DNA from: Planktomarina temperata RCA23
GTDB lineage: Bacteria > Pseudomonadota > Alphaproteobacteria > Rhodobacterales > Rhodobacteraceae
NCBI RefSeq assembly: GCF_000738435.1
Contig: NZ_CP003984.1
Coordinates: 186,001-250,000 of the forward strand
Length of the DNA: 64,000 bases
Direction of reading: 5' to 3'
The notes below the pieces were generated by a model. The model saw nothing but the letters and a program-made list of their open reading frames with translations. It made no database searches and was not told where the DNA came from. The position numbers and the translations under genes are program-made. This document shows positions 1 to 64,000 of this stretch, one piece after another. The stretch's first letter is position 1. Every line of letters starts with the position of its first letter.

Positions 1-741
1 AGCATGGGTGAAGATCAAGCCAAAGGCCGCTGGAATTTCCGTAACATTGATCAACAAGACCAAGGTTGCAGCAGCGATATAAGCCACGGCCATGAAGGGC
101 ACCAATTTTCCGGCCACGGTTGAGATGCGGTCAATACCGCCCAAAAGGACAGCCCCGACCAAAAGCACCAGCACCACGCCTGTGATCCATTCTGGGATGG
201 AGAAATTGGCGTTTAACGCATTGGCGATGGAATTGGCCTGCACCATATTTCCGATGCCGAAGCCGGCAATCCCGGCAAATAGGGCAAAACATATCGCCAG
301 CCATTTCCAATTCGCACCGAGCCCGTTCTGGATGTAATACATGGGCCCACCGACCTGCTTGCCACGTTCATCGGTCTCGCGGAAGCGTACAGCCAGAACG
401 GCCTCTGCATATTTTGTGGCCATGCCCACGAGGGCGGTCATCCACATCCAGAACACCGCACCCGGCCCACCGAGGAAAATCGCGGTTGCGACGCCAGCAA
501 TATTTCCAGTGCCAATCGTGGCGGCCAGAGATGTCATAAGGGCGTTGAAGGGGCTGATGCCCTTATCGTCCCCTGGAATACGGCCTTTCCAAAGCAGATC
601 AAAGCCGAATGGAATTTTGATGATGGTCAACAGTTTGAGGCCAAATGTGAGGTACAGCCCGACTCCCAAAATTAGGATCAGCATTGGTACGCCCCAGACG
701 ATGCTGTTGAGGTCACCAACGAGTTTTGTGAGTGCTTCCAT
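1..741 (-). CDS. Sodium:alanine (AGCS family) symporter, partial
   Basis: Reverse-strand reading from the ATG at 739-741 stays open to the window edge, so the C-terminal part is missing (247 codons seen). The protein would import alanine or glycine with sodium across the inner membrane. Family marks seen: a TIGTGNIAGVATAI segment near residue 75, GGPGAVFWMW just after it, then GGPMYYIQNGLG near residue 135, with several hydrophobic helices. A strong GGGAGGAG ribosome site lies just upstream of the start (745-752). It is divergent from nothing nearby; tdk follows on the same strand 175 bases upstream. The family assignment is secure; which amino acid it carries cannot be read. Confidence 0.9.
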   Translation of the reverse strand, partial: MEALTKLVGDLNSIVWGVPMLILILGVGLYLTFGLKLLTIIKIPFGFDLLWKGRIPGDDKGISPFNALMTSLAATIGTGNIAGVATAIFLGGPGAVFWMWMTALVGMATKYAEAVLAVRFRETDERGKQVGGPMYYIQNGLGANWKWLAICFALFAGIAGFGIGNMVQANSIANALNANFSIPEWITGVVLVLLVGAVLLGGIDRISTVAGKLVPFMAVAYIAAATLVLLINVTEIPAAFGLIFTHA

Positions 742-818
742 AGTCTCCTCCCTAGAGTAAAAAATATTTTTGAGACAATTCAATTAAAATGCCTTGGAAA
801 TTTCCGAAGCGTGATTGC

Positions 819-846
819 ACTATATATAGGCGTCTTAATAAATCAA
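819..846 (-). promoter_or_regulatory. Candidate sigma-70 promoter of the AGCS symporter
   Basis: On the minus strand TTGATT (841-846) and TATAGT (819-824) are separated by 16 bases, in an AT-rich stretch (about 760-860) unlike the surrounding coding DNA. It lies about 75 bases upstream of the symporter start. This is a consensus match only. Confidence 0.35.
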
Positions 847-916
847 TTAATAACATATGGTTGAAAATTGGTTAACGGCACCAGAGGATCGGTTTGATCC
901 CAGAGCTGGCTGTGTC

Positions 917-1519
917 TTAGATTGGCAGCTCTGGGGACCTATCGTCCGCCACTGCGGCGCGGTAATGTTTGCGGCAAAGCGAAAGGTAGGTTTCATTGCC
1001 GCCTATCTGCACTTGATCGCCGGCCGTGACGGCTTTGCCAGTGCTGTCAAATCGCACGACCATTGTCGCCTTCTTGCCGCAATGGCAGATGGTCCGTACC
1101 TCGCGCATTTCATCAGCCAGCGCCAAAAGCGCGGCGGACCCCGGAAACAGCTCCCCCAAAAAATCCACTCTCAGGCCATAGCACATGACGGGCAGGCCAA
1201 GGTCATCGACCACGCGGGCCAGGGCCCAAACTTGTTCCTTGGTCAAAAACTGCGCTTCATCAATAAAGGCGCAGGCGACGGGACCCTGTGCCAGTCGATT
1301 TTGTATCTTCTCAAAGAGGTCATCCTGGGTGGTAAACGTGTCCGCCTCTTCGCCAATGCCGATGCGGGAGGCGATTTTACCCTGACCGGCCCTTGTGTCC
1401 ATTTGCGCGGTGAGCAGATAGGTCTGCATACCGCGCTCCTTGTAGTTATGCGACGCCTGCAGCAGCAAAGTCGATTTGCCGGCGTTCATCGTGGAGTAGT
1501 TGAAATAGAGCTTAGCCAT
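917..1519 (-). CDS. tdk: Thymidine kinase
   Basis: Phosphorylates thymidine to dTMP with ATP in the pyrimidine salvage pathway. The 200-residue product has the normal length of bacterial type II thymidine kinases. The ATP-binding loop STMNAGKST sits at residues 9-17, CAFIDEAQFL supplies the DEAQFL motif, and cysteines in the TICHCGKKA segment together with the C-terminal CRKH match the structural zinc site. The ATG at 1519 gives the family N-terminus MAKLYFNYS; a longer in-frame reading to 1573 adds residues that do not fit the family. Other pyrimidine salvage genes (cdd, deoA, upp) occur at 37-42 kb in this window. Confidence 0.95.
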   Translation of the reverse strand: MAKLYFNYSTMNAGKSTLLLQASHNYKERGMQTYLLTAQMDTRAGQGKIASRIGIGEEADTFTTQDDLFEKIQNRLAQGPVACAFIDEAQFLTKEQVWALARVVDDLGLPVMCYGLRVDFLGELFPGSAALLALADEMREVRTICHCGKKATMVVRFDSTGKAVTAGDQVQIGGNETYLSLCRKHYRAAVADDRSPELPI

Positions 1520-1649
1520 ACAGTTATGTGCCCCGAGCGCGGAGCCGATGCAAGAGGGTGAGGGCCTATCCATTGGGAGGTGATCGCAGCTTTCCTTGCC
1601 CCTGAGATGGTGTTAATTGCGAGCGATAGATTGACCGGAGGAGGGGAAA

Positions 1650-2366
1650 ATGTCCCAAACTGACGTCCCACTTTATGATCCCAATATGCTGCGCCCGATT
1701 GATTTTTCGGCTCTGGCCGGACCGGAAGATGATGGGCATGCGCCGCGCATTTTGCTGCTTTATGGGTCGTTGAGGCCGCAAAGCTATTCGCGTGCGGTGG
1801 CCGAAGAGGGCGCGCGGGTTCTGCGGGCATTGGGCTGTGAGACAAAGTTCTTCGACCCCACTGGCTTGCCCCTGCCCGATGGGGCGCCCGATAGCCATCC
1901 CAAGGTGCAAGAACTGCGCGAATTGGCACTGTGGAGCGAGGGAATGGTGTGGTCCAGTCCTGAGCGGCACGGGGCGATGACTGGGATTTTAAAAACACAA
2001 ATCGACTGGATCCCGCTGTCTGCCATTGGTGGCCTACGCCCGACACAAGGGAAGACTCTTGCTGTGATGCAGGTTTCTGGTGGTTCGCAATCGTTTAATT
2101 CGGTCAATCAGATGCGGATCTTGGGACGTTGGATGCGGATGATCACAATACCGAACCAAAGCTCTTTGCCCAAGGCTTGGCTTGAATTTGAAAATGGGCG
2201 GATGAAGCCATCGTCTTTTTATAATCGGGTTGTGGATGTGATGGAGGAGCTGGCGCGTTTCACCGTTATGACGCGTGGGCGCAAGGAGATGCTGGTGGAT
2301 CGCTATTCAGAACGCGTCGAGACGGCGGAAGAGCTGCACAAACGCGTTTCATTGAAAGACATATGA
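1650..2366 (+). CDS. arsH: ArsH-type NADPH-dependent FMN reductase
   Basis: Flavodoxin-like oxidoreductase of the ArsH family, 238 residues. Members reduce flavin or metals with NADPH and, in some bacteria, oxidise methyl-As(III) or other trivalent organoarsenicals. The flavin-binding stretch [13 protein letters not shown] (residues about 34-46), the [18 protein letters not shown] segment and the [14 protein letters not shown] segment are typical. A GGAGGAGGGG ribosome site precedes the ATG. Unusually for arsH, no arsR, arsB, arsC or ACR3 gene is seen within reach, so its arsenic role is inferred from family only. It converges on carB with a strong hairpin between them. Confidence 0.88.
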
Positions 2367-2373
2367 TCTAGGC

Positions 2374-2411
2374 AGCCCCATCCCCAAGCGGGCACTCCGC
2401 GGGGATGGGCT
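2374..2411. terminator. Hairpin between convergent arsH and carB
   Basis: AGCCCCATCCCC at 2374-2385 pairs with GGGGATGGGCT at 2401-2411 with one bulged C, and an inner GCGG/CCGC stem extends it. It lies in the 55-base gap between two convergent genes, so it probably ends transcription from both sides; a TTTT follows on the plus strand at 2420. Confidence 0.6.
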
Positions 2412-2421
2412 CTGGGCGCTT

Positions 2422-5400
2422 TTACCCTTGCAAAGCTTTCACACCCACATCGCCCTCTGCATGGGCTTTGATGGCGAAAGCGGCGGCATGGCTGCCGGCC
2501 AAGGTGGTGAAATAGGGAATTTTGTCCATCAAGGCCGCCGCCCGCATGCTGCGACTATCATCTACGGCCTGTGCGCCTTCGGTCGTGTTCAAGATGAGGG
2601 CGATGTCGCCATCTTTGATTTGATCCACAATATTTGGGCGGCCTTCATAGACCTTATTGACCACGGTGCTGGTGATCCCAGCCTCAGCAAGAAAAGCCGC
2701 GGTTCCAGCGGTGGCGGTCAGGCTGAGGCCCATATCCGCCAAACAGGCGGCCGCTTCGATCAACATCGGCCCTTTGTCGTCATCCTTGATGGATAGGAAG
2801 ACTTTGCCAGCGGTGGGCAATAATGTACCTGCGCCCAATTGTGCCTTGTAAAAGGCGCGGTGGAATTTGCTGTCAAATCCCATGACCTCGCCCGTGGAGC
2901 GCATTTCTGGCCCAAGCAGCGTATCGACACCGGGGAAGCGTGCGAAGGGCAGAACCGCCTCTTTCACCGCAAAGCCTTTGATGCTGGCGGGATCCACCAG
3001 GTCGAAATTGCTCAAGGGTTCACCGGCCATAATTCTGGCAGCAATAGCTGCAATCGGGCTGCGCACGGCTTTGGCCACGAAGGGTACGGTGCGGCTGGCG
3101 CGCGGGTTGACCTCAATCAGGTAAATTTCACCATCCTTGACCGCGAATTGCACATTCATCAAACCGACAACATTCAAGGCCAGCGCCAAGGCTTCGGTTT
3201 GCTGTTTCAATTGGTCAATTATGTCTTGCGATAAAGAGTAGGGCGGCAAAGAGCAGGCGCTGTCACCCGAATGCACGCCGGCCTCTTCGATATGCTGCAT
3301 GATGCCGGCAACATGTACATGCGTGCCGTCGCAAAGCGCGTCCACATCAATCTCAACCGCACCCGAGAGGTAGCTGTCGAGCAGCACCGGACTATCGCCC
3401 GAGACCACAACGGCTTCAGAAATATAGCGTTCAAGATTGGCTTGATCGCGGACAATTTCCATCGCGCGACCGCCCAAGACATAGGACGGGCGAATGACCA
3501 GCGGGAAACCGATTTGGGCCGCCATTGCCAGAGCTTCAGCGTCAGAATGGGCAATGCCATTCTTGGGCTGTTTGAGCTTGAGGGTATTGACCAGCTCTTG
3601 GAAGCGTTCGCGGTCTTCGGCCAGGTCGATTGCATCGGGTGTGGTGCCCAAGATTGGGATGCCTGCTTCCTCGAGGGCATTGGCCAGCTTCAGCGGTGTT
3701 TGCCCGCCGAACTGCACAATCACACCATGCAGCGTGCCGTTCTCTTGCTCGACACGCAAGATTTCCATCACATGCTCATAGGTCAGAGGCTCAAAATACA
3801 GGCGGTCTGACGTATCGTAATCTGTGCTCACGGTTTCAGGATTGCAGTTGACCATAATGGTCTCATAGCCCTGATCTGTGAGAGAATAGCAGGCGTGGCA
3901 GCAGCAATAGTCAAATTCAATGCCTTGACCAATGCGGTTAGGTCCGCCGCCCAGTATCACCACTTTTTTGCGGTCAGAGGGCCGTGCTTCGCATTCGGTT
4001 GAGCCCATCGCTGGGGCTTCATAGGTGGAATACATATAGGGGGTTTGCGCTTCAAATTCGGCTGCGCAGGTGTCGATGCGCTTGAAGGAGGCAACAACAC
4101 CAAGCGCTTGCCGCGCTTCGCGGATGTCTGTCTCTGTGCGGCCTGTTAAAATCGCCAGACGGCCATCGGTGAAGCCCATCATTTTAACGCGGCGGATCCC
4201 CTGTTCATCACGGGGCAGACCTTCGGCCTTGATGACGGTTTCCATCTCAATGATTTCGCGAATGCGCGCCAAGAACCACGGATCAAAGCGGGTGATACTG
4301 TGCAGCTCGTCGTCGGAAAATCCGAAGCGCATCGCATGACCAATGACCCGCATCCGATCTGGAGACTGGATCGCAAGTTCGCGGGTCAGGGCCTTGTCGA
4401 TGGCCATTTGAGCGTCAGGGTTTTGGCCCACTAAGATTCCGTCACGCAAGACCAGATCATCTTCGCCGGGCATGCCGTCGATCTCGACCTCATCAAAACC
4501 AGTCAGGCCAGTTTCCATAGAAGCCAGCGCCTTTTGCACCGACTCGTGAAAACTGCGCCCGATGGCCATGGCCTCGCCAACAGATTTCATCGCTGTGGAG
4601 AGCACCGCTTGAGATCCTGGAAATTTTTCGAATGCAAAGCGTGGAATTTTTGTGACCACATAATCGATGGAGGGCTCAAAGCTGGCTGGGGTGACTTTGG
4701 TGATGTCATTGTCCAACTCATCCAGCGTATAGCCAACCGCCAATTTCGCTGCGACTTTCGCAATTGGAAATCCAGTTGCCTTGGAGGCGAGCGCCGATGA
4801 GCGTGACACGCGCGGGTTCATCTCGATGACCACCATCCGGCCATCTTCTGGGTTCACAGCCCACTGCACATTCGAGCCACCGGTTTCAACGCCAATCTCG
4901 CGCAATACGGCAATGCTGGCGTTGCGCATGATTTGATATTCTTTATCGGTTAACGTGAGGGCAGGGGCGACTGTGATGCTATCGCCGGTATGCACCCCCA
5001 TCGGGTCCACATTCTCAATAGAGCAGACGATGATTGCATTGTCGGCGGTGTCGCGCACCACTTCCATTTCATATTCTTTCCAACCCAAGAGGCTTTCATC
5101 AATCAAGATTTGGCTGACTGGGGAAGCGTCCAGGCCGGTTTTGCAAAAATGCTCGTAGTCCTCTCGGTTATACGCCACGCCGCCGCCTGTCCCGCCCAAT
5201 GTAAAGGCCGGGCGAATAATCGCGGGTAGGCCGATGTCATCAAGCGCGGCCATACATTCTTCCATCGTCTCAGCGATGGTGGCGCGTGGATTTTCAAGGC
5301 CAAGCCGATCCATGGCTTCGCGAAAGAGTTTGCGGTCTTCGGCCATTTCAATCGCCGGGCGCTTGGCGCCAATCATCTCTACGCCAAACTTGTCCAAGAC

Positions 5401-5718
5401 GCCCATTTCCTCAAGCGCAAGCGAGGTGTTCAGGCCGGTCTGTCCACCCATCGTCGGCAGCAGCGCGTCGGGGCGCTCAATCTCAATGATCTTTGCGACG
5501 GTCTCAGGTGTGATGGGTTCGATGTAGGTGGCATCGGCCATGTCCGGATCGGTCATGATGGTGGCAGGATTTGAATTGACCAAAATCACGCGGTAGCCTT
5601 CTTCGCGCAGTGCCTTGCAGGCCTGGGCACCGGAGTAATCGAACTCACAGGCTTGACCGATGACGATGGGGCCCGCTCCAATAATCATAATGGATTTAAT
5701 GTCAGTTCTCTTCGGCAT
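2422..5718 (-). CDS. carB: Carbamoyl-phosphate synthase large subunit
   Basis: Makes carbamoyl phosphate from bicarbonate, ammonia (from CarA) and two ATP, feeding arginine (through ArgF, also in this window at 20 kb) and pyrimidines. The 1098-residue product shows both homologous synthetase halves: [19 protein letters not shown] near the N-terminus and [19 protein letters not shown] at the start of the second half, each followed by an ATP-grasp domain, then a C-terminal MGS-like allosteric domain. The ATG at 5718 with AAGGA seven bases upstream was chosen over an in-frame extension to 5838 that lacks family similarity. carA is not in the window. An Lrp-type regulator gene precedes it on the same strand. 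Confidence 0.97.
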
Positions 5719-5857
5719 GAATCTATCCTTCAGTGTCGGGCGCAAACTGTCCTGCCTTATAGGGAAGGCGGTCATGGGTGCAAGGGGCTTTGTGATATTC
5801 AAGGCCAGTTTGCGACGCCCAGAGTCCGAGATTGCCACAAGCCGGTCGTGCCGCGCC

Positions 5858-6331
5858 CTAGGGCAGGGGCAATTCGGTTGTATCTTTCAGCTCTTCCATG
5901 ACGAAGCTGGCACTGACATCTGCCAATTCGATACGCGAAATAAGACGCTGATAAAGATCATCATAGGCTTGCACGTCGCGAACCCGGGCTTTGATCAAAT
6001 AGTCTTGATGACCCGAAGTGCGATAGGCCGCTTGTACCTGCGGCAGGCTGCGAATGACCTTCGTGAATTGATCTGCCCAATCTTTGCTGTGGCTACGCAC
6101 AGAGATTGACACAAAGACAGTAAGACCAAGCCCAATCTTTTGCGCATCCAGAAGCGCCACACGCGCCTTCAAAAGGCCACTATCTTGCAGGCGCTTGACC
6201 CGCCGCCAAACCGCATTGCGTGACAGGTGGACCGCTTCGGACAATTCCTCCAAGGATTGCGCAGAATTACGTTGCATTTGTTGCAATATAGCGCGGTCAT
6301 AATCATCATATGTTACGAATTTATCTGACAT
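5858..6331 (-). CDS. Lrp/AsnC family transcriptional regulator
   Basis: A 157-residue leucine-responsive-type regulator: an N-terminal winged helix-turn-helix ([20 protein letters not shown], then [14 protein letters not shown] about residues 36-49) and a C-terminal RAM/ligand-binding domain. Such proteins form octamers and respond to amino acids. It sits upstream of carB on the same strand with a 139-base gap and divergent from the small DUF6356 gene; regulation of either neighbour is inference. The start is the first ATG; no strong ribosome site is visible. Confidence 0.88.
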
Positions 6332-6433
6332 TGCGAAATTTTATCACAGTAAATGGACATAACAAAGAAAATTTGGGAAAAAAGTTGAGCGCGGATGGTT
6401 TACACTGTCATCAGGATTTTTTGGAGCTTTGAC

Positions 6434-6673
6434 ATGACCCCTTCACCGAATTATTTTAACGCGCATTTGAGAGAGGTTGACGAGAGCTACGGGCGGCATT
6501 TTCTGCACGCGGGCTATTACTTTGTGATGCTCTTGGCGGCTGCGATCTGTGCTCTGATCCATGCGATCCTACCCTTTTTATTTGAAAAGACCTCCAGCCA
6601 AATTATCCTCAAGCTCTACACCAAAATGACGGCCAGAAAGCTGTTTGACGCGCAATCTTCCTCTCAGGGCTGA
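6434..6673 (+). CDS. Small membrane protein, DUF6356-like
   Basis: A 79-residue protein with one hydrophobic helix (about residues 30-48) followed by LPFLFEKTSSQIILKLYTKM, a pattern I associate with the alphaproteobacterial DUF6356 family, whose function is unknown. The ATG at 6434 is preceded by GGAG with suitable spacing; an upstream in-frame start at 6395 would add 13 residues with no similarity. Divergent from the Lrp-type gene and upstream of aspS with a 95-base gap. Confidence 0.7.
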   Translation: MTPSPNYFNAHLREVDESYGRHFLHAGYYFVMLLAAAICALIHAILPFLFEKTSSQIILKLYTKMTARKLFDAQSSSQG

Positions 6674-6711
6674 ATTTTTACCCTGGGCAGGGCAGAAATC
6701 CGCGGATTGGC

Positions 6712-6740
6712 TTGACTTTACGCGCCTGTCGGGATGTATC
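6712..6740 (+). promoter_or_regulatory. Candidate promoter of aspS
   Basis: TTGACT (6712-6717), 17 bases, then TGTATC (6735-6740), within a CTTGAC context common in alphaproteobacterial sigma-70 promoters, about 30 bases before the aspS start. The -10 match is weak. Confidence 0.4.
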
Positions 6741-6768
6741 AGCGCGACCGCTTGAAGGAGCCTGACCC

Positions 6769-8544
6769 ATGCATGCCTATCGCAGCCACACCTGTGCCGA
6801 CTTGACCATCAAAAATGTTGGCGAGACCATTCGCCTTTCGGGATGGGTGCATCGCGTGCGCGACCATGGCGGTTTGCTCTTCATCGATCTGCGCGATCAT
6901 TATGGGATGACACAGGTGCTTTGTGACCCGGACAGCCCGGTGTTCAAAGAGGTGGAAAAACTGCGTAGCGAATGGTGCATTCGGATTGATGGCACGGTCA
7001 AAGCCCGCGACGCGGAATTGGTGAACCCCAAAATTCCAACCGGAGAGATTGAGGTGTTCATCCGCGACCTTGAGGTTTTGGGCGCTGCGGAGGAGCTGCC
7101 CTTGATGGTGTTTGGCGAGCAAGAATATCCCGAAGAGACACGGTTGAAGTATCGCTATCTCGATTTGCGCCGGGAGAAGCTGCAAAAGAACATGAAAATG
7201 CGCTCCGATGTTGTCGCCTCGATGCGCCGCCGGATGTGGGATCAAGGGTTTCGCGAGTTTCAAACGCCGATCATCACCGCCTCTAGCCCCGAGGGCGCGC
7301 GGGACTTTTTGGTGCCATCGCGCTTGCACCCGGGTAAATTTTACGCGCTGCCACAAGCGCCGCAGCAGTTCAAACAGCTGATTATGGTCTCGGGCTATGA
7401 TAAATACTTTCAGATCGCCCCGTGTTTTCGCGATGAAGATCCCCGCGCGGATCGCTCGCCAACAGATTTCTATCAGCTTGATTTAGAAATGTCTTTTGTC
7501 GATCAGCAAGATATTTTTGACACAATACAACCTGTCTTGACCGGCGTATTCGAAGAGTTTGGCGGCGGTCGCAAAGTGGATCAAACATGGGAGCAAATCA
7601 GCTATCGTGATGCGGCCCTTTGGTATGGCAGCGACAAACCAGATCTGCGCAACCCGATTAGGATGCAAGTGGTTTCTGAGTATTTTGCTGGCTCTGGTTT
7701 TGCCATTTTCGCAAAGCTCTTGGAGCAAGAGGGCACGGAAATTCGCGCTATTCCTGCTCCGAAAGGTGGCAGCAGAAAATTCTGTGACCGCATGAATGCT
7801 TTTGCCCAAAAAGAAGGTCTGCCTGGCATGGGCTATATCTTCTGGCGCGACCAAGGCGAAGGCATGGAGGCCGCAGGGCCTTTGGCCAAAAACATAGGTC
7901 CCGAACGTACAGAGGCCATTCGCCAGCAATTGGGGCTTGGCGTCGGCGATGCGGCATTCTTCTTGGGCGGTAAACCGAAAGCCTTTGAAGGGGTTGCTGG
8001 TAAGGCGAGGATGGTGATTGGCGATGAATTGGGCTTGACGGATAAAGAGCGTTTCGCCTTTGCCTGGATCGTTGATTTCCCGATCTATGAGAAAGATGCC
8101 GAAACCGGCAAGATTGATTTTGAACACAATCCATTTTCGATGCCACAAGGCGGCATGGAGGCGCTTGAGGGTGATCCTTTGCAGGTGTTGGGTTATCAAT
8201 ATGATCTGGCCTGCAATGGCTATGAGCTGCTCAGCGGTGCGATTCGGAATCACCGCCCAGAGATCATGTTCAAAGCCTTTGAAATTGCTGGTTATGGCAA
8301 GGAAGAGGTTGAAAAGCGGTTCGGCGGCATGGTCAATGCCTTCCAATACGGGGCCCCGCCGCACGGTGGTTGTGCCGCTGGCATCGACCGAATTGTGATG
8401 CTCTTGGCTGACGAGGCAAATATTCGCGAAGTGATCATGTTCCCGATGAATCAGCGGGCAGAAGATCTGATGATGGCCGCCCCGTCTGAACCAATGAATG
8501 AGCAACTACGGGAATTGTCGCTTCGGGTTATCGCTCCGGAATAA
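6769..8544 (+). CDS. aspS: Aspartyl-tRNA synthetase
   Basis: Charges tRNA-Asp with aspartate (in many alphaproteobacteria also tRNA-Asn, for later amidation by GatCAB; that is family knowledge and cannot be read from this gene). The 591-residue length is normal for the bacterial type. Seen: N-terminal OB-fold anticodon-binding domain ([22 protein letters not shown]), class II motif 2 ([24 protein letters not shown]), the bacterial GAD insertion, and class II motif 3 ([22 protein letters not shown]) near the C-terminus. GAAGGAG precedes the ATG. Confidence 0.97.
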
Positions 8545-8557
8545 CGCTTATCGGTTA

Positions 8558-8599
8558 GGGCCGGCTGGATGGGCGCGGGTGGCTTGCGCCCTCTGGCCC
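8558..8599. terminator. Hairpin between convergent aspS and response-regulator remnant
   Basis: GGGCC (8558-8562) pairs with GGCCC (8595-8599), and inside it GGGCGC (8571-8576) pairs with GCGCCC (8586-8591). It fills the 57-base gap between convergent genes. No U-run follows on the plus strand. Confidence 0.5.
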
Positions 8600-8601
8600 C
8601 C

Positions 8602-9297
8602 TCAGACCGCTATTTTCTCGGCCAAAAAATCCGTCAAGGCAGCGCGGAGATCGGATCTGTTCTGCGTGGTGGAATATCGCTCGGCTGCTTGTTCCAGCGT
8701 AGGATCTGAGGCGGTCCGGGCCACGCCAGAGATAAAGGCCGCAAGATATCCCGATTGCGCGTCCTCCTTGTCGTTTTTGTTGAGCAATTCCAACGCATGG
8801 TTCAAATCCTCCTGCAGGGCCCGTTGGTCCGCCTCAAATGCCAAATCTGGCAAGAGACGAATGTCCATTGGGCGACGATGATTTGGGAGATTCATCAAGA
8901 TTGCACTTTGAAATCCGGCAATGGAATTGAGGGGCTTTTCGATGAAGCTATCCGCGCCGGCCTTCATCGCAGCGGTGGCGCGGCTTGGATCTGCGGAAAG
9001 ACCAATGATTGTCTAGGTGCGCGGAGTGGCTTGCGCCAGCTCTGAGATCAGCTCAGCACCATCCCCATCTGGCAGGCCCATATCAACAATGGCCACATCC
9101 GGACGATAAATTCTAAGGTGCCTCCGCGCGCTCTCCATACAGTCAGCGCGTCTTAATCGTGCGCCAGAGGTGATGCACATCAAGCGCACGGCCTCGCCCG
9201 CCGTGAGGCTGTCTTCCACCAACAGCACCATCAACCCATGCAATGGTCTCCGGCTGGTGGGTTTGAGTGAATGTAATGTGTTCGACATCCCGGTCAT
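8602..9297 (-). pseudogene. Response regulator receiver protein interrupted by an in-frame TAG
   Basis: Reading from the ATG at 9297, a CheY-like receiver begins normally: VLLVEDS (acidic pocket), then DVAIVDMGLPDGDG with the phospho-acceptor Asp. A TAG at 9013-9015 then stops it after 94 residues. The same frame continues directly beyond the stop with TIIGLSADPSRATAAMKAGADSFIEKPL, the rest of the receiver including the conserved switch Ser and Lys, followed by about 90 residues without a recognised domain to the stop at 8602. A CAG-to-TAG change explains it. The gene is either a recent pseudogene, read through, or an assembly error. Without the second half the receiver lacks its Lys and beta-5 and cannot work normally. 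Confidence 0.8.
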
Positions 9298-9417
9298 GAT
9301 CGCCCCCTTATTTTCAGATCATGGCCCCGTTTTGCGCTCAAAGACTCTAATGCTTGGTTAATGCAGCTTGCCTTATTTGGGGGTACGGCCTTACAAGACG
9401 GAAAACAGGAGATGAAA

Positions 9418-9822
9418 ATGATTGGACGGCTGAATCACGTGGCGATTGCAGTGCCTGATTTGCAGGCGGCTGCGGCACAATATGAATCAACTTTGGGTGC
9501 AAAAGTTGGCCCGCCACAAGATGAACCCGATCACGGTGTGACGGTTGTTTTCATCGAGTTGCCAAACACAAAGATTGAGCTGCTGTTCCCGCTGGGTGAG
9601 GGCTCTCCGATCCAGAATTTCTTGGATAAAAACCCGTCTGGCGGCATTCATCACATCTGTTATGAGGTAGACGACATCCTGGAGGCACGCGCGCAATTGC
9701 AAAGCCAGGGAGCGCGGGTATTGGGCAGCGGTGAGCCAAAAATTGGCGCCCACGGCAAGCCCGTGCTCTTTTTGCATCCCAAGGACTTCACGGGGTGCCT
9801 CATCGAGCTAGAACAAGTCTAA
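9418..9822 (+). CDS. mce: Methylmalonyl-CoA epimerase
   Basis: Interconverts (R)- and (S)-methylmalonyl-CoA between propionyl-CoA carboxylase and methylmalonyl-CoA mutase. The 134-residue vicinal-oxygen-chelate fold starts with IGRLNHVAIAVPDL, whose His is a metal ligand; GGIHHICYEVDDI supplies the second; the C-terminal segment FTGCLIELEQ supplies the Glu ligand. GGAG lies seven bases from the ATG at 9418, which favours it over the ATG at 9412. meaB (26 kb) and prpE (34 kb) in this window act in the same pathway. Confidence 0.93.
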   Translation: MIGRLNHVAIAVPDLQAAAAQYESTLGAKVGPPQDEPDHGVTVVFIELPNTKIELLFPLGEGSPIQNFLDKNPSGGIHHICYEVDDILEARAQLQSQGARVLGSGEPKIGAHGKPVLFLHPKDFTGCLIELEQV

Positions 9823-9849
9823 GTTTAGATAAATTATCAGGGAATTCTC

Positions 9850-10143
9850 ATGCCGATCACCTCTGCGCTCGTACTTTTTGCCGTCATTTGGTTTTTGACC
9901 TTATTCATTGTCTTGCCGCTGCGCTTGCAGACTCAAGGGGATGTCGGGGAAATCGAACCCGGCACCCATGCGGGCAGCCCTGAAAATCCACAAATGAAAA
10001 AGCGTTTCATGGTGACAACCGTTGTCGCCCTGGTGATTTGGGCAGTTGTTGCGGGAACGATCATCAGCGGCGTGATTTCAGTGCGCGACATTGACTGGTT
10101 CAACCGGATGGCCACGCCCGAAGTCTCTCGAACTGATGGGTGA
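9850..10143 (+). CDS. DUF1467 family membrane protein
   Basis: A 97-residue protein with two membrane helices (about residues 6-26 and 53-76) separated by the segment RLQTQGDVGEIEPGTHAGSP, the hallmark of DUF1467. Function unknown. It follows mce by 27 bases with its own AGGGA ribosome site, so the two are probably co-transcribed, a common pairing in related bacteria. Its 3' end overlaps the convergent EI24-type gene by 44 bases. Confidence 0.85.
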   Translation: MPITSALVLFAVIWFLTLFIVLPLRLQTQGDVGEIEPGTHAGSPENPQMKKRFMVTTVVALVIWAVVAGTIISGVISVRDIDWFNRMATPEVSRTDG

Positions 10144-10798
10144 AGGTGGCAGCGCCTAGAATCGGGATAAAGAGGCCCACCAGCGGAATACTCATAGGAA
10201 TAGCCATCAAGATCCCAGCGGTCCAAATGGAGCCCTGATGACGCTGGTACAGCTCTTGCGCCTGCGCGCGCGGCATCCGGCGCATGGCGGCCATTTGAAA
10301 ATATTCCCGGCCCATAAGATAGCCATTGGTGGCCCAAAACACGAAGGGCGCCAAGAGTGGTAAAATCATCGATAGGATCAATGCGCCGATATTGGCGAGC
10401 AGTAAAATTCCCAAAAAACGGATGCCGACCAGAATTTGATCTTGCAGCTTGGTGGCCGTCTGTTTCGGAAGATGCGGATAGTGCCGCGCCTCAACCGCCT
10501 GCGCCACCTCATCGAGAAACAATGCGATAATCGCTGAGGTCACGGGAACCATCAACCAAATTGACAGCGCGATGGTGAACAAGACACCGCCGATATTGAT
10601 CAGCGCGCCCAGCCAACTTTGATCGCCGATCAGGTTAGCCGCCCAGGCTGAGGACAACAGTTGGTTGATGCCAAAGTTTACCAACAGGCAAGCGGCGATC
10701 AGCAGCGCAATGGTAAGCCCCATTCCGCGCCACAGCACGCGGCGAAATTTCGGGTCGTCAAATTGAGCGACAGATTTAAGAAAATCTGATAAAATCAT
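10100..10798 (-). CDS. EI24 domain (CysZ-like) membrane protein
   Basis: A 232-residue multi-pass membrane protein with about four long helices and the central pattern FLDEVAQAVEARHYP plus ATNGYLMGREYFQMAAMRRM seen in EI24/CysZ-like proteins. CysZ proper imports sulfate; most alphaproteobacterial members are uncharacterised, so transport of sulfate is only a possibility. Its start overlaps the stop of the nitroreductase gene upstream (ATGA at 10795-10798), showing translational coupling in a two-gene operon. Confidence 0.8.
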   Translation of the reverse strand: MILSDFLKSVAQFDDPKFRRVLWRGMGLTIALLIAACLLVNFGINQLLSSAWAANLIGDQSWLGALINIGGVLFTIALSIWLMVPVTSAIIALFLDEVAQAVEARHYPHLPKQTATKLQDQILVGIRFLGILLLANIGALILSMILPLLAPFVFWATNGYLMGREYFQMAAMRRMPRAQAQELYQRHQGSIWTAGILMAIPMSIPLVGLFIPILGAATFTHQFERLRAWPSG

Positions 10799-11361
10799 TC
10801 ATGAATCCATTGGGTTATAGCGGCAACATCAGGACGCGGACGGTCGGGCATTTGAGCCGGGCCGGTCCCGATGTGAACAATTCCGGCGACATGTTCATGC
10901 GGTGCAAGTGCCAAACCTTCGGTGCAGAACTCCCGGTTGTGCGAGGCCCAACCAGAAAGCCAATTGGCGCCCCAACCGCTGGCCAAAGCTGCGTTCAGCA
11001 GCGATAGGCAGACAGCACCGGCAGAATAGGTTTGTTCGATTTGTGGAAACTTGTCGCAGGGTTTCGGACTGGCAACGACCACGACGGCCAATTGCCCGGT
11101 TTCAAACTGCTGGCTTGCTTTGTCTGCATCAACCACTTCTGGTCCGGCGGCCGCAGCCAAGTTGCGGGCCAACACGCCCAGGCGGCGCAATGCGGCTTGC
11201 TCAAGAACAATGAACCGCCAAGGCTCCAACTTGCCATGATCTGGCGTGCGTGCAGCGACGCAAAGGAGCGCCTCAAGCGTGTCTCTGTCAGGAACTGGCG
11301 CGGTTAACACTTTCGCTGGGCGAGAGCGGCGGGTTTTCAAAAAGGTCAATGCATCTGTCAT
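10795..11361 (-). CDS. Nitroreductase family protein
   Basis: A 188-residue FMN-dependent nitroreductase. Seen: TRRSRPAKVL (FMN phosphate contacts), AARTPDHGKLEPWRFIVL, YSAGAVCLSLLNAALASGWGANWLSG, and GIVHIGTG near the C-terminus, most like the short YdjA subgroup. These enzymes reduce nitro compounds or quinones with NAD(P)H; the natural substrate is unknown. First gene of an operon with the EI24 gene. Confidence 0.85.
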   Translation of the reverse strand: MTDALTFLKTRRSRPAKVLTAPVPDRDTLEALLCVAARTPDHGKLEPWRFIVLEQAALRRLGVLARNLAAAAGPEVVDADKASQQFETGQLAVVVVASPKPCDKFPQIEQTYSAGAVCLSLLNAALASGWGANWLSGWASHNREFCTEGLALAPHEHVAGIVHIGTGPAQMPDRPRPDVAAITQWIHE

Positions 11362-11411
11362 GCGCTATGATGTGGGGCATTGCTGGGCGTTTCGCAAGGG
11401 TGGGCGGTGAT

Positions 11412-12509
11412 TTAGGGTGCATGGAATGCGGCCAAATCATCGACATATGTGGCGAGGAACTTAGCAAACTGGCCACGCGGCTGGCGCTTGGCGAAAGTCT
11501 CCTCAAAGGGATCAGGAGCTTCAATCGTGCTGTCGGCCAAGGTGGAGATGGTGGCATGGCCGCAAAAGGGGACGTAGACCTCTGAATACCCGCCCTCATG
11601 CACCAAAACCAAACGGCCGTCACAGAGCTCCGCCGCGCTCGCTTTGATGGCAGCTGTCATGGCGCTGAAGGTCTGGGCTGTGGCAAACATGCGGGACAAG
11701 GGATCAATGGCTGCGGCATCATAGCCACAAGCCACAACGATCAAATCTGGTCTGAACCGTTCTAAGGCAGGCTGAACGATACGCTTCATAACCTGCATAT
11801 AGGTGGCATGGCCCGCTCCGGGCGGCAGGGGGATGTTGATATTGCTTTTATCCACGCCGCGGGTATCGGCGTCTCCGCTGTCTAGTGGATAATTTCTTTC
11901 TTGATGGATTGAGAGGGTTAGAACGGCTGGGTCGTCGATGTAAATCGCCTCTGTTCCGTTCCCGTGATGCACATCCCAATCCAAAACGGCCACTTTCAAA
12001 TCCGGCTGCTGGCTGCGGGCGGCCTCGATCGCCACAGCGATATTGGCCAAAAGGCAAAATCCATTTGGCCAATCTGGCAAGCAATGATGCCCCGGAGGGC
12101 GCGACAGAGCATAGGCATTGCGCACACGCCCTGCCATCACATCCGCCACCGCCCGGCAGGCGAGACCCGTGGACAGCGCCGCCTGCTCATAGCCGCCATG
12201 ACCGAAAGGCACGCGGAGGCCAAGCTCGCCGCCGCTTCCCTTTGAGGCCTCCTCAAAAGCGTCGAGATAGGCGCTGGGGTGCACCCGTAATAGCGCTTCG
12301 CGACTGGCCATATCCGCACTCTGGCTGGCGAGGGTCTGGGTCAGCCCGGTGACGTCCATCAGATTTTTCAACCGGCGCTTGGTTTCGGGATTTTCCGGAA
12401 TGCCGCCAGCCGCGAGGGGTTGCACCAAGCCGCCCACGGGCTGGGTGAAGGCATAATTGCCGCCAGAAAACCAAAAACAGCGCTCATCCCAATAAAATCC
12501 GGTGGTCAT
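11412..12509 (-). CDS. Histone-deacetylase superfamily (class II HDAC / acetylpolyamine amidohydrolase-like) hydrolase
   Basis: A 365-residue zinc amidohydrolase. The metal and catalytic segments are present in order: LSRPPGHHC, VLDWDVHHGNGT, IVVACGYDA and VHEGGYSE. Bacterial members deacetylate polyamines or other small amides, with the substrate here unknown. The ATG at 12509 gives the family start MTTGFYWDERCFWF; the in-frame extension to 12641 has no similarity and overlaps the preceding small gene. That gene ends 17 bases upstream, so the two probably form an operon. Confidence 0.88.
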   Translation of the reverse strand: MTTGFYWDERCFWFSGGNYAFTQPVGGLVQPLAAGGIPENPETKRRLKNLMDVTGLTQTLASQSADMASREALLRVHPSAYLDAFEEASKGSGGELGLRVPFGHGGYEQAALSTGLACRAVADVMAGRVRNAYALSRPPGHHCLPDWPNGFCLLANIAVAIEAARSQQPDLKVAVLDWDVHHGNGTEAIYIDDPAVLTLSIHQERNYPLDSGDADTRGVDKSNINIPLPPGAGHATYMQVMKRIVQPALERFRPDLIVVACGYDAAAIDPLSRMFATAQTFSAMTAAIKASAAELCDGRLVLVHEGGYSEVYVPFCGHATISTLADSTIEAPDPFEETFAKRQPRGQFAKFLATYVDDLAAFHAP

Positions 12510-12526
12510 CTGCGGCTCTTTCTCAG

Positions 12527-12760
12527 TTAAGGTTCGGCCCTTTGGTAGACGCCTTCGGGCAAGTCCAGCGCAGCGGCAAGGTCGCGGGCTTGGTTCATAG
12601 AGAGTGTGATCTTGTGCATACGGTCGCGGGCGGCGTCCCATTGCTCAATGACAATTCGGTCCTCATAGGACTTGATACACACATCTTCCAAAAGAGCCCC
12701 GACCGTGTCATCGATCAAAGTGATAGAGGTGGCTTCAAAGCCATGTTCAATGGTAAACAT
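12527..12760 (-). CDS. Conserved small hypothetical protein
   Basis: A 77-residue soluble protein, acidic at the N-terminus, ending LAAALDLPEGVYQRAEP. I do not recognise a domain. It lies directly upstream of the HDAC-like gene on the same strand with only 17 bases between, which together with ordinary codon use supports a real gene. In some relatives the exonuclease VII small subunit sits in this position, but this sequence does not resemble XseB. Confidence 0.65.
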   Translation of the reverse strand: MFTIEHGFEATSITLIDDTVGALLEDVCIKSYEDRIVIEQWDAARDRMHKITLSMNQARDLAAALDLPEGVYQRAEP

Positions 12761-12897
12761 ATGCTAACATTAATCAGATTTACTCACGGCGCAAGGGACA
12801 AGCGTTGCGGGCAATTTCTCGCCTGAGTGGACGGATCAAAGGGTTGGTTTGCAGCGGTTTTATGGGTAAGCTGCCCAAGAGGTTTAAGGAGAGCGGA

Positions 12898-13593
12898 ATG
12901 CGGATCATTCCCCTGATAGTGTTGTTGGTTCTGGCTGGATGCACACTCAAGCCAGTGGCGCAATCTCCTGTGGAGGGGGCCGATGAGCCGCGCGTATTGA
13001 AGGCCGAGGATGTGCCTGAGCGTTTTGCCGTGGCCATGCGCCGGATGCGGCCGGTGGTGCGTGAGACTTGCAGGACCACCAGCCCAGATTTGAATTGCGA
13101 CTTTTTAATCGCTATTGATCCAAGTCCCGACAGCGCGCCCAATGCGTTTCAAACGGTGAATGAAGAGGGGCAGCCTATCTTGGCATTTACCCTGACCCTG
13201 CTGGAAGATATGTACAATGCCGATGAGGTGGCCTTTGTCATCGGTCACGAGGGGGCCCATCATATTTTGCGGCATTTGGAGCGGCAAGATCAATTGGCGC
13301 GCGGCGGGGCCACGCTCTTTGAGGTGCTGGCGGCGGCCTTGGGCGGCTCCAATCGATCGGTCGATGCGGCCTCTGAAATTGGCGAGGCGGTGGGCCGGCG
13401 CAATTATTCAAAAACCTTTGAGCTTGAGGCGGACCGCCTCGGCGCGCAGATGACGCAGAAAGCGGGTTTTGATGCGGTGCGTGGTGCGGCCTATTTCACG
13501 CGCATTCCAGATGCGGGCAATCGGTTCTTTGGCACTCACCCGCGCAACGCAGATCGGATTGCCGGGGTGAAGGCGGCGGTGGCCGAGCTATGA
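12898..13593 (+). CDS. M48 family metallopeptidase, lipoprotein
   Basis: A 231-residue zinc protease anchored to a membrane by lipid. The N-terminus has a signal peptide with lipobox VLAGC (Cys15). The zinc-binding HEGAH motif is at residues 117-121 and the third ligand is in FELEADRLGAQM, as in M48 (HtpX/Ste24/BepA-like) proteins. Likely role is envelope protein quality control in the periplasm. The ATG at 12898, preceded by AAGGAGAGC, was chosen because it places the signal peptide at the N-terminus. The stop overlaps the ATG (13590) of the broken YigZ-type gene, a sign of former coupling. Confidence 0.88.
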   Translation: MRIIPLIVLLVLAGCTLKPVAQSPVEGADEPRVLKAEDVPERFAVAMRRMRPVVRETCRTTSPDLNCDFLIAIDPSPDSAPNAFQTVNEEGQPILAFTLTLLEDMYNADEVAFVIGHEGAHHILRHLERQDQLARGGATLFEVLAAALGGSNRSVDAASEIGEAVGRRNYSKTFELEADRLGAQMTQKAGFDAVRGAAYFTRIPDAGNRFFGTHPRNADRIAGVKAAVAEL

Positions 13594-13987
13594 CCGGACG
13601 CGCCGCCCTGACCCTTGCCCCAGGGGCGTGATTGTGAGGAAATTGGGCGTGATCCTCAGCGACCGCGGCTCGAAATATGCGGTCTCAGGCTGCCGGGTTG
13701 CAGATCGGGCACAGGTTGATGCGGCGCTCCGAGATCTCAAGCGGGACAAGAAATATGCCAAGGCGACCCATAACAGCTGGGGCGTTCTGCTCGATGGGGT
13801 GCCGCTGAAGTCAGATGATGGAGAAAGCGGCGCCGGGATGGTCATTCTGCGCATGTTGGAGCGGGCCGAGTGAAGCGGTGAGCTGATCATCGTGACCCGC
13901 TGGTACGGTGGCAAACACCTCGGCGGCGACCGCTTCCGCCATGTGCAAGAGGCAACGCGCCTATACCTAGATCATCCCGCATCCTAA
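13590..13987 (+). pseudogene. YigZ/IMPACT-like gene with a frameshift and an in-frame TGA
   Basis: From 13628 the reading DRGSKYAVSG ... KATHNSWGVLL ... KSDDGESGAGMVILRML matches the N-terminal part of short YigZ/IMPACT-family proteins. A TGA at 13871-13873 then interrupts it, and the same frame goes on with GELIIVTRWYGGKHLGGDRFRHVQ, the best-conserved family segment, to TAA at 13985-13987. Upstream, an ATG at 13590 (overlapping the M48 stop) reads MTGRAALTLAPGA and stops at the GTG region; inserting one base near 13626 would join it to the main frame. Two lesions make a pseudogene likely, though sequence error cannot be excluded. Confidence 0.75.
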
Positions 13988-14019
13988 GGCTTGGCGGCTG
14001 GGTTATGCAAAGGTCTTTC
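13988..14019 (-). repeat. Fragment of TIR element (terminal end only)
   Basis: This stretch is the reverse complement of the left end of the copy at 41300, with one mismatch in the TIR core (CAAAGG for CAGAGG). It starts one base after the stop of the broken YigZ-type gene and is separated from the larger copy at 14087 by 67 bases of unrelated sequence. Confidence 0.75.
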
Positions 14020-14086
14020 AGAGGAATGATCGGGACGGTTCTTTTGGAAATTTAGCGCAAAGGCCTTGGCAAAATTTGCATGTTTT

Positions 14087-14220
14087 AAAGACCTCTGCAC
14101 AATGCCATTTCAACATGAAATGAGGGCAGCGCCTGCCGGGGGGCAGGCAGGCGCTGCCCGGTGTTGCCACCGGGCAAAGTGCTTTTGGCTTGGCGGCTGC
14201 GTTATGCAGAGGCTATGTTT
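14087..14220 (-). repeat. TIR element copy A (134 bp, internally deleted)
   Basis: Begins AAAGACCTCTGCACAATGCC and ends GTTATGCAGAGGCTATGTTT, imperfect terminal inverted repeats. It contains two GC-rich hairpins (GGCAGCGCCTGCC.../GGCAGGCGCTGCC and CCGGTGTTGCCACCGG). Compared with copies at 41300 and 47910 it is inverted and lacks about 80 central bases. Its end abuts the rimO stop codon at 14219-14221. Confidence 0.8.
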
Positions 14221-15592
14221 AAGAAACAATCCGGCCCCAGAGGTCATAGGCGCCCGCCTCGTCAACCTCGACCGTCACAATGTCGCCGGGCGCCAGGGCT
14301 TCTGTGCCTTCGTCGATAAATAGATTGCCGTCGATCTCGGGCGCGTCGGCCTTGGTGCGGCAGGTGGCGATGCCCTCCGCGTCCAGCTCATCGACGATAA
14401 CCTCCATATGTTGGCCCAGTTTGGCCGCCAGTTTGGCCTCGGAAATGGCCTGCGCCTTTTCCATAAACCGGTCCCAGCGGTCCTGCTTGATCTCCTCGGA
14501 GACATGATCGGGCAGATCATTGGAGCGGGCACCGGCGACATTCTCATATTGAAAGCACCCAACGCGGTCGAGCTGTGCCTCATCCATCCAATCCAGCAGG
14601 GTTTGGAATTCGGCTTCCGTCTCGCCAGGGTAGCCAACAATGAAGGTCGACCGCAGGGTGATCTCTGGGCAATCCTTGCGCCAGGCAGCAATCTCATCGA
14701 GCGTTTTGGACGCTGCGGCGGGGCGGGCCATGCGTTTGAGCACATCGGGATGGGCGTGTTGAAAGGGAATGTCGAGATAGGGCAGGATCAACCCCTCGGC
14801 CATCAGCGGGATCAAATGGCGCACATGCGGGTAGGGGTAGACATAATGCAGCCGCACCCAAGCGCCCAATTGCCCCAGTTCGCGGGCCAGATCGGTGATA
14901 TGCGGGCGCAGATCGCCCTCGGCTGTCGTTTTAATATCAATGCCATAGGCGCTGGTGTCTTGGGAGATCACCAAGAGTTCGCGCACACCAGCTTCAACCA
15001 ATTTCTCCGCCTCCCGCAGGATCGCACGCGGCGGGCGGCTGACCAATTTGCCGCGCATATCGGGAATGATGCAAAATTTGCACTTATGATTGCAGCCCTC
15101 GGAGATTTTCAAATAGCTGTAGTGCCGCGGGGTGAGAGAGACGCCGGAGGCGGGCAGAAGATCCACGAAAGGATCAGGCGCGGGCGGCACGGCGGCATGG
15201 ACGGCATCCAAAACCTGCTCATATTGATGCGGGCCGGTGACGGCCAAAACGCGTGGATGCGCGCCGGTGATATACTCCGGATTGGCCCCCAAACAGCCGG
15301 TGACAATCACCTTGCCGTTTTGATGCAGCGCCTCACCAATCGCCTCAAGACTTTCCGCCTTGGCGCTGTCGAGAAAGCCGCAGGTGTTGACAATGACCGC
15401 CTCTGCGCCGGCGTAATCGGGGCTGATGGCATAGCCCTCCGCGCGCAGGCGGGTCAAAATGCGCTCGCTGTCGACCAAAGCCTTGGGACAGCCCAGCGAT
15501 ACCATGCCGATGGTCGGCTGGCCCGGGCGCGGGGTTTCAATCCGCGCTTTGGGCGCGAGGTCAGGGCGGAGGTGGGGAGGATTCTGTGCCAT
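14219..15592 (-). CDS. rimO: Ribosomal protein S12 methylthiotransferase
   Basis: Adds a methylthio group to an Asp of ribosomal protein S12 using radical SAM chemistry. The 457-residue product has the N-terminal UPF0004 domain with cluster cysteines C35, C71 and C100, the radical-SAM motif CNHKCKFC (C167, C171, C174), and a C-terminal TRAM domain. The S12-specific subtype (RimO rather than MiaB) is indicated by [20 protein letters not shown]. The ATG at 15592 was chosen; an in-frame extension to 15718 is unlike the family. The stop codon lies at the edge of repeat copy A. Confidence 0.95.
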
Positions 15593-15644
15593 AGCGCCGC
15601 TATAGCAGAGATTGCACAGATGTGTAGATGGCAGATTGCCGAGC

Positions 15645-17057
15645 CTATATCCCGCCAATGGCCCAAGCGAAGGCCTCAAAACCCCAAAGCACGGCGTTGA
15701 CGATCGCGCCGTGGTCATGGGTGATGACGAAGGTAAAGATCCAGATCGGACACCAAAGCGCGATGGTGATCATGGCGCAAATACATATGCCGGAGAGGAG
15801 GGCCGCTTGCCCGCTCTGCTCGCCGCGCTCCAAAAGACCGGCCACAAAATTGCGCACCCCTGCAGGGTATTGCAGCCCTAGGGTGAGCACCGCGACAGAG
15901 AGATGCAATAGGGTGGGTATGAGCGTGGAAAACAGCGTCACCATCAACCAGATATAATCGCCGGGCGCCCTGCGCATATCGGCAAAAAGCTGCGTCAAAT
16001 CCACAAGCGGCACCCCATCGGCCGGGACAACAAAGGTGACAAAGGCGATGAGCGTGCATCCCAAGGCAAAGAAAATGGCAATCCCGCCCAGCCCGTCCAA
16101 AACCGCCGGCCAAGCCGCCCGCTTTTGCTCAAGCCCCAGGCGGAGCAGGTAGCGGGTCAAACCAACAGAGGCGAAATCAAAAACCGCGTTGACCAGCGGC
16201 AGGACGCCCATGGTCAACATGAAGAAAACCGCCTGGTTACGCTGGCCCGCACCAAAATCATCCGGCATTTTGATCGCCACGATCAAAAGGGCCACCAAAA
16301 CGCCGCAAAAGAGTAAGCGCCGGGCCATCGGGCGGGAAGAGCGCTCCTCTGCGCCTGCGACTGTGCCTGCGCTTGTGGCTGCGACTACGAATGCGACTGC
16401 GCCTACGCCTGCGACTGCGCCTGCGAATGCGACGGGGCCTGTGAATGCGACTGTGCCTGCGCCTACGCTTGCGACTGCGACTGTGCCTGCGACTGCGATA
16501 TTTCCTGGCACAGCAAAGCCATCAGCGAAAATTAATCCCAAGAGCAAAATCCCGGTGGCGAGGATAACCAATGTCCAGCGCCATCGGGATTTTGACGCTC
16601 CGGAAAAAAGGTAAACAAGGACCGACGATCCCAGCCAGACCGCGGTAAATATCCGCGCCTGCGGCGGGCTGGCGGCCATCACCTCCTGACCGCCAAAATC
16701 AATCGCAGAGCCGCAGAGCAATTGGATTGTGATGGCCAAAATGGGATAGGCAAGGGCGAGGGCCATGGTGGCGTTGAGCAGGCCATAGCTCCAAGCCTTT
16801 TGCGCCGGGCCTTGCGGCGCCTCATGGGCGGAGAGCCGGGAGTCGAGCCAATTCAACCCTTTGCGCATCACCGAACGGTAGCGTTCCGCCGGGCGATCGT
16901 GGCGCAGCAGATCACGCCAATATGCGCGATCACTTGGGTTATCTGCGGTGTTGCGAAGTGCCGGTATGAACATCAAAACCATGAGACAGACAATCGGCCC
17001 GCCGAGCGCCCAGTTTTGGCGCAGGCTCCAATCCAACAGCTTTAAAACAATTTCCAC
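15645..17057 (-). CDS. Multi-pass membrane protein with a hexanucleotide-repeat segment
   Basis: A 470-residue protein of unknown function with about nine or ten hydrophobic helices. Residues about 186-236 are an Ala/Val/Gly-rich run of alternating dipeptides ([10 protein letters not shown] style), encoded by 25 imperfect hexanucleotide units at 16351-16500. The segments on both sides ([31 protein letters not shown] near residue 45; the C-terminal helices ending FAWAIGGI) look like ordinary protein. It may be a predicted permease-like protein but no transporter motif is visible. Upstream of rimO on the same strand with a 52-base gap. Confidence 0.7.
16351..16500. repeat. 25 tandem imperfect hexanucleotide repeats
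   Basis: Starting at 16351 the plus strand reads in six-base units such as GCGCCT, GCGACT, GTGCCT, GCGACT, ACGAAT, GCGACT, to GCGATA at 16500: 25 units with consensus near GCGACT. It lies in frame inside the membrane-protein gene, each unit giving two small hydrophobic residues. Gain or loss of units would keep the frame, so length variation between strains is expected. Confidence 0.85.
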
Positions 17058-17124
17058 GGCATCCCCGCGCTCAAAATTTTCTTTTCAGAATATCAAGAGG
17101 CTGGGGGATTTCAAGGGGGCTGGC

Positions 17125-17694
17125 TTACCGGCGGCGGTCGCGGCGGCTGGACATGGGTTGGAAGGCCACCCCGACATGCGCTTCGCAATAGGGTTTTCCG
17201 GCCTTCACCGCCAGACCGCAGAACCAAAAATCCTCTGTCGCCGGATCACCGACCGGCCATTTGCAGGTTTTCTCGGTCAATTCCATCAAGCTGATCTTCT
17301 TGGCGATCTTTTCCACTTCACTGACCTTGGCCAGAGCTTCCGGGCTGATCTCATTGGCCGAAGGCTGCGGCGGCAGAGGCTGGCCGGCAGGAATGATCTT
17401 GCGCACCGCCGGCGGGGTGACCCGCATGGTTTCGGGCGCAGGCGCGGCCGGTTGTGGCGGCGCGGCTGGTGTTGTGGGCGCGGCGGGCTTTGCCTTGGCC
17501 TGCGTCTTGGCCTTTTCCTTGGCGGCCGGCTTGGCCGTGGTCGAGGTCACACGGTTGGACAGGCCCAAACGGTGCACTTTGCCGATCACCGCATTGCGGG
17601 TCACGCCGCCCAATTCCTTGGCGATCACACTGGCCGATTGACCCTCGCCCCACATTTTTTTCAGAACTTCGACGCGTTCATCAGTCCAGGACAT
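17125..17694 (-). CDS. gcrA: GcrA cell-cycle regulator
   Basis: A 189-residue DNA-binding regulator of alphaproteobacteria that works with sigma-70 at promoters carrying CcrM-methylated GANTC sites. The N-terminal helix-turn-helix MSWTDERVEVLKKMW...IAKELGGVTRNAVIGKVHRLGL is diagnostic; a Lys/Ala/Pro-rich linker follows; the conserved C-terminal segment CKWPVGDPATEDFWFCGL carries the sigma-binding region. The ATG at 17694 gives the family start. Divergent from the ABC permease with about 105 bases between. Confidence 0.95.
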   Translation of the reverse strand: MSWTDERVEVLKKMWGEGQSASVIAKELGGVTRNAVIGKVHRLGLSNRVTSTTAKPAAKEKAKTQAKAKPAAPTTPAAPPQPAAPAPETMRVTPPAVRKIIPAGQPLPPQPSANEISPEALAKVSEVEKIAKKISLMELTEKTCKWPVGDPATEDFWFCGLAVKAGKPYCEAHVGVAFQPMSSRRDRRR

Positions 17695-17798
17695 CACGCC
17701 CCCCCTTGAATTTCGTAGCAATAACGGGTGATACCCATGCAGCGTCCTACTTTAGGCTCAACTGAGGCTAAGGACAACCACCCAAGTGGAGATAAACT

Positions 17799-18602
17799 GT
17801 GGCAAATGTTTCTCAATTCGGCGTCAGACGCTTTGGACGGGTCAATTGGCTGGGCCTTTGGACGCTCATTCGCCGCGAAAATATGCGCTATTTGACGATT
17901 TGGCAGCAGACAATTTTTGCACCATTGATCACGGCAGGTTTGTTTCTATTGGTTTTTTCCATTGCTATCGGACCGGGTCGCTCGGATGTCATGGGGTTTG
18001 ATTATGTCAGCTTTCTGGCACCGGGTTTGTTGATGATGACGGTGATACAAAATTCTTTTGCCAATACCTCCTCTTCCATGCTTTCGGCGAAAGTCATGGG
18101 CTCCATTGTCGACACGCTGATGCCGCCCCTGTCGCCTTTGGAGATGACCGTGGGATTCTTGGCGGGCGGAATTGGTCGCGGATTGGTGATTGGTGCGGTG
18201 CTCTGTCTGTCGATGGGGCTGAGCCTCGGCATTTGGGTTGCCCACCCGCTTTGGACATTGGCTTTTTTGGTTTTGGGCGGGATGTTCATGGGCGCGCTGG
18301 GGCTTTTGGGCAGCATCTATGCCTATAAGTTTGACCAGATGGCCGCGATTTCAAATTTTGTGATCACACCCTTGGCCTTCTTGTCGGGGACCTTCTATTC
18401 GATCCAAGCTTTGCCCTCAATGATGCAGCCACTGATCCATGCGAACCCGATGTTCTATATCATCGACGGCGGCCGTTACAGTGTTTTGGGGGTTTCCGAT
18501 GGCAGCCCATGGATGGCTTTGGCCGTGATTTGCGGTGCCAATATCTGTGCGGTTGGTTTGGCCTGGTTTTGGTTGGCGCGGGGCTATCGGTTGAAATCTT
18601 AA
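17799..18602 (+). CDS. ABC-2 type transporter permease
   Basis: A 267-residue inner-membrane permease with six helices, of the ABC2_membrane/NodJ-like type (FLAPGLLMMTVIQNSFANTSSSMLSAKVMGSIVDTLMPPLSPLE and the C-terminal SGTFYSIQALP segment). It starts at GTG 17799 with GGAG upstream. Its partner ATPase is not adjacent on either side, so it either uses a subunit encoded elsewhere or has lost it. Substrate unknown. Confidence 0.85.
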   Translation: MANVSQFGVRRFGRVNWLGLWTLIRRENMRYLTIWQQTIFAPLITAGLFLLVFSIAIGPGRSDVMGFDYVSFLAPGLLMMTVIQNSFANTSSSMLSAKVMGSIVDTLMPPLSPLEMTVGFLAGGIGRGLVIGAVLCLSMGLSLGIWVAHPLWTLAFLVLGGMFMGALGLLGSIYAYKFDQMAAISNFVITPLAFLSGTFYSIQALPSMMQPLIHANPMFYIIDGGRYSVLGVSDGSPWMALAVICGANICAVGLAWFWLARGYRLKS

Positions 18603-18665
18603 AGGGATTTGCCGCAGCGGATATTTGGACTTTTCATGGCCGGGGGGCTTTGGTATGGTAAGGGC

Positions 18666-18710
18666 ATGAAAACGATGATTGAAATCACCTTGCGACGCCG
18701 ACGTCGCTGA
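18666..18710 (+). CDS. Arginine-rich leader peptide upstream of argD
   Basis: A 14-codon frame reads MKTMIEITLRRRRR and stops at TGA 18708-18710, about 100 bases before argD. It ends in five consecutive Arg codons (CGA CGC CGA CGT CGC), and AAGGG lies just before its ATG. The Arg-codon run itself can fold: GCGAC (18692-18696) pairs with GTCGC (18703-18707). A short Arg-rich peptide directly before arginine-biosynthesis genes is the expected layout for ribosome-mediated attenuation: scarce Arg-tRNA would stall the ribosome on the run and change the downstream RNA fold. No clear U-tract terminator is visible in 18711-18811, so the mechanism is inferred. Too short for standard gene calling. Confidence 0.7.
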   Translation: MKTMIEITLRRRRR

Positions 18711-18811
18711 TATGACCGCTGCACCGCGGCCGGCCCCTCGTGTTTCTGCGCTCCCATGCGTGTTTCTCAATTTTGGTTTTCTCACTCCCTCCTCGTTAGA
18801 AAGGCTTTCCG

Positions 18812-19990
18812 ATGATCCCTTCGATTCTGCCCACCTATAATCGCGCTCCGTTTTCGTTTGTCTCTGGCTCAGGCAGCTGGTTGACCAGCGATGACGGTCG
18901 GCGATTTTTGGATTTGGGCGCTGGGATTGCGGTCAACAGCCTGGGACATGCGCATCCGAAACTGGTGGCGGCGCTGACGGCGCAAGCGGGTCAATTGTGG
19001 CATACGTCCAATTTGTACCATATTCCCGCGCAACACAAACTCGCCGATCAGCTGGTGGATCTGACCTTTGCCGATACCGTGTTTTTTACCAACTCTGGGA
19101 CGGAGTCCTGTGAATTGGCCGTGAAAATGGCGCGCAAATATTTCTATGACAAGGGTCAGCCAGAGCGCGTGGAAATTATTGCATTTGAGGGGGCGTTTCA
19201 TGGGCGCTCCTCCGCAGGGATTGCAGCTGCTGGTGCGGAGAAGCTGACGAAAGGCTTTGGGCCCTTGCTGCCCGGTTTCGTGCAATTGCCATTTGCAGAT
19301 CACGACGCGCTGCATGCGGCAGTCAATGAAAAGACCGCCGCCATATTGATCGAGCCGATCCAGGGGGAGGGCGGTATCCGCCCTGTGCCGGATCATTGTT
19401 TGAAAGGCCTGCGCGATTTTTGTGACAGCCACGGGATCTTGCTGATTTTCGATGAGGTGCAATGCGGTGTGGGACGGACAGGGAAGTTGTTTGCCCATGA
19501 GTGGGCAGGGATTGATCCCGATATTATGATGGTGGCCAAGGGTCTTGGTGGGGGCTTCCCCATCGGGGCGGTTTTGGCGAATGAAGAGGCTGCAAGCGGA
19601 ATGGGGGCAGGGACACATGGCTCGACCTATGGTGGCAATCCCTTGGGTTGTGCGGTGGCAAGTGCTGTCTTGGATGAGGTGGCTGCTCCTGAATTTCTGG
19701 CAGAGGTGAGCCGCAAAGCTGGGGCGCTGCGCCAAGGTCTTGAAGGCCTGGTCGCGCAATATCCTGATGTGTTTGAGGGCGTGACGGGCGCGGGGTTGAT
19801 GCTGGGTCTGAAATGCAAGGCGAGCAATATGGATGTGGTCACAGCCGGATATGACTGCGAGGTGTTGACCGTCCCTGCGGCCGAAAACGTCGTGCGTGTG
19901 CTTCCGGCGTTGACTATTTCAAACGCGGAGATTGCTCAGGCGCTGGAGCGGTTGGAGACGGCGGCGCAAACGGTTCAATCTGCGCAATGA
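18812..19990 (+). CDS. argD: Acetylornithine aminotransferase
   Basis: PLP enzyme of arginine biosynthesis, converting N-acetylglutamate semialdehyde to N-acetylornithine with glutamate. Normal length, 392 residues. Seen: FTNSGTESCELAVKMARKY (PLP phosphate contacts), FEGAFHGRS, LIFDEVQCGVGRTG (PLP-ring Asp), and VAKGLGGGFPIGA with the Schiff-base Lys. The ATG at 18812 follows AAAGG. argF follows 71 bases downstream, so they probably form one operon under the Arg-rich leader. Confidence 0.96.
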   Translation: MIPSILPTYNRAPFSFVSGSGSWLTSDDGRRFLDLGAGIAVNSLGHAHPKLVAALTAQAGQLWHTSNLYHIPAQHKLADQLVDLTFADTVFFTNSGTESCELAVKMARKYFYDKGQPERVEIIAFEGAFHGRSSAGIAAAGAEKLTKGFGPLLPGFVQLPFADHDALHAAVNEKTAAILIEPIQGEGGIRPVPDHCLKGLRDFCDSHGILLIFDEVQCGVGRTGKLFAHEWAGIDPDIMMVAKGLGGGFPIGAVLANEEAASGMGAGTHGSTYGGNPLGCAVASAVLDEVAAPEFLAEVSRKAGALRQGLEGLVAQYPDVFEGVTGAGLMLGLKCKASNMDVVTAGYDCEVLTVPAAENVVRVLPALTISNAEIAQALERLETAAQTVQSAQ

Positions 19991-20061
19991 CCAGCGTGGC
20001 TTTTCACATTTCGGCGGATGGTGCAGCACTGCACGCCGCCAGCCTATAGGACAGTTTAAAG

Positions 20062-20985
20062 ATGCAGAATTTTCTCGATATTGATCAGGTTGATCCCCAA
20101 AATTTGCGTGGCATTTTGGATGAGGCCGCGCGGATCAAGACGGCGCGTGCCGGCCTGTCCAAAGGCATGTTGGATGCTGAACGGCCACTTGAGGGCAAGA
20201 TGGTGGCGTTGATTTTTGAAAAGCCATCCACGCGCACCCGCGTGAGCTTTGATCTTGGCGTGCGGCAGATGGGTGGGCAGACCATGGTTTTGTCCGGCAG
20301 CGAAATGCAGCTGGGCCATGGGGAAACCATCGCGGATACGGCGCGGGTTTTGAGCCGCTATGTGGACATGATCATGATCCGCACTTTTGAGGAGGCAACC
20401 CTGCTGGAAATGGCCGATTATGCCAGTGTTCCGGTGATCAATGGGCTGACCAACCGCAGCCATCCATGCCAAATCATGGCCGATATCTTGACGTTTGAAG
20501 AGCATCGCGGCTCTATTCGGGGCAAGCGCGTGGTCTGGACGGGTGATGGTAACAACGTTTGTGCAAGCTTCATCCATGCGGCCGGGCAATTTGGCTTTGA
20601 TTTCGTTTTTGCCGGCCCAGCGACGCTGGATCCCGAGGCGGAATTTGTTGAGAAGGCGCGGGCCAAAGGTGTGAAGATCGAGATCCAGCGGGACGTCAAC
20701 GAAGCGGTGCGCGGCGCGGATCTGTTGGTGACGGACACTTGGATCTCTATGCACGACAGCCAAACCGCACGCGAGCGGCGCCACAATCAATTGCGCCCCT
20801 ATCAGGTTGATGATGCGTTGATGGCGCAGGCCAAGCCGGATGCTCTTTTCATGCATTGCTTGCCCGCACACCGCAACGAAGAGGTCACCAGCTCTGTCAT
20901 GGATGGGCCGCATTCGGTGGTCTTCGATGAGGCTGAAAACCGGTTGCATGCGCAAAAAGCGATTATGCGCTGGTGTCTAGACTAA
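20062..20985 (+). CDS. argF: Ornithine carbamoyltransferase
   Basis: Joins carbamoyl phosphate (from CarAB; carB is at 2.4-5.7 kb) to ornithine, giving citrulline. The 307-residue product has the carbamoyl-phosphate motif [13 protein letters not shown] (residues about 50-62), the HPCQIMAD segment, DTWISMHD, and the ornithine-loop [11 protein letters not shown]. Second gene of the argD-argF unit. Confidence 0.96.
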
Positions 20986-21090
20986 ACAGGCCGCTTGGGG
21001 CATGATTTTAGGTAAAGTCGCTGCTTGGCTCTGGTTGTTTGCGGATTAAGGGTTAAGGAGAGAGGGACGTTTCTCATAGAGTGATCTTTC

Positions 21091-21885
21091 ATGTCCTTAA
21101 ATATTGGATGTTTGGTTCGAAGATTTGATTGGATGGGGCGATGGCGCGCGCCAGCGCCTCTGGATTGGTTGGAGCGCCAAGGGTTTTCTGCCCAGTCCGA
21201 ACAGGTTGATGAGGCGCATCCCGATTACTTCCAAGACTCTCATCACATGGTTGTATTCTCACAGAAGAGCCAAGAGATTTGGCTGGGTCTCGGTATGAGT
21301 CATCTTTTCAATAAACTGTGCCAATCCCAAGATCTTAAGGGCTTAGGCGAGGGTGTTGCCATGGTCGCGGATGATGCGCATGGCTATTACGGCCTTCAGG
21401 AGTTTGCACAGGGCGAGGCCGGTTGGGGCGCGCAGGTGACAACTGCGCCGGCCAGCATGTGGATGCGCCCTCCCTCAGACAGGACCGCAAGCCCCCAGCG
21501 CGCCAAGGCTATCGCCTCGGTTGCAGATCTTTTGGGCGCGCGGGTCTCAGTCATCGAAGCCTGCGCGACAGCACAGGGCGAGGATGCGGCTTGTGGCATT
21601 GCATGGCATGGGCAGATGCAAGATTGGGTCTTGGCGGTGATGGGGTCTGATGGGAAGACTTATCAACAAATTGATTATTCAAATTTTTTGCCAACTGGAA
21701 CTTTATTTGAGGCGGTCGACCCTCCCGGTGGTTGGCCGCGCTATTGGCGGCAAGGGGATCTGTTTGCCGCGATGCAAGATCATTTGAGCCGCGCCTGGTG
21801 TGGCGTCGGGTTGAGTGAGTTTACGCTCAATCATCCAATGCTGCGGGGCCCCTGCCTCGTGATTGAATTGACCGCGGATAAATAA
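21091..21885 (+). CDS. Hypothetical protein
   Basis: A 264-residue soluble protein, rich in Trp and His, that I do not recognise. There is no signal peptide or membrane helix. It ends 28 bases before gnd on the same strand, which suggests co-transcription, and its base composition matches its neighbours. The start is uncertain: the ATG at 21091 has only a weak ribosome site. Confidence 0.6.
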   Translation: MSLNIGCLVRRFDWMGRWRAPAPLDWLERQGFSAQSEQVDEAHPDYFQDSHHMVVFSQKSQEIWLGLGMSHLFNKLCQSQDLKGLGEGVAMVADDAHGYYGLQEFAQGEAGWGAQVTTAPASMWMRPPSDRTASPQRAKAIASVADLLGARVSVIEACATAQGEDAACGIAWHGQMQDWVLAVMGSDGKTYQQIDYSNFLPTGTLFEAVDPPGGWPRYWRQGDLFAAMQDHLSRAWCGVGLSEFTLNHPMLRGPCLVIELTADK

Positions 21886-21913
21886 CACAAGTGCTTCGGC
21901 GCTGGAGGTGAAG

Positions 21914-23323
21914 ATGACACAGGCACATATTGGTGTGATTGGGGTTGGAACGATGGGTTCGGCACTGGCGTTGAACTTCGCCGAGAAGGGCCAAGATGTC
22001 GCTCTTTGGAACCTTGAGCTGAGCGCGGTTGATCGGCTGATCGCCTCCGCTGGGGGCCTGGCCGCTCGTTTGCAGCGCTGCGAGACCCTGGCCGATCTGG
22101 TGGCGGCTCTGCCTGCGCCGCGCGCCATTGTCCTAATGATCCCGGCGGGCGCGCCGGTGGATCAAACGATTGCTGCGCTTCGGCCTTTGTTATCCGCGGG
22201 CGATACCATCATTGATGGCGGCAATTCAGATTTTCGCGATACGATGATCCGAACGACAACTCTGGAAAAAGCGGGGCTGTCCTATTTGGGGATTGGTGTG
22301 TCTGGCGGCGCTGAGGGCGCACGGCGGGGGCCGTCCATGATGGTGGGAGGTACAAGCTCTAGCTACAGCCGTATGGCGCCTATTCTGGAGGCTATTGCAG
22401 CGCGCTATGACGGGGATCCCTGCGTGGCGCATTTGGGACCGGATGGGGCTGGGCATTTTGTAAAAACGGTTCATAACGGCATCGAATACGCCGATATGCA
22501 GATGATCGCCGAGGTTTACGGCATGATGCGCGATGGCGAAGGTCTGGCAGCCAGCGATATCGCGCCGGTCTTTCGCAGCTGGAACCGTGGCCCGCTGGAA
22601 AGCTATCTTATCGAAGTCACCGCAGAGGTCTTGGGGACCAAAGATCCGCAGACCGGTGATGACATGGTGGATTTAATCGTGGACCAAGCCGGGCAAAAAG
22701 GCACCGGCCGTTGGACCGTGATTGAAGCGCTGCGCATGGGGCAAGCGGTGAGCATCATTGAGGCGGCGGTTGGCGCCCGGGTCATGAGCGCGCAAAAATC
22801 CACCCGCAAGCGCGCCGCCAGAGTGCTGGTGCCGGCGGGCACGGATACGATGAGTCCAGTCGCAGAGCATGATTTGCAATCTGCCTTAATCGTTGGGCGC
22901 GTTTTGGCCTATGCGCAGGGGTTCGAGATTTTGGCCGCCGGATCCAAAGAATTCAATTGGTCATTAGATTTTGCCCGCATCGCAGAGATTTGGCGGGCTG
23001 GCTGTATCATCCGTTCGGCCATGTTAGACGACATTGCCACAGCATTCCGCAGTCCGCGCCCGGCGGGGCATTTGGTGCTGTCCGACCATTTCATCCCGCT
23101 GCTGACCACCCATATCGCAGGGCTGCGCCGGGTGGTCTCTGCCGCTGCGCTCAAAGGGCTGCCTGTGCCGGCATTGGCAGCGGCTTTGAGTTGGTTTGAC
23201 ATGATCCGCCAAGAACGCGGAACCTCGGATTTGATCCAAGCACAACGCGATTACTTCGGGGCCCATTCCTTTGAACGTGTTGATGCAGACGGGTCGCATC
23301 ATGGCCCGTGGCATTCGGGCTGA
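21914..23323 (+). CDS. gnd: 6-phosphogluconate dehydrogenase, decarboxylating
   Basis: Third step of the oxidative pentose phosphate pathway: 6-phosphogluconate + NADP to ribulose 5-phosphate + CO2 + NADPH. The 469-residue length is that of the long, dimeric form. Seen: GVIGVGTMGSALALNFAEKG (Rossmann motif), IIDGGNSDFRDT, GVSGGAEGARRGPSMMVGG, and KTVHNGIEYADMQ with catalytic Lys and substrate contacts. GGAGG sits five bases before the ATG at 21914, preferred over the GTG at 21908. Confidence 0.96.
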   Translation: MTQAHIGVIGVGTMGSALALNFAEKGQDVALWNLELSAVDRLIASAGGLAARLQRCETLADLVAALPAPRAIVLMIPAGAPVDQTIAALRPLLSAGDTIIDGGNSDFRDTMIRTTTLEKAGLSYLGIGVSGGAEGARRGPSMMVGGTSSSYSRMAPILEAIAARYDGDPCVAHLGPDGAGHFVKTVHNGIEYADMQMIAEVYGMMRDGEGLAASDIAPVFRSWNRGPLESYLIEVTAEVLGTKDPQTGDDMVDLIVDQAGQKGTGRWTVIEALRMGQAVSIIEAAVGARVMSAQKSTRKRAARVLVPAGTDTMSPVAEHDLQSALIVGRVLAYAQGFEILAAGSKEFNWSLDFARIAEIWRAGCIIRSAMLDDIATAFRSPRPAGHLVLSDHFIPLLTTHIAGLRRVVSAAALKGLPVPALAAALSWFDMIRQERGTSDLIQAQRDYFGAHSFERVDADGSHHGPWHSG

Positions 23324-23327
23324 CAGC

Positions 23328-25790
23328 TCAGCGCTTGCGGGGCTTGGCGCGTAGGGTCGGGTCCGCTTGGGTGGGATCTTCGGGCCAGGGGTGTTTGGGA
23401 TATTGCGCCCGCATATCTTTGCGCACATCTGCATAGCTTCCGGTCCAAAAGCCAGGGATATCTGTGGTCACTTGGATTGGTCGATGTGCCGGAGACAGCA
23501 AGGTCACCTTTAGCGGGTGATCGCCGATCATAGGATGGCGGGTTTGGCCAAATATTTCTTGAATACGCAGTTCAATTGCCGGGCTGTCGCCACTGTAATC
23601 AATCGTGATTTTTCGGCCCAGCGGCGTGGTGAAATGCGCCGGCGCAATTTTTTCAAGCTGGCGCAGAGCCGCCCAGCCAATATAGGCTTCTAGGGCTGGC
23701 AGCGGGTCAAACGCTTTCCAATCTTGCTCTGTTGTCAGCCCCGTCAGATAGGGGGCTAGCCATTCTGGTGCGGCTTCGAGCAGGGCTGTATCTGACAAAT
23801 CGGGAAATTGCCCGGGTGGTGCGGCCGCCACGCGGGCTTGTAAGAGCCGGGCGGCTTTCGGCAGGCGCAGACCCATCTGTTGCACGCCCTCCACCATAGC
23901 CGCCGCCAGTGCTTCGCTGGGTGCATCCCGCCAAACCTCTTGCGTAAGCGACAGGGCACCCAGCATTTCACTGCGATTAGCAATGACCCGGCGGTGGCGT
24001 TTGGACCAGTGGCAAAGGGTCTCCCATGTGATTTGATCGGCAAAAACCTCCCGCAGCTCTGCCTCACTGAGCGCCAGGGCCCTGCGGATTTTAGGGTCTG
24101 GACCCGTGCTAAAATGCGGATTTCCCAAATCTGAAATGACCAAATATCGCGCATTGGCCAAGGAATCATCTCTGGCCAAAACTGCGCCCTTCCCCCCGGC
24201 CATGATGTAGCGTGGCTGCGGGCCGGGGCGACGCTGGGCGACACGTTCGGGATAGGCCAGCGCCAAGCATTGCGCTGGGCTTAACGCGATCTCGCGCGTG
24301 CCTTTCGGCGCCAGTCTGCTGAGGCGTTTGGCCTCCTGCTTGATCCGGTCAAGCGCGCTGTGATCGCGAATGGGGCCGGCCTGTTCTTTGTTGCCGGTGG
24401 GCCTGGTCAGCGCTGTAAGGGCAGGTGTGAGATCGCAATTTTGGGTCGAGAGAATGTCTCGATCCGATAGAAGTGCGGCCAGCGGCGCGGCGCGGGGTCC
24501 CGCTTGCAGCAGCATTTGCGCCAAACGCGGATGCAGCGGCAACTTGGCAAGCGCCGCCCCATGGGGCGTGAGGCGACCGTCTGACAGCGCGCCAAGCTGA
24601 CCAAGCAAGGCCTTCGCCTGGGCCCAAGGGCCTGGTGCGGGCGGTGTGAGAAAGGCCAAATCCTCTGGCCCGGAGCCCCATTGCGCCAGCTCAAGCGCCA
24701 GCGGGGCCAGATCGGAAATTGCAATTTCAGGTGGCGCGAAGGCGGGCATAGCCCCTTCTTCGGCCCGCGCCCACATGCGATAGCAGCGCCCGGCGGCAAC
24801 GCGCCCTGCACGCCCGGCGCGCTGGGTGGCTTCGGCCTTGCTGACCCGTTCGGTGACCAGCCTTTGCAGACCCTTTTCAGGGTCATACCGGGCCCTGCGT
24901 GCGCGGCCGCAATCCACCACAACTCGAACATCTTGGATGGTTAGGGAGGTCTCGGCAATGGCGGTTGCCAAAACGATCTTGCGCAGATTTTTCCGGGCCT
25001 CAGGCCGGATGGCCAGCTGCTGCTCGGCAAATGGCAGGTTTCCCAAAAGAGGCCGCAGAACGCAATTTTTGGGCAGGTGATCTTGCAGTGCAGCTTTGGT
25101 GCGGCGAATTTCAGCCTCGCCGGGCAAGAACACCAAGATCCCACCCTCTGTATCGGCCACGGCCTGTAGGATCAGGCTGCGGGCTTGCGCTTCAAAGGAC
25201 AGGTCTTTGGGCGCTGGGCGCGGCAGATAGGTCAGCTCCACGGGAAAACTGCGTCCGGCGCTCGTGACGATTGGGGCGTCATCGAGCAGGGCCGCTACGG
25301 GCGCGGCGTCCAGTGTGGCCGACATGACCACGAGCCAGAGGTCTTCTCGCAGAGTCTCGCGCAACTCCCATGCCAGGGCCAGCCCAAGATCGGCAGCCAA
25401 GGAGCGTTCATGAAATTCATCAAAGAGAATGGCGCCGACGCCGGGCAGCTCTGGGTCCGCCTGTATCATGCGGGTGAGAATGCCCTCTGTGAGCACTTCA
25501 ATGCGGGTATTGGGGCCGATTTTGGATTGCCCGCGGATGCGATATCCCACGGTTTCACCCAATTTTTCACCCAGCGTATCTGCCATGCGTTCTGCGGCGG
25601 CTCGCGCGGCCAAGCGCCGGGGTTCGAGCATCAGAATTTTGCCGGGGCACTGTCCCGACTCTAAGATGACCAAGGGGGTGCGTGTGGTTTTGCCAGCCCC
25701 CGGCGGGGCCTGCAAAACCACCCGACCAGACTGTGTCAAACAGTCCAGCACTTGCGGCAGGACCGCATCTATCGGCAGAGCAAACTTCAC
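23328..25790 (-). CDS. hrpB: ATP-dependent helicase HrpB
   Basis: A DEAH-box-type RNA helicase of the HrpB family, about 820 residues. Seen: Walker A APPGAGKTTRTP, DEFHER (motif II), MSATLD (motif III), ATAIAETSLTI and QRAGRAGR (motifs V/VI), then the HrpB C-terminal domain ending RAQYPKHPWPEDPTQADPT. Cellular role is poorly known in most bacteria. The GTG at 25790, with AAGGG upstream, puts FALPIDAVLPQ at the N-terminus as in relatives; the frame stays open to 25949, so a longer form is possible. Convergent with gnd, stops four bases apart. Confidence 0.92.
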   Translation of the reverse strand: MKFALPIDAVLPQVLDCLTQSGRVVLQAPPGAGKTTRTPLVILESGQCPGKILMLEPRRLAARAAAERMADTLGEKLGETVGYRIRGQSKIGPNTRIEVLTEGILTRMIQADPELPGVGAILFDEFHERSLAADLGLALAWELRETLREDLWLVVMSATLDAAPVAALLDDAPIVTSAGRSFPVELTYLPRPAPKDLSFEAQARSLILQAVADTEGGILVFLPGEAEIRRTKAALQDHLPKNCVLRPLLGNLPFAEQQLAIRPEARKNLRKIVLATAIAETSLTIQDVRVVVDCGRARRARYDPEKGLQRLVTERVSKAEATQRAGRAGRVAAGRCYRMWARAEEGAMPAFAPPEIAISDLAPLALELAQWGSGPEDLAFLTPPAPGPWAQAKALLGQLGALSDGRLTPHGAALAKLPLHPRLAQMLLQAGPRAAPLAALLSDRDILSTQNCDLTPALTALTRPTGNKEQAGPIRDHSALDRIKQEAKRLSRLAPKGTREIALSPAQCLALAYPERVAQRRPGPQPRYIMAGGKGAVLARDDSLANARYLVISDLGNPHFSTGPDPKIRRALALSEAELREVFADQITWETLCHWSKRHRRVIANRSEMLGALSLTQEVWRDAPSEALAAAMVEGVQQMGLRLPKAARLLQARVAAAPPGQFPDLSDTALLEAAPEWLAPYLTGLTTEQDWKAFDPLPALEAYIGWAALRQLEKIAPAHFTTPLGRKITIDYSGDSPAIELRIQEIFGQTRHPMIGDHPLKVTLLSPAHRPIQVTTDIPGFWTGSYADVRKDMRAQYPKHPWPEDPTQADPTLRAKPRKR

Positions 25791-25992
25791 CCCGCCCTTA
25801 TCGGCGAGAAAATCTCGCGCGTCCACGGTTGGTTTGCGGTTGGTTTGTGGCGGATGCGTTTTGACATGCGAGAGTTTTGGGGGGATAAATTGCATCGCGC
25901 CGGGCCTTTGCATTTGCGCAGCGGCCCGGTAGATGGTCAATTCAAACAATTATGTCCGCAGTTAGAGTGCCGGACAGCGCCCCGGAGGACTG

Positions 25993-26991
25993 ATGAGCAA
26001 AGCAGAATTCGCACCAGAGGCGACCGCCCGTTTGATAGAGCAGGGCAATCGGCGGGCTCTGGCGCGGGCGATCACTTTGGTGGAGAGTGCCCATCCTGAT
26101 CATCGGCAGCAAGCCATGGCTTTACTCGCAGCTCTGCTTAAGGATCGGCAAGCCATTCGCATTGGATTGTCAGGCACGCCGGGTGTTGGCAAATCCACTT
26201 TTATTGAGAGCTTTGGGCTGCACTTGGTGGGGAGCGGTCTTAAGGTTGCCGTTTTGGCGGTCGATCCCTCCTCTGCGCGGTCGGGTGGATCTATTTTGGG
26301 CGATAAAACCCGTATGGATCAGCTCTCGCGCCATCCTGGCGCCTATATTCGCCCCTCACCCAGCCAGACCCATTTGGGTGGTGTGGCCCGGCGCACCCGA
26401 GAGGCCACGAGCCTATGCGAGGCCGCTGGGTTTGATGTGGTGCTGATTGAAACCGTAGGCGTCGGGCAATCGGAGACGATGGTGGCTGAAATGGCGGATC
26501 TATTTGTGCTGCTGCTCGCACCGGCCGGCGGAGATGAGCTTCAGGGGGTGAAGCGCGGAATCATGGAGATGGCCGATTTGATTTTGATCAATAAGGCCGA
26601 CGGCGATCTCAAATCAGCCGCTACACGCACCTGCGCCGATTATGCTGGCGCGCTGCGTTTGCTGCGCAAGCGGTCACAAGATTCTGAGGACTTCCCCAAG
26701 GCGCTGACCGTATCTGCCTTGGAGGGCGCGGGGCTGCGGCAAAGTTGGGAGGAGATGCAGGCCTTGGTGGCTTGGCGCCGTGAGAAGGGTGTTTGGGCTC
26801 GCACAAGAGCGTCGCAAAATGCCTTTTGGTTCAATGCGGAATTGCGCCACGCGCTGTTGACGCGGCTTGAACATGATCCAGAGGCCGCAGAGGCCTCACG
26901 GCAGTTGCAACAGGCTATTCACGCGGGGGACATCGCACCCTCCCTGGCGGCCGAGCGAGTGGTGGATATCTTCTTGCGGCCCAAAGCCTAG
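25993..26991 (+). CDS. meaB: Methylmalonyl-CoA mutase-associated GTPase MeaB
   Basis: G-protein chaperone that loads and protects the adenosylcobalamin cofactor of methylmalonyl-CoA mutase (family formerly called ArgK). The 332-residue product has the P-loop GTPGVGKST at residues 61-69, the LAVDPSSARSGGSILGDKTRM segment, FDVVLIETVGVGQSE (Walker B region), and INKADGD (base specificity). GGAGG precedes the ATG. It belongs with mce and prpE, although the genes are not adjacent. Confidence 0.95.
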   Translation: MSKAEFAPEATARLIEQGNRRALARAITLVESAHPDHRQQAMALLAALLKDRQAIRIGLSGTPGVGKSTFIESFGLHLVGSGLKVAVLAVDPSSARSGGSILGDKTRMDQLSRHPGAYIRPSPSQTHLGGVARRTREATSLCEAAGFDVVLIETVGVGQSETMVAEMADLFVLLLAPAGGDELQGVKRGIMEMADLILINKADGDLKSAATRTCADYAGALRLLRKRSQDSEDFPKALTVSALEGAGLRQSWEEMQALVAWRREKGVWARTRASQNAFWFNAELRHALLTRLEHDPEAAEASRQLQQAIHAGDIAPSLAAERVVDIFLRPKA

Positions 26992-27111
26992 ACGGGCTAT
27001 CGATTCGGGGGTCTGGCTAGATTTTGGGAATGTTTGAGGTGATATTTCCAACATTAATCGTGAAAAGCCTAAAAACCGCTGTTAAAGCGCAGCGGAAGAC
27101 GGCAAGAAGGC

Positions 27112-27140
27112 TTGACCTCGCATTGGGATACTCCTAAACC
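27112..27140 (+). promoter_or_regulatory. Candidate promoter of rpmB
   Basis: CTTGACC context: TTGACC (27112-27117), 17 bases, then TAAACC (27135-27140), about 70 bases before the rpmB start. A consensus match only. Confidence 0.4.
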
Positions 27141-27207
27141 CCGGCAACGAGTTTTCACCCGAGGCCATTTGGCGCGGGTTTTCAATATCTGAATAAGGAC
27201 GCATAAG

Positions 27208-27495
27208 ATGGCACGCCGCTGCGAACTGACGGGCAAAGGCCCAATGAGTGGAAACAATGTAAGCCACGCCAAAAACCGCACACGTCGTCGGTTTTTGCCA
27301 AACTTGAACGAGCTGACTTTGCATTCCGATGCTTTGGGTCGTGCGTTCAAGCTGCGCATTTCTTCAGCTGCTCTGCGCACTGTGGATCATCGCGGTGGCT
27401 TGGATGCTTTCCTTGCTAAGGCTAAAGACACAGACTTGTCTGACACAGCGCTGAAAATCAAAAAAGATATCGCCAAGGCACAGGCAACCGCCTAA
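27208..27495 (+). CDS. rpmB: 50S ribosomal protein L28
   Basis: A 95-residue ribosomal protein. The N-terminus [23 protein letters not shown] and the RRRFLPNL segment are typical of alphaproteobacterial L28. AAGGAC precedes the ATG. It stands alone, with its own promoter candidate and terminator. Confidence 0.97.
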
Positions 27496-27516
27496 GCTCT
27501 GCGATCGATGTGATTA

Positions 27517-27546
27517 CGAAAAGCTCCGCCTGTGCGGGGTTTTTTG
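27517..27546 (+). terminator. Rho-independent terminator after rpmB
   Basis: CTCCGC and GCGGGG form a six-pair stem (one G-U) with a CTGT loop, followed by TTTTTT at about 27540-27545, just downstream of rpmB. Confidence 0.8.
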
Positions 27547-27683
27547 CGTTTTGCAGGCCGCCTGATGGGCGCAATCGGGCAGAGCTGTCGAATAGGAGTA
27601 GCTTCGAGGGGCTTTTGATACAGGCAATTGATTTTAAGTTAGTATCGTGTAGATTTCCTGTATTAATATTGCTGGATTTTAGC

Positions 27684-28121
27684 ATGAACCCATTTTTGAA
27701 AGTTCCAACTCGCTATTGGTTTTTATCCTGCATGGGTGCCTTGTGGTTCGCCATGGGGGCCTTGGACTATGTGATGATCTCCTACAAAATTCCCGCCTAT
27801 ATGCAAGCTATGCCGGAAGATCTGCGCTATTGGTTTGACCGGCGACCGGTGTGGTTCACCGGCGTTTGGGCTATAAGCGTTTGGTCTGCACTGCTCGGAT
27901 CTTTTTTATTACTGCTGCGGCGCAGGCAGGCGCTGCGCCTCTTTGTTCTGGCGCTGGTAGGGTTTATTATTGCGGCGCTTTGGGCCTATTTGTCTGAGGC
28001 GGCCAATATGGCGCATATGCAATCTACAATAACTCATATTTTCAATGGGTTAATTCTATTTTCACTGGTATATTTTATATTTTTCTGCCGGCGATACATT
28101 CAGACGGGTGTTTTGCGTTAG
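27684..28121 (+). CDS. Small multi-pass membrane protein, function unknown
   Basis: A 145-residue protein with four predicted membrane helices and a loop containing MPEDLRYWFDRRPVWFTG, then LLLLRRRQALRLF. It resembles small membrane proteins often mislabelled as sugar transporters in marine bacteria. The ATG at 27684 puts the first helix near the N-terminus; the open frame extends back to 27510 through the rpmB terminator, which cannot be coding. The upstream 130 bases are AT-rich. Confidence 0.65.
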   Translation: MNPFLKVPTRYWFLSCMGALWFAMGALDYVMISYKIPAYMQAMPEDLRYWFDRRPVWFTGVWAISVWSALLGSFLLLLRRRQALRLFVLALVGFIIAALWAYLSEAANMAHMQSTITHIFNGLILFSLVYFIFFCRRYIQTGVLR

Positions 28122-28252
28122 ACGGAGCGGGGCAATCGCGCGTCATTGGTCTGATAGCTATAGCACCCTGCGCGTTGGCACGGCGCTCGTCTGCGGTGTG
28201 CGGATGTTGATCGCCCATTGACCAAACCCTTACTCTATTCCATATCCCACAT

Positions 28253-30049
28253 ATGACAGCTCTATCTCATATCAGAAACTTCTCCATCGTGGCGCATATT
28301 GACCACGGAAAGTCCACTTTGGCTGACCGGCTGATCCAGGAGACTGGAACCGTTAAGGAACGGGATATGCAGGCGCAGATGTTGGACAGTATGGATATCG
28401 AACGCGAGCGCGGGATCACCATTAAGGCCAACACAGTCCGAATTGATTACACGGCCCTCAATGGCGAGAGCTATGTGCTCAATCTGATCGACACGCCGGG
28501 CCATGTGGATTTTGCCTATGAGGTCTCCCGCTCCATGCGCGCGGTGGAAGGTTCGCTTTTGGTGGTGGACAGCTCACAAGGGGTTGAGGCGCAGACGCTC
28601 GCGAATGTGTACCATGCGCTTGATGCAGATCATGAGATTGTCCCAATTCTCAATAAAATTGATCTGCCAGCGTCCGATTGTATGCGCGTGGCGGAGCAGA
28701 TTGAAGATGTGATTGGCATAGATGCGACAGAGGCGATACAGGTCTCCGCAAAGACGGGCCAAGGGATTGTTGAAACGCTTGAAGCCATTGTGCACAAGCT
28801 TCCGGCACCGAAGGGTGATATCAATGCACCCTTGAAGGCAATGTTGGTGGACAGCTGGTATGATTCCTATTTGGGAGTGATCGTGCTGGTGCGGATCATC
28901 GATGGAAAGCTGAAGAAGGGTGAACGGGTTAAGTTCATGTCCAACGGCAGCACCCACCATGTGGACCGCATTGGTGTTTTCCGGCCACAGATGGAAATGA
29001 TTGATGAATTGGGGCCGGGCGAGATCGGGTTTTTGACCGCCTCGATCAAACAGGTGCGTGATACCCGCGTCGGCGACACCATTTGCCATGACAAGCAAAC
29101 TGTAGAAGCGCTTCCTGGCTTCAAACCAGCGCAGCCGGTGGTCTTTTGTGGCCTGTTTCCTGTGGATGCGGCGCAATTTGAAGACCTGCGCGACAGTATC
29201 GATAAATTGGCCCTGAATGACGCGAGTTTCAGCTATGAGATGGAAACCTCGGCCGCGCTTGGCTTTGGGTTTCGATGCGGCTTTTTAGGGTTGCTGCATC
29301 TTGAGGTGATCCGCGACCGTATTGAGCGCGAATACGCGATTGACCTGATCACCACAGCTCCCTCGGTGATTTATGACATCCACATGCGCGACGGGCGGAT
29401 CGAGCAGCTGCACAACCCGGCAGATATGCCCGACCTTACGTTAGTTGACCATCTTGAAGAGCCGCGGATCAAAGCGACGATTTTGGTGCCTGATGATTAT
29501 CTTGGCGATGTTTTGAAACTCTGCCAAGATCGCCGCGGTGTGCAATTGGATCTCACCTATGCGGGTTCGCGTGCGATGGTGGTTTATGATTTGCCGCTCA
29601 ACGAGGTGGTGTTTGATTTCTACGATCGCTTGAAATCTGTGACCAAAGGCTATGCCTCTTTTGATTACCAAATGATCGGCTATCAGCAGGATAATTTGGT
29701 GAAGATGAGCATTCTGGTCAATGACGAGCCAGTGGATGCGCTGAGCACAATGGTGCATCGAGACCGTGCGGATGCGCGGGGCCGGGCGATGGTTGAAAAG
29801 CTCAAAGATCTGATTCCCCGCCATATGTTCAAAATCCCAATCCAAGCGGCCATCGGTGGCAAGGTGATCGCGCGTGAAACTCTGAGCGCGATGCGCAAAG
29901 ATGTGACGGCGAAATGCTATGGTGGTGACGCGACACGGAAGAAGAAACTCCTGGAAAAGCAAAAGGCTGGCAAAAAGAAGATGCGCCAGTTTGGCAAAGT
30001 CGACATTCCGCAAGAGGCGTTTATTTCAGCCTTGAAGATGGATGGTTAG
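28253..30049 (+). CDS. lepA: Elongation factor 4
   Basis: Ribosome-bound GTPase (LepA/EF4), 598 residues, normal for the family. Seen: G1 [18 protein letters not shown] (G2), DTPGHVDF (G3), NKIDLP (G4), SAKTG (G5), and the LepA-specific C-terminal domain ([24 protein letters not shown]). No other translation genes are adjacent. Confidence 0.97.
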
Positions 30050-30062
30050 GCGCGCTGAGCGG

Positions 30063-30827
30063 CTAGGCGTCTAAAAACACACGAACCGCAGCTTCGAATT
30101 CACGCGGTTTGTCCGCGTGCAGCCAATGGCCCGCCTGCGGAATTTTGGCGAAACGGGCTTTGGGGAAGAGGGCTTTGATGCGTGGGCGGTGCTCTGGACG
30201 CAGATAGTCCGAGAGGGCGCCGGTCAGGAACAGGGCCGGGGCGTTGAAATGGCCTGAGATGTCAGGAAACCCAATGATTTGATCCATCGAGGCGCTGAGG
30301 GCCGGCAGGTTGAGCCGCCAGCGTTGCGCGCTGACATTCAAGCTTTGTAACAAAAAACTGCGCAGGGCTGGATCCTCAATATGGGCGCTTAGGGCTTGAT
30401 CGGCCTCTGCGCGGCTGGTGATGTGGTCGAGGGGCACAGATTGCATGGCGTCGATGACGGGCTGCTGGCTATGGCTATAGCCGACGGGGGCAATATCGGC
30501 AACGATGAGACGGCGGATCGGCGCGCCAGAAAGCGCGGCGACCATGGCCGCCTTGCCCCCCATGGAATGGCCCAAAAGATCAACCGGTTGACCCAAGGTT
30601 GTGGCCACTTCTTCGATATCTGCGGCCAAAGCGTGATAGCTGTGGTCCTCAGACCAGGGGCTTGCCCCATGGTTGCGCATGTCCAAAGCAATAACCCGGC
30701 GGTGATTGGCCAATCGTTTGGCAATCACACCCCAATTGCGACCAGAGCCAAATAGCCCGTGGGCGATGATCAAAGGGGTGCCGGCTTCAGAGCCATTTTC
30801 AGGTCCATGGGAGATCATATGTAACAT
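30063..30827 (-). CDS. Alpha/beta-fold hydrolase (YbfF-like esterase)
   Basis: A 254-residue serine hydrolase: HGLFGSGRNW (oxyanion hole), LDMRNHGAS, nucleophile elbow GHSMGG, and a C-terminal GHWLHADKP with the catalytic His. The pattern is closest to YbfF acyl-CoA/short-chain esterases. Convergent with lepA (14 bases apart). Two starts, 30827 and 30818, are both possible; neither has a clear ribosome site. Confidence 0.85.
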   Translation of the reverse strand: MLHMISHGPENGSEAGTPLIIAHGLFGSGRNWGVIAKRLANHRRVIALDMRNHGASPWSEDHSYHALAADIEEVATTLGQPVDLLGHSMGGKAAMVAALSGAPIRRLIVADIAPVGYSHSQQPVIDAMQSVPLDHITSRAEADQALSAHIEDPALRSFLLQSLNVSAQRWRLNLPALSASMDQIIGFPDISGHFNAPALFLTGALSDYLRPEHRPRIKALFPKARFAKIPQAGHWLHADKPREFEAAVRVFLDA

Positions 30828-30900
30828 ATGGGCAATCTAATCTGGGTTTGCACTCTGCGCCAGCCCCGCTAGGGTGGCTGTGCTGTAATGAGGATACACT

Positions 30901-31473
30901 ATGTCAACGCTTTCCCAAACCATACCGACGCAAGGCCTGCATCATATCACTTTGACCGGAGCAGGGCGACAAATTACCTTGGATTTTTGGGAGGGGATTT
31001 TGGGCATGCCCTTTGTTTTTGAACAGCCCAATCTCGACAACCCCGATGAGAGCCATTTGTATTTTGATCCTGGGGATGATCGTTTGATCACAGTGTTTTG
31101 CGATGAGACCCGGGCACCTCTGCCGGGCAAAACCCCGATTGTGCCAGGTGCCGTGCATCACATTGCTTTTTCGGTCAGCCAAGCGGTGTCGATACATTTG
31201 CCGGAAAAACTGGATGCGCTTGGGATCGCACATTCGGGTTTGAAAGATCGGGGGTTTATGAGCTCAATTTATTTTCGCGAGCCCTTGGGGCTGTTGATTG
31301 AGTTGGCGTCTTATAAGTTCACGCCGCCGCAGGGGGTGTCGCATGCGCGGGTGCTGTTTGAGGCGCATCGCATTCGGGTGGCGGCGGGGGATGCTGCGAT
31401 TGCAGATCGGCATGTGGCCGAAGCCTTGGCGGTATTGGTGCATCGGCAGGTGCCAAGCTTGTCGGATATATAG
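30901..31473 (+). CDS. VOC family (glyoxalase/dioxygenase-like) protein
   Basis: A 190-residue vicinal-oxygen-chelate protein. The first module has GLHHITLTGAGRQITLDFWEGILGMPFVFEQPN and the second HHIAFSVSQAV...IYFREPLGLLIELASY, with conserved metal His and Glu positions. Related proteins include ring-cleaving dioxygenases and glyoxalase-like enzymes; the substrate is unknown. Confidence 0.75.
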   Translation: MSTLSQTIPTQGLHHITLTGAGRQITLDFWEGILGMPFVFEQPNLDNPDESHLYFDPGDDRLITVFCDETRAPLPGKTPIVPGAVHHIAFSVSQAVSIHLPEKLDALGIAHSGLKDRGFMSSIYFREPLGLLIELASYKFTPPQGVSHARVLFEAHRIRVAAGDAAIADRHVAEALAVLVHRQVPSLSDI

Positions 31474-31476
31474 GCC

Positions 31477-31533
31477 GGCGGGTGGCGCTGTGTGATGGCG
31501 GGCAAGGCCCGCATCACAGGCGCCCCACCCGCC
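31477..31533. terminator. Long hairpin between convergent VOC gene and glyA
   Basis: GGCGGGTGG (31477-31485) pairs with CCACCCGCC (31525-31533), and the interior TGTGATGGCGGGC/GCCCGCATCACA extends the stem to over 20 pairs with small bulges. It fills the gap between two convergent genes, so it probably ends both transcripts. Confidence 0.65.
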
Positions 31534-31543
31534 GTCCCGTAGA

Positions 31544-32824
31544 TCAGTAAATCGGGAAACGGGCGCAGAGCTTGGCGACCTCGGATCGGACTTTTGCCTC
31601 AACAGCTGCATTTCCCTCTTCGCCATTGGCTGCCAATCCATCGACCACTTCGATGATCCAATCGGCAATTTGGCGAAATTCTGCTTCGCCAAAGCCGCGG
31701 GTTGTGCCCGCTGGGCTGCCGAGACGGATCCCGCTGGTGATAGTTGGTTTCTCTGGATCGAAGGGCACGCCGTTCTTGTTGCAGGTAATATTGGCGCGGC
31801 CGAGGGCTTTCTCGGTGGCATTGCCCTTCACGCCTTTAGGGCGCAGGTCGACCAGCAAAACATGCGTATCGGTTCCGTGGGTCACCGTATCCAGACCGCC
31901 TTTGATCAGCTGATCAGACAGGGCCTGAGCATTGGCAATCACGTTTTGGATATAAGTCTTAAACTCAGGTTTCAAAGCTTCGCCAAATGCGACGGCTTTG
32001 GCGGCGATCACATGCATCAAGGGTCCACCTTGAATGCCTGGGAAGATGGCCGAATTAAACTTCTTGGCCAGGGCCGCGTCATTGGTCACGATCATCCCAC
32101 CGCGAGGGCCACGAAGGGTCTTGTGCGTTGTGGTTGTCGCCACATGTGCATGGGGGAAGGGGCTTGGGTGTTCACCCGCCGCCACGAGGCCCGCGAAATG
32201 CGCCATATCAACGTGCAGATAGGCGCCAACGCTGTCGGCGATCTCACGCATACGCTTGAAATCGATTTGCCGCGGAATGGCAGATCCGCCCGCTACAATG
32301 AGCTTGGGCTTATGCTGAGTGGCCAGCTCTTGAACTTGATCATAGTCCAGCAAGTTGTCCTGTTTACGCACGCCATATTGCACAGCATTGAACCATTTGC
32401 CCGATTGGTTGGGCGCGGCTCCATGGGTCAAATGGCCCCCGGCATCCAAGGACATGCCGAGGATCGTATCGCCCGGCTGCAAGAGGGCTTGAAAGACACC
32501 TTGGTTGGCTTGGCTGCCCGAATTGGGCTGGACATTAGCAAATTCGCATCCAAACAGTTGGCAGGCCCGCTCCATGGCCAAGGTCTCGGCAATGTCCACA
32601 TATTCACATCCGCCGTAGTAGCGCCGTCCAACATAGCCTTCGGCATATTTGTTGGTCATGACAGAGCCTTGAGCCTGCATCACGGCCTTTGAGACAATAT
32701 TTTCGGAGGCGATCAACTCAATTTCATCGCGCTGGCGAGTCAGCTCTTTATCAATGGCCTGTGCCAAGGCTGGATCGGTATCGGCCAGATCTGCATTGAA
32801 AAACTGGGAGAGGCTGGATGTCAT
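31544..32824 (-). CDS. glyA: Serine hydroxymethyltransferase
   Basis: PLP enzyme converting serine and tetrahydrofolate to glycine and methylene-THF. The 426-residue length is normal. Seen: [51 protein letters not shown], and [14 protein letters not shown] with the Schiff-base Lys. CAAGGAGC precedes the ATG. Divergent from nadK (157 bases). Confidence 0.97.
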
Positions 32825-32962
32825 AGTATTGCTCCTTGGGCGGTTTGTGTCTTATTGCGTGTTTCCTATCGGAAATGTCAAAGGTTCCTGCCGCGACCTT
32901 TTGACCTGATTCCGGTTATTTTAGCCATGGCTTGCGTTTTTAGCCTGCCCCAGCATAGGGTG

Positions 32963-32979
32963 CGGAAACGGAGTTTCCG
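32963..32979 (+). other. Perfect hairpin at the nadK translation start
   Basis: CGGAAAC (32963-32969), loop GGA, GTTTCCG (32973-32979): a seven-pair stem ending three bases before the nadK ATG. It contains the likely Shine-Dalgarno GGAG in its loop and stem, so it could limit ribosome access. Confidence 0.5.
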
Positions 32980-32981
32980 AA

Positions 32982-33755
32982 ATGCACAAGACAGAGAATA
33001 AACGCATCGCCTTTTTGGCCAGTACCGCAGATTTGGCGCAGTCTGCAAGGAATACATTTGTGCACAGTTTTGGCGATTGCGACCCAAGCGCGGCGGAGGT
33101 GATCGTGGCGCTTGGTGGCGATGGTTTTATGCTGCAAACATTGCATGCGACACAGCATTTGGACGTGCCCGTTTATGGGATGAATCGCGGTACCGTTGGG
33201 TTCTTGATGAATGAGTTCTCAACCGAGGGCTTGATTGCGCGACTGGCGGCGGCCGAGGAGGCTGTCATCAATCCTTTGCGGATGCGGGCAACCTGTGTCG
33301 ATGGCCAAACCCAGACAGCGCTGGCGATCAATGAGGTGTCACTCTTGCGTCAGGGACCACAGGCGGCAAAATTACAGATTTTTGTCGATGATCGGCTCCG
33401 GTTGAGTGAATTGGCCTGTGATGGAGCCTTAGTTGCGACGCCAGCGGGCTCGACCGCGTACAACTATTCCGCGCATGGTCCGATTTTGCCGATTGGCTCC
33501 GAGGTTTTGGCGCTGACGGCAATGGCTGCTTTTCGGCCACGTAGGTGGCGCGGGGCGGTCTTGCCGAAGGCTGCGAAGGTGCGGTTTGAAGTGATCGAAC
33601 CTGTCAAACGGCCCGTCATGGCTGATGCGGACAATTGCTCGGTCAAGAATGTGATGTCGGTGGAGATTGAAAGCGCCGGGGATGTGGCGCATCGTTTGCT
33701 GTTCGATCCGGATCACGGGTTAGAAGAGCGGCTCATTCGCGAGCAATTTGCCTAA
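32982..33755 (+). CDS. nadK: NAD kinase
   Basis: Phosphorylates NAD to NADP. The 257-residue product has the GGDG signature in VALGGDGFMLQTLHA (residues about 43-57), NRGTVGFLMNEF, and TPAGSTAYNYSAHGPILP. The shorter length is normal for alphaproteobacteria. Divergent from glyA. Confidence 0.95.
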   Translation: MHKTENKRIAFLASTADLAQSARNTFVHSFGDCDPSAAEVIVALGGDGFMLQTLHATQHLDVPVYGMNRGTVGFLMNEFSTEGLIARLAAAEEAVINPLRMRATCVDGQTQTALAINEVSLLRQGPQAAKLQIFVDDRLRLSELACDGALVATPAGSTAYNYSAHGPILPIGSEVLALTAMAAFRPRRWRGAVLPKAAKVRFEVIEPVKRPVMADADNCSVKNVMSVEIESAGDVAHRLLFDPDHGLEERLIREQFA

Positions 33756-33764
33756 TTGGGTGTA

Positions 33765-33795
33765 ACAGCCGGGCCCGCATGCATGGCCCGGCTGT
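33765..33795. terminator. Bidirectional terminator between nadK and the small secreted protein gene
   Basis: ACAGCCGGGCC (33765-33775) pairs perfectly with GGCCCGGCTGT (33785-33795) over 11 bases with a nine-base loop, followed by AATTTT on the plus strand. Both flanking genes converge on it. Confidence 0.8.
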
Positions 33796-33803
33796 AATTT
33801 TAC

Positions 33804-33959
33804 TTAGGTGCCTGAAGAGGACGCCAAGCCAACTGTTGCCACGATTGCGATCAGTGGCACAAAGTTTACAAAGCTGGATGCACCGAGTGCACCTTGTGCA
33901 GAAGAGGTTGTGCCAACCATAGATGCTGCGAATGCACCTGCAAGAACGAGTTTTTTCAT
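33804..33959 (-). CDS. Small exported protein (51 residues)
   Basis: Minus-strand ATG at 33957-33959, with GGAG seven bases upstream. The N-terminus MKKLVLAGAFAASMVG is a signal peptide with a likely cleavage site after SSAQG or TSSA; the C-terminal half FVNFVPLIAIVATVGLASS is one hydrophobic segment. Tiny proteins with this layout (signal peptide, Ser/Gly patch, one helix) are common and uncharacterised in Roseobacter relatives. The perfect terminator just downstream supports a transcribed gene. The overlapping plus-strand frame is its shadow. Confidence 0.65.
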   Translation of the reverse strand: MKKLVLAGAFAASMVGTTSSAQGALGASSFVNFVPLIAIVATVGLASSSGT

Positions 33960-34144
33960 AATGGATCTCCATCTAAATTTATTGACGTCATTTGAGTCGA
34001 GAACGGCCCTAATAGGCCACGCCTCATTTTATTGATGACAAGAAGTGACCAAAAATCAAGACGCGTTGATAAAACTTTTTATTTTTTAACATCACGTTAA
34101 GATCAAGCGGCAAAGAGTGCGTCCGGACTATTGGACGGCGCATC

Positions 34145-36034
34145 TCATGGTTGCGCATATCCCAATTTCTGTAGTGCCAAACGCACCTCGTCCAAAACAG
34201 CGGGATCATCTATCGTTGCAGGGGCCTTATAGGCTTTGCCATCCGCGATGCTAACCATGGTTGCGCGCAGGATTTTGCCTGAGCGTGTTTTGGGCAGGCG
34301 ATCCACCACACAGGCCAGTTTGAACGCGGCAACGGGGCCAATCTTTTCGCGGACCAATGTGATCACCTCGGCGACAACTTGCTCAGCTGTGCGGGTGCAG
34401 CCGTCGTTGAGGCAGAGAAATCCAAGTGGCAATTGCCCCTTGAGCTCATCGCTCACACCGATCACGGCGCATTCGGCCACATCCGGGTGACTGGCCAAAA
34501 CTTCTTCCATCCCACCGGTCGAGAGCCTGTGTCCTGCGACGTTGATGACGTCATCGGTCCGGGCCATGATGTAGAGATAGCCACCCTCATCAATCATCCC
34601 GGCATCACCGGTTTCATAATAGCCAGGAAAGGTGGTGAGGTAGGACTTAATGAAACGATCCGATGCATTCCAAAGGGTGGGTAGAGTGCCCGGGGGGAGT
34701 GGCAGTTTGACCGCAATGGCGCCCAACTCGCCAACTGGCACCTGATGGCCCCCTTCATCCAAGATTTGCACATCATAGCCCGGCATGGCCACGGTCGGGG
34801 AGCCAATCTTGACCGGCATGGCCTCAATACCCGCCGGATTGCCGGCGATGGTGAAGCCGGTTTCGGTTTGCCACCAGTGGTCATAGACCGGCACGCCCAT
34901 GACCTCTTGCGCCCATTCAATGGTGTCCGGATCGGCCCGTTCGCCGGCCAAATAAAGCGCGCGCAACCGGCTCATGTCGAAATTTTTGATCGATTCGCCT
35001 TTTGAGTCTTGCCGCTTGATCGCACGAAAGGCGGTGGGGGCCGTGAAGAAACTGCGCACATCATGCTCGGCAATCACCCGCCAAAAGGTTGTTGCATCCG
35101 GCGTGCCGACCGGCTTGCCTTCAAAGACGACCGTTGTGTTGCCATGGATCAATGGCGCGTAACAAATGTAGGAATGCCCAACGACCCAACCCACATCAGA
35201 GGCGGCCCAAAAGACATCGCCAGGAACCACGTTGTAGATGTTTTTCATCGTCCAGTTTAACGCCACCAAATGTCCCGCGGTGGGGCGCACAACGCCCTTG
35301 GGCGCGCCGGTTGTGCCGGAGGTATACAGAATATAAGCCGGATGATCACCGGATACTGCCACGCAGGGCGCGGGGGGCACGCCCTTTTGCAATTCATGCC
35401 ATTCAATGTCCTGAGGCCCCAACTCAGCTTCACATTGGGGGCGCTGGAAAATAACGCTAAATTCAGGTTTATGCGTTGCCAGATCAATCGCGCCATCGAG
35501 CAGTGGTTTATATTCAACAATGCGGCCGGGTTCGATACCGCAGGAGCCTGCAATAATCGCCTTTGGCGTGGCGTCATCAATACGCACGGCCAGCTCATTT
35601 GCGGCGAAACCGCCGAAGACAACCGAATGGATCGCGCCGATCCGGACACATGCCAACATGGCGACCAAGGCCTCAGGGACCATCGGCATGTAGATGACAA
35701 CCCGGTCTCCCGCCACGACCCCTTTGGCAGCCAGCCCGCCTGCGAGGGCGGCGACTTGCTCTTGCAACTCTGCATAGGTGGTTTTGGATTTCTGTCCCGT
35801 GACAGGGCTGTCATAGATAATGGCCACCCGATCGCCATTGCCGGCCTCGACATGGCGATCCACGGCGTTGTAGCAGGTGTTGACCTGCGCGTCCTTAAAC
35901 CATTCGTACAGGGGGGCGTCATCATCCCACAGAGCTTTGGAGGGCGCTTTGATCCAATCAATCGCCTCAGCAGCTTTCATCCAAAATGCCTCTGGGTCTG
36001 CCTGCCAACCGGCATAAACTTCTTTATAGGACAT
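34145..36034 (-). CDS. prpE: Propionyl-CoA synthetase (acetyl-CoA synthetase family)
   Basis: Activates propionate with ATP and CoA to propionyl-CoA. The 629-residue AMP-forming ligase has YTSGTTGAPKGVVRPTAGH (AMP-binding), WWQTETGF, YYETGDAGMIDEGGYLYIMARTDDVINVAGHRLS and the C-terminal LPKTRSGKILR with the acylating Lys. GTTGAPKGVVR is the form usually seen in PrpE rather than AcsA. mce and meaB elsewhere in the window fit propionate use. An acetate role cannot be excluded. Confidence 0.9.
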   Translation of the reverse strand: MSYKEVYAGWQADPEAFWMKAAEAIDWIKAPSKALWDDDAPLYEWFKDAQVNTCYNAVDRHVEAGNGDRVAIIYDSPVTGQKSKTTYAELQEQVAALAGGLAAKGVVAGDRVVIYMPMVPEALVAMLACVRIGAIHSVVFGGFAANELAVRIDDATPKAIIAGSCGIEPGRIVEYKPLLDGAIDLATHKPEFSVIFQRPQCEAELGPQDIEWHELQKGVPPAPCVAVSGDHPAYILYTSGTTGAPKGVVRPTAGHLVALNWTMKNIYNVVPGDVFWAASDVGWVVGHSYICYAPLIHGNTTVVFEGKPVGTPDATTFWRVIAEHDVRSFFTAPTAFRAIKRQDSKGESIKNFDMSRLRALYLAGERADPDTIEWAQEVMGVPVYDHWWQTETGFTIAGNPAGIEAMPVKIGSPTVAMPGYDVQILDEGGHQVPVGELGAIAVKLPLPPGTLPTLWNASDRFIKSYLTTFPGYYETGDAGMIDEGGYLYIMARTDDVINVAGHRLSTGGMEEVLASHPDVAECAVIGVSDELKGQLPLGFLCLNDGCTRTAEQVVAEVITLVREKIGPVAAFKLACVVDRLPKTRSGKILRATMVSIADGKAYKAPATIDDPAVLDEVRLALQKLGYAQP

Positions 36035-36197
36035 CTGATCGCCTCCACTTCAGTTTTGAGAAGGTTATTACCTATCACAGGCTTGGACGCAACATTGGGC
36101 TTGCGCTAACATTTTGGGATGCGATGATCCGCCATTGCATCATGCGGAACTCTCGTGGAAAATGGCTATTAACCCACTGTGATATCGGAGAGAGACC

Positions 36198-37292
36198 ATG
36201 CAAAATATACGCGCCGAAGTGGTGTTGCCGACCAAACAATTGCGAGATGACATTCCGTTTTTCACCAAGACCCTTGGGATGCGGATGGATGAAATTTTTC
36301 CGGCCGACGATCCCAGCGTTGCGGTGTTTTCAGGCTATGGTTTGCGGGTGAGGGTGCAAAAGGACGCCCAGACTGCGCCGGGGGTGCTGCGCATCCTGTG
36401 TGATGATCCGATGTTGATTGCGGACGGTCAGACGCATTTGACCGCGCCCAATGGCACGCGCATCGAAATTGCCGCCCTTGCTCCGCCCGTGGTGATGCCG
36501 CCTGTTGCGCATGAATTTGTGATGCGCCGCATGGCCGATCAGGCGCCCTGGGTCATTGGACGCGCAGGCATGCACTATCGCGATCTTATTCCCAGCCGTT
36601 TGGGCGGTTCAATCATCGCCAGCCATATCCGTATTCCTGGCGGCGGGCCTGTGCCGGATATGGTACATTTCCACTCGGTCGGATTTCAGCTGATCTATTG
36701 CTACAAAGGCTGGGTGGATTTGGTCTATGAGGATCAAGGGCCGCCGTTTCGTCTCGAAGCTGGAAATTGCGTGATCCAACCGCCAGAAATTCGTCATCGT
36801 GTGCTCTTTGCCAGTGAGGATTTGGAGGTGATTGAGATTGGCGTGCCCGCAGAACACATCACCACGATAGATCATGACATGGATCTGCCAAACGCGCATA
36901 TACGCCCGGATCGGCTGTTTGAGGGGCAAAGGTTTGTTCATTACAAAGCGAATGAAACCGAATGGCGCCCGTTTCGCCTGCCAGGGTTTGTGGCGCGCGA
37001 TACGATGATTTGTGCCAATACAGGCGCGGTGGCGGGGGTTCAGGTGGTCAAACCAGGGCCGGGCAGCCCTGTTTGGGCCCGCCACACGAGCGACATTCAC
37101 TTCACTTTTGTCCTGAATGGTCAATTGACGCTGCAAAGCAAGGCGCAGGCGGCGCAGACCCTTGTGGCAGGCGATGCTTTTGTCATCCCGCCGGATATGG
37201 CTTGCCTTTATAGCGCACCGTCCGAGGATCTTGAGCTTTTGGAGGTCAGTTTGCCTGGTGACTTTGAGACCCATTTGGAAGACAGCGTTTAA
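36198..37292 (+). CDS. Cupin domain-containing protein with N-terminal VOC-like segment
   Basis: A 364-residue protein. Residues about 1-75 resemble a glyoxalase-like half (VVLPTKQLRDDIPFFTKTLGMRM). Two cupin barrels follow: HFHSVGFQLIYCYKGWVDLVYEDQGPPFRLEAGNCVIQPPEIRHRV, then HTSDIHFTFVLNGQLTLQS...GDAFVIPPD. The first keeps metal-binding His positions. Function unknown. GGAGAGAG precedes the ATG. Divergent from prpE; it may head the nucleoside operon 100 bases downstream, but its relation is unclear. Confidence 0.75.
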   Translation: MQNIRAEVVLPTKQLRDDIPFFTKTLGMRMDEIFPADDPSVAVFSGYGLRVRVQKDAQTAPGVLRILCDDPMLIADGQTHLTAPNGTRIEIAALAPPVVMPPVAHEFVMRRMADQAPWVIGRAGMHYRDLIPSRLGGSIIASHIRIPGGGPVPDMVHFHSVGFQLIYCYKGWVDLVYEDQGPPFRLEAGNCVIQPPEIRHRVLFASEDLEVIEIGVPAEHITTIDHDMDLPNAHIRPDRLFEGQRFVHYKANETEWRPFRLPGFVARDTMICANTGAVAGVQVVKPGPGSPVWARHTSDIHFTFVLNGQLTLQSKAQAAQTLVAGDAFVIPPDMACLYSAPSEDLELLEVSLPGDFETHLEDSV

Positions 37293-37392
37293 GCCGTCAA
37301 CGGCAATGGCATTTGCAGGGTAGACGGGGTTCGCCATTGGGTATGTAATGCGCAAGAGCGGCGCGGGGCGTCGATTTTGAAAGGTGATCATC

Positions 37393-37809
37393 ATGAGCAA
37401 TGATTTAATTCTCGCAGCGTCTCAGGTTCGCCTGAAAGCCTATGTGCCCTATTCCAATTTCGCGGTCGGGGCAGCGCTGCGCAGTGCTAGCGGCGCAATT
37501 TATGTTGGATGCAATGTCGAAAATGTGGCCTATCCCGAGGGAACCTGCGCCGAGGCTGGTGCGATTGCCGCCATGTGCGCAGGGGGGGAATATGAGATTG
37601 TTGAAGTGGCTGTTATTGCCGGTGGAGACCGTCCCGTACCGCCCTGTGGTGGCTGTCGCCAAAAGCTGGCGGAATTTGCCAAGGGGCCGGTGACCGTGAC
37701 GTTACTGGCAACCAGCGGCGCGCAAGAACGTACACAGGTGGCGGATTTGCTGCCGGGTGCTTTTGATTTAGATCATCTGACAGCTGGTGCTGAGGACCCG
37801 AAAGCCTAA
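37393..37809 (+). CDS. cdd: Cytidine deaminase
   Basis: Deaminates cytidine and deoxycytidine. The 138-residue product has YVPYSNFAVGAAL, CAEAGA with the catalytic Glu and zinc ligand, and PPCGGCRQ with two zinc cysteines. The ATG at 37393 follows AAAGG by eight bases; GTG at 37384 is the alternative. First gene of the salvage operon; its stop overlaps the deoA start (TAATG). Confidence 0.95.
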   Translation: MSNDLILAASQVRLKAYVPYSNFAVGAALRSASGAIYVGCNVENVAYPEGTCAEAGAIAAMCAGGEYEIVEVAVIAGGDRPVPPCGGCRQKLAEFAKGPVTVTLLATSGAQERTQVADLLPGAFDLDHLTAGAEDPKA

Positions 37810-39131
37810 TGCTGACCCGTGACCTTCTTTTGGCTTTGCGAGAAGGCTGGCCCGTGCCGCCTGAAGCGGTGCAGGCTTTTGGGGCCAATTTGGGGGCGGA
37901 TGAAATCAGTGACGCACAGGCTGGCGCATTTGCTATGGCAATTTGTTTGCAGGGGCTGAGCGAGGAGGGGCGCGTGGCCCTGACACTGGGTATGCGAGAC
38001 AGCGGCAAAGTGCTCAACTGGGATCTGCCTGGCAAGGTGATCGACAAGCATTCTACAGGCGGCGTGGGGGATTCAGTCTCCTTGATTTTGGCGCCGATGC
38101 TGGCGGCGGTTGGCGCCTATGTTCCGATGATTTCCGGGCGTGGATTGGGGCATACGGGCGGGACCTTAGACAAATTGGAGGCTATCCCGGGCTTGAAAAC
38201 AAAGTTCTCCGAGGCCGAATTTCGCGCCATTGTGGCCAAGGTCGGTTGCGCAATCGTGGCACCAAGCCCGGATATCGCGCCGGCCGATCAACGCCTCTAT
38301 GCGGTGCGGGACGTGACAGGGACCGTACGATCTCGTGATTTGATCACCGCTTCTATTCTGGCCAAGAAGCTGGCCGCTGGGCTGGAGGGTTTGGTGCTGG
38401 ATGTCAAAACTGGTTCGGGCGCTGTGATGTCAGATCTGGGTCAAGCGCGAGATTTGGCGCAGGCTTTGGTTGCCACGGCCAATGGGGCAGGTTGCCCCAC
38501 CAACGCGGTTTTGACGGATATGAGTCAACCGCTGATCCCCAGTATTGGCAATGCGCTTGAGATTGCCGATGTGATGCGCGCCTTTGAGAGCGGGCAAGGG
38601 GCGATGGTCGAGGTGGCGCTTGAGCTTGGCACGCAGCTTTTGGCGCAAACGCAAATGTTTCTAACTGAGACTGGCGCGCGGGACGGCTTGCGGGCAACCT
38701 TGCAAGATGGCAGTGCAAAGGCCCGGTTTGGGGCGATGGTCAGCGCGCAGGGGGGGCCTGAGAATTTTGCAGATCGCTGGCAAGATTATCTGGAAATCGC
38801 TCCGGCTTATGAGCTGCGCTCACCCGGTACAGGCTATCTAGCTGAGATGGATGGGGCTGCGCTGGGGCAGGCTGTGGTTGCCCTCGGCGGCGGGCGGCAA
38901 CGCGAAGATGATCGGATCGATCATTCCGTTGGCCTGTCGGACATTGCCCCGCTGGGCACGCATCTGCGCAAAGGCGCGCTGATCGCGCGGCTGCATTGCC
39001 GAAGCTCGAAACAAGCCGAAATGGCCATGCGCGCTGTTCAGGGTGCCGTGACTTTGAGCGCAGAGCCTCCGGTGTTGCCGGCTCTGATCATTGAGCGGAT
39101 TACGCCAACAAAGGTGACAAAACATGGCTAG
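37809..39131 (+). CDS. deoA: Thymidine phosphorylase
   Basis: Splits thymidine with phosphate into thymine and deoxyribose 1-phosphate. The 440-residue product has the family segment GKVIDKHSTGGVGDSVSL and KTGSGAVMSDL, and a C-terminal domain typical of pyrimidine-nucleoside phosphorylases. It overlaps cdd by one base and deoB by eight, so the operon is translationally coupled. Confidence 0.95.
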   Translation: MLTRDLLLALREGWPVPPEAVQAFGANLGADEISDAQAGAFAMAICLQGLSEEGRVALTLGMRDSGKVLNWDLPGKVIDKHSTGGVGDSVSLILAPMLAAVGAYVPMISGRGLGHTGGTLDKLEAIPGLKTKFSEAEFRAIVAKVGCAIVAPSPDIAPADQRLYAVRDVTGTVRSRDLITASILAKKLAAGLEGLVLDVKTGSGAVMSDLGQARDLAQALVATANGAGCPTNAVLTDMSQPLIPSIGNALEIADVMRAFESGQGAMVEVALELGTQLLAQTQMFLTETGARDGLRATLQDGSAKARFGAMVSAQGGPENFADRWQDYLEIAPAYELRSPGTGYLAEMDGAALGQAVVALGGGRQREDDRIDHSVGLSDIAPLGTHLRKGALIARLHCRSSKQAEMAMRAVQGAVTLSAEPPVLPALIIERITPTKVTKHG

Positions 39132-40296
39132 GGCTTTATTGGTGGTTCTGGATTCTCTGGGCTGTGGGGGCGCGCCCGATGCTTCGGAGTTTGGGGATGC
39201 GGGGGCCAATACGCTGGGCCACATCATTCAGGCGCGTCAGGGTGATCTGCATATGCCGAATTTGGCCGCCTTGGGCCTGGGGGAGGCTTTGCAACATTCA
39301 AGCGGCATGTCCTCTCCATGGCCGGCTGCGCGTTCTGGGGTCTGGGCGGTGGCGCGCGAAATCTCCAAGGGTAAAGATACCCCATCGGGCCATTGGGAGT
39401 TGGCAGGGGTGCCAGTGCCTTGGGATTGGCACTATTTTCCTGATGAAACGCCGGCGTTTCCGCCGCAGGTCTTGGCGGCGCTTCAAAACTTTGCAGGCGG
39501 CAGCCTGGCAAATTGCCACGCCTCTGGCATGCCAGTGATTGAGGCATTTGGCGCCGAGCATCTGCGCTCTGGTCTGCCGATTTGTTACACCTCTGTGGAC
39601 AGCGTGTTTCAGATTGCGGCCCATGAAGAGCATTTCGGCCTGCAAAATCTTTATGATCTTTGCCAAGACATGGCGGGCATTCTGCATAAGATGAAGGTCG
39701 GGCGTGTGATTGCACGGCCCTTTGTTGGATCTTTGGAAACGGGATTTCAGCGCACGCTGAATCGCAGGGATTTTGCGATGGATCCGCCGTCTGCAACCCT
39801 TTGCGAGTGGGTGATGCAGGCCGGCCGGCCCGTCCATGCGATTGGCAAGATCGGAGACATTTTTTCGATGCGCGGGATTACGCGCTGCCGCAAGGGCAGT
39901 GACGCGCAGCTGATGGAGCATTTGGCCGATGAGATGCGGCAGGCGCCCGATGGCAGTTTGACCTTTGCCAATTTTGTGGAATTCGACACGCTCTTTGGCC
40001 ACAGGCGCGATGCGGAAGGCTATGCGCGGGCGCTGGAATGGTTCGATGCGCAGATTGGTCCCATTCTGGCCCAAAGCCGGCCCGATGATCTGGTGATCTT
40101 TACAGCCGATCATGGCAATGATCCGACATGGCGCGGCACAGATCATACACGCGAGCAGGTGCCTGTGCTTGTTCATGGACAGAATTTGGCACAAACTCAG
40201 GTTTCTGATCGCATGATTGCGTTTCAAGATGTGGCCGCAACGGTGGCCGCGCATTTGGGTGTTGTGGCACAAGGGCAGGGTAGGAATTTCTTATGA
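39124..40296 (+). CDS. deoB: Phosphopentomutase
   Basis: Moves phosphate between C1 and C5 of (deoxy)ribose, linking DeoA to central metabolism. The 390-residue alkaline-phosphatase-fold enzyme begins ARALLVVLDSLGCGGAPDA (metal Asp) and has the phosphopentomutase GKDTPSGHWE with its phosphorylated Thr, plus FTADHGNDPTWRGTDHTRE. Overlaps deoA by eight bases and add by four. Confidence 0.96.
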   Translation: MARALLVVLDSLGCGGAPDASEFGDAGANTLGHIIQARQGDLHMPNLAALGLGEALQHSSGMSSPWPAARSGVWAVAREISKGKDTPSGHWELAGVPVPWDWHYFPDETPAFPPQVLAALQNFAGGSLANCHASGMPVIEAFGAEHLRSGLPICYTSVDSVFQIAAHEEHFGLQNLYDLCQDMAGILHKMKVGRVIARPFVGSLETGFQRTLNRRDFAMDPPSATLCEWVMQAGRPVHAIGKIGDIFSMRGITRCRKGSDAQLMEHLADEMRQAPDGSLTFANFVEFDTLFGHRRDAEGYARALEWFDAQIGPILAQSRPDDLVIFTADHGNDPTWRGTDHTREQVPVLVHGQNLAQTQVSDRMIAFQDVAATVAAHLGVVAQGQGRNFL

Positions 40297-41261
40297 GCTG
40301 GAAAACATTTCCGAAAATTGAGTTGCATCTGCATCTGGAGGGCGCGGCGGATCCGGCCTTTATCCGGGGTCTCGCGCAAGAGAAATCTGTCGATATTGGC
40401 GGGATTTTTGATGAGGAAGGCGCGTATAAATACAGCGGATTTGGTGAGTTTTTGCAGGTCTATGAGGCGGCCACCCAAGCATTGCAAAGCCCAGAAGATT
40501 TTCAGCGCCTGACGCAATCGGTGCTGGAAAACCTTGCTGAGCACAATGTGGTTTATGCCGAGACCTTCGTCTCCCCCGATTTCTGCGGTGGCAGAGATCT
40601 GGGCGCTTGGCGCGAGTATCTACATGCTATGCAAGAGGCGCATGTGGAGGGGGTCACGCTGAAAGGCATCGTCACCTGCATCCGCCATTTCGGGCCAGAT
40701 AAAGCGCGGGAGACGGCCCTTTGCGCTGCTGAGACAGCGGGGGATTGGGTTGTCGGCTTTGGCATGGGCGGGGCAGAGGATGCCGGCAAAGCCGGGGACT
40801 TTGCCTATGCTTTTGACATGGCGCGCGAAGCTGGGCTGCGCTTGACCTCCCACGCTGGCGAATGGGGCGGAGCGCAATCGGTTTGGGATACGATTAACGA
40901 TTTACGCATTGAGCGGATTGGCCATGGGGTGCATGCGATTGAGGACCCTAAGTTGGTCGATTACCTTGCCGAAACGGGACTTGTATTGGAGGTAAACCCT
41001 GGCTCCAATATTGCCCTTGGCGTCTATCCGAGCCTGGAACAGCACCCGATCGCCAAGCTGCGGGACGCAGGGGTGAAGGTCACGGTCAGCACCGATGACC
41101 CCCCATTTTTTCACACCGATATGACGCAAGAGTTCGAGCAATTGGAGAGGGTGTTTGGCTGGGGCGTAGATGATTTCCATGCGCTCAATGCCACAGCCCT
41201 TGATGCAGCGTTTTGTGATGCTGACACCAAAGAGGCTTTGGCCAAAACTCTGGAAAACTAG
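40293..41261 (+). CDS. add: Adenosine deaminase
   Basis: Deaminates adenosine to inosine. The 322-residue product has KIELHLHLEGA (zinc His pair), THAGE-equivalent LTSHAGEWGG, RIGHGVHA and VSTDDPPFF. It overlaps deoB by four bases (ATGA). The next salvage gene, upp, is separated by a repeat element. Confidence 0.95.
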   Translation: MSWKTFPKIELHLHLEGAADPAFIRGLAQEKSVDIGGIFDEEGAYKYSGFGEFLQVYEAATQALQSPEDFQRLTQSVLENLAEHNVVYAETFVSPDFCGGRDLGAWREYLHAMQEAHVEGVTLKGIVTCIRHFGPDKARETALCAAETAGDWVVGFGMGGAEDAGKAGDFAYAFDMAREAGLRLTSHAGEWGGAQSVWDTINDLRIERIGHGVHAIEDPKLVDYLAETGLVLEVNPGSNIALGVYPSLEQHPIAKLRDAGVKVTVSTDDPPFFHTDMTQEFEQLERVFGWGVDDFHALNATALDAAFCDADTKEALAKTLEN

Positions 41262-41299
41262 GGTCTGGTGTCACACCGCGGCAATCTTAACGTCATTTC

Positions 41300-41510
41300 A
41301 AAGACCTCTGCATAACCCAGCCGCCAAGCCAAATGACTTTGCCCGGTGGCAACACCGGGCTGCGCCTGCCTGCCCCGCGGCAGGCGCATTCACCATCTGG
41401 GTATACTGATATACATGGTTATGGCTCAAATTTTGCGGTGATTTCACCACGGCACATATGCGCCCGCCCAGGCCTTTCGTGTTGAAATGGCGTTATGCAG
41501 AGGTTTTTTT
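41300..41510 (+). repeat. TIR element copy B (211 bp)
   Basis: Starts AAAGACCTCTGCATAACCC and ends GCGTTATGCAGAGGTTTTTTT, imperfect terminal inverted repeats. Inside are two GC-rich hairpins (CCCGGTGGCAACACCGGG; GCGCCTGCC...GGCAGGCGC) and no coding frame of note. It shares most bases with copy C (47910) in the same orientation. It sits between add and upp and fills the only large gap there. Confidence 0.85.
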
Positions 41511-41587
41511 GAAGCAACCGCGCATTGTCAAAACCGCAATTTTGCACCAGTATCGGCTCATGTAATCCTTGTAATTGGCTAAATCCT

Positions 41588-42214
41588 ATGACCCTTACCA
41601 TTGTTGATCATCCGCTTGTGCAACATAAGCTGAGCTTGATGCGCGATAAGTCGACACCGACCAATCAGTTTCGCCAATTGCTGCGCGAGATCAGCCATCT
41701 GATTGCCTATGAGGTGACGCGGGATTTGCCGCTGGAGCTGTGCGACATTGAAACGCCCATGCGCTCTATGCAAGCGCCTGTTTTGACGGGAAAAAAACTG
41801 GCCTTGGTCTCTATTCTTAGGGCCGGGAATGGGTTGCTGGATGGGGTTTTGGAATTGATTCCCTCGGCAAGAGTGGGGTTTGTGGGGCTTTATCGCGATG
41901 AAGAAACCCTACAGCCTGTGCAATATTATTTCAAAGTGCCCGATGATCTGCAAAACCGCGTTGTGATCGCCGTCGATCCCATGTTGGCTACTGGCAACTC
42001 GAGTGTTGCGGCGATTGATTTGCTCAAACAGGCGGGCGCGCGCAATGTCAAATTCCTCTGCCTCTTAGCTGCCCCTGAAGGCATTGCCCGTATGCAAGAG
42101 GCGCATCCTGACGTCGATATCACAACAGCCGCGGTTGATGACTGCCTCAGCGATATCGGCTATATCCTTCCTGGCCTTGGCGATGCGGGCGACAGGATGT
42201 TTGGGACGAAGTGA
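41588..42214 (+). CDS. upp: Uracil phosphoribosyltransferase
   Basis: Makes UMP from uracil and PRPP. The 209-residue length is normal. Seen: [28 protein letters not shown], and the PRPP site [15 protein letters not shown], plus [19 protein letters not shown] at the C-terminus. The ATG at 41588 gives the family start; an extension to 41525 would run into unrelated sequence. Downstream of the cdd-add operon, separated by repeat copy B. Confidence 0.96.
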
Positions 42215-42332
42215 AGGGTTGGATGTGTTCCAATAATGCAAAGCTTGCATAATCGCTGAAGGTCATTCATGTTTCACCACGTTAGAGCGATCCCGATAAG
42301 ATATTCATTATTTTTTTGATGTAAGTTTTTAT

Positions 42333-42470
42333 ATGAACAACAAACCGACCTCAACGACCGTAATAGAACCGACTGAAATTGCGGTAACCCAAACCATAAT
42401 CCGGGCTCAAAACGGGGATGTGATTGTGGCAGACGAACCGGTTTGCGGATGCGATTGTCAGACCGAGTGA
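42333..42470 (+). CDS. Small Cys-ended peptide of 45 residues, function unknown
   Basis: An ATG at 42333 opens a frame for 45 codons that starts MNNKPTSTTV and ends with a cysteine cluster CGCDCQTE. Its stop overlaps a GTG of the next frame (GTGA at 42467-42470), suggesting translational coupling. A short peptide with a Cys-rich end before a partner gene is a layout seen in modified-peptide (RiPP) loci, but no known family is recognised and the upstream ribosome site is weak. The gene may be chance or remnant. Confidence 0.4.
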   Translation: MNNKPTSTTVIEPTEIAVTQTIIRAQNGDVIVADEPVCGCDCQTE

Positions 42471-42868
42471 TTGAAGACATCGCGATGCGCCTTGGAAAAT
42501 CGGGCCATGGTTTTGGGGCCATGCCGCAACGTGACGATACCAACAATTTTTTGGGAGATGTTGACCCCTCGTCGCAGGCGGAGGAACTGAGTTATTTTAT
42601 CGGTGAAAATATTGATTGCTGGGACGTTCTGCAAAGGAGAGAGTTTGCCTCTTTCATGGCAGATTTGCCAGGCCGTCAGGGCGTGCGGGGATTTTTGAAA
42701 CACCTGAAGGGTGGCGGTATTATCGCTGATACAGCGGGCCCCTTACAGACGATTTTAGCCATCGGAGGAACTCGCGCGGCCTTGGCGGAGAATGGCTACA
42801 ACGAACGGTTCAACGGCACGCGCGGCCCTCATTTCATGTTGCAATGGCGTTATACAGAGGTCTTTTGA
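42467..42868 (+). CDS. Hypothetical protein, 3' end replaced by a repeat fragment
   Basis: From the GTG at 42467 the frame encodes about 133 residues. The first 118 or so, up to AALAENGYNERFNGT, look like ordinary protein but match no family I recognise. The last residues (GPHFMLQWRYTEVF) are translated from repeat copy D at 42825-42866, so the original C-terminus has been cut off. It is coupled to the Cys-ended peptide upstream. Probably a truncated gene. Confidence 0.4.
   Translation: MIEDIAMRLGKSGHGFGAMPQRDDTNNFLGDVDPSSQAEELSYFIGENIDCWDVLQRREFASFMADLPGRQGVRGFLKHLKGGGIIADTAGPLQTILAIGGTRAALAENGYNERFNGTRGPHFMLQWRYTEVF
42825..42866 (+). repeat. TIR element copy D (right-end fragment)
   Basis: GCCCTCATTTCATGTTGCAA then TGGCGTTATACAGAGGTCTT matches the right end of copy C with a few changes. 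Only this end is present; the rest of the element is absent. Confidence 0.7.
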
Positions 42869-42899
42869 AATGAACGCGCTCTAATAGAGACGTCGAAAA

Positions 42900-44234
42900 T
42901 TAGTGGCTCTGAAATTGGGTGCTCGGCAAGTAATGCTCACTTAATTCTTTCAAAATGCGTGTCGTTGCACCTCCATGATTGTGGATAAAATTCGAAATTT
43001 GGTCATTGTTGACGTTCGGGGTGAAATTACGCCAATGGGTTAACAGATCATCAGGTGTGGCTAATTTGATCAATACACCGTCTTCGATTGCCTCTAAACC
43101 AGGGTACTCGATGCCCCATATGCTGGGGCCTACAACTACGGAATTCAGTAGACGTAGAGGTTCAATGATATTGTGGGACCCCTCGCCATTGAAACTATCA
43201 CCAACGAACACCGATTGGGCCAATGCGTAGTAGAAATTGATTTCACCTAAACTGTCACCAAACAAACCATCACAATCAGCAGGTAAGGGCGTTAGCATTG
43301 AAAGGTCTGCTGCAAAATCCCGTGATCGGACGGCCATATTTAAACCTGCGTTACGCAATTTTTGCTTGGTCTCTTCAAAATTCTTTGGATGGCGAGGCAC
43401 ATAGATTATGAACGGTTTAGTTCCAATTGTATGTTTCAAAAGCTCCTGAATTACAGGTATCAACATTGGATCTTCGTCGGGGGCCGTACTCGCAAGGCAA
43501 ATGCGAAGTCGTTTTGGATCAATGGTTTCCAAAAGTGCACCAGCTGCGTCAAGCTGTGTTTGCGGGATAGTTTGTTCGAATCTCAATTCGCCTGTTACGC
43601 GAACATTTTTGGCTCCGAAGTGACGAAATCTTTCTGCATGACGTTGAGATTTGGCGAGTATTAAGTCAAATCCCTGGATACTACGTGCGCGTATTCGTCC
43701 AAACCCCTTTTGATCGCGCGCAAAGCTTTTGTCTGGGTATTGTGCTTGTGCCATGATCAAAGGCACCCCTAGACGTTTTGCTTGGGCAATCATTTGTGGC
43801 CAAAGTTCAATTTCCATAATCATGCCAAATCTAGGCTTATGATTACAAATGAATCGACGCAGGGCCCAGGGTAATTCGATGGGGGTCCAGCGCAGATATA
43901 AACGTTTCGCGGCAATATCATCTGCAAAAAGTTTCGACGCTTCGGCCCGCCCGGCTGCTGTTATAGTCGTCAGCAAGATTGTTTCACCACGATCTATCAA
44001 ACTGCGAATGAGCGGATCTGCTGCACGTGTTTCTCCTAAGCTGACGGCATGTACCCAAATTGTGTCTGGTGGTACTGGTGATCCACCTCCAAATCTTTCG
44101 CGCAAATTTGTTATATATAAAGATTCCGAACGGCTACGGTACCACAGGTATAAAATTATCAATGGCAAAGCCAAATGCCAAAGGATTGACCAGAGACATA
44201 AAACAAGACGATCTGACAGACGGTTTGGAAACAT
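42900..44234 (-). CDS. waaA: 3-deoxy-D-manno-octulosonic acid transferase
   Basis: Transfers Kdo from CMP-Kdo to lipid A at the inner membrane. The 444-residue product has an N-terminal membrane helix (LVLCLWSILWHLALPLIILYLW) and the Kdo-transferase domain: WVHAVSLGETRAADPLI with the catalytic Glu, MIMEIELWPQMI, and a C-terminal GT-B part with GDSFNGEGSHNIIEPLRLL. It is the last gene of a four-gene minus-strand operon; its ATG overlaps the GMC stop (TAATG). The DNA is visibly AT-richer than genes outside 42-52 kb. Confidence 0.93.
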   Translation of the reverse strand: MFPNRLSDRLVLCLWSILWHLALPLIILYLWYRSRSESLYITNLRERFGGGSPVPPDTIWVHAVSLGETRAADPLIRSLIDRGETILLTTITAAGRAEASKLFADDIAAKRLYLRWTPIELPWALRRFICNHKPRFGMIMEIELWPQMIAQAKRLGVPLIMAQAQYPDKSFARDQKGFGRIRARSIQGFDLILAKSQRHAERFRHFGAKNVRVTGELRFEQTIPQTQLDAAGALLETIDPKRLRICLASTAPDEDPMLIPVIQELLKHTIGTKPFIIYVPRHPKNFEETKQKLRNAGLNMAVRSRDFAADLSMLTPLPADCDGLFGDSLGEINFYYALAQSVFVGDSFNGEGSHNIIEPLRLLNSVVVGPSIWGIEYPGLEAIEDGVLIKLATPDDLLTHWRNFTPNVNNDQISNFIHNHGGATTRILKELSEHYLPSTQFQSH

Positions 44235-45721
44235 TAGATCCAGCCCCGTTGATGACCCAACATCCGGGCTTGAGCGATCGTAGCTAAATAGCTGTGTGAT
44301 GACAAATGATCCGGCATCACAGATGCATCACAAATCGAAAGGCCATCAATTCCATGGACTCGAAAATCGGGTGCGACAACGCCATCACGCGCTGTGGTTG
44401 CCATACGGTTTGACCCGATCAAATGATAACCAGAATATACACCAGTGCGGATCAATGTTTCATCATCGATATGGTTGGAATGCGGCGCAAATCCCATTTG
44501 GAAAATCAAGTTACGGGCATGGCTTAACGCCTGCAGTGTTGTTGTCATATCGCGCTGGTCGGCTAAAAATCCTGGATCAATACGTAATTCCTTTGATGTC
44601 AATTCAACCGACCCTTCGGAATAGGGCCAAAGTGCATACATTCCCAAAGAAGCGCCCCGTACTTTTTCGAATACGATCCCTTTTGTGCCAACTTGTGATC
44701 GGTCTTGGGTGAAATGTACCAATTGAATGCGATACGGATTTTCCCATTCGACATTCAAACCGGCTGATGCACCTGGGCCGCGCAAAATGGTGTCAGACTG
44801 ACCCGTCAAAAATTTGAACCCTTCAGCCAACGCTTTAAAATCACGGGTTTTTTGATTCAGCGTATCATGTTCGGGGCAAGAAAACGGGATGCGCAAATTT
44901 GCGTGATCTTTTAGGTGTCGACCAACATGAGGTTGATCCAATTTGCCCGCAATTCCAGCTCGACGCAGCATCGCACTATCACCAATACCAGACTGTAGTA
45001 AAAGGGTGGGGGATCCAATAGCACCAGCAGACACAATGATTTCCTGTGCGTGTATTTCAACGCCATCTACCAAAACAACTCCTGAAACCCGACTATCGGT
45101 AAAGATTAATTCTTTTGCGGTTCCTTGAACGATCGTGAGCTTTGACTTTTTGGCTTGGCGGTAAAATGCCTCCAAGTGGTTGTGTCTTAAACCCCATCGC
45201 GTATTCACATGCAGGGGTGATGCTCCAAAGAAATCATCATCAGGGTCGTCCAGCAAACGGGCACCGTCAGCCACCGTCGCTTTCAAAAACAGTTCGCTCA
45301 GACCATCTGTCCATGTGTGAACGCGCGGCGCAGCGTTCGATGCTCCTGGTGATAACTCACGTAAGATATCTGAAAAATTTAACCCAATTTTGTCATAGAC
45401 TTGGGCATATCTATGGCGGGGCCCAGCATATGCTACATTACCATTGATCCGAGAGGATCCACCCAACCCTCGCCCAGCGAGTATGGGCCGCGCAAATCCA
45501 CCAGCGCTCGTCAAAGGGATAGATCGCCAAACATCCACAAAACGCGAATTGCCTATAATTTTACCGACCATCAATGGAATACGCTGGAAAATGTGACGCC
45601 CACTGCTGACACCTTGTTCAATCAAGGCAACGTTCAATTCTGCACGTGTTGCCATGCGGGCCAGTTCTAACCCCGCGGAACCACCACCCACGATCACGAG
45701 GTCAAATTCAGGGACGGACAA
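44234..45721 (-). CDS. GMC family FAD-dependent oxidoreductase
   Basis: An alcohol-oxidising flavoenzyme of the glucose-methanol-choline family, about 495 residues from the TTG at 45721. Seen: FDLVIVGGGSAGLELAR (FAD Rossmann), GRGLGGSSRINGNVA (FAD loop), VSAGAIGSPTLLLQSGIG, and the C-terminal YHLIGSNRM with DGLSICDASVMPDHLSSHSYLAT. The usual Asn of the GMC active-site pair is replaced by a His-Ser stretch, which may alter catalysis. The start is uncertain: TTG at 45721 overlaps the cytidylyltransferase stop by 14 bases and leaves SVPEFDLVIVGGG at the N-terminus; ATGs at 45751 and 45802 are alternatives. Context suggests oxidation of a sugar alcohol group. Confidence 0.85.
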   Translation of the reverse strand: MSVPEFDLVIVGGGSAGLELARMATRAELNVALIEQGVSSGRHIFQRIPLMVGKIIGNSRFVDVWRSIPLTSAGGFARPILAGRGLGGSSRINGNVAYAGPRHRYAQVYDKIGLNFSDILRELSPGASNAAPRVHTWTDGLSELFLKATVADGARLLDDPDDDFFGASPLHVNTRWGLRHNHLEAFYRQAKKSKLTIVQGTAKELIFTDSRVSGVVLVDGVEIHAQEIIVSAGAIGSPTLLLQSGIGDSAMLRRAGIAGKLDQPHVGRHLKDHANLRIPFSCPEHDTLNQKTRDFKALAEGFKFLTGQSDTILRGPGASAGLNVEWENPYRIQLVHFTQDRSQVGTKGIVFEKVRGASLGMYALWPYSEGSVELTSKELRIDPGFLADQRDMTTTLQALSHARNLIFQMGFAPHSNHIDDETLIRTGVYSGYHLIGSNRMATTARDGVVAPDFRVHGIDGLSICDASVMPDHLSSHSYLATIAQARMLGHQRGWI

Positions 45722-46388
45722 ATTCCACTCCCTGCGATACAAGCCAATCATGCTGGGTTTCTGCCATCGTCCAGTCAAAGGGTGTATCGATATCATTAGC
45801 AATCGGATTGGATAGTGTTACGAATTTTGTGCCAGCGGGTGAAAAACCTAGCCCGTTTTTAAGGTTCGTTACACAGCCAGCATAAAACGCCCCATCCACA
45901 AAACGATATTCTCTGACTCGCTCTTGGCGTGTTTCAGTTTTGGGACCAGTTATGATCGGCCCAGATGATAATTCGATGATATCTTCTGGCGCTTCTGCAG
46001 GGGCGGTACAGGATACGACCGTTGGATTCTTCTCCAACGCTGACACCAGTCGTTCCAAATCGACCTTTATCCGTAACGGCGACGTGGGTTGTAACAGAAT
46101 ATAATTATTTGAGTTCGTGGCCTCACAGACATCCAGAACTACCTCCGCCATGCTGGCTGTATCGTTGGCCAACTGCTTGGCCCGATTGTGCACCAACAAA
46201 TTCATTGCCCGAGCCAGCTCCGCCACCTTGGGATCATCAGTGGTACATAGAACCTGTGCATCTAATTTGTTCGATAGCCATTTTGCAGCAGCAAATGACC
46301 AATTCACCAAAGGCGCATCGCGAAAGATTTTGGTGTTTTTTCCAGGAATTCCTTTGGATCCTGCCCGGGCTGGTACCACGATTAACAA
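45708..46388 (-). CDS. NeuA-like acylneuraminate/CMP-sugar cytidylyltransferase
   Basis: Couples CMP from CTP to a 3-deoxy-ulosonic acid. The 226-residue product starts IVVPARAGSKGIPGKN (CTP-binding) and has YILLQPTSPLR; these are NeuA-type, not KdsB-type, marks. Nearby genes hint at an 8-amino-Kdo or nonulosonate substrate, unproven. It begins with TTG at 46388, three bases after the aminotransferase stop, and overlaps the GMC gene. No NeuB-type synthase is in the window. Confidence 0.88.
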   Translation of the reverse strand: MLIVVPARAGSKGIPGKNTKIFRDAPLVNWSFAAAKWLSNKLDAQVLCTTDDPKVAELARAMNLLVHNRAKQLANDTASMAEVVLDVCEATNSNNYILLQPTSPLRIKVDLERLVSALEKNPTVVSCTAPAEAPEDIIELSSGPIITGPKTETRQERVREYRFVDGAFYAGCVTNLKNGLGFSPAGTKFVTLSNPIANDIDTPFDWTMAETQHDWLVSQGVEFVRP

Positions 46389-46391
46389 AAC

Positions 46392-47528
46392 TTAGTCTGC
46401 CAATGCGTTCAATGCATCCGCAAGCGCTGCATAATCTTCGACCGATCGGCCCAAAACGACGGGGATTGCGATTTGTCGTTCCAAAAGCGCGAGGGTTTCC
46501 ATCGCGGCAGGGGTGCGTGTGTCGAACCCCATGTGATCCCAAAATACCGAGCAATGCCAATTCATAGCATCAGGTAAATTTTTTGTTCCAAAACCCATGT
46601 CACTCAATAGGGCGATTGTGCTATCGCGCAAATTTTTATCTTTGACTTCGAAAATCACGGTGTCAAACGCAGGTTCGGCTTCCTCTGGGATTGCGCGTTT
46701 TTTAAACGCTGGGACCGTGACACCATCACACAATACTTTGAAGCGTTTTCCAGATTCCTCTAAGATGTAATCCAGTTTTGCCAATTGCGCCTTACCAACG
46801 ACGGCATTCAATTCACTCATACGATAGTTGAAGCCTGTGATTCCTGCACGATCTAATCCCCGTGGTCTACCCTCTAGATTCATGTGGCCGTGATCGTGAT
46901 ACCAGCGCGATTTTTCGGCCATTTCAGCGTTTTGTAAAATCACAAGGCCGCCTTCGCCAGTTGTTATTGTTTTACCAAAATCAAAACTGAAGACACCTGC
47001 ATCACCCAACGTTCCAGCATATTGACCATTATATTTTGCGCCAACGGCCTCGCAGGCGTCTTCGATCACAGGCAGTTTGTATTTTTTAGCAATGGCTTTG
47101 ATTTCATTCATACGTGCGGGAACGCCTAACATGTGAACCGGCATAATTGCTTTTGTCTTTTTTGTAATCAATCCTTCCAATTGGGTAGGATCCATATTTA
47201 AGGTCTCATCTGATCCTGCGATCACGGGCGTTGCCCCACAGTCTACGATGGCTTCGACCGTCGCGATAAAGTTGAAACATTGCGTGATTACTTCGTCCCC
47301 GTAGGTAACACCCAATGACTTCAACGCGACTTTGATCGCCGCGGTACCTGATGAAACGCATAGGGCATCATTCGCGCCTAGTTTGTCACGAAACGCTGCT
47401 TCTAATTCCCGAACATGATAGCGTTTGCGCATTGGTCCGAAACCATGTGCAAATAAAACGCCACCTTCATCCATCAATTCATTTAGGGCTGCACGTTCTT
47501 CTTCGCCGATCAGTTCAAATCCTGGCAT
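46392..47528 (-). CDS. DegT/DnrJ/EryC1/StrS aminotransferase, KdnA-like
   Basis: A 378-residue sugar aminotransferase. The N-terminus MPGFELIGEEERAAL, the VSSGTAAIKVALKSLG segment, VIEDACEAVGA, and the Schiff-base Lys186 in FSFDFGKTITTGEGG are seen. From memory of the family, MPGFEL plus the YHDHGH segment resembles KdnA, which puts an amino group on C8 of Kdo in Shewanella LPS. First gene of the operon, with AGGGGG before its ATG. An ordinary nucleotide-sugar aminotransferase role is the alternative. Confidence 0.82.
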   Translation of the reverse strand: MPGFELIGEEERAALNELMDEGGVLFAHGFGPMRKRYHVRELEAAFRDKLGANDALCVSSGTAAIKVALKSLGVTYGDEVITQCFNFIATVEAIVDCGATPVIAGSDETLNMDPTQLEGLITKKTKAIMPVHMLGVPARMNEIKAIAKKYKLPVIEDACEAVGAKYNGQYAGTLGDAGVFSFDFGKTITTGEGGLVILQNAEMAEKSRWYHDHGHMNLEGRPRGLDRAGITGFNYRMSELNAVVGKAQLAKLDYILEESGKRFKVLCDGVTVPAFKKRAIPEEAEPAFDTVIFEVKDKNLRDSTIALLSDMGFGTKNLPDAMNWHCSVFWDHMGFDTRTPAAMETLALLERQIAIPVVLGRSVEDYAALADALNALAD

Positions 47529-47541
47529 TACAGCCCCCTAA

Positions 47542-47909
47542 TTATTTGTCACATCCCGGAAGGTCGTACGGCTGCTTTTTGATCAGCTCCGGTTTGATTT
47601 TATGGCAATCCTTCATCGCTTGCAAGGGCGGCCTGCTACGCAACGCTGACTGCGGAAGTTGTTGGTTGTAGAACCAAATGTAACGGTGCAGCGTCGCCTC
47701 GATTTCTTCATCGGATCGGACATGATAGCTCTGCAAGACCTCCTCGACACGACCATTGAACCGCCCGAACTGTATGAAGACGCATCCGGGCAGGGACGCT
47801 TCAGATCGCGCAGAAAGCGCCGGGCGGTTGGCCGCCGTCTTGTTGTTGCAGACAAGGGTAAAAACCCACCTCGTCGCCCGATCAGTCGCCACGAAGTGGC
47901 AAACAATTA
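47542..47909 (-). pseudogene. IS481-like transposase remnant
   Basis: The C-terminal part is intact: FNGRVEEVLQSYHVRSDEEI, then HRYIWFYNQQLPQSAL...PLQAMKDCHKIKPELIKKQPYDLPGCDK, the typical end of IS481-group integrase-type transposases, to TAA at 47542. Upstream in other frames are ATDRATRWVFTLVCNNKTAAN and ARRFLRDLKRPCP, the mid-part before the DDE active site, so a frameshift and an internal deletion separate the pieces. The 5' half is gone where repeat copy C begins (47910). Not functional. Confidence 0.8.
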
Positions 47910-48131
47910 AAAGACCTCTGCATAACCCAACTGCCAAGCCAAAACACTTTGCCCGGTGGTAACACCGGGCTGCGCCTGCCTGCCCCCCGGCAGGCGCATT
48001 CACCATCTGGGTATAGTGGTATATATGGACATTGCTCAAATTTTGCAGTGATTTCATCACCGCTCATATGCGCCCGCCCAGGCCGGCGCTGCCCTCATTT
48101 CATGTTGAAATAGCGTTATGCAGAGGCCTTT
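47910..48131 (+). repeat. TIR element copy C (222 bp)
   Basis: Starts AAAGACCTCTGCATAACCC and ends GCGTTATGCAGAGGCCTTTT. It has the same two hairpins and central TTCACCATCTGGGTATA stretch as copy B, in the same orientation, with scattered differences. It truncates the IS481-like remnant on its left. No coding frame beyond shadows. Confidence 0.85.
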
Positions 48132-48292
48132 TAGAGGGGTAGGACAGGCGCGTTCGCACTTTGGGCATTCGTGACCCTGACCTAACAGCGAGTTGAACAC
48201 GTGTTCTAGGCAGGTTGCATCATCTGGGAACTGTTTGAAGAATTGGCGGACATTGCATTGGTTTATGCAATAATGATCATAGAATGTATCTC

Positions 48293-48311
48293 AGGGGGAT
48301 ACCCCCTTTTT
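48293..48311 (+). terminator. Rho-independent terminator, plus orientation, without an obvious gene
   Basis: GGGGG (48294-48298), short loop ATA, CCCCC (48302-48306), then TTTTT. It would end plus-strand transcription, yet no intact plus-strand gene lies upstream, only repeat copy C and intergenic sequence. It may be left from a lost gene. Confidence 0.6.
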
Positions 48312-48342
48312 AACTTTCAATTTTTCAGCAGAACGGAACCGG

Positions 48343-50691
48343 CTACAGAACAGTTGAAAATCGCTGCGGTAGCTCATAAATTTCCTTAGTCTTGAAGTAT
48401 CCCCAAACGTATTGACGAGGAAACTTTTCAGTCTGCTTGGTTCGCATTCGATCTCGGAATTTTTTCAATTCGACATCGGTTCCTTTGAAATCGGCATTCT
48501 GGATAATTGCGTGATAATTTTGCAAAGTCCGTGCCCAAGGGTGATCATTGACCGCAATCCCGCCACTGTCTTCGGCAGTTTGCAAGATTTCTAGTTGCCG
48601 TTGCGCGCGCCGCTCAATTGTTGGCAGATCGAAGTACTTTAGGTGCAAGAGATAAAGATCTTCGGGCATATGCCTGGGTCCGAGCGTATTTCTGTGCCCA
48701 CCTGGTCCAAAAGAAACCGGTCCGCCCACGATGCAGGGTTTTGAATAATTGCGATTAGGGCGGAAAAAACGGCGTCTCGACAGGAAGCTTTCTCCATCCT
48801 CTATCGCGAGTGGCTCGTGTTCTGGAATATGAATGATCTCCAATCCCAATGGAGACATGTTTTTAGGAGATTGCGCTGTCAGGTAGTGTTTTTGGATGTA
48901 GTCATAGACGTTTCCACCGGTTTTCGGATCAGCAATAACAAATTCGTCGACGTCTGACACAATCATGTAACGGTAAAATTCTAACATAGCGCTGGCAAAA
49001 AAACCCATCATGCGCCACCGGTTGACTTCAAATAATGTAAATGACTCGTCTCTGGGGACATTCATGCCATGGGCAAAGGGCGCGATCTCGCGGTGCCTCG
49101 GGTCGTTTCCGTGGCTATAAATGTAGATATTCTCTGCACCAATTTGATCTTTGTAATATTTGTACCAGCGCTCCAAGAAAAAATAGTCTTTGTATACCAT
49201 GGTCAAAACGCCGAGTGGCTGTTTTTGTCCGTGTTTTGAAAGCGGTTCTGTGTTCATGGCGTGGTTTTCCGTATCCGTGTTGAGATTTGCCATAAAGGTT
49301 GCGTGGGGAATGTTTTTATGGCCGTAGTTTGGAATGGGTTTTCCGATTTCTGCCATGGGCACTAACGGATGTACCAATTTTCGCTCTGGGATATCAAAGC
49401 CCCACTCTTTGGACGTCTCGTAGAGTTGCGCTTCCATATGCGTAAATCCGCGATGTCCGATCCCCAAAACTTTTTGCTGCCAGTAGTCTTTTTTGAGATT
49501 ATAGAGCTGCGTGCTGCCGTCGCGATATCTAATAAGGCGATATTTCCCATAGCGAATTGCAACATTATCTTGGAGGAAGGTTGGAATAGCCCTTTGCGGT
49601 GCGGGCCTGCCGCGAATTAATGGGCGTAATGACTTCCCTAAACTATCCTTGCGGGGTGCTACACTGTCCGTATAATCCAAAACAGTAGGACCAACATCAA
49701 TCAAGCTGACAGGATCATAAATCTCCTGCCCCTGCGGGTTGGCGGGGTCAAAAACAATAAGTGGCACCCTGGCGGCCTGTTCCCAAAGAGTTTTCTTTTG
49801 AAAGCGGTTTAGATTTCCAAGGTGAAATCCGTGGTCTGATAGAATGACAACGATTGTATTTTGAGCATGTGGTGAAGCTTGAAGCGCATCCCAGACCCGA
49901 CCAATGTGATAGTCAACATGGCTAACAGCGGAAAAATAGTTTCGAACGCTATGTTGCCACCAGCTATGATCTGACTTCGCCAGTTCAGGCGTTTCCCGCA
50001 GCTCATATTTTGTAAAGTCATTTGTTGAAAATCCCTGCTCCCATTCGGCAGGACGCGTAAAATTATCAACATTATAGAGGTCTTTGAACCGGATTGGGGT
50101 CACCCGAGGGCCGTGCGGGCTGTAAAAACCGACTTCGCGGTAAAACGGTGCGGCGTCGTTATATGAATTCAGAAATGAAATGGCAGAGTCGGCTGAATGC
50201 GCGTCATAGTAATGTGAATCCTCGCCTGGATCTGTGGTTGCATATCCGCCGCGATGGCCACCCAGCGCAACGGCTGACTTAAATTTGGTCGGGGTCCAGT
50301 CGAAAAGCGGAAATGATTTTGGCGCATCATCATATAAGACCTTGTGATATTTTTCGTCCATCGCACCAAAGTAATGATGTACTTTTCCACCGGAGGAGCA
50401 AAAATACCCGTGTGTCTTTAGATCAAAACTCCACATCTGTTTTGGGGAAATATGGTTGAAGACATAGTCGTTGTTTGAAACCACGCCCGATTGATGCGGG
50501 GCTATGCCAGACATAAGACTGGCTCGTGATGGGTCGCACAATGGGGCAGCACAATAGGCGGCTCGAAATACACTTGCGCGTTCGCAGATGCGATCAAGAT
50601 TCGGCGTTTGGAGTTTTTCCTTGAATACGGATCTATAGTCCCAATAGGCCGCACAGTCGTCCATACTGATGAAGAGAATATTCTTTGTCAT
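48343..50691 (-). CDS. Sulfatase - glycosyltransferase fusion protein
   Basis: A 782-residue protein with two enzymes. Residues 1 to about 460 are an alkaline-phosphatase-superfamily sulfatase: KNILFISMDDCAAYW (metal Asp pair), CDPSRASLMSG with the Cys-x-Pro-Ser-Arg formylglycine site (Cys52), and SDHGFHLG. From about 480, VLTMVYKDYFFLERWYKYYKDQIGAENIYIYSHGND and YMIVSDVDEFVI (DxD) mark a family-2-like glycosyltransferase, followed by a Trp/Phe-rich end. No signal peptide, so it seems cytoplasmic. ATG at 50691 (GTG 50694 also possible) follows AGAGG. Third gene of a three-gene operon. Fusion of these two domains is unusual; sulfated-glycan handling is inference. Confidence 0.88.
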   Translation of the reverse strand: MTKNILFISMDDCAAYWDYRSVFKEKLQTPNLDRICERASVFRAAYCAAPLCDPSRASLMSGIAPHQSGVVSNNDYVFNHISPKQMWSFDLKTHGYFCSSGGKVHHYFGAMDEKYHKVLYDDAPKSFPLFDWTPTKFKSAVALGGHRGGYATTDPGEDSHYYDAHSADSAISFLNSYNDAAPFYREVGFYSPHGPRVTPIRFKDLYNVDNFTRPAEWEQGFSTNDFTKYELRETPELAKSDHSWWQHSVRNYFSAVSHVDYHIGRVWDALQASPHAQNTIVVILSDHGFHLGNLNRFQKKTLWEQAARVPLIVFDPANPQGQEIYDPVSLIDVGPTVLDYTDSVAPRKDSLGKSLRPLIRGRPAPQRAIPTFLQDNVAIRYGKYRLIRYRDGSTQLYNLKKDYWQQKVLGIGHRGFTHMEAQLYETSKEWGFDIPERKLVHPLVPMAEIGKPIPNYGHKNIPHATFMANLNTDTENHAMNTEPLSKHGQKQPLGVLTMVYKDYFFLERWYKYYKDQIGAENIYIYSHGNDPRHREIAPFAHGMNVPRDESFTLFEVNRWRMMGFFASAMLEFYRYMIVSDVDEFVIADPKTGGNVYDYIQKHYLTAQSPKNMSPLGLEIIHIPEHEPLAIEDGESFLSRRRFFRPNRNYSKPCIVGGPVSFGPGGHRNTLGPRHMPEDLYLLHLKYFDLPTIERRAQRQLEILQTAEDSGGIAVNDHPWARTLQNYHAIIQNADFKGTDVELKKFRDRMRTKQTEKFPRQYVWGYFKTKEIYELPQRFSTVL

Positions 50692-50695
50692 CACG

Positions 50696-51421
50696 CTAAA
50701 CCTCTATATCAAAAGGGACGGCGCCTATGGCTCCATCGTCAGATAGAATATCCAGAATTGTCTGAGTTGTTTGGGCCCAGGGCTTTTGTCCATCTACCCG
50801 AATGATATTGCCCCCCCTGTCCTTGTGATGGTCGAGACAAGTTTGATGTAGCCGCTCCAATTTCTGATAACATTGCGATAATTCCTGTTCGGAAAAACTC
50901 CGATACCGTTTTGGCAGCCCCTTGGGGCGCGATTTGCACCGTTCAATCGCCAAATCAATCGAGCATCCAATATGGATGACCGTGTCAAAACATGGGACAT
51001 GTTTCAGATAGGTGTCGATATTCGAATAGGTGTTCGGATACAGAAAAATCGCTGAGCCTCGGTGCAAAAAACCCTCATCAGAGAGTGCAGGACCCACGGC
51101 GTCTGTGGCCTGTTTGGAAAAGTGATATTGAGCCAAGAGATCAAAAAAGTCTAAATTTCTGTCCTGCTGTAAGATTGCATTTTCAAATACGATTCTGAAT
51201 ATTTCTGGGTAGCAATGCGCAAATTCAAACGTCGCGAAAAACCATCCGCGTCCCCTCTTTCGCCGAATATATCCACGTTTCCTTTTATGGTGTTGCAAAA
51301 CACGTTCGGCACGTTGGTTTAATGTTTCGATATTAATGGCGTGGTCGGCCGATTTTTCTAGCAATGTTTTAACCAAGGTTGATTTGCCAGAACCGGGCAA
51401 ACCTAAGAGCTCAACCAACAT
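50696..51421 (-). CDS. P-loop kinase-like protein
   Basis: A 241-residue protein opening with Walker A ELLGLPGSGKSTLVKTLL. The Arg/Lys-rich part RKRGYIRRKRGRGW and later YPNTYSNIDTYLKH do not identify a family; adenylate-, APS- or sugar-kinase types are possible. Its ATG directly follows the methyltransferase stop (TAAATG), and it ends just before the sulfatase-glycosyltransferase gene, so all three genes are co-translated. Function unknown. Confidence 0.75.
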   Translation of the reverse strand: MLVELLGLPGSGKSTLVKTLLEKSADHAINIETLNQRAERVLQHHKRKRGYIRRKRGRGWFFATFEFAHCYPEIFRIVFENAILQQDRNLDFFDLLAQYHFSKQATDAVGPALSDEGFLHRGSAIFLYPNTYSNIDTYLKHVPCFDTVIHIGCSIDLAIERCKSRPKGLPKRYRSFSEQELSQCYQKLERLHQTCLDHHKDRGGNIIRVDGQKPWAQTTQTILDILSDDGAIGAVPFDIEV

Positions 51422-52069
51422 TTACGGTGCCATTTTGCACAAGATATGATAGATATCTGTTCCCTCGTCGTTATGCTCTAGAACCAGACTTTTTTCAACG
51501 ACTTCAAAGCCATAACTATTAAGGAGCTTGGTGAGTTCGTTTTCCGACAACCAGCCTCCCATTGGACTATTTTCATGTGGGGTGAAGCCTGTTTTGCGGT
51601 TGTGACCGAGTTGGATAATTGCATATTTCTTTGTAACTCGTGCAAACTCACGCAATATTTCCTTTGCAACACTGAAGACAACGATATCGCGCAGAAAACG
51701 TGTGCTTACGAGTAAATCGAATTCTTTGTCCTTGAATGGTAAAGACGCTGCATCTCCAACGCGGGCATCAATTCCATCAAAATCAGAGCCTAATGTTTTT
51801 TGTGCTGTCGAAATCATATCTTCAGACGCATCTAATCCCGAAATTTTAAACCCTTTTTTACGGTACATCGGAACGAAACGGCCTGTTCCAAAAGGGATGT
51901 CTACGACCGACATTCCATCTGGGAGCTGGTCTAGGAGCTGCGCCATTTGTTCCTGCTCGACATGCCACCAAGCTTGTTTCTTGCGCTTTTTCTCGTAATT
52001 GCTCGCAATATCTTTATAGTATGTATCGCCTTTTGGCCGACCTTTGGCCACAATTTTTGGAGATTTCAT
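51422..52069 (-). CDS. Class I SAM-dependent methyltransferase
   Basis: A 215-residue methyltransferase. Motif I is VVDIPFGTGRFVPMY, with FDLLVSTRFLRDIV for motif IV and a C-terminal ELTKLLNSYGFEVVEKSLV. The substrate is unknown; next to a sulfatase-glycosyltransferase it may methylate a sugar or lipid. ATG at 52069 follows AAGGA. Head of the three-gene operon. Confidence 0.82.
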   Translation of the reverse strand: MKSPKIVAKGRPKGDTYYKDIASNYEKKRKKQAWWHVEQEQMAQLLDQLPDGMSVVDIPFGTGRFVPMYRKKGFKISGLDASEDMISTAQKTLGSDFDGIDARVGDAASLPFKDKEFDLLVSTRFLRDIVVFSVAKEILREFARVTKKYAIIQLGHNRKTGFTPHENSPMGGWLSENELTKLLNSYGFEVVEKSLVLEHNDEGTDIYHILCKMAP

Positions 52070-52388
52070 TCTTATTCCTTTCCTCCCGTTTTCCGGCACT
52101 GATGCGGTTAACAGTCCAGACAACGCTGATCGGGCTTTAAATTCAGGCCCTCTGGAAATATGACAGAAGTTGTCGGAAGTTCAATGCGAAAACTCAAATG
52201 ACTTCACCTGTATTGCCAAAACGTGACATTCTTGGGGCATCGTTTTTTGAAAACACACTCGTAAAAAAATTTGGATGTTATTAGGGCGGTGCGGTAAAGC
52301 GCCTGGTCGCAATTTGAGGAATTTGGCGTCGGAAAAATGAGACAAAAATAATAAGGCCGTACTAACTTCTCTCCCAGCGCTCACCATA
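52070..52388. other. Intergenic stretch, no gene seen
   Basis: About 320 AT-rich bases between the methyltransferase operon and the M48-like gene. It holds homopolymer runs (AAAAAAA near 52263) and no convincing frame, RNA or hairpin. It probably contains the methyltransferase-operon promoter and marks the right edge of the AT-rich block. Confidence 0.6.
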
Positions 52389-53306
52389 TCACCCTGGGTT
52401 GCAAATCGCCTGTAGGCCGAGCCATGCGCCGTCGGGAAGGGCGGGAAGGGCGGTTGGTGCGGGGGGCTGTGCGGCGGATGCTGGTCTGCGCTGATCTGAC
52501 AGGGCTATTTTGGCCAATTGGTCCACCTGCCGGCTTGAGAGCTCGTTTGAGGTGATCAGGCTGATGGAGACCAATGGTCCGGCGTCTTCGAGGAACATGC
52601 CGAGCGGATCGACTTGATTTAACGTGGCAATGGCGGAGGCGACATAGGCTGCCGTCACGGCCGGATCGTCCGATTGCCCCACCATATTGTCAAACACTAT
52701 CACTTTGCCGCCGGGCAAAACGATGGGTGCGGCGCGTTGCCCGGGGAGGACGCGCAGTTCAAGCGCGGTATTCGGTGCCAGGCGCTCCACTAGGAGCGCG
52801 GCGCTGCGGATGCCTTCTGGGCTGGTGCAATAAGGACCGGCCAATTGGCCAATGCGCTGTGCAAGCACCTGGCCGAGCTGGATGCGTTTGGCCTCAGGCA
52901 AGACGTTACTTGCATAGCGGGTCATGGCTTGCGGCCCCCAAATCAGGGTTGCAAAGCTGAGAAGGACGACGCTTGAGAGTGCAAGAATGAAACGCACTCT
53001 GCCAGGATGTGGACGGCTACGATCAATAGCTTTTTGCACCTTTAGCAGGGCGTCAAGCATGGTTTTGTCGGAAATTTCCAAACTTTCTTCCGAGCCCGGC
53101 GCGGGCCTCAGGGTCGCTGCATCCTCTTTATGGGTTTGGACATCAACCGCGGCCAAAGACCAATGGGCCAGCGGGCGGTTTTGCATATCCGTCAAAATTA
53201 AGGTGGCTTGGCCGCAAGACACAACAACCTCACGCCTTTGCATCGCAGGGCCGCTGCGCCAAAGGCCGGTACATTCCAGCCGCTCATATGCTTTAAGTGC
53301 GGTCAT
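52389..53306 (-). CDS. Membrane protein resembling an M48 peptidase without the HExxH site
   Basis: A 305-residue protein with one membrane helix near residue 110-130 (FILALSSVVLLSFATLIW). The C-terminal half has LPGGKVIVFDNMVGQSDDPAVTAAYVASAIATLNQ, which lines up with the LPGG...E...HE region of M48 proteases, but the zinc HExxH motif is absent. It is probably an inactive relative. ATG at 53306; the frame continues to 53519 with no similarity. Upstream of it lies the acyl-CoA synthetase gene (92-base gap). Confidence 0.65.
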   Translation of the reverse strand: MTALKAYERLECTGLWRSGPAMQRREVVVSCGQATLILTDMQNRPLAHWSLAAVDVQTHKEDAATLRPAPGSEESLEISDKTMLDALLKVQKAIDRSRPHPGRVRFILALSSVVLLSFATLIWGPQAMTRYASNVLPEAKRIQLGQVLAQRIGQLAGPYCTSPEGIRSAALLVERLAPNTALELRVLPGQRAAPIVLPGGKVIVFDNMVGQSDDPAVTAAYVASAIATLNQVDPLGMFLEDAGPLVSISLITSNELSSRQVDQLAKIALSDQRRPASAAQPPAPTALPALPDGAWLGLQAICNPG

Positions 53307-53397
53307 GTGGGCCTGCTCTGCCTCTTTTCCGCAAGATAGGTTGATCCGAGTATCTAGGCAATGGCCTGTGCCGTTTTGCGCTGATGTCCGCTCGCCC

Positions 53398-55023
53398 CTA
53401 GGCTGTTTTTGCGATGCCCCGGAGCTCGAATTTCTGGATCTTGCCGGTGGATGTTTTGGGCAGCTCTTGGAAGATGATACGCTTTGGTGTTTTGAACCCG
53501 GCCAAACGGGAACGCACAAAGGCGATCACCTCAGCCTCTGTGGCCGATTTTCCCTCAAGCAACTCAACAAAGGCACAGGGCACTTCGCCCCATTTGTCAT
53601 CGGGCTTGGCCACAACGGCGCATAGGCTCACGGCCGGATGGGCCATTATAGCGCCTTCGACCTCGATGCTTGAGATATTCTCACCGCCGGAAATGATGAT
53701 ATCTTTCATCCGATCGGCAATCTGCATCATGCCATCGGGATGCTGAACGGCGATGTCTTCGGAATGAAAAAATCCTCCAGCAAAAGCCTTCACCGTCGCT
53801 TCGGGATTTTTGTAATAGCCCTTCATGACCGAGTTGCCCCGCATGACGATTTCGCCCTGTGTCACGCCATCCATTGCAATTTGCTGGCCTTTGTCATCAA
53901 CGACGGTGGTCAAATCCATCATCGGCATGGCGATCCCCTGGCGGGCCTTGCGGGCCGATTGCTCTTCGGCGGGCAGAGCATCCCAGGCCGGATTCCAAAG
54001 CGATTCCACCACATGCCCATAGGTCTCGGTGAGCCCATAGACTTGTGTGACATTAAAACCCAATTGGCCGATGGCAGCCAAAGTCGCCGGTGCTGGTGGG
54101 GCGCCGGCGGTAAAGACCTCAACCTGATGATCAAAGCTGCGCCGTTCGCCGTCTGCGGCGTTGACGATCATGTTGAGCACAATGGGCGCGCCGCCGAAAT
54201 GGCTTACCCCTTCATCTGCGATGCCATCATAAATCGCCTTGGCTGAAATATCGCGGCAGCCGACAACCGTGCCGCCCAAAAGGGGCATCATCCAAGTGTG
54301 GTTCCAGCCGTTACAGTGAAACAAAGGCACGATGGCCATGAACACCGGCTGGAGCGTCATGCGCCAACTGATCGGCGTGCCCATAGTCATCAAATAGGCG
54401 CCGCGGTGGTGATAAACCACGCCCTTGGGGCGGCCTGTTGTGCCGGATGTATAATTGAGCGCTAGGCTCTCCCATTCATCCGCCGGCATGATCCAAGGGG
54501 CCAGAGCATCGCCGCGGGTGAGCAATGTTTCATACTCCAGATGCCGGCCAGAGGCGGTGAAGCCAGCCTCTTGATCGGCCACCTCAATGATCTGCGGCGC
54601 GGGCGTGCTCATAGCGGCAATTGCCGCCTCCACCGGGGTAAGAAATTGGCTGTCGACCAAAACAACCTTGGCCTCTCCATGTTCGAAAATATAGGTCAGC
54701 GTGTCGACATCGAGCCGGGTGTTGATGGTGTTTAAGACAGCGCCACATGCGGGCACACCAAAGCTGGCTTCAATTTGCGCTGTGATATTGGGGAGCAGCG
54801 TTGCGACCACATCCCCGGGCTCGACGCCGAGGCCTGTCAGAGCGCTGGCCAATTGGCTGACCCGCGCGTGATATTGGCGGTAGGTGGCGCGATGGGAGCC
54901 GTAGACCACCGCAATATGCTCGGCAAAGACCGAGGCGGCGCGTTGCAGATGCGACAAAGGCGTCAGCGGCACATAATTTGCCTGGCATTTGTCCAACCCA
55001 GTCTCTTCCGCCATCCAGCCCAT
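53398..55023 (-). CDS. Acyl-CoA synthetase (AMP-forming)
   Basis: A 541-residue fatty-acid-type CoA ligase. Seen: NYTSGTTGRPKGVVYHHRGAYL (AMP-binding), YGLTETYGHVVES, GWNHTWMMPLLGG, and the C-terminal LPKTSTGKIQKFELR with acylation Lys. The acid substrate (medium/long chain or related) is unknown. GGAGG precedes the ATG. It would feed the beta-oxidation genes downstream on the window at 56-62 kb. Confidence 0.9.
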   Translation of the reverse strand: MGWMAEETGLDKCQANYVPLTPLSHLQRAASVFAEHIAVVYGSHRATYRQYHARVSQLASALTGLGVEPGDVVATLLPNITAQIEASFGVPACGAVLNTINTRLDVDTLTYIFEHGEAKVVLVDSQFLTPVEAAIAAMSTPAPQIIEVADQEAGFTASGRHLEYETLLTRGDALAPWIMPADEWESLALNYTSGTTGRPKGVVYHHRGAYLMTMGTPISWRMTLQPVFMAIVPLFHCNGWNHTWMMPLLGGTVVGCRDISAKAIYDGIADEGVSHFGGAPIVLNMIVNAADGERRSFDHQVEVFTAGAPPAPATLAAIGQLGFNVTQVYGLTETYGHVVESLWNPAWDALPAEEQSARKARQGIAMPMMDLTTVVDDKGQQIAMDGVTQGEIVMRGNSVMKGYYKNPEATVKAFAGGFFHSEDIAVQHPDGMMQIADRMKDIIISGGENISSIEVEGAIMAHPAVSLCAVVAKPDDKWGEVPCAFVELLEGKSATEAEVIAFVRSRLAGFKTPKRIIFQELPKTSTGKIQKFELRGIAKTA

Positions 55024-55092
55024 GTCGCATTCCTCCCATTTCTGCGCACTATCGCGCTTGCGCAGATGATTTCAAGAGCCCATGCATACCAA

Positions 55093-55995
55093 ATGGATCA
55101 AAAAACAAATACAGTTGCGTCAATTCTCTTTATGGTGACCGGTATGGCCACTGTTGGAGTGATCGATAACTTCATCACCTATATCGCTGTGGAAGTGAGC
55201 CTGTGGCAATTTCACTTTCTGCGCAGCATGATCGCTGTTCCGGCTATTGTAGGTTTCGGTCTGTTGGCTGGCTGGACATTGCGACCCCTGCGCCTATGGC
55301 CGGTCTTGGGGCGCAATATGTTCCTGTCTGGCGCCATGTTCGTCTATTTTGGCTGTTTGGGGTTCTTTCCCATTTCGGCCGTGGCGGCTGGCCTTTTCAC
55401 CGCACCGGTTTTGGTGATGTTCATCGATGCAGTTTGGTCGCGTCGGCGCATTGGGCCAATTCGCCTCGCGACGGCCTGTCTAGGGTTTCTGGGCACGCTT
55501 TTGGTGCTCAAGCCCGATGTTGGCGGATTAGGCTGGGCCAATCTGATCCCGGTTTCGGCTGGGCTTATGTATGCTTTTGGCAATGTGGCGACGCGCAAAT
55601 GGTGTGAAGGCGAAAGCGCTGTGGCCTTGCTTTGGTCCTATATGTTTTTGATGCTGATCTTTGGAGCTTTGGGGGTGATTTACCTTCATGTCTTCCCCGG
55701 AGATCCCAGCAGCTATCTCACAAGGGGTTGGGTTTGGCCATCCGCAAGCGTTTGGATGTGGATCGCTATTCAGGCGGTGTTTTCCTTAATTGGTATCGGG
55801 TTCATCATGAAAGCCTATCTCATCGGCGAGGTGACCTATGTCTCAATCTTTGAATATTCCATGTTGATTTTCGCCAGCGCCACCGCTTGGATGTTGTTCG
55901 GTGATCGCCTTGGAGCCTTGGGGTTTGTCGGCATCGGTGTCATCATTGTTACCGGAATTGTCATTGCTGTTCGTTCGAATGCGGCGGACAATTAG
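55093..55995 (+). CDS. EamA/DMT-family transporter
   Basis: A 300-residue inner-membrane protein with about ten helices and two EamA repeats: FVYFGCLGFFPISAVAAGLFTAPVLVMFIDA... and GEVTYVSIFEYSMLIFASATAWMLFGDRLG. Exports or imports small metabolites; substrate unknown. ATG at 55093 is likely; an earlier ATG at 55066 is possible. Divergent from the acyl-CoA synthetase gene. Confidence 0.85.
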   Translation: MDQKTNTVASILFMVTGMATVGVIDNFITYIAVEVSLWQFHFLRSMIAVPAIVGFGLLAGWTLRPLRLWPVLGRNMFLSGAMFVYFGCLGFFPISAVAAGLFTAPVLVMFIDAVWSRRRIGPIRLATACLGFLGTLLVLKPDVGGLGWANLIPVSAGLMYAFGNVATRKWCEGESAVALLWSYMFLMLIFGALGVIYLHVFPGDPSSYLTRGWVWPSASVWMWIAIQAVFSLIGIGFIMKAYLIGEVTYVSIFEYSMLIFASATAWMLFGDRLGALGFVGIGVIIVTGIVIAVRSNAADN

Positions 55996-56023
55996 GGCAT
56001 CTGTGGCCCGCAGCTGAGAGGAT

Positions 56024-58207
56024 TCAAGCGGCGAAGTGGCTGTAAAAGCCCTTGCCTTCTTCTGCCAATGTGCGGAGCAATTCGGGCGCGGCAAATCGGG
56101 CACCATAGCGTGATTGCAGCTCATCGCAGCGCGCCACGCCATAGGCGGCACCCAGCATGTCGAGCCAAGACAGCGGCCCGCCGGACCAAGGGGCAAAACC
56201 CCAGCCCAAAATCGCGCCGACATCGCCCTCGCGCACATCCATCAACACGCCCTCTTGCAATGCGCGCACCGCCTCAAGGCTTTGGGCAAACATGAGCCTG
56301 TGCTGCACATCTAATAGCTCCAGATTGCCGCCCTCTTTGCCGAAATGATCGCGCAGGCCCTGCCAGAGGCCCTGCCGCTTGCCTTTGGCATCATACTCAT
56401 AAAATCCGGCCGAAGACTTGCGCCCAAGGCGGCCCTGCTCAAACAGCCAAAACAAGACCTCATCGGCCTGTGCATTGTCGTAATCTGCGCCCATGGCGGC
56501 TTTGGTGGCCTTGGCGATCTTGACCCCGAGATCGATAGAGGTCTCATCATTCAATTGCAGCGGGCCAAGGGGCATTCCCATCAGCTTGGCGGCATTCTCG
56601 ATCAGGGCAGGCTCAACCCCTTCTTGCACCATGCGCAGCCCTTCGTTGATATAGGGGATGATGCAGCGGTTGGCGTAAAAGAACCGAGCGTCATTCACCA
56701 CAATCGGCGTTTTGCGAATTTGCCGCGCAAAGTCCAAGGCTTTTGCCACCGCTCGGTTGCCGGTTTCTGCGCCTTTGATAATTTCCACCAACGCCATTTT
56801 CTCAACAGGGCTGAAAAAGTGGATGCCAATAAATTGGTCGGGCCGCGTGCTGGCTTTTGCGAGCTCTGTTATGGGCAAAGTTGAGGTATTGCTGGCAAAA
56901 ATACAGTCGGGGCCGATGACCGCTTCGACCTTTTGGGTCACCTCTGCCTTGATGTTCGGATCTTCAAACACGGCTTCGACGATCAAATCACAGTCTGTCA
57001 GAGCGTGATGGTTGGGGGTCGCGGTAATGTGTGACAGCAGGGCCGCTTTGTGTTCCGGCGTTGATTTGCGCCGCGCGATCCCCTTGTCGCAATAGTCGGC
57101 GACATAGGCTTTGCCCTTATCGGCGGCCTCTTGGGTTTGATCAATGAGCACCACCTCAATACCAGCCTGTGCCGAGACAAGTGCAATGCCCGCGCCCATC
57201 ATTCCCGCGCCAAGAATGCCCAATTTGCGTACGGATTGATCTGGCACCTCTTTGGGCCGCACCGCGCCTTTGTCCAGAGCGCCTTTGTTGAGAAACAAGC
57301 TGCGGATCATATTGGAAGAGGAGGGGTTCATTATAACCGATGTGAAATGCCGGGTCTCGATTTTTAGGGCCGTGTCAAAGGGCACTAAGGCGCCTTCATA
57401 GACCGCACTTAACAGCGCCTTCGCGGCTGGGTAAACACCCATGGTTTGACCATTGACCATGGCAGACGCACCGACAAAGGTCATAAAGCCGGCCGGGTGA
57501 TAGGGCGCGCCGCCGGGCATTTTATAGCCTTTTGCGTCCCATGGCTTGACCAAATCAGTGTCTTTTGCCGCCAAGATCCATGCTTTTGCATCTTCGAGCG
57601 GGGTGGTGCTGACCGCATCAATGATCCCGGCCGCTTGGGCCTGCGATGGTGAGCAAAGCTTGCCCTGCAACAGATAGGGGCTTGCCGCCATCGCCCCCAT
57701 TTTGCGCACCAAGCGTGTTGTGCCGCCTGCGCCGGGGAAAATACCCACCTTGATTTCTGGCAGGCCAATTTTCGCCTTTGGGTTGTCGGCGCAAATGATG
57801 TGGTGGCAGGCCAGTGGGATCTCAAGCCCAATTCCAAGTGCTGTGCCGGGCAGCACGGCGACGATGGGCTTGCCGCCCTTTTTGGTTTTGAAATCCATGC
57901 CTGCCAGTTCAATTTTACGCAGGATTTGGTGAATTTCCATAACCATCTCGAAACAGCCCTGCGCGGGATTTTCTTGGTGCATGTCCTTTGTCTCAGCGAT
58001 CACCGCCAAATCCATGCCAGCGGCAAAATCCGACTTAGCGGAGGTGATGATCACCCCTTTGACCATGGGATCAGTGAGGCACCCATCGATCAGAGCATTG
58101 AGATCGGCAAAACCCTGCTTGCTCATGACATTCATTGGCCGGGCCTGGCAGTCCCAGGTGATGGTGGCCAGACCATCGGCATCAAGGGATTGGGTGAAAT
58201 CGGACAT
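56024..58207 (-). CDS. fadJ: Multifunctional fatty-acid oxidation protein (enoyl-CoA hydratase/3-hydroxyacyl-CoA dehydrogenase)
   Basis: A 727-residue two-domain enzyme. The N-terminal crotonase domain has FAAGMDLAVIAETKD, IPLACHHIICADNPKAKIGLPEIKVGIFPGAGGT, and the C-terminal NAD-binding half LGILGAGMMGAGIALVSAQAGIEVV, SNTSTLPITELA, HFFSPVEKMALVEII. It performs hydration and NAD-dependent oxidation in beta-oxidation. ATG at 58207 follows an AGGA. The two distinct FadB/FadJ types cannot be told apart with certainty; the order with thiolase suggests FadJ. Confidence 0.92.
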   Translation of the reverse strand: MSDFTQSLDADGLATITWDCQARPMNVMSKQGFADLNALIDGCLTDPMVKGVIITSAKSDFAAGMDLAVIAETKDMHQENPAQGCFEMVMEIHQILRKIELAGMDFKTKKGGKPIVAVLPGTALGIGLEIPLACHHIICADNPKAKIGLPEIKVGIFPGAGGTTRLVRKMGAMAASPYLLQGKLCSPSQAQAAGIIDAVSTTPLEDAKAWILAAKDTDLVKPWDAKGYKMPGGAPYHPAGFMTFVGASAMVNGQTMGVYPAAKALLSAVYEGALVPFDTALKIETRHFTSVIMNPSSSNMIRSLFLNKGALDKGAVRPKEVPDQSVRKLGILGAGMMGAGIALVSAQAGIEVVLIDQTQEAADKGKAYVADYCDKGIARRKSTPEHKAALLSHITATPNHHALTDCDLIVEAVFEDPNIKAEVTQKVEAVIGPDCIFASNTSTLPITELAKASTRPDQFIGIHFFSPVEKMALVEIIKGAETGNRAVAKALDFARQIRKTPIVVNDARFFYANRCIIPYINEGLRMVQEGVEPALIENAAKLMGMPLGPLQLNDETSIDLGVKIAKATKAAMGADYDNAQADEVLFWLFEQGRLGRKSSAGFYEYDAKGKRQGLWQGLRDHFGKEGGNLELLDVQHRLMFAQSLEAVRALQEGVLMDVREGDVGAILGWGFAPWSGGPLSWLDMLGAAYGVARCDELQSRYGARFAAPELLRTLAEEGKGFYSHFAA

Positions 58208-58218
58208 ATATCCTGCCT

Positions 58219-58632
58219 CTAGGTTAGGTATTCCCGGGTCGTCCAATCGCGATGACCCAGAGCGTTCATTATTGAGCTGATCCGCCAAGTCTTCCCATCA
58301 TGGATTAACATAGCAGAGGAGGTATAGGGTCCCACAACACGCCGATCTTCGGCAAACATTTGCGTTTGATAGGTGCCGATCAACGTGTCCTCTTCGCTGG
58401 CTTCAATCACCATGACCTTTCGGATGATCTGCGAAATTTTCAGCGTATCGAGCGCCTGGCAATAGAGATCCCAATCTTTTCGGAGGCTTTCAATTGAATC
58501 GTTGTACAGCTGGCCGTTGAGCGTAATTGAGGTGAAGGGCAAGGCGATATGATCAACCCATGTCTGAAAATCGCGATCGACCCAACAGGCGGAAATTCGA
58601 TCTAAAAAAGCTTGAAATTCGACTTCATCCAC
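58219..58632 (-). CDS. NTF2-like (SnoaL-type) protein
   Basis: A 137-residue single-domain protein with the NTF2-like pattern (FLDRISACWVDRDFQTWVDHIALPF... TWRISSIMNALG). No catalytic role can be read. Start is a GTG at 58632. It lies between fadJ and the thiolase in the same operon. Confidence 0.75.
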   Translation of the reverse strand: MDEVEFQAFLDRISACWVDRDFQTWVDHIALPFTSITLNGQLYNDSIESLRKDWDLYCQALDTLKISQIIRKVMVIEASEEDTLIGTYQTQMFAEDRRVVGPYTSSAMLIHDGKTWRISSIMNALGHRDWTTREYLT

Positions 58633-58653
58633 GGGAATGCTCCATTTCTAGTC

Positions 58654-59865
58654 TCAAATGCGTTCAATAATCGTCGCGGCGCCCATGCCAGAGGCGACGC
58701 AGAGTGTGGCCAGGCCAGTGCCCTTGCCGCTGCGCTCTAATTCATCGAGCAACATGCCAATAATAATGGCACCTGTGGCGCCAAGCGGGTGGCCCATGGC
58801 AATCGCGCCACCGTTTACATTGACACGGCTCTCGTCAACATTGAAGGCCTGCATAAAGCGCAGCACCACTGCGGCGAAGGCCTCATTGACTTCAAACAGA
58901 TCAATATCTGAAATGGACATCCCGCTTTGTGCCAAAATCTTTTCGGTAACGGGAACCGGTCCGGTCAGCATGATCGTAGGATCGGATCCAACTTTAGCTG
59001 TGGCGCGAATAACCGCGCGGGGTTTGAGACCATGGGCCGCGCCAAAAGCTTTTGAGCCAATCAAGATGCCAGCCGCCCCATCGACGATGCCAGACGAGTT
59101 GCCGGCGTGATGGATATGGTTGATCCGTTCCAGATGCGGATACTTCATCAGGGCGACCTTATCAAAGCCAGGCATGGTTTCGCCCATATCTTTGAAGGCA
59201 GGTTTCAAAGCCCCCAGTGATTGCATATCCGTGCCGGGGCGGGGGTATTCGTCATGGGTCAAAATGGGGAGGCCGTTGAGATCCTTGACCTCAACCAATG
59301 TGTTGTCAAAGCGCCCCTCTGCTATGGCCCGCGCGGCGCGTTTCTGGCTTTCAACGGCCAAACGATCAGCCTGCGCGCGGGTGAAGCCATATTCCGTGGC
59401 GATGATATCTGCGGAAATGCCCTGCGGCACAAAGTAATGCGCCATGGCGATCGCGGGATCTACCGCAACGGCGGCCCCGTCGCTGCCCATCGGCACACGG
59501 CTCATCATCTCGACCCCGCCTGCGATATAGGCGCTGCCTGCACCGCCTTGGATTTGATTGGCCGCAAGGTTGACGGCCTCCATGCCGCTGGCACAAAAGC
59601 GATTGATTGACAGTCCGGGGATGCGCTCATCCAGATCCGAGGCCAGCACCGCCGTGCGGGCCAAACACCCGCCTTGTTCCATCACCTGCGTGGCATTGCC
59701 CCAAATGACATCCTCGATCACTGGCCCGTTCAGATGATTGCGCTGTTGCAACGCGTTGAGCAGATCGGCAGAGAGCCGGGCGGCTGTGACCTCATGCAGG
59801 CTGCCATCGGCGCGCCCCTTGCCCCGGGGGGTGCGTATGCAATCGTAGATATAAGCCTCAGTCAT
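58654..59865 (-). CDS. fadA: Acetyl-CoA C-acetyltransferase (thiolase)
   Basis: A 403-residue thiolase of beta-oxidation, cleaving 3-ketoacyl-CoA. The nucleophilic Cys is in NRFCASGMEAVNLAANQI, and the C-terminal Cys/His pair in LATLCVASGMGAATIIE and GGAIAMGHPLGATGA. In order with fadJ, acyl-CoA dehydrogenase and synthetase, it completes the cycle. Confidence 0.93.
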   Translation of the reverse strand: MTEAYIYDCIRTPRGKGRADGSLHEVTAARLSADLLNALQQRNHLNGPVIEDVIWGNATQVMEQGGCLARTAVLASDLDERIPGLSINRFCASGMEAVNLAANQIQGGAGSAYIAGGVEMMSRVPMGSDGAAVAVDPAIAMAHYFVPQGISADIIATEYGFTRAQADRLAVESQKRAARAIAEGRFDNTLVEVKDLNGLPILTHDEYPRPGTDMQSLGALKPAFKDMGETMPGFDKVALMKYPHLERINHIHHAGNSSGIVDGAAGILIGSKAFGAAHGLKPRAVIRATAKVGSDPTIMLTGPVPVTEKILAQSGMSISDIDLFEVNEAFAAVVLRFMQAFNVDESRVNVNGGAIAMGHPLGATGAIIIGMLLDELERSGKGTGLATLCVASGMGAATIIERI

Positions 59866-59876
59866 AGATCGTTCCT

Positions 59877-60509
59877 TTATGCCCGGTCAGAGGGATTGCC
59901 TGGCATCAAATCATAGGGGTGTTTCCAACCGGGCGTCTCTTCGATCCGGCCGAGCCAAGCGTCAATATTGGGCCAATCAGAACGGATGAAACCATAGGGC
60001 TCCGGATAGAATAGATAGCCACAATTGGCGATATCGGCGATGGTGAGGCTTTGGCCGACGATCCAATCGCGCCCTAAGAGATGGCTGTCCAATGTATTAT
60101 AGGCACCAAGCAAGCGGCCCTGCATAAACTTGATTGCCTCTTGCGGGCGTTTTTCTTCGGCTAAGAAATTCATCAAAAAACGGGTAACGCCGGCCTGTGA
60201 GGACATCTTATGGTTGTCAAAAAGCACCCAGCGCAGCACTTCGTATTTATCCTCAGGCGCTCCACCCAGCTTGCCGGTTTGGTCGACCACCCACTGTTGA
60301 ATTGCGCCTGATTGCGACAGGGTAAAATCACCCTGTTCCAGCACCGGCGCTTCGGCCATTACATTAAGGCTCCGATAGGCGCCCGTTCGCGCGCCGCCGC
60401 TGAAGAAATCTACAAAGACCGGTTCCCAGTCGAGGCCGGCGAGCTCAAGCGTGAGTGCTGCTTTGTAGGAATTTCCGCTCTCGCCAAAGCAATGTAATTT
60501 GAGCGTCAT
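59877..60509 (-). CDS. Glutathione S-transferase family protein
   Basis: A 210-residue GST with thioredoxin-like N-terminal domain (KLHCFGESGNSYKAALTLELAGLDW) and helical C-terminal domain (IADIANCGYLFYP). Between the thiolase and the acyl-CoA dehydrogenase on one strand with gaps under 50 bases, so in the operon. Its role in fatty-acid degradation is unknown. Confidence 0.85.
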   Translation of the reverse strand: MTLKLHCFGESGNSYKAALTLELAGLDWEPVFVDFFSGGARTGAYRSLNVMAEAPVLEQGDFTLSQSGAIQQWVVDQTGKLGGAPEDKYEVLRWVLFDNHKMSSQAGVTRFLMNFLAEEKRPQEAIKFMQGRLLGAYNTLDSHLLGRDWIVGQSLTIADIANCGYLFYPEPYGFIRSDWPNIDAWLGRIEETPGWKHPYDLMPGNPSDRA

Positions 60510-60552
60510 TTAAACCTCTGATTGTATCTTGTTTTTTTGCTCAAATGGAGTG

Positions 60553-62334
60553 TCAGCCAGAAAAGGCCTCCGCGTCAAGTGCCATTACCGTATCTCCGCC
60601 CGAGGTTATCCGCGCAAGGTGGAGCGCCGTGGCCGGCAAGTGTCGGGCCATATAATACTGACCCGTTGTCAATTTTGCTGCATAAAAAGCCCGATCTTTC
60701 GTGCCTGTTTCCAGTGCCGTAGAGGCTGCCTTTGCCATTTCCCCCCACATCAAGCCAAGGCAGACATGGCCGAGCAGATGTAGAAAATCACTGGATCCGG
60801 CCAAGGCATGATGGGGGGTTTTGATCCCGTGTTGCATGAAATACATCACCGCAGCCTGCAAATCTTTGGAGGCGGCTTTTATGCCGGCGACGAAGGGGGC
60901 CATTGCTGCGTCATTGGCATTCTCATCACAAAAGCGCGCGAGATGCTCCATAAAGCCTATGATGTATTTTCCACCCTCTTGCCCCAGCTTGCGGCCCACC
61001 AGATCCAGCGCTTGCACCCCATTGGCGCCCTCGTAGATCATTGCGATACGCGCATCTCGGGTGAATTGCGACATGCCCCACTCTTCGATGTAACCATGGC
61101 CGCCGAAGACCTGTTGCGCCTGCACGGTCATCGCATAGCCTTGATCGGTCAAAAACCCTTTGATCACAGGGGTCAAAAGCGAAATGAGCCCGTCGGCGGC
61201 AGCGTCTTGCAAACGATGTGCCTGATCAATCAGACTGGCGGCCCAAAGCGCAAGCGCCCGCGCCCCTTCGATAAAACTTTTTTGATCCATAAGGCTGCGG
61301 CGGATGTCGGGATGCACAATCAGCGGATCGGCGGGTCCATCTGGGTTTTTGATGCCGGTGACGTCGCGGCCTTGCAGGCGTTCCTTGGCGTAGATGACCG
61401 CATTTTGATAGGCGGCGCTGGCCTGTGCCAATCCTTGCATGCCGACACCCAAGCGCGCCTCATTCATCATGGTGAACATCGCGCGCATGCCCTTGTGCAT
61501 CTCTCCAAGCAAATAGCCGGTGGCGCCGTCGTAATTCATGACGCAGGTTGCATTGCCATGAATCCCCATTTTCCGCTCAATCGCCCCGCAGGTCACTCCG
61601 TTGCGTTGGCCAAGGCGGCCTTCGGGGGTGACAATAAATTTCGGCACAATGAACAATGAAACGCCCTTTATGCCCTCCGGTCCACCCGGAATTTTGGCGA
61701 GAACGAGATGAATGATATTCTCGGCCAGATCATGCTCTCCGGCTGAAATGAAAATTTTCTGGCCGGTCACCGCATAGCTGCCATTCGCGTTCGCGATAGC
61801 CTTTGTGCGCATCAGGCCCAAATCCGTGCCGCAATGCGGCTCGGTCAAATTCATCGTGCCGGTCCAATCGCAGGCAATCATCTTTGGCAGGAAAAGATCT
61901 TTTTGTGCCTCTGTCCCATGGGCTAAAATTGTTGAGGCGGCGCCGTGGGTGAGGCCATGATACATGGAAAACGCTTGATTGGCGGCCATAAAATGCTCTG
62001 TGACTGCGGATCCGATCACGGAGGGCATGGATTGCCCGCCATATTGTTCCGGCATATCAATCCCAGCCCAGCCGCCAGATTTGAGCTCTTCAAAGGCTTG
62101 CTTGAACCCAGCGGGCGTGCGCACCTTGCCTGCGTCCCATGTGCAGCCGTCACGATCACCAACCGCATTCAAGGGCGCCATGACGGCACTGGCCAGCTTG
62201 CCAGATTCGTCTAATATTGCCTTGGTGAATGCTGGATCAAGATCGCTGTAGCCTGGAATATTGGACTGAGAGAGCCGCAGCACCTCGTGCAAGATGAATT
62301 GCTGATCCTTGATGGGGGCGCTGTAGCTTGGCAT
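60553..62334 (-). CDS. Acyl-CoA dehydrogenase with C-terminal domain (DmdC-like)
   Basis: A 593-residue FAD enzyme for the first beta-oxidation step. Seen: [58 protein letters not shown], and the extended C-terminal domain found in long acyl-CoA dehydrogenases and in 3-methylmercaptopropionyl-CoA dehydrogenase (DmdC). Which acyl-CoA it uses is unknown. First enzyme gene after the MerR gene, on the same strand. Confidence 0.88.
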
Positions 62335-62356
62335 GGGGGATCCTTTGGCTGGAAAC

Positions 62357-62746
62357 TTAATCTGTGGCGCGCGTTTTTTGGTGCAGCAATTGGCGGCCCC
62401 AGTCTAATTGGGCTTTCAATTCGTCAATTGCCTCATTGAGCTCATCGCGCTGGCGCTCCATATCCTCCAAGCGCGCGCAAGCAATGCGATAAGTCTCTTG
62501 GAATTGCGTGACTTGCCCGTCTCCAATGTCATACATATCCAGGAGCTGGCGGATTTCCTCGAGGCTAAAGCCAAAGCGTTTTCCGCGCAGGATCAGCTTA
62601 AGCCGGGCGCTGTCGCGGCGGGTGAAAAGGCGCCGGGTGCCCTCTCGCTTGGGAAACAGCAATTCTTTGGATTCGTAAAATCGTAAGGTGCGTGGCGTGA
62701 CGCCGAAGGTCGCGCACATTTGCTGTATCGTTTGTGTCTCTTCCAT
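62357..62746 (-). CDS. MerR family transcriptional regulator
   Basis: A 129-residue MerR protein with N-terminal helix-turn-helix [47 protein letters not shown], and a C-terminal coiled coil. No metal-binding cysteines, as in regulators of acyl-CoA degradation (LiuR-like). It sits 22 bases upstream of the dehydrogenase gene, likely regulating this cluster. Confidence 0.88.
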
Positions 62747-62789
62747 CTCTTCACCACCGAGGTTTCATCATAGGGCTGCTAGCAATGCC

Positions 62790-62804
62790 TTACGTTGACG
62801 TTAA
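62790..62804. promoter_or_regulatory. Candidate MerR-type operator upstream of the regulator gene
   Basis: TTACGTTGACGTTAA is a near-palindrome resembling the TTACGT...ACGTAA sites reported for LiuR-type MerR regulators. It lies about 45 bases before the start of the 62746 MerR gene. Pattern match only. Confidence 0.35.
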
Positions 62805-62882
62805 TCAAGAGATAGGTAAAGCAAATTGGCATAATATACAAATTTTTGGCGGCATTTTGCCTATTTATTGTAAATTTTGAGC

Positions 62883-63251
62883 CTAGGACAGCTCTGCTGA
62901 AATCGTGTCAATCATCGTCGAGAGATCTGTAATTGCGCCTTTGATGTCCTCTTGCTGCTGTTTCAACAGAGCTAATTTTTCTTGCGCGATTGGAATCCAG
63001 GCCTGCATCTGCGCCGTGCTGCCTTCTTTGTCGTAGATCTGCAACCATTGGCGCAGTTCTTCCAGACTAAAACCAAATCGGCGGCCGCGCATAATCAAAG
63101 TCATGCGCGCCACTTCGCGCGGGCTGTAAAAGCGGGCGCGACCAACCCTTTGGGGCTGCAAAAGCTCAATGTATTCATAATAGCGCAGAGTGCGCGGGGT
63201 CACATCGAAATGCGCGCACATGTCTTTGAATGTTAGGTTTTCTTGTGTCAT
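62883..63251 (-). CDS. MerR family transcriptional regulator (second)
   Basis: A 122-residue MerR paralogue of the neighbour: VTPRTLRYYEYIELLQPQRVGRARFYSPRE and [18 protein letters not shown], then a coiled coil. It lacks metal cysteines too. The ATG at 63251 gives the usual MerR start; the frame extends to 63278. Confidence 0.88.
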   Translation of the reverse strand: MTQENLTFKDMCAHFDVTPRTLRYYEYIELLQPQRVGRARFYSPREVARMTLIMRGRRFGFSLEELRQWLQIYDKEGSTAQMQAWIPIAQEKLALLKQQQEDIKGAITDLSTMIDTISAELS

Positions 63252-63298
63252 GTTTCCCCCACTCGCATAGTATTGCACTGAAATGGACGGTCAAGAGA

Positions 63299-64000
63299 TC
63301 AGTTCATGAAGCCAGGTGCGAGGATGTAAAACCCATAAGCCACCACAAGAGCCGGGATGGCCGAATAGCCTGTGGCAATTAGAGCTGCACGTGGATTGAG
63401 CGCAATGGCTGGGAAGAGCGCATCACCGTCATTAGAGATCGCATTGCCGATCAACGCCGCGAAGGGCAAGACGCCATTAAGGTAGAGCGTGGCGACCAAA
63501 ACCTGCGGTCCGCATCCTGGAACAAACCCAACCAAGACCGCAATCAGCGGCAACAGCACCCCGATGGTTCCAAAGGCGGCCCGCAGGTCAAACCCGCCAA
63601 AGGTTTCGGCGTAACTATAGCTGAGATAGGCGATGATCACCCAGATGGAGATAAAGGAGGTCTCCTCTGCGACGCGGGTCAATGGGTGATCGGCAATATT
63701 TGTCATGGCTTTGAGCGGAGAGGTTGCCCAGATGAAAAGCCCGAGAAAACTGCCAGCAAGAGCGACGGAGAAAATCAAACCAGTGCCATAAAGTGCAAAA
63801 ATGTCTGCTCCCGCCACTTGGGTGACGCCAAAGATTAATCCGGGCAGAGCCAGGCCGACATATGCGTAGTCTTGCCAGCGTGTGCGCCCAATGACCGGCG
63901 CAATTTCGCAATGTCCAGAGGTGTTCGGTGTGAGATCAAACCGATTGAAGCGATCGACAAGCCATCCTGACAGAATGCCGACGACAAAGGACAGGGGCAA
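63299..64000 (-). CDS. Putative heavy-metal exporter-like membrane protein, partial
   Basis: The frame is open to the window's right edge, so the N-terminus is missing; 233 residues are seen to the stop at 63299. It has five or six helices, GFVPGCGPQVLVATLYLNG, and ISNDGDALFPAIALNPRAALIATGY, marks of the putative 10-TM heavy-metal exporter family (ArsP_2). Substrate unknown. Convergent relation with other genes cannot be judged. Confidence 0.75.
   Translation of the reverse strand: MPLSFVVGILSGWLVDRFNRFDLTPNTSGHCEIAPVIGRTRWQDYAYVGLALPGLIFGVTQVAGADIFALYGTGLIFSVALAGSFLGLFIWATSPLKAMTNIADHPLTRVAEETSFISIWVIIAYLSYSYAETFGGFDLRAAFGTIGVLLPLIAVLVGFVPGCGPQVLVATLYLNGVLPFAALIGNAISNDGDALFPAIALNPRAALIATGYSAIPALVVAYGFYILAPGFMN

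Follow-up and report, generated by a model that had tools for sequence, protein, structure and literature searches.

A short open reading frame that closes on a run of arginine codons lies before argD across much of the Rhodobacteraceae; its presence there is real and beyond chance, and it probably specifies a cis-acting, leaderless leader peptide through which Arg-tRNA would be sensed and the expression of argD-argF controlled. The frame was recognized in a 64-kb stretch of DNA (hereafter the window), which is part of a single-contig genome of 3,288,122 bases and whose argD finds its closest matches among named records in Planktomarina and other Rhodobacteraceae. As the initial annotation had it, a 14-codon frame ends in five Arg codons about 100 bases before argD; its 3' end reads CGA CGC CGA CGT CGC TGA, and 101 bases separate the stop from the argD ATG. 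The hairpin that the same annotation placed over the Arg run is likewise borne out, being perfect over 6 bp and present in the predicted fold. The upstream neighbour is an ABC-transporter permease gene that ends at 18602, and an Rfam scan of the 64-kb window returned 0 matches at the gathering score. The features of the locus are the following:

18631-18636, forward strand: predicted P1 -35 element, TTTTCA (T at -35 in 82/89 leaders)
18654-18659, forward strand: predicted P1 -10 element, TATGGT (T or A at -12 in 87/89 leaders; TA within -14 to -9 in 50/51)
18666-18710, forward strand: leader-peptide ORF, MKTMIEITLRRRRR followed by the stop; ATG start, 14 codons, predicted leaderless
18668-18681, forward strand: segment A, GAAAACGATGATTG, 5' arm of the predicted closing stem, including the G of the start codon
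18692-18707, forward strand: Arg-codon hairpin GCGACG-CCGA-CGTCGC, self-complementary (GCGACGCCGACGTCGC)
18693-18707, forward strand: five consecutive Arg codons, CGA CGC CGA CGT CGC
18716-18729, forward strand: small hairpin CCGC-TGCACC-GCGG, a short way 3' of the leader stop
18730-18797, forward strand: pyrimidine-rich, A-poor leader stretch, a putative Rho or anti-Shine-Dalgarno region
18768-18781, forward strand: segment A', CAATTTTGGTTTTC, 3' arm of the predicted closing stem, part of which can instead pair with the argD Shine-Dalgarno sequence
18798-18804, forward strand: argD Shine-Dalgarno sequence, AGAAAGG
18812-19990, forward strand: argD, acetylornithine aminotransferase (TIGR00707, 446.8 bits; cut-off 410.05)
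20062-20985, forward strand: argF, ornithine carbamoyltransferase (TIGR00658, 380 bits; cut-off 280.85)

Conservation of the arginine frame before argD

Conservation was assessed by scanning argD upstream regions for frames that open with ATG and carry, close to the stop, a run of two or more Arg codons or, under a stricter rule, three or more. In a first sample of 80 named loci (L032-L111), the closest argD matches, the stricter rule found a frame in 65, against 0 on the reverse strand and 0.35 in shuffles, and the looser rule in 69, against 3 and 4.8, respectively. The held-out sample was drawn from genomes of the family, one per genus, of which 167/170 had an argD match; 80 of the 167 were taken, as roughly alternate rows of the argD match list, and the exclusion of L257, which could not be oriented, left 79. 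Among these held-out genera a frame with at least three Arg codons was present in 51/79, compared with 3/79 reverse complements and a mean of 0.42 (maximum 3) in dinucleotide shuffles; with at least two Arg codons the count was 69/79, compared with 7/79 on the reverse strand and 3.83 in shuffles. Poor conservation in relatives, which the initial annotation had named as a ground for abandoning its arginine leader peptide, is thus not what was found: the frame is conserved across the family with its Arg codons kept and its remaining residues free. Within the window itself, counting both strands, just two ATG frames have at least four consecutive Arg codons no more than six codons from the stop, namely the argD leader frame and one at 42558 inside a longer open frame. 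The latter (42558-42590, forward strand) reads MLTPRRRRRN, with five Arg codons, and sits within a 141-residue open frame at 42443-42868.

The two samples overlap slightly, L201 being the same as L095 over 60 bases and 4/51 held-out leaders being at least 80% identical to leaders of the first set. The set of 89 leaders used below omits L003, L004, L005, L007, L008 and L012, which duplicate the genomes of L032-L036 and L058. L006, which has no such copy, was left out of most analyses of that set and is present in those of the promoter and of pairing in the window's genus; the doubtful L027 was excluded from the first-set swap, terminator and promoter counts. A pattern search over 198 genomes proved too loose for use. 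A second frame, ATGACC..., which begins one base after the leader stop, was also rejected, as it is not kept and is only four codons long in L036.

The element is not universal within the family. In L088, L097 and L098 the preceding gene stops about 80 bases short of argD and the element is cleanly absent; it is also missing from six Jannaschia loci, and these losses indicate that it is dispensable. Nor was an Arg leader found in L013, L028 or L031, in L112 and L114-L116, four further genomes of the family, or in any of the 12 loci that represented other families of the class. The run itself can also erode, as in L035 (the same genome as L007; a close relative), where two of the five Arg codons have become Cys and Ser, and in L036, where one has become Leu.

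Codon choice within the run is strongly biased. The first Arg codon is CGA in 48/51 held-out leaders, against a CGA share of 7.3% among the Arg codons of 38 window ORFs, and the absence of bias that the initial annotation would have counted against itself is therefore not observed. CGA is decoded slowly, by an inosine anticodon. Two other readings of the conserved run are best weighed here. That the run is a DNA or RNA motif unrelated to translation, in which CGACGCCGACG reads Arg by accident, draws on its being very conserved as nucleotides, but we consider this very unlikely. When the run was located by nucleotides only (64/80 loci), in a scan blind to translation, the ATGs 15-60 bases upstream were distributed 76:28:7 over frames 0, 1 and 2, with Arg read in frame 0; moreover, Arg is kept through codon changes (AGA for CGA in L006 and L048, CGT for CGC in several others). 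That the frame makes a functional Arg-rich micropeptide, its site before argD being incidental, would agree with a conserved frame that looks translated, yet we lend it hardly any credence. Peptide length ranges from about 10 to 21 residues, the short versions typically ending in IRRA or IRRDI, and no residue beyond the start and Arg is common to all; this variability favours a leader peptide over a functional small protein, and covariation at the first codons tracks RNA pairing, as described below.

In bacteria, the control of arginine is generally ascribed to the repressor ArgR. ArgR (TIGR01529) was undetected in 21/21 genomes, comprising that of the window, 12 others of its genus, which alone represents the family in this search, and 8 from other families; the same search detected it in 9/14 control genomes, including E. 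coli and B. subtilis. With ArgR undetected in these genomes, the candidate leader peptide before argD-argF stands there instead. Frames with at least three Arg codons were found before argJ, argC, argG or carA at 0/28 loci from 7 genomes, the argC loci in this control resting on family matches below the curated cut-off, and two-Arg frames occurred at 3 of the 28 (L168, L169 and L185).

Putative promoter, predicted leaderless start and closing stem

The leader frame is preceded at close range by the putative promoter P1, arranged in the window as TTTTCA-17-TATGGT-6-ATG, although a simple sigma-70 scan of the window region listed no promoter. When leaders are aligned on the ATG, a pyrimidine occupies -1 in 81/89 of the first set and 48/51 of the held-out set. 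A Shine-Dalgarno word precedes the leader frame in only 7/89 and 2/51 leaders, compared with 74/89 and 43/51 for argD. Because the promoter keeps a fixed distance and Shine-Dalgarno words are rare, the transcript should begin at the AUG, and its start would lie at the A of the leader ATG or at a neighbouring base. The plausible ribosome site of the initial annotation does not survive this comparison: AAGGGC abuts the ATG but sits behind the -10-like TATGGT, and what was taken for a ribosome site is almost certainly the -10 box region, a reading with which the scarcity of such words among relatives agrees.

A second promoter-like motif (P2), the -35-like TTGAC, lies 40-85 bases before argD in 83/87 loci outside the window's genus and in 73/79 held-out loci, but in only 2/23 loci of the window's genus (a count that includes duplicate-genome copies). 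Given the latter figure, argD may depend on the leader transcript in that genus, where the element may be the main route to argD besides possible read-through from the permease gene. Outside it, most argD transcripts could bypass the element by way of the P2-like motif. Judged by this distribution, the element looks like a module placed ahead of an argD promoter older than itself.

The 5' end of the leader, start codon included, is predicted to pair with a segment behind the stop codon, and in the window 12/14 positions of segments A and A' are paired. In 29 Ruegeria/Leisingera-type leaders the arms of this closing stem, GATCAA/TTGATC, are nearly invariant, and the consensus fold of the same leaders comprises, besides the closing stem, one in which the Arg run pairs with the stop-codon region, together with a hairpin before P2 that includes one compensatory pair (C-G in 15, U-A in 11, U-G in 3). 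Across genera the arms change together, as in GATTAAACGC/GTGTTTAATC (L018), GGTCAAAG/CTTTGACC (L074), GATCGCA/TGCGATC (L038) and ATGAACA/TGTTCAT (L024), and, in the held-out set, GACGTGC/GCACGTC (L232) and ATGACGCAA/TTGCGTCAT (L207).

This co-change was quantified by an anchored swap test, in which 5' ends are exchanged between species and the best helix is scored; the test was devised after those pairs had been seen and was then rerun unchanged on new genomes and without near copies. With kinship between species ignored throughout, native pairs scored 13.84 against 9.89 (sd 0.70) after exchange in the first set, the native score being reached by 0/1000 permutations (49 distinct 5' ends). With kinship again ignored, the held-out genera gave 13.02 against 8.76 (sd 0.71; 0/2000, n=51), and 12.81 against 8.63 (0/2000, n=47) once near copies of first-set leaders were removed. 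The 32 distinct held-out 5' ends that do not start ATGATC scored 12.94 against 9.01, and reversal of the downstream region abolished the held-out signal (443/2000). The stem is not detected everywhere, 6/51 held-out leaders having no anchored helix of at least 5 pairs.

In the minimum-energy fold, at least 4 of bases 2-9 pair behind the stop in 47/51 leaders, and the 51 leaders are more stable than their shuffles (median z -1.99); the window region 18640-18830, taken in full, is of unremarkable stability (z -1.03). With shuffled A segments as the reference, the energy of the A:A' duplex did not stand out (median z -0.08; p<=0.05 in 6/89). RNAalifold recovered just five closing pairs and no double-sided change in 46 diverse leaders, and 20 pairs, one of them with a double-sided change, in the 29 similar ones. 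The conserved RNA structure of the element is the closing stem, which covariation demonstrates and whose function we infer. The initial annotation had proposed a search for a conserved, covarying and mutually exclusive pair of stems; a pair of the trp/his type finds no support here, but a covarying stem of another kind was found. A stretch conserved in the window's genus, ATTTTGGTTTTC (18768-18804), can pair either with the argD AGAAAGG or with the leader 5' end.

Termination signals and the proposed mechanism

In keeping with the initial annotation, no U-tract terminator was found between 18500 and 18900 of the window. A hairpin with a U-rich tail occurs near the position of the window hairpin 18716-18729 in several sister lineages, and in L036, L058, L009, L010, L011 and L033 a terminator-like hairpin begins 3-14 bases past the stop codon, such that a ribosome on the last Arg codons would cover its 5' arm. 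By count, a hairpin with a U-tract was present in 10/15 leaders of the window's genus against 5.3 (sd 2.0) in shuffles, and one with a U-rich tail in 13/73 leaders of other genera against 13.2 in shuffles (60/73 without), which is not above chance; an intrinsic terminator in the sister lineages is at most weakly indicated. In many roseobacters a C/U-rich, G-poor tail (e.g. AAATCCCACCAAATC) replaces the U-tract after the last leader hairpin and before P2.

An antiterminator of the trp type was considered and rejected. In Ruegeria, pairing is possible between the stop region (GCGUAA) and T1, the 5' arm of the hairpin that follows, but under constrained folding with a stalled ribosome it exceeded a probability of 0.5 in 0/29 Ruegeria/Leisingera-type leaders, the group that the test covered; the window leader has no such T1:T2 hairpin. 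A case for Rho based on composition was also rejected. The stretch 18712-18797 consists of 37% C, 34% T, 21% G and 8% A, and its C/G ratio of 1.74 is matched by only 1/51 window ORFs of at least 200 residues, a minus-strand frame at 20949 opposite argF. Across loci, C/G after the frame is 1.61, compared with 1.62 upstream of 21 argJ, argG and carA controls, and is thus not specific to the leader; YC dimers are somewhat commoner after the frame than in the controls (0.202 vs 0.16 per base). As a separate observation, a strong GC hairpin with a U-rich tail was seen close to argD, within the last 120 bases before it, in 9/16 loci from other Alphaproteobacteria and from family genomes without an Arg leader (L112, L114, L116, L119, L120, L122, L124, L125 and L127), against 5.2 (maximum 8) in shuffles, and this may be a different argD attenuator.

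The anatomy of the leader strongly suggests the sensing step. The RNA from P1 would begin at the AUG of the mini-ORF, and the first ribosome would trail RNA polymerase into the CGA-led Arg run. If charged Arg-tRNA were ample, this ribosome would pass the run, terminate and depart, whereupon the 5' end, including the start codon, could fold onto A' and close the leader, so that little transcript or translation would reach argD. If Arg-tRNA were short, the ribosome would stall on the run and keep the Arg/stop region and the sequence that follows open, and expression of argD-argF would presumably rise. In the window's lineage the expected output is occlusion of a Rho-dependent or local terminator rather than an antiterminator of the trp type; it may lie in the direct masking of a terminator or Rho site, or in a contest for A' between the leader 5' end and the argD Shine-Dalgarno sequence. 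A stronger version of the mechanism, which we hold to be fairly unlikely, makes the closing stem itself the switch. The start codon would be captured once A' is transcribed, and only the pioneer ribosome would read each RNA; by stalling on the CGA-led run, or by clearing it, that ribosome would set the partner of A', with the leader 5' end and the downstream argD control sequence as the alternatives. Such a one-shot attenuator, if true, would require no intrinsic terminator and no antiterminator of the trp type, and would serve arginine in bacteria without ArgR.

Two further explanations keep the RNA and give it another role. P1 might yield a stand-alone or dual-function small RNA that acts in trans, argD being served by P2 and its neighbourhood being secondary; the predicted pairing of the 5' end behind the stop in 47/51 leaders, the extra hairpin before P2 visible in many folds (uncounted), the TTGAC that separates the element from argD in 83/87 loci outside the window's genus and 73/79 held-out loci, and the trans action attributed to a leaderless attenuator RNA of S. 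meliloti in the consulted part of PMC10117765 would all fit. We nevertheless regard it as unlikely, since Arg codons before an arginine gene make sense without a trans target, and since the window's genus mostly lacks P2 and carries the element inside the presumed argD 5' UTR. For the window's lineage a translational switch can also be drawn, with A' (18768-18781) serving as an anti-Shine-Dalgarno sequence for AGAAAGG unless the leader 5' end takes it, and with leader ribosomes determining which pairing forms. The calculated energies permit the exchange (-11.6 kcal/mol for A:A' and -5.4 kcal/mol for A' with the Shine-Dalgarno sequence), and the local fold of the window does pair the Shine-Dalgarno sequence, but the switch is distinctly unlikely: that pairing is weak, the Shine-Dalgarno sequence is wholly or partly paired with the stretch upstream of it in the local minimum folds of about 7/11 leaders of the genus, as judged by eye without a shuffle control, and transcripts from P2 could not be switched in this way. 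The leader peptide acting in cis on argD-argF is the reading that we prefer.

Comparison with known leader peptides

The roseobacter-type marine group is abundant, and, if the cis-acting reading is true, arginine would join the amino acids sensed by leader peptides, and the element would allow leaderless attenuators with a covarying stem at the 5' end to be studied comparatively. In the open-access literature, supplements excluded and subscription papers mostly outside, no arginine leader peptide before argD or other genes of arginine synthesis was found described. A survey of premature terminators (PMC2965389) mentions neither arginine nor argD in its main text, and the single mention of argD in PMC3616915 concerns a different matter. 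In the portion available, a comparative paper that treats Actinobacteria (PMC1262725) lists His, Thr and Phe attenuators from other bacteria, but T-boxes for Arg. Compared with an attenuator of the trp/his type, the element has a leader ORF rich in codons for the amino acid of its operon, but an intrinsic terminator common to the family and, in the 29 leaders covered, an antiterminator were not found.

Arginine codons are known to act as sensors in two other settings. In the speF leader of Salmonella, consecutive Arg codons of orf34 sense arginine and alter the downstream RNA structure, with Rho involved, according to the accessible part of PMC6386406; that system differs in controlling ornithine decarboxylase, and its leader, about 515 nt long, has a Shine-Dalgarno sequence and encodes a conserved 34-residue peptide. 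The argD leaders do not belong to the orf34 family, as their peptides have only Arg in common with one another and are much shorter, and the downstream gene is argD. Arg codons in the rbfL leader peptide of S. aureus are described as sensing arginine limitation (PMC13009471, seen in part), but there the stalling blocks translation of a biofilm regulator, and the 8-residue peptide starts at GUG with a Shine-Dalgarno sequence in a Firmicute.

Further parallels come from cysteine. Mycobacterial leaderless sORFs with polycysteine tracts attenuate the operon downstream (Canestrari et al. 2020, as cited in the parts consulted of PMC9031893 and PMC9094748), and the earlier comparative paper reports, in its available portion, that no terminator hairpin was found conserved upstream of the cys operons of mycobacteria (PMC1262725). 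They resemble the argD leader in being short ORFs with contiguous cognate codons near the stop, leaderless there and predicted to be so here, and differ in amino acid, in belonging to the Actinobacteria and in having been shown experimentally; a closing stem goes unmentioned in the available parts of these accounts. Within the Rhodobacterales, the order to which the argD leaders also belong, uORFC-8-2 before cysS likewise places tandem cognate codons inside a stem, and ribosome-mediated attenuation has been proposed for it (PMC8632094, seen in part). It serves cysteine and cysS, however, and has a 3' U run in all cases according to that part of the account, unlike the 60/73 Arg leaders outside the window's genus that lack a hairpin with a U-rich tail.

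Sinorhizobium meliloti offers two further cases, one of them a DUF1127 gene attenuated by way of a uORF, with Rho suspected, according to the consulted part of PMC12218461. The other is trpL (rnTrpL), a leaderless leader-peptide ORF before trpE whose RNA starts at the AUG, as supported by Ribo-seq in the part consulted of PMC10117765. The argD leader resembles trpL in that both belong to Alphaproteobacteria and both place a leaderless ORF, here a predicted one, upstream of an amino-acid biosynthetic gene; trpL, however, concerns Trp and trpE and is backed by Ribo-seq and earlier experiments, whereas the element described here concerns Arg and argD and is known from its sequence.
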